Assembly: GCF_000003815.2 (NCBI RefSeq)
Contig: NC_049983.1
Coordinates: 813,137 to 877,136 of the forward strand
DNA: 64,000 nucleotides
Direction: 5' to 3'
Source: Branchiostoma floridae
Taxonomy: Eukaryota; Chordata; Leptocardii; Amphioxiformes; Branchiostomatidae
Every line of letters starts with the position of its first letter. Position 1 is the first letter of the stretch. The notes below the pieces were generated by a model. The model was not told the DNA's origin, did not search any database, and saw nothing but the letters and a program-made list of their open reading frames with translations. Below, in pieces: positions 1-64,000 of this stretch. Made by a program: the position numbers and the translations under genes.

Positions 1-310
1 AGTACCATCATTTAGTATTTAGCTTGTTCAATATTGGAACTTGGAAGTTGTGACTACCTCATCATGAAAGAACGCAAACAGTACAAATATTAGATTAAAG
101 CTAAAGAACCAGTGTTTATTTTTTCAGATAACTAATTGTCCCAGAATAAAAAAGTGGTGTATTGCATTGTTACATATCCGTTTCCTTCCTGCATATTAGT
201 TGTTTGCGTATCATTCCCATCTACAGTTTAAACACTCATAGAGACCTGTGTTTCAATCTAGCTATCCAAAATTTCATATGCATGACATAGTACTACTGTT
301 CTACTATAAT

Positions 311-400
311 CAGGTCCAGGTTCAGGTCCGGACCTGGACCTAATCCTCTGGACCTGAACCGGACCTGGACCTGAATTTTCTGTACCGGTACCCAGCCCTA
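311..400. repeat. ACCTG-rich self-complementary repeat
   Basis: Alternating CAGGTCC and GGACCTG words form a self-complementary block that ends in a GTACCGGTACCCA-like segment. Related blocks lie at about 52360-52435 (same ending), 62650-62720 and 62925-63005, and weakly at 6840-6895. It looks like an interspersed repeat, but I see no clear target duplication. Confidence 0.5.
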
Positions 401-669
401 GTAGACATGTAACTTCGTTCTATACGTAATGTGGGTTTTCTGTGCCATTGAAAATCAGGAATGGTGCCAGAAGCTGAATGAAAAACACAATTTCAGACCA
501 AGAGGATTATTAACAAAACAGATTAAGCAAGAAAAAGCAGCCCATGACAGATAAGGAGGACCCAGATTATCAAACCTAAAAACACTGCACTTGACTAGTA
601 ATCATTCTTGGTCTGATTCATGGTCTCCAACCGGGTCGGTCAAGACAATTGTTGGTGATATTTAACTAG

Positions 670-1686
670 CTATCTAGTTATGTTTCAATATCTCGTCAAA
701 AATCAGATATCGTATCATCTGATTCTATTTTCCTGTCGTCCCCTGTCTCTCTTACCACCTCGAATTCTTCGCTTGCACTCAGTGCCTTTAAAGTGCCTAA
801 GTTGGGTAAATGTTGGAAACAGGCAGTGTTATCTGATGTTGAGACGACAGTATTATCTTCTGGATACAGGTTAGCTAGTCGGGCCAAAAAACAAGCTAGA
901 AAGCTTCAGGCAAGGATTGCCAAGTGTTTGCATAGAAGAGAGAAGAACGCCAAGAGGGTTGTCGGGTCGGCCCCATGGCCATGCAATATTAATGCTGAGG
1001 AAACGTCTCCAGATATAGTAGTTGAGGATCCGGGCACAGTCCCGCACCTTGCTATGGCTCCGGCTCCGGCTACAAATGTGGTAGTAGACGATCCGGACAC
1101 AATGCCACACTTTGCTGAGGCGACGAATCCAGATATGGAAGTTGAGGGTCCCAACATAGTGCCACACCTTGCTGAGGCAACGAATACAGATATGGAAGTT
1201 GAGGGTCCCAACATAGTGCCACACCTTGCTGAGGCAACGAATACAGATATGGAAGTTGAGGGTCCAAACACAGTGGCACACCTTGCTGACGCAAAAGATC
1301 CAAATACGGTAGTTGAAGATTCAAACACAGTCTCACACTCAAATGAAGTACCGGATCCGAATTTGGAAATTGAAGATCCAGGCCACACCCCAAACCCAAA
1401 TGCGTTCTGGAAGCAGTTGGATAAGTTGTCGAAGGAGGGACAATGGTCCACAGACCTGGCTGATGCCCTGCCGCATGCACCAGCGAACTTTACTTCAAGG
1501 AGTGTCATCCTTATCACGAGCAATCCCAATCAGCCGACCATTTCTATCACACCAGACAGCGGCAACGAGTCCGGTACCCTTGTAGTACTGTCATATTCTG
1601 CCAGGTGGGGCGGAGAGCATTACGATGCCGTCATCCAGAAGTGCGAGGACAGGTCTGATCCAGAGCACAGATCAGCAGCAATATGA
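670..1686 (+). CDS. Exon with 19-residue tandem repeats and an OTU-like C-terminus
   Basis: The frame is open from a possible splice acceptor (AG at 668-669) to TGA at 1684-1686, about 338 codons. I chose 670 because there is no convincing ATG; an in-frame TAG at 667 closes the frame upstream. The N-terminal part is basic and Lys/Arg-rich (about 865-955). The middle holds about seven degenerate 19-residue repeats with the pattern D-x-x-V-E-x-P-x-x-V-x-H-L-A. The C-terminal 80 residues, with ITSNPNQPTISITP and then RWGGEHYDAV, resemble the end of an OTU-type cysteine protease domain, including its late His (HYD). The catalytic Asp-x-x-Cys half is not in this exon, so the protein is either spread over upstream exons or a broken, transposon-derived copy. 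The OTU call rests on motif memory only. Confidence 0.45.
   Translation, partial: LSSYVSISRQKSDIVSSDSIFLSSPVSLTTSNSSLALSAFKVPKLGKCWKQAVLSDVETTVLSSGYRLASRAKKQARKLQARIAKCLHRREKNAKRVVGSAPWPCNINAEETSPDIVVEDPGTVPHLAMAPAPATNVVVDDPDTMPHFAEATNPDMEVEGPNIVPHLAEATNTDMEVEGPNIVPHLAEATNTDMEVEGPNTVAHLADAKDPNTVVEDSNTVSHSNEVPDPNLEIEDPGHTPNPNAFWKQLDKLSKEGQWSTDLADALPHAPANFTSRSVILITSNPNQPTISITPDSGNESGTLVVLSYSARWGGEHYDAVIQKCEDRSDPEHRSAAI
1009..1404 (+). repeat. 57-bp coding tandem repeat (about 7 units)
   Basis: Units of 57 bp (19 codons) repeat in frame. The units covering about 1129-1260 are almost identical and the outer ones are diverged. Because the period is a multiple of three, long frames on the opposite strand are also open; I treat those as shadows. 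Confidence 0.85.
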
Positions 1687-1868
1687 GAACAGGACAGAGA
1701 CACCGCCTTGCACGATGATTACATCGCCACTAAACATGACCGGAGAGCGAAGATCCCTTGTACGACCGCTGTTTTCAGCACATCACCGTGGTGGCAACTG
1801 AGGGGTCCCTTTTAAAGGTAAGATTGTTTCAGTTTGTCTTCCAGAAGTCTACAATTATGCTAATTTGA

Positions 1869-2287
1869 TGACGTCATCAGCCCAAAATCCAAGATGGCGG
1901 ACCGTTTGGCAAGATCAAGAAAATCTAGCTTGTTATCCCTTTAAATTTGTAACCACCTGGTATTTTTTCATCAAGAACCATCTAAATGAATGTATTTAGT
2001 CTATTTTCATTGCCTTTTGTGATTATTTGTTGCAAAAAAAAGTATTTTTGAAAATTCAAGGTGGTGGATATAATATGGCGGAGCCCAACTGGTATCTTAG
2101 ATGCGCATGACGTCATTTTTGACGCCATTTTGACGTCATTGATGTTGCTACTGGCAACGCAAGTCGTAACAAACATTATTATTCTGTTATCTGCACTTGC
2201 TGTTACATTTTTTTAGCAAAACTTGAAGTTTTCTGAGAATACCCTATTTTCATGGGTCCGGCCAATACAATCAAATTGATGACGTCA
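1869..2287. promoter_or_regulatory. Cluster of perfect CRE palindromes
   Basis: The full 8-bp palindrome TGACGTCA occurs at 1869-1876, 2108-2115, 2131-2138 and 2280-2287, with half sites nearby (TACGTCA, TTGACGTAA). Two AAGATGGCGGA-like and ATATGGCGGAG words, similar to YY1 sites, lie between them. The block could be a regulatory region or a transposon that carries these sites. The function is inferred. Confidence 0.4.
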
Positions 2288-2429
2288 TAATTACGTCATA
2301 TTACGTTGACGTAACGTCAAACATTTAATACTTGTCAGATATTATGTCTATATCATCTACCAAACATTTGGTGGCCATACAACACATCTTTCAAGAGTAA
2401 TAGGACTTAGAAGTGGAGGGCCTCAAAAG

Positions 2430-2451
2430 CCCCCCCCCCCCCCCCCCCCCC
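2430..2451. repeat. Poly-C tract of 22
   Basis: There are 22 consecutive C residues. The length is likely to be unreliable in the assembly. Confidence 0.9.
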
Positions 2452-2530
2452 GTCCAGGTAAGAACAGGTAAGCGATTTGCAGAGAATCGAACGGGTGAGA
2501 CTGTTCACGCAGTGAAGGAAATCGCACTGG

Positions 2531-2688
2531 TTCGATTCTCTTCACTTGAATGCGGAGCGCGCACGGCGATGGTGAGCCTATACTACCGTGCGAGACTATT
2601 CCCCTGGTGATGAAACGCGCACTGGTCAGCGCGATTCTCTTCGCTTGAAGGCGGAGCGCGCACGGCGATCGTGAGCCAATACTACCGG
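2531..2688 (+). repeat. Two direct copies of a 56-bp GC-rich segment
   Basis: The segment at about 2533-2588 recurs at about 2631-2686 with a few substitutions. Both contain GCGGAGCGCGCACGGCGAT. I see no coding signal in 2300-3360. Confidence 0.7.
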
Positions 2689-3369
2689 CCTACTATCCTA
2701 CCGGATTATATGTATTGCTCATTTGTCAGAACATTTTATACTTCCCGGCATATACGACATTCCGAAGTTACGCACCAGTACGTACGTACTCAGCGGAGGG
2801 AGGGGGGCAAATATATTGTACAATGTACTCGGATCATTGAACAAGGCACAAACAACGCACTCACGATACTGAGATACACTTTGAAACCTTTATTCAGACA
2901 TTTTTATCATATTCAAGAGTGAAAAAGGACATGGAGTTAAATCAATAGTATTGTTTTCTTTTTCTACAGGTACAAATGGAACGTCGACAGTTTCGATCTA
3001 ACTCTGAGCAGCGCTAAAGTGAAATGAAGATGAAATGTACATGGACTTACAGGCTGGCGCTGTGCCGAACGAACGACGTGCAGCTAATACTAGTATTCAG
3101 ATATATGTATGTACAAGTATTACACGATGGAAAGAATATTTACAAATATTACACGATGGAATAAAGATGTACGCAGGCCGAGATATCGTACAGAATCTAA
3201 ATTCTACATGGAAACATTAACTACGCTACTCGGACAAAGAAAAACATGGCGCGTCTTTATTCATTATCGTATATTGTCTGGTGAAAAAGTGTGAATAAAC
3301 ATTGTCACTTGAAATCCTACTTAAAGCCGTAATGGCAAAAGCATTTCAGTCGATGCTCAGACTTCAAGT

Positions 3370-4583
3370 ATGACACATCGTAGACCTCGCAGGGCTCGAG
3401 CGGAGGTTGATGACATCACTTCCAACGTGCAAGCATTGGATCTTGATAGAGACGCAGTGTAGGTTTTCTTTCTTTATTCTTACATATGTTGAAATATCAT
3501 TGTACAACTAACTCACATTCCAGTCAACCATGTACATATGTGGGATGTATCAGATGTAATTTTAGTGTGTTTATTTTTACATGTATTATCTTTCTGTCAT
3601 GTGCATTGATGTATTTATGTATTGTGGAGGACCGGAGGAAGAATAGCTCACCAAATAAAGTCAAAGTCGACATTACCGAATCAGACTGTTGTATTTGTTT
3701 CTGTGCGATTTGTCTATATAAATTTATTGGTGTTGGATTATTTAAATATTTTTAGATTTCTCTTCGCTGTAATAGTCGAGAGTGGGAAGCATGTATCAAA
3801 ATGAGAATTAAAGATTTGTTGGAAATTATAATAATTACAACTTTTTAATAATTACAATTTTTTACAGATGCGTGTGTATTGGGCAGGTTGACCCTCTGCC
3901 GTGGTACGTAAGTCGCCTGCGGTACGAGTACAAGTGGTTTGCATTGGCAAGGGACAATACTTTTGCCCTTGCAGACTGCGATGCAGAAGGCCACCTTAAG
4001 CGACGCGCCTTCCAACTCGTCCATTCAAAGCAGTTCACGAAAGGATCAGATGAGAGCTGTGTCCTGTTCTTATGCTCATGTGACGGTGCAGTGGAACAGC
4101 GGGAGCGTCTGCGAGCTACAACCAGAGTGGTAGGCACTTTATTCTATGTCAACTCTGTACAAAGAGCAGAAGAACACAAAAGTATCGTATACATCGTCTT
4201 GTAGTAATTTTCTAGCGTTATCATTCCATCTTAGCCAAGTCACATATATAGAATACTTGGCGATTGTGTGCAAAGTAATACTACATTTGTTACATTCCAA
4301 CAAGACATTATTGATTGATTGATTGATTATCCTTAGTGATATTTATTCTACCCCAGAAGTTCCTTAGTCTAGTACATTTTAAAAACATGTGTCTGACTTT
4401 GTTGCGCGTTACATGTATGTGTAGTACACGTGTATTATCGTTTCTGTTCTAATATATATGTTTTTCTAACAGACAGAGGATTTGAATGGCTTTGTGGCGC
4501 GTGAGGAAGGCTGTTACTGCTTTCATTCACAAGCAGCTAAGTCCATCCTCTCTGAGCCCGGTCTGAATAGGGTTAAAACATGA
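3370..4583 (+). CDS. Unrecognised three-exon gene with three CxC motifs
   Basis: Three exons join in one open frame: 3370-3458 (donor GTAGGT), 3868-4129 (acceptor TTTTTACAG, donor GTAGGC) and 4473-4583 (acceptor CTAACAG, stop TGA at 4581-4583). The product is 153 residues. The frame survives two differently phased introns (phase 2, then phase 0), which is strong evidence for a real gene. The N-terminus is basic (RRPRRAR). CxC pairs fall at residues 31/33, 99/101 and 131/133, the last followed by His135, which suggests metal binding or disulphides. There is no obvious signal peptide or membrane segment. The start is the first ATG in an exon whose frame is open a little further upstream, so a more 5' exon is possible. 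I do not recognise the family. It lies on the same strand as the OTU-like exon 1.7 kb upstream and could belong to the same repeated or transposon-linked gene. Confidence 0.6.
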
Positions 4584-4912
4584 GTAAACAAACTTACTCA
4601 GTTCTTCCAATACGTCATAGTTAGTTGATGTCGTTAAATATGTAAACAAGTCTACCTTTGTTAGGTGTGTATATTTCTCGTTTACACGTTTAACATTAAC
4701 AACGCTATTACGTATATAAGCCTGCATTCAACAGATTTTGGTTAGCCAAACGCCACGCTCCATCAAACGTGCTATTTGTCCCCGTAAAAAAACACTTGTA
4801 TATCGATTTCCCCTCCCTAAGTCCTTGAAATCACCATGTTAAAGTGTGGCTAATGTAGGTTTATCCCAAATATCAAGTGTCTAGGCTAGGATATACAACA
4901 TGCAACTCTATG

Positions 4913-5118
4913 TAACCTTAGTCCGTGGGGTAACCGATATCCGTTATTTAAAAAAACGACATCTAGGGATATCAAGTCGACAAAAACTGGTTCAAATTGC
5001 AACATGTAGAAAATATAAGATATATTTTGCATGTTGAAACCAATGTCGGTCAACTTGATGACCCCTAAATGCATTGTTCTGAAACGACGGATATAAGTTA
5101 CCCCACGGATAAAGGTTA
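4913..5118. mobile_element. MITE, copy 1 (TIR with CCGTGGGGTAAC)
   Basis: Terminal inverted repeats TAACCTTAGTCCGTGGGGTA and the complement of TACCCCACGGATAAAGGTTA enclose about 205 bp. A related copy lies at 27661-27864 in a PAICS intron. No coding capacity. Confidence 0.75.
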
Positions 5119-5691
5119 ACTAGCGTTATCCTATATATCTTCCTTGTGTCCTTATTCTTCAGAATAATACCGAATATTTGCTCCATTTCTGACCACGTTA
5201 GACCACTTTAGACCTTATCACTGTGAAATGTTTTCTGGCACAGCTATTAGACGTTGTAATTGTCAAACTGTTTGACGTGTTTGAGACTTTATAATACCCG
5301 CCCGATTAGAATTAATTCTTGGCAAAGCATCCACTTAAATATTATCTCCCATATCGTTTGCGCGTTTGATTAGCACCATATGCATAAGCTTGTAAACCAC
5401 CATTTATGCAAAGTACGCCAGTTTTTTTCTCCAGTGAGGTCAAACTGCGTGTTAAGATATGACTGTAGCATTTGATCTACTCACGCCGGGGGTGAAGATT
5501 CATGGTATTAAAATGCGGTGGAATAGTGTTAGAGGGTTGGTTTTCCCCAAACATAGGGCCTCAGGCCTTACATATCATATCCGAGATGAAGTCCCTAACA
5601 GAAGCCATGTGCAATTTGCCACCTGAATCAAGTACGAAAATAGGTGTACGGTGCTTTTCCCAATGGTGTACTATTCGGGCAGCTGAGGAAG

Positions 5692-5986
5692 CCGGAACCG
5701 TTAGATTCTTAAGATGGTATCTCACTCAGTGAGATACCATCTTAAGAATCTAACGGTTCCGGGACTGCACTTTGGCACCGGTGCGGCACTGCGGGGTTCG
5801 TAGGTGACTCAACGAATTTCAGAGATAAAGAACGATCTTTCTTTTGTGTACTTGTTGTCTTTAAACTCATACTCTTACGTATCACGCAATATTTAAGTGT
5901 AAAAACTCGGCGAATATTACAAATCAGTGCCGCAGTGAACGAACCCCACAGTGCCGCACCGGTGCCCAAGTGTAGTGAGATACCAC
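5692..5986. mobile_element. Perfect 35-bp palindrome and foldback MITE
   Basis: 5692-5726 and 5728-5762 are perfect reverse complements around a single C, a 71-bp cruciform. The right arm is also the start of an inverted-repeat element: AGTGAGATACCA near 5728 and its relative AGTGAGATACCACC at 5973-5986. Inside it are long inverted segments, CACCGGTGCGGCACTG near 5778 and CAGTGCCGCACCGGTG near 5949. It is probably a non-autonomous DNA transposon with part of a second, opposing copy. Confidence 0.7.
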
Positions 5987-6382
5987 CTTTAGTCAACAAC
6001 CATAAGATCGCCTTGCTACGTCAGCAGTAGATATCACTATGCACAAATCAAAACTATTTTTAATGCACTTACGTTTCGCATTTACAGACGGAGTGCAGTA
6101 TGAGAAAGGACACCGTTATCAGTGTTGATGACCACAAGAAGAACATCGTCTTGACTTTTGTTTCTCTGCAACTTATAAGAATGTGTCAATGGCATAGATG
6201 GTAAAGCCGTTGTATTGCTTGACTCGATCGCACAAATTTGTATCAATACCACGAATGATGTATGCATAAGAGGGTCGCAAACCAAACACGTCGTGAAAGA
6301 GAAGAGGGGAACAGAATGCAAGTCTTCGGGAATATTGAAGTAGTTATCAGTAGTTGTTGTTATTGCCTAAACGTATTACTTA

Positions 6383-7141
6383 GGCCATGTTGATTTGATT
6401 ATATGGATGACATCCTCTGGGAACTCCAAAACTGATGCGAGCGAGCGAATAAAAAAAAAGTTTGGCCAAAAAAAAAGTTTCCTTCAGTATGAAATCTAAG
6501 TGTTCAGGAAGGTTGAACATACGACTTAAAACACATAGTATGGCATACCAACAGTTAGGTGTAGGGACCAGTACATCGTACGGGTGGAAATCGTTTCATT
6601 TTCTTTTTCTTGGGCCGATCCGAAAAAAAGACCTGCAAAAAAATCAGTGGACCGGTTTTCGCCAATTAGAAAATGGACACACTATGTCGACAGGCATTTG
6701 GGGTCTTACCGGGCCAAGAAGACAGCAAGAGCGAAGTTGAGTAGAGTTAGCCTTGATTGCATGAAGATGGGATTTCAAAACGCCAGTGGGAGTGGGATAA
6801 TCCATCAAACAGATTTCTTTGTAGCAATATTGAGTACTGCCGATTCTGAACGGAACCTATACCTGAATTTTCGGTATTGATACCTACCCCTACCAACAAT
6901 AGATTTTTTTTTTCTTTCTGTCCTTTCAAATCTTATTCTTTGACTTTAGATTTATTTTGGCATTCTATGGCATTAGTTATCTATTTTCTGATACTTTTTT
7001 TTCAATCTATGGCATATATGTGCTCATTGTACAGCTACTTTGCACTATTTACTGTGTGGTCGAAAACTTTTTTTTTTTTTGGAAACGGCCGAAAATTGGT
7101 GCGAGCGCGGATGTCATCCATATAATCAAATCAACATGGCC
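6383..7141. mobile_element. Non-autonomous Harbinger-type element
   Basis: Terminal inverted repeats begin GGCCATGTTGATTTGATTAT and match for about 33 bp at both ends. A TTA target duplication lies at 6380-6382 and 7142-7144. A 3-bp TTA duplication with GGCC ends fits the PIF/Harbinger superfamily. The interior has A- and T-rich runs and no transposase frame. Fragments related to its left end occur at about 19693-19740 and 62205-62335. Confidence 0.8.
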
Positions 7142-7485
7142 TTACAGACATCCAGCCAGGGCAGGCGGCGAAAAGAATAACGCTGTTTTCGACCATATAT
7201 CGAGATAATTACCTTTTTTTCTGTAACGAGTTTGATGAATCGTATTTTATGTCATTTGATGACAGTTAACAGAACATACTCAGTCTGGCAATTGAGGGTA
7301 ATTTTTTATGCTTTGAAGTTTTTAATTCTTGAAATGATCACGCCTTAACTTGGTCCACTTGCCTATAGCATTACATACATCACTGGTAAAGCCACTTTCT
7401 CTTGAAATCGCAAATTTTAGAAAAGGTGGGGCTGCTTCCAAAACAGAAGTCAAACCCAACCTGTTTAGAAATAGCCAACACTAGT

Positions 7486-7692
7486 ATTAGATGTAAATGT
7501 ATTTAAGTTCGCGGGGATTTTTAAATTAAAATTTCGCGGTAGCGGGAAAAAGTACTTTTCGCGGTAATACCATAGACTGCAATCTAATATCATAATAGAA
7601 AAATGTTCGCGGCGGTTTTAAATTCGCGGTGAAGTGGTCATCGCGAAAACCGCGAACATTATTCCACAGCGAACATTTCTGCATTTACAGTA
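7486..7692 (+). mobile_element. CTGTAAATGCA MITE, copy 1
   Basis: The body is TTCGCGG-rich, with a right end GCATTTACAG followed by TA. The left end is diverged (GATGTAAATG). It matches the better preserved copy at 24244-24455. Confidence 0.75.
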
Positions 7693-7734
7693 TTGTTCAT
7701 AACTGTCCATTGTCACTTGTATATCTACTATGCT

Positions 7735-7795
7735 TATACCATGTACTTGCGATTAGCCCTTGGGCACGAAATTGCAAAATAAACTTCTTATATTG
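7735..7795 (+). mobile_element. LINE 3' tail fragment
   Basis: The segment carries a short hairpin (TTAGCCC TT GGGCA) followed by GAAATTGCAAAATAAA. The same arrangement ends both LINEs in this window (17105-17160, 48300-48350). It is a severely 5'-truncated insertion. Confidence 0.6.
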
Positions 7796-8043
7796 GAACT
7801 CTGTAGTCCCCCGTAGTGTCATCTGTTACTTTCATTTTACAATGGCGTTTGACTTCTCGCAGTCGTTGGTTCTGGTCTCCACTTGATGTACTTTGTACAG
7901 AAGTCGCTAGGCGTCGCTATGTGGTTTCACCTCTGACCCACAAGGAATGCTCCAGAGCGCGTGTCGATCACCAGACAACCAGGACTAGAAACTGAGCAAA
8001 TTTTGTCTTCTTTGAGATCTACGGCAATTCTAATTACGCCACA

Positions 8044-18189
<10,146 letters not shown>

Positions 18190-18845
18190 NNNNNNNNNNN
18201 NNNNNNNNNNNNNNNNNNNNNNNNNNNNNNNNNNNNNNNNNNNNNNNNNNNNNNNNNNNNNNNNNNNNNNNNNNNNNNNNNNNNNNNNNGTACCTTGAAC
18301 TTACAGTACTGTAGCTTTAAGTCCAAATCCTGATTTTCTTTACGTCATTGTAGAAAAACCCAAATCCGCCTGTAAAAATCCAAATCCAGGGTTTGTTTGA
18401 CCCCCAGATTGTCAAATTCGACTTCTTTAACCCACCCTCAATAGTTATTGTTTTGGAACGGCCAATATGTACGTTGCCCTCACTGGCACATATGGCATCA
18501 ATTTACCCTGGTTGATGCCTTAGTTTCCCAGAAATCCGCTTTGCTGAAAGGTTCCTTTTGTTGCACGTGACAAAAATAACTTAAGACTACTAGCTGGGTA
18601 TTTAGGTCACCAAGAACAATGTGGAGAATACATTTTGGCAGGAATATAGACTGTACAGAATTTACACTGTACTTTATACTCTATGACTATAGATCTACAT
18701 GCTAAACGTATAAACCCAGATCTGTTTTCAAGACCTTTTCAAATGGGATGAACCATTGTCCACTCTGAAGAATAATAATAAAAACTCTAGCTGTCGACAA
18801 AATGGAAGACTACAACAAAGCAGAGTAGATCTAAGTAAACAAGAG

Positions 18846-19330
18846 AACAAAACCGGCGTCCCGAACAGGATCAGCCTATAAAATTGGAGCCCACCCACCT
18901 TTCCTCAGTCAAACAGTCTCCAAATCTCTTTCCCGCTCGGACCTCAGTGCCGCGTGGCCGTTTTGCCCCTCTGCATCGTCCGAGATTTCCGGACCAGCGG
19001 CCTCGGAGTCTGGGGTCGGGCCTCAAAGTTCTATATGTTCTTACCCTGGATATTAGAGTACAACTTAGCCGGCTAAGGAAGTTTACGATCAGAGTACAAC
19101 TTAGCCGGCTAAGCGGTGGCGTATCTCCCCGGGCCGGCTAAAGTCGGTTTACGGGGCTATGTTGCTAGCGGCCCGGGAAAGAACCGTAGCCGCGAGCGCT
19201 GTTCTCTGGACACCAGGGTAATGTGTTCTTTCCTCTTCCCGGGTCGCTGGTCACTGCTCGTTGCCAGTTAACGGCTCGTCATCAGCCTGCTACCAGGCCT
19301 GCCCGCTACGGACCTCAGTTCCATTAGCCT
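18846..19330 (+). promoter_or_regulatory. GC-rich, CpG-rich region with a TATAAAA box
   Basis: The stretch contains CCTATAAAATTGG at about 18876 and then GC-rich DNA. A 22-bp direct repeat (GTACAACTTAGCCGGCTAA core) occurs near 19053 and 19090. It could be a promoter, possibly for the missing first exon of PAICS, or the edge of an LTR element. I cannot choose between these; no coding exon is evident. Confidence 0.3.
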
Positions 19331-19775
19331 CGACGTCAGAATGTTTGTTTCTAGGGCCTACACAGCCCAGCTCCAGGACAAAGATACCCCCAATGAAATT
19401 TTAATCATGAGGCCTTCCTTTGGGGCATGCTGGCCCTAGTGCCGAGAAGTTTGCCTGTGCAGGCCATGGAAACAGTCTGGCATCCAGACTACAGTTCACT
19501 CGCTCTTTATCCGTCCTTCTTGTGAAAGTTCAATTTTGGTCTGTTCTCCAGGCCTCTGTGAACCGTCCAAGGCGCATCTTGCTAGCTGTAGCTGTGCTCC
19601 TTCCTAACTGCCACGTCTCTGTCTCCCTACTCCTGTACATGTGGTCTTAGTTACCGGGGCGGCATGTCACCGCATGGTACAGGCGACACCCAAAAGGCCA
19701 CAGCATGTAAATTATATGGATGACATCCGCTGCAGACTCCAAATTTTATACAATAAGGTGAAAAAACAACGTGAC

Positions 19776-21677
19776 CAGCGTTCCCGCCAGGTTCTTGAAA
19801 GTATGCGTCCAAATGTTTGGGAGGGGGGTATTGAGCACCGGAGGCGCGAGACGAGCGCCGCAGGCGCTCGCATTTTAGGGGGGTCCGGGGGCATGCACCC
19901 CCGGGAAAATTTGGATTTTCAAACCCTCTAAAACACAATTTCCTGCAATTTGAGAGGAAAATCATACACTTGAGATTGGATGTCGGTTTCTTCTTTTACT
20001 CCCGTTATTCAGTAATCGACGACCGCCCTCTCCCCAAAATACTTATATTGAAAAGCTATCAGGGAATAAGCCTTCCGTCATCTGGCCCGGGTATTATTGG
20101 TCCAGACATGTCTATATGAAAATTTTGTATTTTTGATGCTTCGAAACAGCGATCTAGAAAGTTCGTCAGCCCATGGAAAAATTCTGCCAATTTTTTTCCG
20201 TCATTGAATAAAAAATGTCTAACGTTACCTCGTGCTATCGATGTTGCGCCCTCCCGCATCAAATAGTTTTCCAAGACGATAAAATGACGGCGCCATCACA
20301 CTTTGTGTTTTTTTTTCTATTTTGCCCGATGCTTTTACTTAAATTTTTCGAATCAGTGGGGTTTTACAATGCCGCGCCGTCATTTTCCACGAGCATGCAT
20401 TTATTTCCTGCGACCTCAGGTAACCCCGTTTTCGGCGTGAAATCTTTGGCTGGATTTCTTTTTAAAATTTAAATAGACCAAGAACGTTATACATTACTCG
20501 AAGGACGACGGTCTGCTGCCGCTTTGGCAGTGATCAGTACCTGTGTAGCCTTGAAGGCAGTTGAAGCAGTAGCCAGAAAAGACGTCCCAACGTGCTGCGC
20601 GCTGCGATCGACCGTCCGTCTGGGGAGGGGGGCGTGCCGCGCCATATGCCACGGATTCCAATGCCAGTGCACGGCCGACTCGATCGACGCTTGGTTAACA
20701 ATATTGCGGCCCCTTTTCTGCCGCAAATTTCGAAATTTGAATTTTGCCATTTTGAAACAAAAGAAATTTTGTAAATAAATAATAAAGTGTATAGTTTTGG
20801 ATTCTTCACTTATTTACCGAGCACAACCTTTTTAACTTAGATAAATGGGGAAACTTTGATACTAAATTGTTAGCAGCTAGGGAAGAAACTTGCCAGGCGG
20901 CACAGGCGGCTACCAATATCACCAAACAACGTCAAGTGCGCTAAAACTCGGTAACTTTTGTTTTTATTCCCGGTGACCAATGATAGAGTATAACATTACA
21001 TTTATCATACGCTGATTGGTTATTCAGATGATTAGATTTGGACCTGGTGGCCAATCCAGACTGCTTGCAGCTTGGCGCCGGCGGCATGTTGTCAAAGATA
21101 CCGACTGCCAATCAACTGCCCTCAGCGTGAGAACTTTTGTTGAGATGTGCACCACTCGCGCAGATTAAAGTTTGTTTGTTCAATACTAGTATTACCCACA
21201 AATCTTAAACAAATACGTAAAATTGAGGACAAGTAAGTATCCTGTATCAGAACATAAAATCTGCATAAGATTTCTTCCTCACCAGAAGAGGTACCGGTGT
21301 CTGGTATGAATGCTGATTGTCAGATGTATTTCACGGACTACAAAAAAATTGCATCGCGCAACGGACAGCTTAGAGTTGCGCGTGGCGGGGTGTGTCGCAC
21401 ATGGCTCCGCTAGTTATAAACGTGCCGCGGTCCGCCCCATGCCCAAACTACCGGGGTGACCGGGAAGTGAACAATTTGAAGTATAAATTGTAAAGGTAGG
21501 ATTCCTTCTTATAAAGACAGATTTTTTTAAAGACTCCAGATATATTTTGTACACTGGTGGTACAGGTCAGCCTTTCTTTCAGTTTTTTTCTATGGACGCA
21601 TTCAGCCGAGCCGAGTGCGTCTTTTCAGAAAAAAATGCGTCCAAAGACGTAAAGACGTATGCCTGGCGGGAACGCTG
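19776..21677 (-). mobile_element. Non-autonomous hAT element with perfect 8-bp target duplication
   Basis: Ends CAGCGTTCCCGCCAGG and CCTGGCGGGAACGCTG are inverted repeats. Flanks 19768-19775 and 21678-21685 are both AACGTGAC, a perfect 8-bp target duplication as in hAT transposons. The 1,902-bp interior has no transposase frame. A shorter inverted relative lies at 25585-26660. It inserted next to a Harbinger-like fragment (19693-19740). Confidence 0.9.
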
Positions 21678-23076
21678 AACGTGACTATAAAAACAAGATG
21701 CCTAAATTTTCAAAACATGGACATCATAAACGTTGTAACAACAATGGTAGTGCAAAACATGGTCATGTATCATTTTGAGCTAACATGTCTTTTATTCTTG
21801 TTCGAAGCAAGTTGGAAACTTCGCTCTATTACCTCCACAACCTCCGAACTATTTTCACTTCAACAACTATACTCATTGCTACCACAGTAGTGTCACTTCT
21901 ACTAGACAANNNNNNNNNNNNNNNNNNNNNNNNNNNNNNNNNNNNNNNNNNNNNNNNNNNNNNNNNNNNNNNNNNNNNNNNNNNNNNNNNNNNNNNNNNN
22001 NNNNNNNNNNNNNNNNNNNNNNNNNNNNNNNNNNNNNNNNNNNNNNNNNNNNNNNNNNNNNNNNNNNNNNNNNNNNNNNNNNNNNNNNNNNNNNNNNNNN
22101 NNNNNNNNNNNNNNNNNNNNNNNNNNNNNNNNNNNNNNNNNNNNNNNNNNNNNNNNNNNNNNNNNNNNNNNNNNNNNNNNNNNNNNNNNNNNNNNNNNNN
22201 NNNNNNNNNNNNNNNNNNNNNNNNNNNNNNNNNNNNNNNNNNNNNNNNNNNNNNNNNNNNNNNNNNNNNNNNNNNNNNNNNNNNNNNNNNNNNNNNNNNN
22301 NNNNNNNNNNNNNNNNNNNNNNNNNNNNNNNNNNNNNNNNNNNNNNNNNNNNNNNNNNNNNNNNNNNNNNNNNNNNNNNNNNNNNNNNNNNNNNNNNNNN
22401 NNNNNNNNNNNNNNNNNNNNNNNNNNNNNNNNNNNNNNNNNNNNNNNNNNNNNNNNNNNNNNNNNNNNNNNNNNNNNNNNNNNNNNNNNNNNNNNNNNNN
22501 NNNNNNNNNNNNNNNNNNNNNNNNNNNNNNNNNNNNNNNNNNNNNNNNNNNNNNNNNNNNNNNNNNNNNNNNNNNNNNNNNNNNNNNNNNNNNNNNNNNN
22601 NNNNNNNNNNNNNNNNNNNNNNNNNNNNNNNNNNNNNNNNNNNNNNNNNNNNNNNNNNNNNNNNNNNNNNNNNNNNNNNNNNNNNNNNNNNNNNNNNNNN
22701 NCAAAGTCATGACTCAAATCAACATTCTATCCAAGACGATAAATCTGAATGCTGAAAGGAGTACACACATGTAATCCCCAAATTAGGGTTACAGAAGCAC
22801 TCCTAATAAAAATTAGGAAATCTGCCAGAAGGTCGATAAATTACCTGGACCCCCATCTTTCCAAAGACTACCAACATACAACATATCAATCCATCCAGCT
22901 TCTTGTGTTATGCTAAACTGAAATATCTGGATACACAAACAGACAGATGCACGTACAGACATACTAAAAACAGCTTCCATTGTTCATGGAGGTGATAAAT
23001 TTGAGAAAATATAGTCTCAGGCTCAAGTTTTTTGTATTCTGATTAGTAACGACGTCTTTCTTATTTTCACTCCCAG

Positions 23077-26000
23077 GACTAAAGCTTGGAGACAAGATCA
23101 TCGAAGGCAAGACCAAGATCGTCTATGCCCTCCCCGACGACCCGGCGAATGTCTACATCCTGTCTAAGGACCGCATCACTGCCGGAGATGGCGCACGTGC
23201 AAACGACTTGGAGGGCAAGGCCGTCATCTCCACGGCAACCGCAACTTCCATCTTCGATCTGCTGACCAGCGCAGGTGAGTAGTAGGAGATGTGGCAACAT
23301 GTTGTGGATCAAAGCCTTGTACAGACATTTGTTTATGTATATGTACCATTAGTCTGTGCAAGGAGGGGCCAGATACAGCAGAGACATTTGCATTTAAGAG
23401 TTTGTGCGCTTTTTACCATCAGCCAAGGGAGCTGGTACTAAGAATATTGACACCAATCATAGGAGGCTGGCTGGCATTTCAGCAGGCTATTGTAGCATGA
23501 AGAAGAGAAGTCCTATGTTAGGCCATACTAGTTTCTTTTTTTGGTTCATTATGAAGTAATATCACGTGACAAGACGACATTACAAAAAAGAGTACAGGGA
23601 AGGAAATTTGTATCACTCCCTGAAACCAGTGCAGTAAGTAATGCAGACTGTCCTCTCAGATGTTATGCTTTTAAATCCGAGAACCAAGAAATTAATTAGG
23701 TGTGTCCTTGGTGCGTGGAAACAACAACAGTCTCCTACACCTGAGCTGTAAGTCTGTAACCCAACCAGATTGACGAATTGTCCCTTTTGTTTCCCAGGTA
23801 TAAAGAACCACTTTGTACGGCAACATGACGACAAGTCCTTCATCGCCCAGCGCTGTGACATGATTCCCATCGAGTGGGTCACACGACGATTGGCTACCGG
23901 CTCCTTCTTAAAACGAAATGTCGGAGTTAAAGAAGGGTACAGGTTCTCTCCACCCAAGCTGGAGACTTTCTTCAAGGTGGGCTCTTGTGAAAGCATGTTA
24001 CTTTCTTATTTATCAAATGTATGATGCATTAATATCAATTATAATTTTGGTGATTGAATGCACCATTGTGGGTAGTTTTCACAGTTCTAGTATCCAGAAT
24101 ATTTTTAACTTTTGTTAAGTCAACAACGTGGGAAAAAGATAATCATTGTCCCAACATCAATGATCCAGCGATGGGTGCAGTCCTTGTCTTAATTGGTAGG
24201 TGGGGCTGGTGCACTTCATGCCACAGTTCTTGTGTTCTTCCAGTACTGTAAATGCATTTAAGTTCGCGGGGATTTAATTTCGCGGTAGCGGGAAAATGGA
24301 CTTTTCGCGGTGGTTTTAATTTCGCGGTAGCACCATGCACTGTAGTCTCTTACTGTTATGGAAAAATATTCGCGGTGGTTTTAAATTCGCGGTGAAGCGG
24401 CCGCCGCGAAAACCGCGAACATTAATCCACCGCGAACATTTCTGCATTTACAGTATGTCCTTGGCAGTTGGTACAAAATATTGAACAAGATCATTTCTTG
24501 AGGGGAGCTAAAGAAGCTAAATAAGACAAGTTTACATTATGCTTTTTCATTGTTTTTATACCATTACATGTACAGTGGAAGCCAGTTAATTGCACAACGT
24601 TTTTAATGCACACTTCTGTTACTGCACGGAATCACAAAATCCCAAACCGGTGCTGTCCAGCTAGATAACTTCGCATTGTTGCACCAGCCGGATAATAGCA
24701 CCAAATTCACTGGCAAATAGGCTGTGCAATTAAGCGGCTTCTACTGTATACATATATTATCCATTGTTGCATTTGTTCCATTCTATCACTTTTCCATAAC
24801 CCTCCATATTGCTTCTGTCCCAGGATGATGAGAACCATGATCCTCAGTGGTCGTACGAACAGCTGCTCGGAGCCAAGCTGGAGGCAGGGGGCCGCGTGAT
24901 TGGTCGAGACGAGGTGGAGATCATGAGCCGGACGACGGTGGCCGTGTTCGAGGTTCTGGAGAAGGCCTGGGCCACGCAGAACTGCACGCTGGTCGACATG
25001 AAGATCGAGTTTGGTGTCAACACGAAAGGTCGGTGCTGATTTTTAAATGCAACTGAGAAGTGATGGATGTCACTAGAAACATCTGGAAGTAATCTTTCTA
25101 TCCTATATGATTGATTTGTAGTATTATCTTAATGTTACAATGGTATTCTATTGACAACTTTTCTGTCTTTTATTTTTCTAATTTTCTTTAGCTGGACTAT
25201 GATAATTTCGTGAATTTTTTCTATCTACTTTCTTAGAAAAAATTTCTGACATTCTCTTTTAATTTCATATCATGCACACTCATGTGGTCATCCAAACTTT
25301 AGGTTAGGGACTGTACGATATTTATCAGGGGGGGAGGGCTGGTGCGTTAGGGGGGGAGGGCCATGTTATTTTTTTTTGAGGTGGGGGGAGGGCCATGTTA
25401 ATTTTTTTGAGATAGGGGGGAGGGCCATGTTAATTTTTTGAAAGAATTGTTTATACTATTTTTTGTTTTGATATCTTGACATGGCCCTAAAACTCATAAA
25501 ATAAGCCTTCTGAAAAGCCTAAATTGCAAAAGCTTCCGGGGGGCTTCGCCCCCCTAGGTCCCCCAAAGTGGCGCTGCCCTGGACCAGCGTTCCCGCCAGG
25601 CATACGTCATTCCGTCTCGGACTTATTTTTTTCTGGAAAGACGCACTCGGCTCGGCTGAGTTTCCCCAAATATTTAAGTTACAAAAGCGGTGCGCGGTAA
25701 TATGTGAAGAATCCAAAACTATACACTTTATTTTTTATTTACAACATTTCTTTTGTTTCAAAAGGACAAAATTTGCGGCAGAAAAGGGGCCGCAATATTG
25801 TTGTCAAGCGTCGATCGAGTCGGCTGTGCACTGGCATTGTCGTCCGTGGCACATGGCGCGGCACGCCCCCCTCCCCAGACGGACTGTCGATCGCAGCGCC
25901 CAGCACGTTGGGACGTCTTTTCTGGCTACTCCTTCAAGGCTACACCGGCACTGATCACTGCCAAAGACGCAGCAGATCACCGTCCTTCGTATAATGTATA

Positions 26001-29000
26001 ACGTTCTTGGTCTCTATGTAAAAAGAAATCCAGCGGTGAGCCAAAGATTTCACGCCGAAAACGGGGTTACCTGAGGTCGCACGAAACAAACGCACGCTCG
26101 TGGAAACTAGTGACGGCGCGGCCTTGTAAAACCCGACCGATTCGATAAATGATAAATTTTAGTAAAATCATCGGGCAAAATAGAAAAAAAAACACAAGGT
26201 GTGATGGCGCCGTTATTTTGTCCTCTGGAAAAACTACTAGCATTTGATGCGGGAGGGCGCAACATCGATCGCACGAGGTAGGCATTCTTTATTCAATGTC
26301 GGAAAAAAATTGGCAGGATTTTTCCATGGGCTGACGAGCTCACTGGCTAGAGCCCTGTTTGGAAGCATCAAAAACCCAAAATTTTCATATAGACATGACT
26401 GAACAAATAATACCCGGGCCAGATCACGGACTGCTGATTCCCCGAGCTATAGTTATAACATATTTTTGGGGGAGGGCGGACGTCGATTACTGAAAAACGG
26501 GAGTAAAAAAGGCAACCGGCATCCAATCTCAAGGGCATAATTTTCCTCTCAAATTGCAGGAAATTCTGTTTTAGAGGGTTTGAAAATCCAAATTTTCCCG
26601 GAGGAGCATGCCCCCGGACCCCTGCCCCGACGCTGTGAAAAAATCCTGGCGAGAACACTGGCGAGATCACTGGCGCCCCCGTGACCTGACGTCTATATTA
26701 AGATTATTTTATCGGTTGTTTTTCTACCCGTTTGATTATGCCTGTCGGGGGGGAGGGCCATGTTGATTTTTTTGAGGTGGAGGGGGAGGGTCACGTTAGA
26801 TTTTTTTGAGATGGGGGGGAGGGCCATCAAAAATTTTTTTGATCCGACTTCCAATGCACCAGCCCTCCCCCCCCGATAAATATCGTACGGTCCCTTAGGT
26901 GCACCAGTGCACCTAATCCCAAAATGAATNNNNNNNNNNNNNNNNNNNNNNNNNNNNNNNNNNNNNNNNNNNNNNNNNNNNNNNNNNNNNNNNNNNNNNN
27001 NNNNNNNNNNNNNNNNNNNNNNNNNNNNNTATCGTACGGTCCCTTAGGTGCACCAGTGCACCTAATCCCAAAAATGAATTTGGAGCCCCGACGACGAACA
27101 AAAATTGCTTTTTCTCCAGGTGTGATTGTGCTGGCTGACAACAAATCATAGCTGTCATTGTTTTATGTATGATCATGTATATATTACTATATTCTCTGTA
27201 CAATGTTATGTGAATGTTGATAAAGGATGAACAAAAAAAAATTGTTTTTTCTCCAGGTGAGATTGTGCTTGCTGACCTGATTGACAGCGACTCGTGGCGG
27301 CTGTGGCCGTCAGGTGACCGCCGGCTGATGAAAGATAAGCAGGTGTACCGCGAGCTGAAGGAGGTGACAGCAGAGGCTCTGGACGAGGTGAAGAGGAACT
27401 TCCAGTGGGTCGCCGAGAGGGTCAAGGTAGGAAATGTCCCTTCTTTGATTGGTCTGTCTGTGCTTACTTTCGCCATATCAGATGGTAGAATTCTTTGCTT
27501 TTACCCACGCTGCTTTGTGAGTGCGAGTGGATCGGAAATGCTGGCAGACTAGTAATGTCACTAGTAAAAGGTTGATTGTTGAGTACTTGTACATTGTTGA
27601 AGTAGCAAATTTCAGTTGTAAGATAGCCATTTTGTGAAAGATACCAAGTATAACACTAGTGCACCTTTATCCGCGGGGTAACCTATATCCGTTGTTTTTC
27701 AAAACAGGGTGTTTAGGCACATCAAGCCGACGGGTGATTAACTGGTTTTATAAACTGCAATATACTGAAAATATTGCAATTTGAAAACAGCGTCCATCGA
27801 TGTGATATCCTCAAGTACCCTGTTTTAAAAGCAACGGATATAGGTCACCCAACGAATATAGCTGAACTAGCATTACATGAACAAATAGAATTGCAAACAT
27901 TTTTTCAGTCAACTATATATAAGAATTATACTTTGGCACCCCTTTACATCTACATGTACATCATAAATACCAACACAGGAAATGTAATGTTGTCCATATA
28001 AGTCCAGGCTGAGTAACATTTCCCTGTTGTTAACCCCCAGCTGCTGCAGACCAAGCCCAGTGCCCAGGTGGTCGTGCTGATGGGGTCAGCCACGGACTTG
28101 GAGCACGGGCAGAAGATCAGTAAAGGGTGCCAGGCACTGGGCATTCCCTGCGACGTCAGGGTCAGCTCTGCACACAAGGGCACCGAGGAGACCATCAGGA
28201 TCCTAAGGGAGTATGAAGGTTTGTTTGTTTGTTGTTTGTTTTTTTGTAGAAATGATGCCAGGGACTGGGCATCCCCTGTGACGTGAGGGCCCTCTGACTG
28301 GAGATCCTGATCAAATTGATAACCTTTTAGAAACCATTTTAACTTTTGTCTAATATTTTATAGGTGGTAACACAGCCACATACAACTATTTTATGTATAG
28401 CATAGAACCTATATGTAGTTCGTACTAGATTAATGTGAGTTGTAAGTTGTCTGATATAAGCTTTGGCCTACATTGTACATTGTGTCTTTCATTCTTGTAT
28501 AGCCTCGAATCTACATGTACAGCATTAGATTAAAGATACAGTGTATACCCAGTTACGTTATACAATGTACATTACTTTGCCTTACATTGTACCTGTTACT
28601 GTGGTTGTGCAATAAACTTTGACTTGACTTAATAGGGCTAGTACAGGTAGATCAAAAATTCTTGAACCCTGCTTTCTCACAACCCTAATGTTCTGTCCCC
28701 TCCAGGAGAAGGTATCCCGTGCGTGTTTGTCGCCATCGCGGGGCGCAGTAACGGGCTGGGACCAGTCCTGTCTGGTAACACGTCCTACCCGGTCATCAAC
28801 TGCCCCCCTGTGAAGGCCGACTGGGGAGCCCAGGACATCTGGTCCTCTCTCAGGCTGCCGTCAGGTCAGAACATGTTCCCCAAACTTTTTAAGTGAGACA
28901 GACCAATCTTTTCTCTGATGCAGTTCACTGCAAAAGCTATCTACTGGTATAGATACTCAAATACAATTCAAACGCTACAACTGAAAAAGAACTGAGATTT

Positions 29001-29778
29001 ATTTACAGACGTACATTTCAAGTGACATCCATCACTCTTCTTCAGCGTCACTAGAATGAACTGGTGGAAACATTGCGCTGAAGAAGAGTGATGGATGTCA
29101 CTCAAAACGTACGGAAGTTAACCTCCATTTTTTATCCAGTTGTAGATATTGAGTTGTATTTGAAAGTTGTTAACCTGAATGTCTAACCTTCATAAATGTA
29201 CTGGTGTAGGTAAAACCTTTGCGACTGTTTGTGTTGTGATCCCTGATGACACTGCCTTCAGGTGCAGCACATGGATTTGTGAGAAGTTTTACTTCTCTGA
29301 TAAGTCACTTTTTCATGCGTGGGCACCTATTCTAGGCCCATTGTAAGCAATCCTTTGGACAACCATGTTTGTTGTGTTGTGATATCCTTACAGTTGTAGC
29401 TGCATAACAGATAGATTCTTGGCATGTGGCTGACTTTTGAGAGGTACTATTTAAAGCAAAAACAGATTACATTCATCTGTTCAAATAGTTAAACCTTTCT
29501 ATCCAACATTTGGGACAAGATGCACTGAAACAACATTCTATAAAACAAGACTAGTGTATCAATTGTTCAGTAGCAATGTTTCACTGAGTGACCTTGTATC
29601 TGTGCTGTTCCTAGGTCTTGGCTGTTCGACCGTGCTGTCCCCCGACGCGGCTGTCCTGGCGGCTGCCCAGATCCTGTCGCTGTCCGATCACATGATCTGG
29701 TCCCGCCTGCGCTGCAAGCAGCTGTACACCTACCTCGGGCTCAAGGACTCTGACAAGGAAGTCCGCAAGGACAAGTAA
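23077..29778 (+). CDS. PAICS: PAICS: SAICAR synthetase / AIR carboxylase, lacking first exon
   Basis: This bifunctional cytosolic enzyme catalyses AIR carboxylation to CAIR and then ligation of aspartate to give SAICAR in de novo purine synthesis. Exons: 23077-23274, 23798-23976, 24824-25028, 27257-27426, 28041-28218, 28706-28864 and 29615-29778, with stop TAA at 29776. All borders are AG/GT and phases match, giving about 417 residues without the first exon (human 425). SAICAR synthetase part: [49 protein letters not shown] carboxylase part: [53 protein letters not shown]. The first exon, a few residues ending in one base of a split codon, is probably in the gap at 21910-22701. The introns carry MITEs, nested transposons and a truncated exon duplicate at 27120. 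A polyadenylation signal is at 30377. Confidence 0.97.
24244..24455 (+). mobile_element. CTGTAAATGCA MITE, copy 3 (best preserved)
   Basis: Ends TACTGTAAATGCA and TGCATTTACAGTA frame a TTCGCGGT-rich body. A TA target duplication (Tc1/mariner type) is plausible. It lies in a PAICS intron. Confidence 0.85.
24573..24746. mobile_element. Tigger/mariner-like MITE
   Basis: Inverted ends CAGTGGAAGCCAGTTAATTG and the complement of CAATTAAGCGGCTTCTACTG match for about 23 bp and are flanked by TA on both sides (24571-24572, 24747-24748). The 174-bp size and TA duplication fit a Tc1/mariner-pogo MITE. Confidence 0.8.
25307..26894. mobile_element. Harbinger/ISL2EU-like element carrying a nested hAT copy
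   Basis: Inverted ends GGGACTGTACGATATTTATC and the complement of GATAAATATCGTACGGTCCC are flanked by TTA at 25304-25306 and 26895-26897. Inside each end are tandem units of about 30 bp (GGGGGGAGGGCCATGTTA plus a T-run and GAGAT), at 25340-25445 and 26745-26830. The centre is occupied by the hAT relative at 25585-26660. It lies in the PAICS intron before exon 27257-27426. Confidence 0.7.
25585..26660 (+). mobile_element. Shorter hAT copy related to 19776-21677
   Basis: It starts CAGCGTTCCCGCCAGG and ends CCTGGCGAGAACACTG. Its interior aligns, inverted, with the copy at 19776-21677; both share GAATCCAAAACTATACACTT and CGGCACGCCCCCCTCCCCAG. No matching 8-bp target duplication is visible, so this copy is older or rearranged. 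Confidence 0.75.
26881..27079. other. Sequence repeated on both sides of a 100-N gap
   Basis: 26881-26929 is repeated almost exactly at 27030-27079 across the gap 26930-27029. This is what unmerged overlapping contig ends look like. Confidence 0.8.
27120..27151 (+). pseudogene. Truncated duplicate of a PAICS exon start
   Basis: TTTTTCTCCAG followed by GTGTGATTGTGCTGGCTGAC copies the acceptor and first 22 bases of the true exon at 27257 (GTGAGATTGTGCTTGCTGAC), about 137 bp upstream of it. In the same phase it reads VIVLADNKS and then TAG. If spliced, it would end the protein after the SAICAR-synthetase core. It is most simply a dead partial duplication. Confidence 0.75.
27661..27864. mobile_element. 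MITE, copy 2 (TIR with CCGCGGGGTAAC)
   Basis: The left end CACCTTTATCCGCGGGGTAA and the inverted right segment (GCAACGGATATAGGTCACCC) match the family at 4913-5118. ACTAG words lie just outside both ends. It lies in a PAICS intron. Confidence 0.7.
28584..28630 (+). mobile_element. LINE 3' end with TTGAC repeats, second copy
   Basis: GGTTGTGCAATAAACTTTGA is followed by TTGAC units, as at 10725-10779. Confidence 0.6.
29022..29101. repeat. Perfect 26-bp inverted repeat
   Basis: 29022-29047 and 29076-29101 are perfect reverse complements (core ATCCATCACTCTTCTTCAGC) with a 28-bp spacer, in the last PAICS intron. A related single arm (GAAGTGATGGATGTCACT) lies near 25055. Confidence 0.85.
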
Positions 29779-30376
29779 CATCCAAGTCTTCAACTGTGCA
29801 TTACAATGCAACGCAATGCAGACTTTATTTAGAAGCTAGTTTTCCAGTAGATTCCTATGTGGTAGAGTGTAAGGTGCCCCTTTGCATTCCATGCATAAAT
29901 TTGCCTTACTTTAAATGCGTAAATTTGGCTTTAAGTCTTTATTACAAAATGCAGTAACCAGCTTAGGAGCTTAAAGCATTTGCTTGTATCTTTCAGTGGC
30001 AATGAGAAACTTGTTTTCCAGTAAATGCATAAATCTGGCTTCAAGCCTTGGTTAATGCAGTTAAGGTTGTCTGTATTTTTCAGCAGTTAAAAGTCGTTTT
30101 TCCAAAATAATAGCTTTTGGTAGAAGTGTGCCTGTGCTTTCTTTGGTTTGCTACGATCTGGCTTCAACTACGATCTGGCTTCAACTAAGTTCAAGTCTAA
30201 GAAATTGAAGTAGCTAGCTTTTCAACTGTCTAGAATCATGTTTCCAATATTAGACATGATGCCATGTACTTGCCTGGTATTAGAACCTTGGAGCTGACCA
30301 GAAGTATTGAATACAAGTTTGCAAGTATCATATTACATTTATGTACCAGTTTGTCATGGGTCATGTATGGTATTGA

Positions 30377-30382
30377 AATAAA
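30377..30382 (+). terminator. PAICS polyadenylation signal
   Basis: AATAAA lies 599 bases after the PAICS stop, with T/G-rich sequence downstream (TTTTTGTACTACTGTTGTTTG). Confidence 0.7.
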
Positions 30383-30993
30383 TGTCTGCAGTCCAAGTCT
30401 TTTTGTACTACTGTTGTTTGTTTTACTTGATTGATGGTCGATATGTTAGTATCTTCAAAGTACAAATGTAGTAGCTTTTCTGGTCTCTTTTGAAATAACA
30501 GACCACTCCCTGTCAGTTACAGGATTTTTCTAAGGTTATGTGCGCTGAACATGCACCTTGAACCTTTGGTAAAAAAAAACATCTCCATTCAAATTTATTG
30601 GAGGCACAAGGCAGTATCAAAAGCAGGCCAAGCAGTGTCTAATGAGCACCTGGTGGCTAATGAACACTGCTTGGCCAGCATTTTGACAGCAGTCTGATTG
30701 ACTCTATAATGTCACTAAATTAACATGATCACCATTTTCACCAAATTCCTCTGGTTGGTGTAGGAATTTTTCCGGTAAGTACCAGCCAGTTTCTGTCAGC
30801 CTTTTTGCCAAAAGGTTTCTTCTATAGAAAGGTTCATAAAAAATCATAAAATGTAGCTTGCTTTGGCAGGTGGATACTTTACATTCTATGGTATGGCCTT
30901 CCAAAATCTATTTTCTCCATGTCTGCACATAACTAAAGAAAAAAAGTGGAATTCTTTAGATAAAGAGTTATCAGTACTTTTTTTCCATGTATA

Positions 30994-31627
30994 CAGGGGT
31001 GCCTAAGCATTTGCACGAACCCTATGAAATTCGTACGAATATTATGTGATACACACGAATCACTATACGAAAACGCACGAATATTATGAAATTCGCACGA
31101 ATCACTATGCAAAAACGCACGAATATTATGAAATTCGCACGAATCACTATGTGATTCACACGAACCTTATGAGATTTGCACGATCCTTATGCGAAATTGC
31201 GCAACCACTGCCGGGGTCACGTGACAGACGGAGCGGGATTTTCAAGATGGCGGCTTTGATCGGCGGCGACGGAAAATACGATGTAACACGCCGAAATGAA
31301 GCAAAACAGTAGCTCGCAGGCTATCAAATACATCTTTGCGACGGTAAATGTCCATTCCATACCTTTAAATATAAATATCACGGGTAGAAACGCTCAAAAT
31401 CATGCCTCCTCCGGGACGCCGTTTTAATGCATAAGGATCGTGCAAATCTCATAAGGTTCGTGTGAATCACATAGTGATTCGTGCGAATTTCATAATATTC
31501 GTGCGTTTTTGCATAGTGATTCGTGCGAATTTCATAATATTCGTGCGTTTTCGCATAGTGATTCGTGTGTATCACATAATATTCGTACGAATTTCATAGG
31601 GTTCGTGCAAATGCTTAGGCACCCCTG
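30994..31627. mobile_element. Foldback transposon with 199-bp arms and 5-bp target duplication
   Basis: Arms of about 199 bp (30994-31192, 31429-31627) are near-perfect reverse complements beginning CAGGGGTGCCTAAGC. Each arm contains tandem units of about 40 bp (GCACGAATATTATGAAATTC, then GCACGAATCACTATG). GTATA flanks both ends (30989-30993, 31628-31632). The 236-bp centre holds GTCACGTGAC, CAAGATGGCGGC and a short frame (31245-31312, MAALIGGDGKYDV...), which looks like a captured host promoter and first exon. The ends resemble hAT termini, and a 5-bp duplication is known for some hAT-like groups. Confidence 0.8.
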
Positions 31628-32351
31628 GTATAGCTTTGAACAAATTCTCGTAACCCCGACCAATACATTCAGACGAACAGGGTCTGCTGTACATGTCTTT
31701 CGACTTTTAATTTCTTGCACTGAATACAAGGAACTTAACGTACATGTAATAATAATGAGAAAACATCCCACCATGCAGGACTTGCAGTTGTGACTTGGTT
31801 CTGGTTGACACAAACCTTATAATACATTACAAACAGTAAGTGTAGTGGAGAAATTCATTGGAGAACAAAAAACACAGAAGAAGGCAACCATCTCTTCAAG
31901 TCATCTTGCGTCCTTTCGAACAAATGCAAAATCAGCTATAGCTCAGGCATTGGCAATTGGTTTTCTCAAGCTGATTTAGAAGTCAGATGTTTTAGAAACT
32001 TGACAGAATTATTTTTGTATGGGCATGCCATGTCGTTTTTAACTTCGAAGTCTAGAATCAGAAAACCCGACTGCCTTTACTGTATGCTTCAGTTGGGCAC
32101 AAGAAACTCAAAGAAAAGTCATTAAGAATTTTGGACATCAACCTGCACAACGTAGTGTCCAAAAGGCTGAAATCTGAACTTTATGCATAGTTGGACAACA
32201 GCAAAGCACTGCATTGGAACAGTAGATAACTTTGGTGGAGCCTGGTACTTTTCCGTACTTCTATCCCCGATTAAAAAAAAAAAAAACTGAACATGTTCAA
32301 GAACTTTAACAGTTTCCCTCATTATTTGGGCCTGCAAATTGAGCAGAAAAT

Positions 32352-32542
32352 TCACAACGACCATGAAGCAAGTTTCTGAGTGTATGTTACAGCCAAGGTA
32401 GCAACTACAACTATCCACAGCCGTGTTGTGGACCAGCATATCAGTAAAAGACCATCTGTGATCGGAAACACCGGAGCGTAGGTTACAGCCAGCCAGATGA
32501 GGTACAACAAAAAGTAGAAGAAATAATCACCCATCATAGAAT
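32352..32542 (-). CDS. Candidate terminal exon with two membrane helices
   Basis: On the minus strand, after a possible acceptor (TGTGTAG, end at 32543), a frame of 61 residues from the first Met runs to TGA at 32354-32352. It is strongly hydrophobic, with YFFYFLLYLIWLAV and LWIVVVATLAVTY segments. It reads like the last exon of a small multi-pass membrane protein. I found no companion exon, so it may be chance. Confidence 0.3.
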
Positions 32543-33437
32543 CTACACATTAATGATAATACAAAACAATAACAAAAGGATGATACAATAGTAACACAAA
32601 TGCTATGCATATACCAAATTAGGGCAGACAACACAAAACTCATTTCTACTGCATCTATTAGCGAAGCAAAGCTTGCATTGTACTTTCATGCACGACAAAC
32701 TGGACCAAAAAAACAACTTCTCTGTCATGCATGTCACACTCCATTTCTTACCATCCCAAGATACTTGGATCAATATTTTTCACTCTCTCATCTTTCTGGT
32801 AGTACAAGAGTACACCATTTATTCCAACTCAAATACATCTATGTAATCTCTGACATTGAAAGGATCAACATGAAGGAAAAGAGGTCTGAATTATTTTTTT
32901 TTAAGCCTGGCAAAGCTACATGCCACCTAAACCTCTCCTCACCTAACACAAAAGCAAACAGTTACATTCTGTGCCTACCCAAGAACGCAGACAAGACACG
33001 TGCTGCAAGGCTTGCTAACCCAGAGATAGGGTCAGATCTTCTCATAAACATAGGAGTATACAGAATCGTTAATTCGGCTAGAAGTCTATGACGCGGGTTT
33101 CTGGTATCAATATTGTTTATCCCAGCCGTATACAGGTTACTCCTGTAGCACATTTATGTACAGAAACCTCTAGGGCTAGTTCCCACGACAGTCGTATCAA
33201 TTTTTTTCTCGTGACTTGAACTTCCGACTGTTTCATGATACACGTAGGCAACACAGAAAAGTCGCCTTTTTTTTTTAACAAGCAAGGTAGAACTGCAAGC
33301 ATTGAATGGGTTGAAATTTTGTTTTGTTTTGTTTTTTNNNNNNNNNNNNNNNNNNNNNNNNNNNNNNNNNNNNNNNNNNNNNNNNNNNNNNNNNNNNNNN
33401 NNNNNNNNNNNNNNNNNNNNNNNNNNNNNNNNNNNNN

Positions 33438-35131
33438 GCACTGTACGATTTAAATGAGACACGGGGTCACCGTGCAAAAACAGCTCGTCTAGGCGGTGCG
33501 GCGAGCAGGACAAGCTTTTCTCAGCTAAGAGAGCTCGTGTCCAATTACAGGTTCCTGCGTATCGGCCAATGTCAGCGCCAGAGTACAATAATGAAGCAGG
33601 CAGTGACCAGTGTACATGTGTAGCCATTCGACGTATTTTTTTCAAGGGGAGGGGCCAGGGCATGTATCGTCTGACTTACGGGCGTCCTGCCGGGTCTAAT
33701 TATATAATTATCCACTACAAGCTGCACGGACAGTACAAGATTGTCTACTGGGGATTGTCAGAACTTTGCCGCAATTACACGGTAATAATTGGGAACAATT
33801 CCAGCAAAACTTATCATGAGGCATGTATGGACCCCACAGGCACTGTCCACCAAATGATACGTATTTGTCGCCATTATTTGACATATGGTACCATGTCTAG
33901 AATATTCTACATTGTATGACAATGTACACTCCTGTACAATAGAGTTCATAACAACAGCAGCAAGGAGATTTAGGAAGAAGCTACAATGGACCGAAAACGT
34001 CACCGATTCTCCCAGACACTATCTACATTTAGTCCTTTTTACCAGGTACCCTCCGAAAGACATGCCATTACGGGGTCTGCGAGCGTTTTTCCGCCAGGCT
34101 TGGCCAGCTGTGTTGATTCATGGTTTAACTTTCTTTGCCCTATTAATCAGCGATGAACGTTGTTAGTAAATTATACGTGAAGCGTAATTAGCCACTTTCA
34201 TTCTACAGAACGTTGTTATCTAGAACGCATCGTTAAGCGGTACTGACAAATTCCCCATATACCGAACCTAATCGCCCGGTTCTCCAAACGTCACAATAAA
34301 ATACCCGGTTGTGTCGCTGAACTGATATTACAATAAGATAAATACAGGCAGGTTCGTAGCTGTGAACACGGGCTGACTAAAACATGTCCTGAAACATGGG
34401 CCCTGCAATTTTACACCTTTTCCTTTGCAGTGCTTAGTGCTGTCAATCATAAAAGTAGATCACGAACTACAATGTATGGTGAAATTAAATCAAAGGTTGG
34501 GCTTCTGGAAATCTGTTCACAAAATAAATGACCACAAGCCTGCTGACAGAAAGTTACGTGCGACCGCATCTGTTCCACCATACATGTAGGACCTGCAAAT
34601 TATGTTAGGATTGCTAGTAGAGCAATCGTGTGGAATTTCTCTGAAGGAAGCGACCTTTGACCTCACTGAGCGACATCCGCTGACTCGGTCGGCCGGGCTC
34701 GCCTTTCGCTTATTATTTCATCCATAAATTTACTGAATTTAGTAGTCATCAAGGGCTTCTACCTAGCGTACAGGGTGTCTAAACTACCGAGGCACCCGAA
34801 TCTGCCAGCAATCAATGCGGAACCGCCGGATTGCCCAGGGAATCGGCCTCTAAAACGCATCAACACGCCGGGCGAGCTGTCCGAACACCACGCCATCGAT
34901 CTAGCCACTTTCGACGGTCAGCAGCGCGCTCCACCCGGGACTCCGAAACATCACGTCACTGAAACTCGGACTCAGAAGACCTGCAGATTCCACGGGGGAC
35001 ATACCCGCTCTCGTCGGGGCCGTACAGTCTAACCAGAGACCAAGCGACTGGAACGACCGCCCCCCACCTCAACATGTCCACCGAACTCAGGCGTATTTTC
35101 GCGCCCTTTTCGTTCTCGCGAGACGTCCGTG
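33438..35131 (+). repeat. Large direct duplication, copy 1
   Basis: This segment recurs at 36996-38662 with an offset of about 3.54 kb and very few differences; a stretch of more than 250 bp at 34775-35032 and 38314-38571 appears identical. The differences include an indel near 33465. Frames inside it are identical in both copies but have no recognisable domain. It may be a true tandem duplication or two haplotypes assembled in series. Confidence 0.85.
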
Positions 35132-35239
35132 ATCTCGTCCATGTTCCCACTTGTTCCCACCGGCGGCAACTTCGTAAACATCATCAAACGGCACTTAATT
35201 ACTACCCATCCTCTCCCCCTCCCGGGACCCAGACAGTAG

Positions 35240-35640
35240 GAAGTCGGTGTGCACCTTCAGCAGCATGCTGAAGACCCTCGGGACCCCCCACTTCGCAGCA
35301 CTCCAGCTAGAGCTACGCGCCGTTGCATCCGCTCTCGGGTTAGCCTCTAGGCTGCGCGCAAGTGCCAGGCGGAGTCTTGCAGTGCGATCTTCAACAGCTC
35401 GGGCCCGCACCCCTAACACTACTGACTCTGCGTTCCTTCATCGTCGACAACTCAAGGAGACAAGCTCCAGCAGTGTGCCGAAGACCCTTAGGACCCCTCA
35501 CTTCGCAGTACCAAGTTAGACTCACCGCGCCGACGCACCTGTTTCCGGCCCGAGTCTACGCTGTTCGACAGTGCCCAGCGGCGTTCTGCAGGGCGATCTT
35601 CACCATTCCTGAACTGTACTTTTATATACTCTTCTAATTA
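35240..35640 (+). repeat. Diverged direct repeat in GC-rich DNA
   Basis: GCTGAAGACCCTCGGGACCC near 35268 and its variant GCCGAAGACCCTTAGGACCC near 35479 begin two similar segments of about 150-200 bp. I see no supported gene in 35132-36995. Confidence 0.5.
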
Positions 35641-36995
35641 ACTACAATAACAATACTACCCTCTCCACACATTTCCGCGGTTTGGGACCTGCGGGCAAAC
35701 TTGACCAGTGCTTCGAGTATCAATCAGCCGCCGGACACGTTGAGAGGTCCACGTAGTGGTACTTTCTTTTAGAGACAAAGTGGTCTATACCGTCACTATT
35801 GCTTTGACATCCCTTTTCAAAAAAGGTAGTTCGTTCATGAAATCCAATTAAAAATTTCTAACTGCTTGCCACAGAGATAAACGCTAAAGGTGTAAAAAGA
35901 TGAACTTCAAATTATCCAACTCCCGCTTGGCTCTTTATCACAGATGATCTTAGGTACCATGCGGTAAAAGTGTATCTAGCAATGACAGCGCTTTTGTATG
36001 TATGACGATTCAACACGCATTCAAGTGTAACTGATTCAACCTGATGCTTCGGGAGAAGGGGCTAACTTTTCACAGGTTACAGAGAGCCTTTCTAATTACG
36101 GGTCCCTATCTACCCACCAATGACAGAGCCCGAGTATAACAAGTAAGCACCCAGTCGTGCATAAGCCATCCAACCGGTTTTGTCGGGGGTGGGGGGTAGG
36201 GGGGGGGGGCGTGTGGTGGAGTGTAGAGTGAAGCTTGATGGGCATGTTGTCGGGTCGGGCATTCACAATTATTTGTGCCAACAGTGCAAGTCAGAGCGAG
36301 TCTCTACGGTAACATCAAAATGTTGTCTGTTGCCGCTTTTAAACAGCAACAAGGCAAGAGTACTAGAAAACCTGATGTCGAGACAAATGTGCGCTAAAGA
36401 GTACTTGCCACTCCAGCAAGTCTGACCTTTGCAGTCATCTTCTCACTCTCTTCCTGACTATCAAGTAACCACCTGCGCGAACACACACCAACGCAAACAA
36501 ACAAGCCAAAAATATGGAGTCACCGACATCAAATGCTTGTTCATAAAGCTTAGTGGAATCAAGTGTGACGATAGTGCTGGTATTCAATATACTGCTACGT
36601 CAAACGCCTGACCTTGGCGTGCCGCCAAAAATTACAAACTACAGAAGCAGTCGGTTCGACCGGTTGCGTTCTCGGCTATTGTCGGCAGGCGGCGACCGCA
36701 CCACACAGTGTGGCGTGCTGCAAGATTACTGCGGCCAACGCGCCAGTTGATCGGGTCCCTGATTATCTGTGAGCCGCCCGGGCGGCTCTACTGCCTCGGG
36801 GGACCAGCGCTAGTCTATTCTGACACACAGGGTAGAGCAGAGCCGTCCGTATGCAGCGCCATTTCTTAACTATTACATACTACATTCACGCCGTGATCTG
36901 ATGATCGGTGTATTCTATTCTATTCTATTGATTAGGGTCCCTTTCCTATATTATTCTAAAGGAGCGGATGAAGTGTGCACTATGCCCAAATACAG

Positions 36996-38662
36996 GCATT
37001 GTACGATTTAAATGAGACCACGTGGTCTAGGCGGTGCGGCGAGCAGGACAAGCTTTTCTCAGCTAAGAGAGCTCGTGTCCAATTACAGGTTCCTGCGTAT
37101 CGGCCAATGTCAGAGCCAGAGTACAATAATGAAGCAGGCAGTGACCAGTGTACATGTGTAGCCATTCGACGTATTTTTTTCAAGGGGAGGGTCCATGGTA
37201 TGTATCGTCTGACTTACGGGCGTCCTGCCGGGTCTAATTATATAATTATCCACTACAAGCTGCACGGACAGTACAAGAGTAGATATCTACTGGGGATTGT
37301 CAGAACTTTGCCGCAATTACACGGTAATAATTGGGACAATTCCAGCAAACATATCATGAGGCATGTATGGACGCTACANNNNNNNNNNNNNNNNNNNNNN
37401 NNNNNNNNNNNNNNNNNNNNNNNNNNNNNNNNNNNNNNNNNNNNNNNNNNNNNNNNNNNNNNNNNNNNNNNNNNNNNNNNNNNNNNNNNNNNNNNNNNNN
37501 NNNNNNNNNNNNNNNNNNNNNNNNNNNNNNNNNNNNNNNNNNNNNNNNNNNNNNNNNNNNNNNNNNNNNNNNNNNNNNNNNNNNNNNNNNNNNNNNNNNN
37601 NNNNNNNNNNNNNNNNNNNNNNNNNNNNNNNNNNNNNNNNNNNNNNNNNNNNNNNNNNNNNNNNNNNNNNNNNNNNNNNNNNNNNNNNNNNNNNNNNNNN
37701 NNNNNNNNNNNNNNNNNNNNNNNNNNNNNNNNNNNNNNNNNNNNNNNNNNNNNNNNNNNNNNNNNNNNNNNNNNNNNNNNNNNNNNNNNNNNNNNNNNNN
37801 NNNNNNNNNNNNNNNNNNNNNNNNNNNCGTCACAATAAAATACCCGGTTGTGTCGCTGAACTGATATTACAATAAGATAAATACAGGCAGGTTCGTAGCT
37901 GTGAACACGGGCTGACTAAAACATGTCCTGAAACATGGGCCCTGCAATTTTACACCTTTTCCTTTGCAGTGCTTAGTGCTGTCAATCATAAAAGTAGATC
38001 ACGAACTACAATGTATGGTGAAATTAAATCAAAGGTTGGGCTTCTGGAAATCTGTTAACAAAATGAATGACCACAAGCCTGCTGACAGAAAGGTACGTGC
38101 GACCGCATCTGTTCCACCATACATGTAGGACCTGCAAATTATGTTAGGATTGCTAGTAGAGCAATCGTGTGGAATTTCTCTGAAGGAAGCGACCTTTGAC
38201 CTCACTGAGCGACATCCGCTGACTCGGTCGGCCGGGCTCGCCTTTCGCTTATCATTTCATCCATAAATTTACTGAATTTAGTAGTCATCAAGGGCTTCTA
38301 CCTAGCGTACAGGGTGTCTAAACTACCGAGGCACCCGAATCTGCCAGCAATCAATGCGGAACCGCCGGATTGCCCAGGGAATCGGCCTCTAAAACGCATC
38401 AACACGCCGGGCGAGCTGTCCGAACACCACGCCATCGATCTAGCCACTTTCGACGGTCAGCAGCGCGCTCCACCCGGGACTCCGAAACATCACGTCACTG
38501 AAACTCGGACTCAGAAGACCTGCAGATTCCACGGGGGACATACCCGCTCTCGTCGGGGCCGTACAGTCTAACCAGAGACCAAGCGACTGGAACGACCGCC
38601 CCCCACCTCAACATGTCCACCGAACTCAGGCGTATTTTCGCGCCCTTTTCGTTCTCGCGAGA
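36996..38662 (+). repeat. Large direct duplication, copy 2
   Basis: Second copy of 33438-35131, interrupted by the gap 37379-37827 and cut off by the gap at 38663. Both edges of this copy meet gaps or abrupt breaks in similarity. Confidence 0.85.
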
Positions 38663-41600
38663 NNNNNNNNNNNNNNNNNNNNNNNNNNNNNNNNNNNNNN
38701 NNNNNNNNNNNNNNNNNNNNNNNNNNNNNNNNNNNNNNNNNNNNNNNNNNNNNNNNNNNNNNCTGTATTTATTTTGGGTGTGCTCCCAACGCCTATGTGG
38801 TAAATAAACTTATTTATATGCAACCACCGGTTTCCTTCTGTCCTCTCCATGTTGTATTCTCTTCTTTAGTCGCACAGACAGATAAAAAGCTAGTTCATGG
38901 TTTGAAGTGCACATGCAACGTGATGCATTGTGGGTGCCCCTGCCAATACAAAGATAATGTCCAAGGGCCTTCCACTTTGACATATTACCCACAATGCATT
39001 CAACAGTGCATGCACACCTCAAACTGTGAACAAGCTTATAACTGATGAATGAATTCTGTATAGGACTATTTATGATATGATGGCAATGTTATTATGAGAC
39101 ATTATCTGCAATATTATCATTTAATTGTAGACAACATGCCATTTCCTCATCTCAACAGAAATCGCAAGACACATAATCATACATCATACATCTTACATGT
39201 AACCTTAAATTGAACCATAATTGGTCTCCAGCCATGTCTAACATTCTCCAAGGACCCATCTAGAAAACAAGGTGGCTGTCACAGCACAAGTCATAGTCTA
39301 CAAACTTCCTCTATAGTGTGATCGATGCAAATCACAGATAATACTCAAATCCATAACCAAATCCAGCCTTTTAAGCATTGTGAAAATGGTGACTGGCACT
39401 GTGCTGTAATGTGACAGCCATCTCTGATGATCACATGACTTAAATGGTCAGAAGTGGGGAGAGTGGCTGAAATGCCAGTAGCAGAGAAACAGAAAGGTCA
39501 ATACACATAAGTCATATCTAGTACACAACATATTTCATGTCCAGTTGTATGGCAAGATTGCAACAAAAACAGTGTTATGTACATGTAAAGAAAGTACAAC
39601 AAATGTATCACAGACAAACAAAATGACAGACACAATAGATGCTAGCACCACTTGGTGCACACTGTATGAAAGGTCCTTGCACAAAGTCTCTGCCTACAGC
39701 ATCATGGAAACATTAGTTCAGTGCAATATTCTACCTGATGTTACAGGTACATGTAGCTACAGTGTGCTACACCAACTGATCAGTTTGCCTCTTGATAACT
39801 GAAATCTTTTGCTTCCAGAAGAGATCAAGTCAATACACAACATAAATCAGTCTCCAACATATAACACATACAGTGTTAATGTTGTTTGAGTAAAATATGA
39901 CAAATATGATGCAAGGACGTAGGTGCACTTTCAGAATAAATGCTCAACTTAATGTTCGTGCTTTGAAATAATGACAAATATCCTCTTGCAGAGCAGACAC
40001 GTCACACGAACCAATTCAGGAAATAAGATGCAACAAACTGGTAGCTCAAAATTTGAAAAATAGCTCTTGAGGGATGTAATTTCAAGACAGCTTTTGAATA
40101 CACCAGTAGACACCTCGCTGGTACATAAATCCGCACATGGCACATCTGAGACAGGAGCACTGTCACCACACGCTGGAAACCCGGCAGGAGATCAGAAAGC
40201 TCCTTTTGCCGGGATGAAGAGACTCACCACTATCCACTAATGCATACCCGGAGGGGGAGCTTGTGCCACAGAGGCAGCGCAGCAAGGGGAGAAAACAGCG
40301 GGAAAATAAGTGGTGCTGTCAGACAGTTTGCCGCCCTTTCAGATCGGCATACTCCTGATCGCTCGGTGCGAGGAGAGCGACTCACAGCACTGTCAGATGT
40401 TGTCAAATATCCCGTCTGAGATTGTTATCCGTCTTCTTTGTAGCATCCTTCAGGCACAGGGCAGAGCTACTAGCCCATCCATCAAGGTCGCTTTAAAGTG
40501 TCGGAAAGATTTCAGAGGTACTATCGGGAGGATATCTGCCCAGCATCTCACGCAACGTTGTCACGACTAACCGCTTTTCTTCCGGGATCAATCCACACCA
40601 TCTCCAAGATCACAGGAAGTGAGACGTTTTGATGTCTGAGATTGACGGCAAAATCAGCTGCCCCTTTTCTTCTTTCGTCAAATGGCCTAACTAGCATGTA
40701 AACAAGGTGACTGAAGAAAAAGGTCGAAAAACAACAGACGAAGTGGTACATGATTGATTAACATATCATGCAGATTCATGGGAACTGTGCGAAATCATAT
40801 TACCCAGCATTACACTGCCATAGGAAAGGACACAGGATAAACGTTTCTGCTAATGTTTCAGGATCTGCACGGAATCCCATATGGGATCACTATTTGTGAT
40901 CCCTCTGGGATTCAACAGCGTTACCTGTTGAGGATTTTTGGATCACAATACAGCCCTCCCCAGCCTACGTTGGCCTTAATCGAAGCCCCTTTCAACACTA
41001 TAGAAATACCATTTGCATGAACTATATGTTGACTATAATGTAGAAGGTATATATACAAACACATACATTACACGTGTCTAGTATACAGTAGCATTACAGT
41101 AACTACCTGGCATTCTTTGGGACAAAAGCTTGGGGTTAACCATGTTAGAGAGAAGAGGCTGCCGAGTACAGACGTGTTATTCAAGTGACTGCAAGAAATA
41201 CAGAATAGATGGGTCAGGAAAAGACAATATGAGTACAAATGTATACATTGGATTACACATGGCCAATTTGGCCTCTTCTCCCATGATATATTTGGGCAAC
41301 GAGACGCGAATATCGTCTTAAGTTCCCTCGGGGCACCACGGGGACATCAGAAATTCGACAGTATATTAGAATCCAAGCCTTAAAGGAAGGCATTAGATGC
41401 TAAGGGCGCCTTAAATCATGTGGGGGGCTGCTGTGCTGGGCCAGCTTCCTCCCTAATAAAATATTGACCTATTTCATTATTCTGCAAATGTAGGGCACAT
41501 CAGCTTATTTAGCTGTGCATAATTACACGACACAAGCTTGGGCGTTCATTGCACAATTACCCACCGCAGCCCTTCTTTTTCATTATAGGGGAAAATGTGA

Positions 41601-42147
41601 TTTATTCAGCTATTTGACGTAACACACGGAATTGACGGGGGCCAGGAGGCAACTCAATATGGCTGTCTACATCGCACAGCACATTAGTTCCGTGGAAATT
41701 TCCGATCCACGCGTGTGCCCCCCTCCCGTAAACGCCATCCCGAAGTGTCGCCCGGCTTGACTTGTGAGGGAAACGTCCTCGCTCAGATCCGGGCTAATCC
41801 TGAGAAAATGGCCGGGGTCGGGAGCGAGCAGATTAAATCTACTGAAACTTCTCTCATTTGTTGTGTAGATTGCTGATGTTGGGGCTGGCCGGGTGCCACG
41901 GGGAGTCTGGGCAGTAATCACGGGAAATGGCCGGCTGTGGAGGCCTCCTCGCTTTGATGGGTGTGGCTCGCTGGTAAATGAGGTGTTCAAGCACATTGAT
42001 TTCCCCATAAGTCACCATTCTGTTGGCAGGAGTTCAATCTTGTACAAACCTGCAATAGGGGGGAATGCAGAACACCTACCCTATCCTCTGCACATATTCA
42101 GGTGGCCCTCAAGTTAATGTGCTGTCCACACTCTGCTGTTTTTAAGA

Positions 42148-43830
42148 GTAAAACACAAACAAGGCAATGTTGGCATCTCCCATTGATTGAGTGAAGCCTC
42201 TGATTGCACTCACCAAACTCATTCATGCATACATTTATCTGCAGGAAGGAGGCTATTTTTAGACATCTGTCAATAACAATGTTTTAGTAAAAGATCGAAG
42301 TAATGGAAACATTATGCAGATAGGGCAGGTTACATTTCTAGGTCATAAAACATAATTGTATGTACCTGTTTCTTTGGAATGTGTACACAGTAAAGCTATA
42401 AAATCTTTTTGAAATGTTTTCTTGCAGTTGTAGATCCTTCATATTTTCCAACCAACCTGTGCAACTAACTAAACCTAAAATATCTTTAGAGGCCAAAGCA
42501 TTAGCAGCCTCTATGAAAAGTAATTGTAAGGAAATCACGACCAAAAGCCAGGCATTTACCATATTGGACCCATCTTGTACTTACCAGGATTGCAAGATTC
42601 CTCTGTTCCTTTATTTTCCTCTAGTTTCATACTTTCTCTGACCATGGAGGTCTAACCGACACCTTGTACCAACAGTTTCTTATCACAAGGCATGAAAACT
42701 GTCCCTCACTACTGTAACTACTACGGGTATCTTGCTTCCAGCATACTTCATCGGTACTTTGACAAAGATCTAACCAAGCATCCTGAATATCGCGGTCATG
42801 TGTTAAATGTAAAACACAAACAAGGCAATGTCAGTATCTCCCTGTGATTGAGTGAAGCCTCTGATTGCAATCACCAAACTCATTCATGCATACATTTATC
42901 TGCAGCAAGGAGGCTATTTTTAGACATCTGTCAATAACAATGTTTTAGTAAAAGATCGAACTAATGGAAACATTATGCAGATAGGGCAGGTTACATTTCC
43001 AGGTCATAAAACATTATTACATGTACATGTTTCTTTGGAATGTGTACACAGTAAAGCTATAAAATCTTTTTGAAATGTTTTCTTGCAGTTGTAGATCCTT
43101 CATATTTTCCAACCAACCTGTGCAACTAACTAAACCTAAAATATCTTCAGAGGCCAAAGCATTAGCTGCCTCTATTAAAAGTGAATAGGAAATCAAGACC
43201 AAAAGCCAGGCATGCACCATTGGACCCATCTCGTACATACCAGGATTGCAAGATTCCCCTGTTCCTTCGTTATCCTCTGGTTTCATACTATTTCTGACCA
43301 TGGAGGTCTAAACTCCCTGTACCGACAGTTTCTTATCACAAGGCATGAAAACTGTCCCTCACTACTGTAAATATATATATATATATCTTGCTTCCAGCAT
43401 ACTTCATCGGTACTTTGACAAAGATCTAACCAAGCATCATGGTTATTGTGGTCATATGTGCAATGTAAAACACAAACAAGATACTAGCAATGTCAGCATC
43501 TCCCTGTGATTGAGTGAAACCTCTGATTGCAATCACCAAACTCATTCATGCATACATTTATCTGCAGGAAGGCTATTTTTAGACATCTGTCAATAACAAT
43601 GTTTTAGTAAAAGATCGAACTAATGAAAACTTTATGCAGATAGGGCAGGTTACATTTCTAGGTCATAAAACATAATTACATCAGCTGTTTCTTTGAAATG
43701 CTTACACGATAAAGCTACATTTGTGCAAAGGATATTTTTAAAATGCATTTTGAGTTTTCTTGCAGTTGTAGATCCTTTATATTTTCCCATCAGCTTGAGC
43801 AACTACACATATCTTTAGAGGCCAAAGCAT
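42148..43830 (+). repeat. Triplicated block of about 660 bp
   Basis: GTAAAACACAAACAAG-type starts occur at 42148, 42809 and 43465. Each is followed by the same order of words (TTAGACATCTGTCAATAACA, AGTAAAAGATCGAA, GTAGATCCTTCATATTTTCC). Copies 1 and 2 are very similar; copy 3 is more diverged and shorter. Confidence 0.9.
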
Positions 43831-44493
43831 TAGCTAGCTGCCTAGACCAAAAACAATACCTCCCAACGAAGTAGTATCTTGATCGATTGACTGCATGACT
43901 TGGAATGTCTGTAATTTCTGACTAACCACTAGTTCTACCAACTAAGAACTGTACATCCTGTCAGTCCAGTAGGTCTGACCTTTGTGGTGACACAATCTTC
44001 CCTCTCACTACCTGTCACAACTGTATTCAGAAAATTCAACATAACATACAAGAACAAAACCTCTACACATAGTACTAGTATACATGTAAAGACAGCAGTT
44101 ACATGTTGGTCTAGTACAAACTTCTACTACTAAGACTGTGAGAACAAGAAAAGTAGGTAGTGTCATGCTAACATCAATAAACGTCTCCTGACTAGTTTGG
44201 TGGTTACTTTGCCTGAGAAGTGTGTAATTGCACTGGTCAAACCTACCCATGACTTTTGCTGGGTTCAACATAGCACAATGGTTAGATTTAAGAATGTAAA
44301 AAAAATAAAGAAGAAAAAAAAGACTACTGGTTAATCCTTTTCTATATCTATATCAGAATACGTACTGAAAGTATCATGGTCTAGACTTACCCATTACACC
44401 CCTCAAAACAATCCATCTACACCTTTCTTACTTATCCCCAGAAAAACCAAATCAGTAACCAAGCAACCATCTACTGGTATCCATCCCAGCAAA

Positions 44494-44603
44494 ACACACA
44501 CACACACACATATACCAGGGAGGTTTCAACCTCCTTGCATACTTACATAATAAAAAATACATTTACACACAAACACTCACACACACACACACACACACAC
44601 ACA
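44494..44603. repeat. CA microsatellites
   Basis: (CA)n runs occur at about 44494-44510 and 44570-44603. Confidence 0.9.
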
Positions 44604-45559
44604 TTTAAGACTTAATTGCAGAAAGAATAGTTCAAAAGAAAAGTTGCCTATTTCGAGCATATATATATAGTTAAGGCCAGGACTGTGCAAAGAGACTGAC
44701 TAAACCTGTACGCATGGGACGGGGGATCTGACCATCTTCCGAGATAAAAAGAAGACAAAGATAGAAGAAAAAAAGGAATAAATATTCTATTTCCAAGGAC
44801 TTAAACTCAATCAGGTATTGAGAAAAGATCATCTCATGATGATAAGCACATTCCTAAATCTACCTTATTCCATACAGTCAGTCAGTCGAGGACCTCAGAT
44901 GTCACCTTGGGAAGCTTATACAGTAACAAGTCATGTACATGTAACATTACATGTACTCTCCCTAAAAGTAAAACTAAAACTGTTGCATGAATCACACACG
45001 GCTCCATCTGTCGCAGTGGACCAAATCTTGGCTGTAAGTCAACACATTACCTTACGGCTAATCCAAGCGATGCCTCATGGCTGGCAGGGCCTGCGAAACA
45101 AGTGTGGAAAGGGTGCCATGTGTTTGACCTGATGTGAAACAGCTTTGTGAAATGACTTTCAAACTAAAGACAACTAAATCTGCAGTCTCAGAGACCCTCC
45201 ACATCCATTCCAGTTCCCTAACTGTGCAACTTTATGCAAAGATCTAGTGATTCTCCATGAGAGATGAGACACGCTGTACATTCAACAGTTTGCCTAACTG
45301 TCAAATGGAGCACAAGATAGATGTCTTGCCTAGCAGGTTCCTTTGAAGTTGTGATACTGAATGTATTTGAGAGATTGTAGATAAACATTTGAACAAAATG
45401 TTACATAGTTCAAGATACCAATCTTTATACTATCCCTTTATGTGAATGCACAAGGCAGTGTCTATGTGTAGCCTGTCATCTAGGCTGCTTCCTTTTAAAT
45501 GTTCTAAAGAAATGAAATGTTCCAAAAGGCATTCTTTTGATACAAGGTTCATTTACTGT

Positions 45560-48352
45560 AAACTAAACTCAGAACCAGTCCTTACCGCAAATTTGTCTGG
45601 AGCACTGACTCAAAAGAAAAATTTATGGAAACGCTTAATTCGACAGCATTTTCATCTAGCATGAGTTCTTTCATTCGCAAAAGCTACGAACCAACTCCAG
45701 AGTCGTTAGAGCTAGCACTTCATGACTTTGTCACGCCAATGCAGGAAGCCGGTCAAAAGTCCCTGTCCATACGCTGCACTAAAGCAAAAAGACAGCGCTG
45801 CCCGAAACAACTAAATAAGAAAAAATGGTTTAACCAGACTTGCGCTTCAGCTAAAATCAAACTACAAAATATCTGCAAATTACTATCTAAAAATCCCAGA
45901 GACCCTCATATAAGAGGCTCCTACTTTATCCAGAAAAAACAGTACACTAGACTTATCCGCAGAACAAAGAAAGACTACAAAAACAATATCTTAAACCAAC
46001 TGAACTCATTCTCGGGGGCCAACCCTTCAGCATTTTGGTCATTATTAAAAGAATATAAATCTAAAGATCAAACATGCAACCATGAAATAATCTCCGACGA
46101 AAGTCTACATTCCCATTTTAGTAGCCTTTACGGCGAGGATTCCAACACTAACCTGCCTAAATTACCTAATGCTTTCGAAATTCAAATACAAAGAGAGATA
46201 TTGAATCTAGAAGACAAGCTTCAAAATACACATTGTAATTCATTGGATGAACCAATTAATAAAGACGAAATTAAACAAGCTATCTCTAACCTGAAAAACG
46301 GGAAAGCTTCAGGTGGTGACCTCATTCGTAATGAGATGTTAAAATGTTCGTCACATATTCTCATAGAACCGCTATCGAAACTTTTTAACTTATTCTTGTC
46401 TTCTGGTTACTTTCCCCAAGACTGGTGTACCAGCCACATTGTTGCCATTCATAAAGGCGGGGCAAAAGACGACCCCGGCAACTACAGAGGAATTTCAGTC
46501 ACTAGTTGTCTTGCCAAGCTATTTACATCAATACTAAACACGCGCCTAACCACATTTCTAGACGAAAATAATCTAATCTCCCCAAACCAAGCCGGCTTTA
46601 GAAAAGAATTTGGCACGAATGATAACTTATTTGTCCTGGACTCGCTGTTAAGTAAACACCTTTCCGAAAACAAACGCATTTATTCATGTTTTATCGATTT
46701 TAAAAAAGCCTTCGATTCCGTTTGGAGAGAGGGTCTTCGTTTCAAACTGCTAAACTCGGGAATAGGGGGTAACTTTTACAAGCTAATTAAATGTATGTAC
46801 ACTAAACCCCAGACGTGTGTAAAAACCGAGTCCGGTCTAACGCCTCCATTTGTAACCAAAAAAGGCGTTAGACAAGGCTGCAATTTAAGTCCTACATTGT
46901 TCAACCTATTCATTAATGACCTCGTTCATGTACTTGATAATGCCGAATGTGAACCACCATCTCTACATAATTTATTTGTATCGTGCTTGTTATACGCAGA
47001 CGATGTGGTTATATTTTCTGAATCAGATAAAGGGTTGCAATGTGCGCTCAACAGATTAAGTGCCTTCTGCAAGAAATGGAAACTCCAAGTTAATCTTAAG
47101 AAAACTTAAGTTCTGATTTTCAACAAATCTGGCCGATCCTTCCGAACCAAACATTCGTATTTGATCAAGATACCCTGGACATAGTACCTTCTTACTGCTA
47201 CCTAGGCCTGACTATTACATCGTCGGGAAGTTTCTCCCTGACCAAGAAACAACTTTCACTCAAAGCTCGTAACGCTAAGTATAGTTTGAAATCTCTCATT
47301 CGCTCATCGGTCTCGCCAAAGTGCCTGCTAAAAATATTTGATTCTTGCATAAAGCCAATTCTCCTATATGGGTGTGAAATTTGGGGCACAGAGTCTATTA
47401 ATGACAACTCTCCAATTGAAATTTCGCATCACCGCTTTTGTAAGAATATACTTGGAGTTTCCAGAAATTGTAGCAATTTAGCTTCTAGAGCAGAGCTTGG
47501 CAGATTTCCTTTAGACTTAGATATATCTGTGCGTGTTATTCGTTACTGGCTACGCTTATTACAAATGGATTCTCAAAGACATTTGTTACAAGCTGATGCC
47601 CTTTTGTATCAACACAAATCTATTTCTAATAGTCGTAGAAGAACTTTATTACAACGAGTGAAAGAAATTTTAGATGGTAGTGGCCACTCCTACCTTTTGT
47701 ATTCATGTAACTCACTTAGTGATATCAGATCTATATGTACAATGATAAGATCTAGAATCTCTGATATGTATATCCAAACCTCTCGCCATAACTTGAGTAT
47801 AGATACTGGTAAGCTAAGGTTTTATAAGACCTGTAAAACAGCACATACTATGGAAAAATACTTAGAATTAGATAATTTTGATTTACGCTCGGCAATCAGC
47901 AAAATTAGAATTAGTGCCCACCCTCTCGAAATTGAGAGAGGGCGGTACAAGAGGCTATCCGTGTGTGAGAGAATGTGCAAACAGTGTACGTCAAACGTGG
48001 TGGAAGACGAAACACATTTTATGTCAAACTGCTCTCTCTATAATCAAGAAAGAAAAGAGCTGTTCGAAGAGACCATCAAATTCCACCCAAACTTCCTCAC
48101 ATTCACTGACAAAAAGAAATCTGTTCTCCTTCTAACATCACAAAACCCACACATAATAAAAAAGGTGGGATCTTTCGTCTTCCACTGTCTTCGAAAAAGG
48201 AGTCGAACCCATTAACCCAGGATCTAGAGTTAGATTTTACTAGCTTTAGACTAGAGTAGACACTTGTGTTTTTGTATCGTGTACATTTGTTTGAATCTTT
48301 TTATGTTAACTGCAATTAGCCCACGGGCAAGAATTTGCAATAAACTTGATAT
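45560..48352 (+). mobile_element. 5'-truncated, broken LINE
   Basis: It is a relative of the LINE at 13511 (same domain order, moderately similar protein). The endonuclease is missing: similarity begins in the linker at about 45565. The 3' end has the hairpin TTAGCCC AC GGGCA followed by AATTTGCAATAAAC near 48340. Confidence 0.9.
45580..48215 (+). pseudogene. LINE reverse transcriptase pseudogene
   Basis: The frame holds a basic linker, then reverse transcriptase motifs NYRGISV, QAGFRKEF, FIDFKKAFD, VRQGCNLSP and LLYADDVVIF. It breaks twice: an in-frame TAA at 47107-47109, where the relative has a Lys codon, and a frameshift near 47160. Coding similarity then continues in another frame from about 47161 to 48215, with CIKPILLYGCEIWG and a terminal CKQC...HFMSNC zinc-like motif. 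The catalytic YADD is intact but the protein is interrupted just after the domain. Confidence 0.9.
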
Positions 48353-49544
48353 TATACATGTAATTTTACAGCATGTCATGTTTTGTTTATCAGCTTTTAT
48401 TTTCACTATGGAATACTATATTAATCTAAATGCCATATTGTCTCTTTTCATATCCGTGGATAGAGATATTGTGTTGGTGTCCATTTGACAGACAAATGAT
48501 CACTTCCTTTCGGCAAATGAAAAAAACTGTAATTCTACATTTATTAACCAACACTTACAACAGTGCAACAGCAGTTTATTACATGGATATGACTGTATTA
48601 TTCGATAAATCAACAAGCCCCGACAGAGGTCCAGGCGAATAAGGCAAAATCAGCCTGTAAAAATCTTAAATTCATTCATTTTCAAACGCTAAACTTCTTT
48701 AGATTTACATTGCTTCACAACAATGTAGATCATTTATACAGCTAGAGGAAGCTACTGTTATTCCCAATGTCCACAAACCATGTGTATAATCTAATAATAA
48801 AGAGGTCAATGTCAAATTCAGATTTAACTTCTGGTTTTACAAAAATTGAGCATCTCCAATATAGAAGATATTGCCTACATTTTACTGATACAATTCCCAA
48901 GCATGGGACACTACAGCATCTTTTGCACTATAGCATATATTTCCTTCCAGAAAATGCAAGTCACAAGGCAAGTAATTAGTGATCTTAGTGATATCACTAC
49001 CTTTATCATTTAAGTCAATACAAGTTGATTTACACATGCCTTTTACTGACTCACATATATAAATAGGACGTTCCCATAGCTTAGACCATCTCCATCAATA
49101 CATTTTATATACACATGTAGAAATGCAAAATAAAAACCAGACATGCAGCCACTCTCTAACTGGCTGAATGGCTGTTATTCTCTCATTGGTTGAACTGTGA
49201 CAGACAGTCGGGACGTTTTCTTGACAATCACAGTGATGGTGTACATGTATTAGTCACAACAGATGCTTCTGTGTTAATGTGTGTTACTTTATCATAACTA
49301 ACACTGATGACATAAAGCGGTCCTCGTCGACTTGACGGACAAACAACATCATCACTAGTGTTACACAATGAGAAGTGTATGATATCACCATTAATATTTT
49401 CAAGAACAATAAGAACATACATGTACCCCCTGGAGAATATCTCATACATGTAGGTGGGTTCAGATGAGATATTGTCACATACCCAGTAGTCATATAGAAA
49501 ACTGACATTCAGTTAAACACAACTTGAACAAATAGGAGTAAATG

Positions 49545-51729
49545 TTAACAAGAGTCCACCTGACAGTTGAAGTACCTAGCCAAGACTGAAGCCTCCTCTG
49601 CCATTTCTTCTTCAGTTCTCCACTTTCCATCTTCACCCATTTCCTTGTCGTGTTTGTCTAACTAGAAAAAGAAATATAACTGTTACAGTGGTTTTCTAAG
49701 TCATAGTTTGAAGAGAAAAAAACACAAAAACTTTCAAGCAACAAAAAATTACAGTGATTGCGCATAGAAAGGTTGATTCTTACCGCCTCATACACCTCAT
49801 CATTTTGTGGAAAGTCGCCACTTTTCCTGGGAAGTATGTGTACATGGACATGCTGCAAGGATACAACAAGGAGGTTATATAACCTCCTTGGATACAACAT
49901 TACAGGTTACTGCACAATAGTGCCACCTGGCACCTGATGTAATAACTGCAAGGGCCTCGTCACTGTTTTTGCACAGTTCAAAAATGCTACCTTGCAATCC
50001 ATTGTAGTATTGCACCTCTATGGATTCACACATGACCTACATGTATGAACTTTTGCGCTCACATATGACCTGTTTTATAACTTGTATTCCAATAGATGAA
50101 TGCTTTCAATGAGATCTTCACAATCTAAAAGATACTTGACATCAGAAACTATACATTCTACACTTTTGGGCATACGAACCATTNNNNNNNNNNNNNNNNN
50201 NNNNNNNNNNNNNNNNNNNNNNNNNNNNNNNNNNNNNNNNNNNNNNNNNNNNNNNNNNNNNNNNNNNNNNNNNNNNNNNNNNNNNNNNNNNNNNNNNNNN
50301 NNNNNNNNNNNNNNNNNNNNNNNNNNNNNNNNNNNNNNNNNNNNNNNNNNNNNNNNNNNNNNNNNNNNNNNNNNNNNNNNNNNNNNNNNNNNNNNNNNNN
50401 NNNNNNNNNNNNNNNNNNNNNNNNNNNNNNNNNNNNNNNNNNNNNNNNNNNNNNNNNNNNNNNNNNNNNNNNNNNNNNNNNNNNNNNNNNNNCTGTTACA
50501 GTTCCTGACATCAAATCATGCAGTACAGGTGTTGTTAAAAATAAGGTTACAGTGTGATTTAAAAAAAGTACAAACCTTTACTGTTTGCCCTGCTTCAGGT
50601 CCGTCCTGAAAAAAAAAGGAATTTAAAAAAAAATGTACAAACATTTTGACTACAAACATTACTTTTGGCATCACAAGCCCCAAACTTTCTATATACTAAA
50701 TTGGAATCCTATCTAGGTAACACAATGCACTGTGTTGGCCTTTTATGTACATGTTACTTAATACAAAGAATGCACAAAATTCCCTGCTAACTTATGCAAT
50801 GTACAAATGTAATTAGCACAAACCAGGACATAGCATACTACATATCATCTTTTATAAATGTAAAAGGCAGTCAGGCTTAGAGTTAGTCTGCATGAGGATA
50901 GTAAGTAATGATAATGATTACTAGGCATGTATTAATTACATCTCTCACCTGTATGGCAATGGTGAGTGAAGTGCTCTGAAAGTGTTTTTCTACCACCCCT
51001 GAGATTGTCTGTGTGGCCATGAAAAGATCAGCCACCTCCTCTGATGACAGCTCTCCAAATCTCTCCACCACTCTCAGTGGGGACACCAGGACGTCTGCAA
51101 TGGAACTGCAGCTAAGGAGGCCTGCATTGGCTTATGTATTGACTTTAGCCTGTTTTCCTACTCCCAAAAAAAGATATCTGGATCCTTCCAACAGATATCC
51201 AGCAATGTTTTTGCAAATTGCTAATTGGCTGCCCCTGTAAATATAGAGGAGCTGGGATAGAATTCCTAATTGATTAAACACAGCCCTAAATATTTAGGAT
51301 TGGTAGACAAGAGTGCTTTAAAAAAAAAGGTTTCAGCCGAAGTGGTGCTGTCAACAGAGCATGAAACACAGGAAGTCTGTTTTGTATGACTACTTAGAGT
51401 TTTGTTTTGAATTTCATCTTCAGATGTCAGATGAAAAAATTTGTCCTTAAATGCCAGTGGTCATCTATAAAAAGACTTCAGTTGGCAGGTTTTAGCTGGT
51501 ATTAGCCAGGTAAATGTAAACACTTTTTACTAGTACTCATTACTAGTAAGTTTCAGTGCCCATATCATTTATAGATAGCCCACAACCAGAACATACAAGT
51601 AGATATTCCAAGGATACGACCAGGAACAACAGGCTTCCTGTTGACAAACCCAATACTGAGCCTGGATTTAAAGAAAACACACGATGATTGGAGAACGTGC
51701 TGTCCAAATCTAAATGATGGTCCTGCCAT
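49545..51729 (-). CDS. FHIT: FHIT: bis(5'-adenosyl)-triphosphatase (HIT family)
   Basis: FHIT is a diadenosine polyphosphate hydrolase that cleaves Ap3A to AMP and ADP; in mammals it is a tumour suppressor. Minus-strand exons: 51729-51618 (with [12 protein letters not shown] and [10 protein letters not shown]), 51094-50949 ([31 protein letters not shown]), 50605-50576 ([10 protein letters not shown]), 49852-49784 ([20 protein letters not shown]) and 49661-49545 ([17 protein letters not shown], stop TAA). Junction phases match and give 157 residues (human 147). The HIT triad HVHVH, with the catalytic His, is intact. Exon 1 also has a possible acceptor at 51748/51749, so a non-coding 5' exon upstream is likely. 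Intron 3 holds the gap 50184-50492. The C-terminus runs about 8 residues past the human one. The whole gene fits in 2.2 kb. Confidence 0.96.
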
Positions 51730-52535
51730 TTCCACAAGATGGCTCGATCTGCGTAGGAAGAGAAGGTATACTATATTGAATAGTGTTCATCTTCAAACGA
51801 TAAAATGACCAATAAACTAGCTATAGGTCACTTGAACTTACAGACATTAGATGTCAGCAATTGGTCCAATTGCACAAATACCAGCACAAGCTTAGTAGTA
51901 GTATACTAGTACTAGTAGTAATGTCCAATATCAGGACAACTAGTACCACTTTAACTAGCTCCCAGGATGATAACAGATGAGTGACAACAACAAATACACA
52001 ACAAATACAACAGCAATGTGCCTTAGCCCCTCGAAGCGCTTCTGACCATAGCCCGAAAGGCTACGGAGCATTGCTGAAGGCGGCCCCGAACATGGACAAA
52101 GTTATCCATGATGGCGGACGGGATCGGTTACTCTGAGTGCTAGGATGACAAAGGTTGTGTTTTGGGCTACTTTGGGGAAACCAGAGATCGCGAACGGCCA
52201 GGCCCAGTAGGCAAGACTCCAGGGAAGCCAGGGTCGTGCAGAAAACCGGAGGAAAAGGGTATCTTCATGTGGCAGATACACAAAAAACGTTATCGCTATT
52301 GGGTGTTTCCCCAACGTTGCAGAAAATCAACGCTGCACTACCCTGCGATCATTGCCCAAGCTAGACCTGGACCTGATTCCCTGGACCTTAACCAGACCTG
52401 ACTTTTTCGTACCGGTACCCACCCTTATACATGTGGTGATGTACATACTATATAATTATACAATCTCCAGGCAGATCTTGCTGTGGCATAAAGATAGTAC
52501 CATATACTGTAAGTGTAAATGCATTTAACTTTAAA

Positions 52536-53518
52536 CGCTGTGGCTTTTGACACACTCAGTGTGCCAATAGCCAAACAGGCTATTGACACACCGAGATGCC
52601 AGTCAGCCAATCAGAGCTTGTAACATGCCTTTCCGGCAATATTTTACACAAGCAATAGTTGATTAGACATTGTTCGGAAGATTAGACATTGGAATCTTTG
52701 AATCTTGGAATGAACGGACGTATTCAAGTTATGCCCTACATCTGGATACCTAATAATACAGCCTTCATCGTGTATGTATGACGTAGCGTAGTGGATAGAG
52801 CGTCGGCCCGGGAATTCATGATACCAGCTCCGACCCGGTTCGAGTCCGCGCCGGAGTTTTTTAAATTTTTTTTTTTTTTCAATTTTTCTTGTCCCTTTTT
52901 AAACATCCATTTGATATAAGAATATTTTATATATAAACAACTTTTAAAGTTTCTGTTAACAATATAAACCAAAAATAACACTGACCACAAAACATGTCAT
53001 AATTTTCGGCCGTGTGGTTCCGGCGCTATCGGCAGCGACTCGGAAGAATATTTCTTTCACATTAAAAATAATGGAGGTAAAACAACAACTATAACTTCGC
53101 TTCCTTAGTGATATAAGTTTTGAGGCCGAAAATTCTCCAATATGGCAGGAATTCGTCGGTAAACACAGCTGAAAACGTGTTCCTATAAACCGATCCAACA
53201 TGGCTGCCATGATCACATGCGGTGACAGTAAAACTAGCACCCTATATGATAGCAGATTCCGATGTTTAAAATTGTGCCGTAAACACGTGAAAAAAATCGT
53301 ATTTTGGGTTGATAATGGACACAGGATGCCATTTGTATTTTTCAGAGTGTTGATTGTCAAATATAATCGTAAGATTTCCTCATTTTAGTGGTTTCTATCA
53401 CTGGGTGTGTCAATAGCCTAACAGGCTATCGACACACTCAGTGTGCCAATAGCCTAAACAGGCTATCGACACACCCAGTGTGTCAATTGTCACACTGGGT
53501 GTGTCAATAGCCTCGCTC
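52536..53518 (+). mobile_element. Foldback DNA transposon, copy A, with 9-bp target duplication
   Basis: The 9-bp repeat AACTTTAAA lies at 52527-52535 and 53519-53527. The ends are inverted: GGCTTTTGACACACTCAGTG and the complement of CACTGGGTGTGTCAATAGCC, with further TGTGTCAATAGCC motifs subterminally. A 9-bp duplication suggests Mutator-like. It contains a tRNA-like segment and has an inverted second copy at 54034-54998. Confidence 0.8.
52782..52857 (+). other. tRNA-derived (SINE-like) segment
   Basis: TAGCGTAGTGGATAGAGCG resembles a tRNA D-arm (A box), and GGTTCGAGTCC at 52837-52847 is a perfect B box. A T-run follows at 52857, like a Pol III terminator. The acceptor stem does not pair, so it is not a functional tRNA. 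The inverted copy near 54320-54340 and 54715-54755 is split by a hAT insertion. Confidence 0.65.
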
Positions 53519-54033
53519 AACTTTAAAAGTTTAAGTTTGCAGGGATTTAATTTTGCGGTAACGGGAAAAAGGACTTTTCGCGGTGGCTTTATGTTCGTGG
53601 TAGCACCATGCACTGTAGTCTCTAACTGCCATGGAAAAATGTTTGCGGTGGTTTTTAATTCGTGGTGAAGCTGCCACCGCAAAACCGCGAACATTTACAG
53701 TAAAGCAAGGCAAGGAGTTTAGCCGACAGAGGAGTTTCATTGACCACAACGCTGCCTGGAGATTGATACATTTATGCTACGCTATGCTGGAGATTAATAT
53801 ATCTATGCTATGCTATGCTGGAGTCTTTATGCTATGCTATGCTAGACCTNNNNNNNNNNNNNNNNNNNNNNNNNNNNNNNNNNNNNNNNNNNNNNNNNNN
53901 NNNNNNNNNNNNNNNNNNNNNNNNNNNNNNNNNNNNNNNNNNNNNNNNNNNNNNNNNNNNNNNNNNNNNNNNNNNNNNNNNNNNNNNNNNNNNNNNNNNN
54001 NNNNNNNNNNNNNNNNNNNNNNNNNNNNNNNNN

Positions 54034-54998
54034 GATTTGCGGCCTCAAAACTTACATCACTAAGGAAGCGAAGTTATAGTTGTTGTTTTACCTCCATTAT
54101 TTTTAATGTGAAAGAAATATTCTTCCGAGTCGCTGCCGATAGCGCCGGAACCACACGGCCGAAAATAATTTTTATGACATGTTTTGTGGTCAGTGTTATT
54201 TTCGGTTTATGATGTTAACAGAAACTTTAAAAGTTGTTTATATATAAAACATTCTTATATCAAATGGATGTTTAAAAAGGGACAAGAAAAATTGAAAAAA
54301 AAAAATTGAAAAAAACTCTGACGTGGACTCGAACCGGGTCGGAGCTGCTGTCACCAGGCTTTTAGCCAGGCATGCGTCAACGCGTCATCTGGACGCCCTT
54401 TTCTTAGAATAACAAGAAATTTGATGCCCCTGGACGCCCTGTACAGGGGAGAAAATCCTCTGACAAGCATGAAATTCTGATTGACCAGGGATGCTACAAG
54501 GTCATCTGTGGTCACAGTCTTCTACTGTGACATCTGTAACAGTATTTTTGCCTCTTGGGATACCTTAGAATGCACTATTTTAACTTAAAATCATCAAAAA
54601 CTCTGCAACATGGAAGGTGGATGCCCCCAGACCCCCCTACAAAAGTCACTTACCGCGACTCACCAATAAGTTTGGACACCCTATTATAAAATCCTAGCTA
54701 AAAGCCTGGCTGTCACGAATTCCCGGGTCAACGCTCTATCCACTACGCTACGCCAAACATGCACGACGAAGGCTGTATTAACAGGTATCCAAATGTAGGG
54801 CATAACTTGAATACGTCCGTTCATTCCAAGATTCAAAGATTCCAATGTCTAATCTTCCGAACAATGTCTAATCAACTATTGCTTGTGTAAAATATTGCCG
54901 GAAAGGCATGTTACAAGCTCTGATCGGCTGACTGGCATCTCGGTGTGTCAATAGCCTGTTTGGCTATTGGCACACTGAGTGTGTCAATAGCCACAGCG
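54034..54998 (-). mobile_element. Foldback DNA transposon, copy B (inverted)
   Basis: Reverse complement of copy A. It enters from the gap 53850-54033 and ends GTGTCAATAGCCACAGCG at 54998. It carries an additional 354-bp insertion at 54355-54708. The pair forms a long interrupted palindrome around the gap. Confidence 0.8.
54355..54708. mobile_element. hAT MITE nested in copy B
   Basis: Perfect 12-bp inverted ends CAGGCTTTTAGC and GCTAAAAGCCTG. A perfect 8-bp target duplication GCTGTCAC lies at 54347-54354 and 54709-54716. It interrupts the tRNA-like segment, so it is younger than copy B. Confidence 0.92.
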
Positions 54999-56223
54999 AT
55001 TGTTGTTGAGTCAAGCATGTCATTATTACATCTAAGGTAAACACATTCTTTTATATATTTACCTATTTGTACACAGTAAAGGTTATTACCTCCAAGAATG
55101 TAGATCGAACGGAAAGTATCAAATTCTTTAGAGCAAGGAGCTTAAATTTTTTAAGCTCCTTGTTTAGAGATAGATGAAGAAATGTAAAAGGTACCAACTC
55201 TACTTGAATGGGATGAACTGAGTCATCTTTGTTTGCGTGGTATTACTGGGATTTGCCCTTTGAACGGAGTTATTATAATTTCAGAAATATTTTCACTTCA
55301 GTTCGTTCCTATGTTTGTACCGACATTAATCAGACGCATTAGTTCTATAGCCCGCCCGATCTTTTACTGGTCGCCTTTTGACAATGTCTTTAAAGCCATA
55401 TATATTGTTTTTTCACCTGGAGGTCATTGCGGGCCATAAAAATCTATTTTTTTAACGATAATACTTTTATTCAATAATAGTTAATACTTTGAATAAAAGT
55501 CCTTATTTATTTTCCATTGTAACCAGGGCAACTCTCTCGGTTGCTAAGGAAGGCACAAGACACACGTATACAGAGAATATACACAATATGTACATGTACA
55601 TAACAATTGTATGTACATAACAAGTCCATCATACACACATACCAATTCTCATATTTGTTATCCGTGCCAAGTCGTAAATTGTAAAGTCTTAAACTGGAAC
55701 TATGCGACTCCGGATGTCTTACTGAGAGATGATTGCGGTGCGTTATATGGCAGTTAGCTGAGGAATGACTTAATGAGTTCACTCTACTATATTGCATTAA
55801 CAAAAATGCTGTTAGATTTCGTCAGATGAAATAAGTTTTTTTTTTGGACATTCCATTTTGCCGAACTAACAGACATAAGAACTCACCGATACCATACCTG
55901 GTATACTTACTGAATAAGTAATTACTCATTAGAAACCGCTTCTGATATGTTTATTACTCAGTAATGATACAGCGTTTGTATGGCAACTTGATATTTTTAT
56001 ACTTATTATAAATTTTAAGACGAATACCCTACAATATTCTAGTAAAGAATTGCTTGTAGGACATTATGTAAAGTTTTTAATAGTGTGCCCGTTTTTTTTA
56101 CTACAGCTGTTTGTATTATGTGAATGTCGACGCAATTCAGCTATCAGCTGCTATGTCGTACATGTTGCAATAAAACTTGTCAAACTTGTCAAACTTTTCT
56201 CTATCCATACTCCCCTCTCACAG
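54999..56223. other. No gene recognised
   Basis: AT-rich DNA with short inverted words (for example AATTTTTTAAGCTCCTTG near 55145). It ends in a possible splice acceptor (CCTCTCACAG) just before the zinc-finger exon, so an upstream non-coding exon of that gene may lie here. Confidence 0.4.
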
Positions 56224-56225
56224 AA

Positions 56226-57836
56226 ATGGAAGATTCCAGTCTTGAACGTTTCTGTAAAGAAAAGTGTGCAGCAGGAGATCCTGGAAAGGAGAGTGACAGC
56301 AGGGAGACCCAGACAACAGACATGGGTCTGCAGCAGGAAACGTGTAATGTGAACTTTCCCCAACCTAAAAAAGAATCAACCTCACAGGTACAAAAGAGCA
56401 GAGGTGATGTAAGAAGTACCATAGTCCTTGTACCTTGGTCCTTTATCCCAGTCCAGAGTACGATAATCCCGGCGGTCCAGGCTGTGGGAAGTCATGTGAT
56501 GAAAAACACTGGTGAGAAGCCTTATACGTGTGGGGAAGATGGCTACAGAACTGCCCCAAACGACCAGTTAGCTAAACAGACGAGAACACTCACAGAAGAA
56601 AAACCTTACAAATGTGACCATTGTGATTATTCTGCTGCAGTAAAGTACGCTTTGGTCCAACATCTAAGAAAGCACACTGGTGAGAAACCCTACANNNNNN
56701 NNNNNNNNNNNNNNNNNNNNNNNNNNNNNNNNNNNNNNNNNNNNNNNNNNNNNNNNNNNNNNNNNNNNNNNNNNNNNNNNNNNNNNNNNNNNNNNNNNNN
56801 NNNNNNNNNNNNNNNNNNNNNNNNNNNNNNNNNNNNNNNNNNNNNNNNNNNNNNNNNNNNNNNNNNNNNNNNNNNNNNNNNNNNNNNNNNNNNNNNNNNN
56901 NNNNNNNNNNNNNNNNNNNNNNNNNNNNNNNNNNNNNNNNNNNNNNNNNNNNNNNNNNNNNNNNNNNNNNNNNNNNNNNNNNNNNNNNNNNNNNNNNNNN
57001 NNNNNNNNNNNNNNNNNNNNNNNNNNNNNNNNNNNNNNNNNNNNNNNNNNNNNNNNNNNNNNNNNNNNNNNNNNNNNNNNNNNNNNNNNNNNNNNNNNNN
57101 NNNNNNNNNNNNNNNNNNNNNNNNNNNNNNNNNNNNNNNNNNNNNNNNNNNNNNNNNNNNNNNNNNNNNNNNNNNNNNNNNNNNNNNNNNNNNNNNNNNN
57201 NNNNNNNNNNNNNNNNNNNNNNNNNNNNNNNNNNNNNNNNNNNNNNNNNNTGCAGCAGAAAAATCCACTTTGGATCAACACCTCACTATACACACCGGTG
57301 AGAAACCCTACATGTGTGACAAATGTGGGTACAGGACAGCTAAAAAGTCTTATTTCACCTTTCATATGAAAACCCATACAGGGGTGAAATTGTACAACTG
57401 TGATCTGTGTGACTATTCGACAGCACGGAAATTTCATCTAGACCAACATCTAGCTAGACACACTGGTGAGAAACCCTTCATGTGTGCGGAGTGCGGATTC
57501 AGGACAGCTTTAAAGGCTAACTTATCCCGACATATGAGAACCCACACAGGAGAAAAACCTTACAAATGTGACCAGTGTGACTATTCTGCTGCGCAGAAAG
57601 GTGAATTAGATTACCATGTAGCAAACCACACCGGTGAGAAACCCTACATGTGTGGAGAATGTGATTTCAGAACAAGTCGAAGGCCTTGTTTAACCCGACA
57701 TATGAGAACCCACACAGGAGAAAAACCCTACAAGTGTGACCAGTGCGACTATTCTGCAGCACAGAAAGGCACATTAGACAAACATCGTAAACAACACGCT
57801 TTCAAGAAACCCATGAATATATGTGAGAAGCGTTGA
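56226..57836 (+). CDS. C2H2 zinc-finger protein with alternating finger types
   Basis: This is probably a nuclear DNA-binding protein. I chose ATG 56226 because it follows a splice acceptor (CTCACAG, 56221-56223), although the frame is open further upstream. The first 95 residues are acidic/polar with no finger. Then come a degenerate finger (about 56520-56600, first Cys pair lost), one full finger (about 56607-56690), the gap 56695-57250, a partial finger and six full fingers ending near 57810, joined by TGEKPY linkers (one altered, TGVKLY). Two finger types alternate: MCxxCxxRT and KCDxCDYSAA. The gap leaves the frame intact but does not fit the 84-bp finger period, so its length is only an estimate. 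TGA is at 57834-57836. The target is unknown. Confidence 0.85.
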   Translation: MEDSSLERFCKEKCAAGDPGKESDSRETQTTDMGLQQETCNVNFPQPKKESTSQVQKSRGDVRSTIVLVPWSFIPVQSTIIPAVQAVGSHVMKNTGEKPYTCGEDGYRTAPNDQLAKQTRTLTEEKPYKCDHCDYSAAVKYALVQHLRKHTGEKPYXXXXXXXXXXXXXXXXXXXXXXXXXXXXXXXXXXXXXXXXXXXXXXXXXXXXXXXXXXXXXXXXXXXXXXXXXXXXXXXXXXXXXXXXXXXXXXXXXXXXXXXXXXXXXXXXXXXXXXXXXXXXXXXXXXXXXXXXXXXXXXXXXXXXXXXXXXXXXXXXXXXXXXXXXXXXXXXXXXXXXXXXXXAAEKSTLDQHLTIHTGEKPYMCDKCGYRTAKKSYFTFHMKTHTGVKLYNCDLCDYSTARKFHLDQHLARHTGEKPFMCAECGFRTALKANLSRHMRTHTGEKPYKCDQCDYSAAQKGELDYHVANHTGEKPYMCGECDFRTSRRPCLTRHMRTHTGEKPYKCDQCDYSAAQKGTLDKHRKQHAFKKPMNICEKR

Positions 57837-58424
57837 GTGCAGAACAGCTTAAGTGGCAAACTGAACTGAAAATAGGAGAACTCGTCCATGCAGGAAAACC
57901 TCAAAATTATCCACGTGACTATTTTGCAGCACGAAATGTGTTTCGATAGCAATGGAAATCAGAGCCTGTGCCAGAAAGTAGGGTTTATCTGTGTATACGT
58001 AACCTTCTGTACATAGGTACCGCAACATGGGACAACATGAAAGATAGTTCTACTATTAGGGATATCCAAGTAGAGTATATCCCTCACTGTTGATATCCCT
58101 ATCGAGGCCTGTTATGATCTTCATGTCAAGTATTTAGAAATGTTAACAAGTATGTATAGAGAAGGCACCATGAGTCTATCTAAGATGTTCTCGAGTAAGA
58201 TGATTGTAATCAGACTCAGAATGTTGTAGGCGTTTGAAATGTTACAGTCTGGATTAATCTTAGATACTTAGAGGGAATAATACACAATGTGAGATATCGT
58301 ACCTACGCATTGTGTTCGCACCCCNNNNNNNNNNNNNNNNNNNNNNNNNNNNNNNNNNNNNNNNNNNNNNNNNNNNNNNNNNNNNNNNNNNNNNNNNNNN
58401 NNNNNNNNNNNNNNNNNNNNNNNN

Positions 58425-59119
58425 CGTCGTTGTTGTGGCTTGTACCGGTGTAGCAGCGGCCGGTTGTCCCGATGGATGCGTTGGGTCGGGGTGTCGGGAT
58501 GCGTTGTCGGCAGGTCGCCTCGATAAAGCCGGCGGGTCGGGGTGTTGAGGTGCCGCGGCGACGGCGGCGGGGGCGGTAGAAGGCCTTGAGTGTCTATCGA
58601 AAAATGTATATAAACAACATAGGGGATAAACAACACGGAATATTTTCATCTACTGACTATTACAGAAAACTCGGGGACGTCAAATCATCTTTTTGGTAAG
58701 AAATAACACACCGATCTGTTACTTACGTCTGGGAACGTTGTTCCTCTGGTGGGGGCGCAGAGTCGCGGGATGCCCCGGCCTGTACCGGTGTTAGCCACGG
58801 CCCCTCGCTCTTATCTTGACTCCACCGCACTTCATCTTCGCTCTGCTCGACTGTTTCACCCTCTTGTACATCCACATCCCAGTCTATGTTTTCCAAGTCT
58901 AGCTCTCGCAAGACTTCCCGACGAGTTCTAGTACATGAAAACATTAAAATATTGGTACACAAACGAGTAACACACGTCATCAATCGTTAAAAAGAAAAGA
59001 CGGCTACATAAGAAACTCAACAGAAAGTTTAACACTAAGAAATAATTTAAAACTTACCTCTTGGCGTCTTGGTGACCTCCGTCGTTTGGGGGTCGCCGTT
59101 TTCTTCCGCCAGGCCACAT
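58425..59119 (-). CDS. Unrecognised three-exon gene, 3' end in a gap
   Basis: Minus-strand exons: 59119-59058 (ATG; MWPGGRKRRPPNDGG), 58927-58727 (REVLRELDLENIDWD and an acidic tail) and 58593 into the gap ending at 58424. Donors GTAAGT and acceptors CTAG and ATAG fit, and the phases agree (2, then 2). At least 144 residues: a basic start, an acidic middle and a Pro/Ala/Thr-rich low-complexity third exon. The motif TPVQA occurs once in exon 2 and again in exon 3. No catalytic domain is visible. The basic-acidic start recalls the N-termini of piggyBac-derived proteins, but that is only an impression. It is convergent with the zinc-finger gene. Confidence 0.6.
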
Positions 59120-60298
59120 GTCATAACGCGTCGGGGAACAGGTTTGAATCTACCCGCTAACACGGCGTTTTTATGTCCTTGGGCAAGGTCAGCGCGCGCA
59201 AGTGATTCCTTGACCAATCATATTCGAGATACAGACAACCCATTGTCTACACAGCCAATCACAGCAAAGGACTGATCCCAGACAATTTTCTTGTCACTTG
59301 TTGAGTGAGGCGCTAGTTACACAAACTCTGATTAACGCTACATAAACTTAACTCTGATAATCTTAGTCCATATCACAAACAGTTTTGTTACTAGATTATG
59401 TCCCGACAGGTCATGATTACTGCGTGTTTAATTTATCGCAGAGCTGCTTGCTTATGTAATACTTTTCCATTCATTACTGTTTGAGGATTAACACCCAGCC
59501 TTGGACGACTTTTTTACATACAACTGGATTAGCTCTAATAAATCTTTTAATTTTCACCTTTTAGAGATAGCTTAGCTTAGTCTTATAGTCTTAGCAATAT
59601 TTACATGTTTATCAACGTTATTATCGTACCTGTTACTTCTCATTCACAGACAATTTCTTTAATGCCGTCAGCTCTGAATGAAATACAAAAGTAGCACGGT
59701 TTTAGGACGGAGTTAAAAAGATGATCTAGAAAATGCCAAACATTACGGTTTGATGCGTCCTGCTGACGGTTGTCGCTCTTTTTTCGTCTCCTTATTCTTC
59801 TTGGGTTTTGAAGAGATGTCTTGCGTCGATATTCCGGGTAAAAGATTTGTTTTTACATCCCAAATGTTCCGACGTTCCGCGATCATTGATTCCGACTGTA
59901 TTGGTGACTGCATTTCCCGTGTGCGTTCGTACGCGCGCGCGTGTGTTCACTGTTTCAAACAAGTACGCTGAGTAAGGAAACTTCTAGCTACAACATTGTC
60001 TGTGTCGGGAATAGCGTGATAGGTACAATCAAGACATCGGCGGTGTGTTTGTGTATATAATCATACGAGTGTCAGCCCTAATCAATTTTCTGCCTAATTG
60101 GGATGTAATTCCACTGCCCGTAAATGATCAGACCTATTACGCTGTGTTTGCTTTGTCATATACTAGACAAAGGGGTTTTGTCAAGCTACCGCCACGCATT
60201 GTCTTTTCTTCATGGAAAAGACAACATTTGTAATTAACGCTCGTCTGATCTGTAATTAGACGTCTGTAACCGGCTGTCTGTCGGGTTATCCTCCCAGC
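59120..60298. other. Intergenic region between divergent genes
   Basis: It separates the minus-strand gene starting at 59119 from the plus-strand gene at 60360. Two CCAAT words lie near 59214 and 59254. I see no coding exon. Confidence 0.4.
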
Positions 60299-60334
60299 TT
60301 AATAAAAAGCGCAAACATTTTCTTGAATCATTCA
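60299..60334 (+). promoter_or_regulatory. Histone-type core promoter (TATA-like box and cap site)
   Basis: TTAATAAAAAG (TATA-like) is at 60299-60309. TCATTCA at 60328-60334 matches the PyCATTCPu cap-site consensus known from replication-dependent histone genes, with the expected spacing of about 28 bp. The predicted 5' UTR is about 30 nt. Confidence 0.6.
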
Positions 60335-60359
60335 TCTTTGAACTACTGCTACCCGAGAG

Positions 60360-60692
60360 ATGGCCGCCGCTTACGATAAAGACATCCCCGATGCCCTGAC
60401 CCTAGCGACTCTTGCGATGTACATCGACCACAACTGGCACGGTACAGTACTGATAGAGAACTCTAAGCCGTTAATAAGTGTTCTGACAACTCTGAAGTTG
60501 AAGCTAGAAGCCCTGGGATCCCGGAGCGGTGTCGACTTCAGATTTAAAATGTTCGATGTGCCGATGCTTGGGACGGACTACTTACCGGTGTACGTACAAA
60601 ACAGCGAGGACGTCAGGAACATTCTGGACATTCTCAACAGAGATTTTCCTGAGGTGAAAACCATGGTCCTAGCGCCGGGAAAACACTACTAA
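60360..60692 (+). CDS. Intronless 110-residue non-histone protein in a histone-type gene
   Basis: The ATG at 60360 is in good context (GAGAGATGGCC) and the single exon ends in TAA at 60690. The protein is slightly acidic (about 14 Asp/Glu to 11 Lys/Arg) with one Trp and no histone fold sequence. The N-terminal half looks helical (DALTLATLAMYID, LTTLKLKLEALG) and the C-terminal half has a likely strand (VDFRFKMFDVP) and a helix (DVRNILDILNRDF). There is no signal peptide or membrane segment. I do not recognise the family. It is flanked by a TATA-like box and histone cap-site match upstream and by two histone-type stem-loops 31 and 68 nt after the stop. From histone biology, this suggests S-phase-coupled, poly(A)-less mRNA. 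Whether the protein is chromatin-related is unknown. Confidence 0.75.
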   Translation: MAAAYDKDIPDALTLATLAMYIDHNWHGTVLIENSKPLISVLTTLKLKLEALGSRSGVDFRFKMFDVPMLGTDYLPVYVQNSEDVRNILDILNRDFPEVKTMVLAPGKHY

Positions 60693-60722
60693 GTCAACCC
60701 ATCACGCCGTACGTTAAACCCC

Positions 60723-60738
60723 GGCCCTTCTCAGGGCC
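60723..60738 (+). terminator. Histone-type 3' stem-loop 1
   Basis: GGCCCT-TCTC-AGGGCC is a perfect 6-bp stem with a UYUN loop, followed by ACCCA as in the histone mRNA consensus that SLBP binds. It is preceded by AAACCCC. No purine-rich downstream element follows directly. Confidence 0.85.
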
Positions 60739-60759
60739 ACCCAAATATCACCAAACCCC

Positions 60760-60775
60760 GGCCCTTTTCAGGGCC
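60760..60775 (+). terminator. Histone-type 3' stem-loop 2
   Basis: GGCCCT-TTTC-AGGGCC with CCAAA upstream and ACCCA downstream is a near-perfect match to the replication-dependent histone stem-loop. It arose with loop 1 by a tandem duplication with a period of about 37 bp. Confidence 0.9.
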
Positions 60776-60787
60776 ACCCAAATGTTT

Positions 60788-60796
60788 CAGAAAAGT
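60788..60796 (+). promoter_or_regulatory. Possible histone downstream element
   Basis: CAGAAAAGT, 13 nt after stem-loop 2, resembles the purine-rich element (CAAGAAAGA in sea urchin) that pairs with U7 snRNA. It is a short motif, so this is suggestive only. Confidence 0.5.
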
Positions 60797-60799
60797 GCT

Positions 60800-63700
60800 T
60801 ATCGTTTCACAAAACACATACACATACACACAATTAAATACCTACTAATGAGGATTTACAATTCTTTAATGAATAGTTCTTGTTATCAACACCGATCTAA
60901 TCTTGTTCTTATCCTGTATTAAACTGTTTTGTTACATAATTATATCAATATCACCTCCACCTTGGATCTGAGATGTAAAAATGATATAGTGTAATTAGTA
61001 TTAATCCGATTTACCATTAATCCTACGATAAGCCGATAAGAAGCTAATTATGTCAACACTCCTTAGGGCAGCGACTCCTAGCGGCGGAGTCAGAACTGCA
61101 GTTGGTCTGAACAGACCTGTATTCTACTCACCATGAAAGAGTGATGAACAGATGAATTGTTCAAAATGTAAATGAAGTAACTTGAGAACAGTCACCACAA
61201 GCAATTCTTAACTCCAACACCACATCATTAATCATAAGACGAAACAAAATATTAAGCGAATACATGACTAGAAATGCAGTAAGTTATGTTTAACAAGAAA
61301 CTGACATTAGGCTCACTTATATAATGTAGCTGCTGTATTAAAGTATGGGAGACCTTTTGAAGGTAAAGTTTTTTTCAACACCACAGAAATTTTGTCACTT
61401 ATCTTCAAGGGAAAGTTCCCAATACGTTCACAGGTAGAAAACTTTGAATATGTCAAAAGAACTTCATTTCCTTAAAATGACTTACCAATAGTGAAGATAA
61501 TCACGTGTTACCATTGTTATCCACCAAAGAAGAAACATGATCATGTCAAATGTGACATCGCAAACGGATAATTTTTCTGCTCCCTCGTGTTGGACTGTTT
61601 CTGTTTCAAGACCTTTATAGACGTTTATAGCTAGCTGTGTTCTTCAAATTCCCGNNNNNNNNNNNNNNNNNNNNNNNNNNNNNNNNNNNNNNNNNNNNNN
61701 NNNNNNNNNNNNNNNNNNNNNNNNNNNNNNNNNNNNNNNNNNNNNNNNNNNNNNTGTGTTTAACTAGTTCACTACTGTTACAACCGTGATAGAAACGCCT
61801 TCCCTATAGCTACTGAAGGCTGGGGTTAATTATAATGGCATTACTAAAGGCTGTAAAGGCTGGCGGTGGCGAACACCAGGCTAGTAAACAGCCACCAAGT
61901 CTTGGCAATCATCGCTACCTTCGTATTGGAGTGCACACTACTCAACAGTTATAACGGAGATGTACTTTGAAACGCGCACAGTTGTAGGACCAGTGTTCAA
62001 CCTCAGATCTCAGACTCCTGACCACGTGCGGTCAAGGTCGTAGGACAAAAAGGCGAACTGATTTGCACGCTGACCCAGATACATGTACAGTGCTAGAAAC
62101 TGAAGGCCAGGGCAGTCGTCTGGGGCAGTAGCTTGCTGACCCAGAAAAACGTATACCTTCCTACTGAAGGCCGGGGTTTATAGCCGAAATGGCTTTAAAA
62201 AAATGCTGATTTGCTTACATGGATGACACCCCATGGGAACTCAAAAACTGGTGCGAATTTAGAAAGAAAAGAGTCTGGCTAAAAAAAAAGAGTTGCCTAC
62301 GCCATGACATTTATTGTGACCAGGAAGGATGAATAGCCTGACAAAAATCGCGCTCCTAGCGAGAGATTGTGTAAACACAGGCTAGAAGGGTACACAAATG
62401 GCTAAATACACTGAATACGGCCATTAAGGACCATATATAGAGGACTTTACGGACCAACACAAAACTAGTAAAAGTTTAAATACATCGTACTTCTTTCAAT
62501 TTCGTTCTAAATAAACAAAAAAATGTAATAACGGACAAAATAAAGAGGTACTTCACTAGTTTAATAAGTGCTTGTTCTGTAAACTATTTTTTTATGATAA
62601 ACTTTTTTATTCTATTTTCACCGATGAAAGAGACAAGATATCCAAATCGTACAGGCACAGGTACAGGTACGTAGGTTTAAGAACAGGTCCAGACCTTAAC
62701 CTGTGCCTAAACAAGTTTGGTCAATGGTCTGTAAGTTATAAATGTAGCAAACTGTCTTTTTAGTGCAAAATTGCCATCTTTGTATGAGGATTTAGATATT
62801 TGAACCTCATAAAACGAATTTTCAACTGCAATATTATTACATTTCTCATCCTTGGAATTTACTTGTATTTAGTCTCAAAACGTGGTCTTCAATAGAGATT
62901 TAGTTAGTTTAGGTACAGCTAGGTACACAGATGACGGTCCGGACCTGTACCTAAACGATTTTAAAAGGTACGGTACAGGTAACGTTACGGATATTTAGGT
63001 ACACAGGATCCATCCAAAGCTTCTCGAGCTACGAAGGTCACAGACAAACGACAAATCAAACATAACCTCAGTCTTGGCGAAGCGGCCTTCTATGGTACTT
63101 TATCGGAATCCCCGGATTTTGAGATATCGTTAGTTGCGAAGAGCTAGTGGGTTCACAACGCCTCCTAGCGGAATCTGGACAAATGACATGGCCATTCAGC
63201 CCTCCCTTTTACTAAACATCATTTGTTACCGCAGATTCATCACAATCAAACGTGTCAAAATACTCTTCAAAAGCTACCATCTTCGTTTGAAATTGTATCA
63301 AAATTATATATATAACATAATACAAATAATTACAACAGATATGCATGAATTAAAAAGAAAATTCTTTCGTATTATGGTGAATAATTTTATTGATTCGTTG
63401 TCCATAATTGGCAGGCTATTTGTTTCTGCTCATTCGATAACTCAAATCGGTACACAGAGACATGGAGAAAATTTCTCCTACTTTATAATATTTATTTATA
63501 ACGTAAGCGCATATTAATGTAAGCAAATAAGGCCAAGTTGTACTACATATGGAAGAGGAATTTGAGATGGAACAACAAGACAATGAAGACATCGTTCAAA
63601 ATCAGGAGACAGGCAAGTTTCACCCGGAAAGTTTTAGGGGAGGGGGGCATAGAAATATTGACTTGCAACTCTGAAGAATTGACCGAAGCTCTAAACTATT

Positions 63701-64000
63701 TGGCTGTTTTTTTTCTTCTGTAAAACGCCATGTCATAAATAGGATGCACATGTATAGATATCACAGTTTTATATATGACTGAATGAGCTACTCGGTGAAA
63801 GAATAGGTTGAATCTCCTTGGGTGTGTTGTTTGTTTGAGATATGTTTTTGCAATTTAATTTTGTGGATCAAAGTTCAGATTATGTAACAGGGTGACAGCT
63901 CACTTATGCCAGTATTGCCGTACTACGCATTTATGGTCTTGTTGTTGTTTGTGCTTTTTAACGTGGGCCTAAGTAAAGAAACATATGATATGAGGTTGTT
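60800..64000. other. No gene recognised; repeat fragments
   Basis: 62205-62335 resembles the left part of the Harbinger-type element at 6383 (ATGGATGACA, GGAACTC, then TGGTGCGAA and A-runs). 62650-62720 and 62925-63005 are ACCTG-rich repeats like 311-400. The rest is AT-rich with a 100-N gap at 61655. Confidence 0.45.

Follow-up and report, generated by a model that had tools for sequence, protein, structure and literature searches.

According to two papers of 2009, the stem-loop was unique to histone mRNAs and no genome-wide study showing SLBP on non-histone RNAs existed (PMC2781718), and the replication-dependent histone mRNAs were the only known cellular mRNAs lacking a poly(A) tail (PMC2642717). 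A close departure from the canonical set is that of the bdelloid H2A variants, which carry a stem-loop together with a putative poly(A) signal (PMC2642717), a combination also possible in the gene considered here; however, these variants are histones, whereas the product of the present gene is not. A search of the openly licensed literature, covering titles and the openings of abstracts, returned no report of histone-type ends on non-histone genes or families. The gene in question belongs to a genome of 513 Mb (431 contigs) and is located on contig C5, in a window of 64 kb, by which we mean the whole stretch of DNA that was analysed. It resembles the metazoan replication-dependent histone genes (RF00032) in its promoter layout, single-exon frame, distance from stop codon to loop, loop, ACCCA flank and downstream element, but it differs from them in its non-histone product, its orphan locus and its two tandem loops; among its relatives, some are without the signal, L039 has its loop 11 nt past the stop codon and L032 has an apparent intron. 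Judging from sequence, it is probable that the window gene is an intact member of a lineage-specific (apparently amphioxus) family of small non-histone proteins, several of whose genes have SLBP/U7-type 3' ends and would give poly(A)-less, probably replication-linked mRNAs. We rate it as a case of a known processing system, viz. the histone-type 3' end, with a new kind of user. The coordinates of the features are collected in Table 1.

Table 1. Features of the window gene, of its relatives and of other loop-bearing loci in the same genome (positions without a locus or contig name are those of the window; bit scores of loci outside the window are those of their loops).
Feature	Location	Strand	Observation
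TATA-like box AATAAAAA	60301..60308	+	Sequence; compared with the genome's core-histone promoters
TCATTCA	60328..60334	+	YCATTC comparison with core-histone promoters of the same genome
110-aa ORF, non-histone protein	60360..60692	+	Intact frame; relatives in own genome; no match in Pfam or PDB sequences
First histone-type stem-loop, GGCCCT-TCTC-AGGGCC	60723..60738	+	Rfam 24.0 bits; own model 28.9 bits
Second histone-type stem-loop, GGCCCT-TTTC-AGGGCC, then ACCCA	60760..60775	+	Rfam 36.2 bits; own model 57.1 bits
Histone-downstream-element-like purine-rich tract CAGAAAAGTGCTTATCG	60788..60804	+	Aligns with the corresponding elements of histone genes in the same genome
Reverse-transcriptase-like frames, non-LTR retrotransposons	13511-17042 and 45625-48215		By eye
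C2H2 zinc-finger array frame	56124-57836		By eye; internal run of N
L032, family member	C2		Five tandem units, 44.3-69.7 bits; first loop 37 nt past stop
L035, family member	C5, 14 Mb from window gene		54.7 bits; loop 31 nt past stop
Weaker loop at L035	L035:899-960	-	27.4 bits; 20 nt past a 70-aa frame on the opposite strand, divergent to the L035 member
L039, family member	C3		63.7 bits; loop 11 nt past stop; divergently paired with H3-derived gene
217-aa H3-derived frame	L039:2285-2938	+	Divergent to the L039 family member; own loop 65.6 bits
L036, L040, L041, L044	C9 and C16		L035-related copies; loops or remnants kept
L033/L034 copy	C11		Frame with stops; loop or remnant kept
L043	C11		Decayed loop, 23.3 bits; downstream element recognisable
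L042			10.5 bits; downstream-element-like stretch kept; loop not convincing
L009, P2RX7_C-like	C19:3548768		Frame open; loop and downstream element 51.9 bits
L059, P2RX7_C-like	C9:16166874		Frame looks broken against L009; loop and downstream element 61.7 bits
Loop and downstream element	L048:1466-1528 (C3:18424269)	-	49.1 bits; no recognised gene upstream
Strong loop	L046:890-952 (C3 near 11937870)	+	73.6 bits; no obvious frame upstream; H3-derived fragment about 650 nt before loop

The frame of the window gene is uninterrupted and, on the reading of this single open frame, without introns, and the expectation of an intronless gene of 110 codons is thus borne out. The product was also expected to be slightly acidic and to show no histone sequence. 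Its computed pI is 5.47, and searches with the window protein at E<=10 matched 0 Pfam families and 0 PDB sequences; homology of the 110 residues to a diverged histone, which had been named beforehand as one result that would speak against the original prediction, was therefore not found in either collection, and the gene does not encode a recognisable histone. Profile searches with the window family gave nothing significant (best E 0.67 and 0.75), and no relatives were confirmed in the viral and prokaryote collections searched. Structure prediction, with a mean pLDDT of 62 for the protein alone and 63 with 7 alignment rows, weakly suggests a mixed alpha/beta fold, perhaps ferredoxin-like, which should be taken as a hint; the best Foldseek match of the predicted structure had an E of 0.011 (designed and PII-like proteins) and the best match in a viral structure library an E of 0.010, with none at 0.001 or better in either search. 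If the window protein were a histone diverged past recognition, then the gene would be merely an odd histone gene, and the position of one family member divergent to an H3-derived gene, where a histone partner would be located, is in keeping with this. However, we regard this explanation as extremely improbable, as in addition to the lack of any Pfam match for the window protein, no histone match was obtained for the nine other family members scanned at E<=1, whereas the same scan recognised the diverged H3-derived neighbour of L039 at 5.1e-16; the predicted fold, although of low confidence, points in the same direction.

Upstream of the frame, a TATA-like box and a TCATTCA, which had been placed about 28 bp apart, are present and measure 27 bp from start to start, with the TCATTCA, which we take to be a histone-type cap-site motif, starting 32 bp before the start codon. 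In a set of 28 distinct and placeable core-histone promoters of the same genome (H1 and N-containing promoters being left out), a TATA-like hexamer, counted as any of eight hexamers on a loose list that includes AATAAA, is found in 27, and YCATTC follows such a hexamer at 27-35 bp in 13. The layout of the window promoter is thus histone-like, though chance also yields similar pairs: when both strands of the window are counted, 0.26 would be expected, and 23 of 100 shuffles contained one or more. Since similarly spaced pairs are this common by chance, the promoter by itself is weak evidence.

At the 3' end, two perfect 6-bp stems with UYUN loops and ACCCA flanks had been described at 31 and 68 nt after the stop codon, and the analysis confirms them: the first stem-loop begins with the 31st base past the stop codon and the second with the 68th, their loop letters are TCTC and TTTC, respectively, and ACCCA stands directly 3' of each, so that the six-base-pair stem, the UYUN loop and the ACC flank are all seen in both. 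The pattern had no match in any of 100 shuffles of the window, and a slightly wider form of it matched 109 times in the 513-Mb genome and 0 times in the reversed control, which indicates that the window loops are not due to chance. The second loop, with the sequence downstream of it, scores over the Rfam gathering threshold of 34 for RF00032 (Histone3) and the first loop under it. Our own covariance model (R1), built from 46 histone 3' ends of the same genome (alignment A2), matches the second loop with its flanks and the first over model positions 9-35, viz. the stem-loop part only; the first loop lacks a complete downstream element. The sequences of the two loop units are almost the same (27 of 28 letters identical) and fold as separate hairpins, the whole stretch having a z of -2.1 with 7 of 200 shuffles equally good. 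The purine-rich tract noted earlier is found as CAGAAAAGTGCTTATCG, scoring within the range of the genome's histone downstream elements. When the ACCCA flank was included, 0 of 2000 shuffles reached the highest score that the tract obtained against 46 histone elements; without the flank, 1 of 2000 shuffles did so, as did 5 of 3000 random 32-mers from the window, and the mean score of 7.5 lies within the range (5.4-13.4) of the histones among themselves. The best alignment of this tract is with an H4 downstream element, and the likeness is partial in the covariance-model alignment, where six consensus positions are unmatched.

Calling this a 'complete' histone-gene architecture was, however, too strong, because although the frame, promoter, loops and downstream tract are all there, the U7 snRNA was not located. 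An Rfam search and a first pattern matched nothing, which does not imply absence since a control of these searches likewise matched in no genome; a looser pattern matched at 12 places and its reversed form at 1, 6 of the 12 being copies of one sequence, and in the 4 places inspected by eye no U7-like hairpin was seen after the Sm-like site. The SLBP RNA-binding domain (PF15247) is encoded in the genome: on C1, two exons match it with 51.5 and 35.9 bits (cut-off 27), and the stretch of the second has one stop in the six-frame reading. Neither Rfam nor our own model found a further histone-type loop in the 64-kb window, and the gene is therefore not located in a histone cluster; such a location is usual for replication-dependent histone genes and is not required of every one. 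Across the genome, at least 68 distinct loop contexts were found in the loci examined, which are those of the best or first matches and form a non-exhaustive sample. When each was assigned by its best blastx match in the upstream sequence (at most 1000 nt), 53 of these were placed behind histone frames (H2A 13, H3 11, H1 10, H4 10 and H2B 9, one of the H3 rows being the H3-derived gene of L039), 4 lie behind the window family, two of them being the window's own loops, and 11 match neither, including 2 that have less than 50 nt of upstream sequence and are hence uninformative. For the core histones of this genome, the loop is mostly about 27-41 nt past the end of the blastx match.

When searched against the genome, the window protein had 14 matches at E<=10, inclusive of itself and several weak ones, and L037 had 13 at E<=1; the proteins of this family are about 93-121 aa long. 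By our own model, an open frame is followed by a strong loop at four loci, viz. the window gene, L032, L035 and L039, and the identity of the window protein to the other three is 26-37%, on account of which the association between frame and loop looks old. Hence, the claim of a gene for a new protein with histone-type ends holds with respect to its non-histone product and its histone-type promoter and 3' end, but the gene is not solitary; it is one of a family, and the presence of several loop-bearing relatives argues against a one-off accident. For L032, joining two inferred exons gives an open frame: the apparent 5' exon ends AAGTCAG/GTACCC, the 3' exon follows CACATAG and the domain is split, so that this gene appears, from the sequence reading, to have one intron, unlike typical histone genes. 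In its first unit, an A-U pair replaces the outermost G-C pair, both partners having changed so that the stem is preserved, and the full stem is present in 3 of its 5 units, one of the three having an altered flank. The L039 locus is close to other loop matches on C3. The copies which are decayed or without a full open gene (L033, L036, L040, L041, L043 and L044) score 23.3-54.7 bits, and no convincing loop was found with our own model at L037 (5.9 bits), L038 (2.4 bits), L090 (1.1 bits, coding strand) and L091 (4.6 bits). The C196 members L087, L090 and L091 have, by eye, a splice-acceptor-like sequence just 5' of the start codon and due to this they may be ordinary spliced genes. Pfam matches of L035 to APP1_cat (E 0.0093) and of L032 to Pardaxin (E 0.072) are under the cut-off and were judged to be chance.

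The frames of the family are under constraint. The residues W26, T29, L31 and L92 are invariant in an 11-row alignment, and pairwise dN/dS values, calculated with a Nei-Gojobori-style in-house script without a significance test, are 0.31 for L039/L043 (dS 0.45), 0.37 for the window gene and L032 (dS 1.6, near saturation), 0.35 for the window gene and L035 (dS 2.2), and 0.13-0.15 for L037 against L043 and L039 (dS 2.5-2.8, saturated). These results bear on the explanation that the window gene is a product of chance or an artefact, viz. a random frame beside a stray histone 3' flank or a loop-bearing interspersed repeat. Repeat copies with loops do occur elsewhere (L045, L047, L049 and L054, with similar ones at L095 and L096), so that stray loops are possible, but the shared residues, the dN/dS values below 1, the absence of the repeat's CAGCACTGG word and of its complement from the whole window, and the same arrangement of frame and loop at four separate loci make this explanation highly unlikely.

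A different possibility is that the frame is real and the histone-type ends are leftovers of its birth in or beside histone genes, the mRNAs now being polyadenylated downstream and the loops decaying. The state of the loops in a tree of 10 members (rooted at the midpoint for drawing only), in which the window gene groups with L032 (98/93) and L035 joins both (90/89), is partly what this would lead one to expect: the loop is intact in 4 of the 10, decayed in L043, and unconvincing in L037, L038, L042, L090 and L091 (1.1-10.5 bits). The intact-loop label requires at least two changes on this tree, and 59 of 500 shuffles were equally clustered, i.e. there is no significant clustering. Poly(A) signals also occur past the loops. 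In the window, ATTAAA sites are present at 60833, 60918 and 61337, with no AATAAA between 60690 and 61400, and as the first of them lies 57 nt past the second loop, a polyadenylated form is possible; AATAAA is found 85 nt past the loop of L035 and 11 nt past that of L039, within its downstream element. However, AATAAA is likewise present within 300 nt in 55 of 94 histone loop rows (which include overlapping loci), and its presence downstream should thus not be interpreted as diagnostic of a polyadenylated mRNA. Further, both stems of the window gene are perfect and its downstream element is histone-like, L032 retains the full stem in three of five units despite the altered base pair, and intact loops stand beside open frames in four diverged members. 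In view of these observations, we consider it rather unlikely that the ends are mere leftovers, and favour the reading in which the family has functional histone-type 3' ends.

As to how the family could have acquired these ends, capture of histone flanks had been proposed, and the divergent pairing of L039 with an H3-derived gene makes this plausible, but does not prove it. H3-like segments are repeated in the N-terminal part of the H3-derived frame, and a second copy of the divergent pair, in which the H3-derived part has a stop, is present on C11. This layout is that of paired histone genes, and it suggests how the family may have obtained its 3' ends: most likely, an ancestral member would have entered a histone gene pair, in the way that L039 on C3 still stands beside an H3-derived gene, and copies of the family genes would later have spread as DNA. 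The downstream element is retained in the strong copies. As it lies 3' of the cleavage site, a copy made from a mature histone-type mRNA would lack it; due to this, the family probably spread at the DNA level and not from mature mRNA, although copying of a longer transcript is possible.

Histone-type ends are also seen outside this family. The paralogous loci L009 and L059 have a histone-type loop and downstream element, as the window gene does, but no homology is detectable between their N-termini and the window family (hhalign probability 0.1); the label P2RX7_C for them rests on a Pfam match of L009 with an E of 0.13, which is under the cut-off. In the 3.4-kb loci of six relatives (L076-L081), a search with the model on two strands found no loop. 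The interspersed repeat noted above has tandem CAGCACTGG-type palindromes, and in the copies listed there the histone-type loop and downstream element lie at its end; a 381-bp piece of it has at least 186 matching pieces in the genome, many of them spanning the palindrome part only. We give an even chance to the proposal that the histone 3'-end system in this animal lineage is not restricted to histones and runs a wider regulon, linked throughout to SLBP and DNA replication, whose members include a fast-diverging non-histone family (up to five tandem units), one or more unrelated P2RX7_C-like genes and an interspersed repeat.

With regard to the transcription, processing, timing and role of the window gene, we infer the following course. 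Downstream of the TATA-like box, TCATTCA would serve as the start site of RNA polymerase II; SLBP would bind a stem-loop and U7 snRNP would pair with the element past the second loop. The transcript would then be cut between the second loop and the downstream element and receive no poly(A) tail, and the mature message would carry both loops, one after the other. When this message is translated and degraded would depend on DNA replication, or on eggs and early embryos rich in SLBP, and the protein would thereby be made together with the histones; our guess, held with low confidence, is that it is chromatin- or replication-linked, or egg-stored, and wanted in step with histones. If this reading is correct, then a non-histone family that keeps a histone-type end at several loci would imply that other genes can recruit this system. 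Such genes would provide natural test cases for the role of the loop apart from histone supply, and they would raise the question of what purpose is served by a non-histone protein whose synthesis keeps pace with that of histones.
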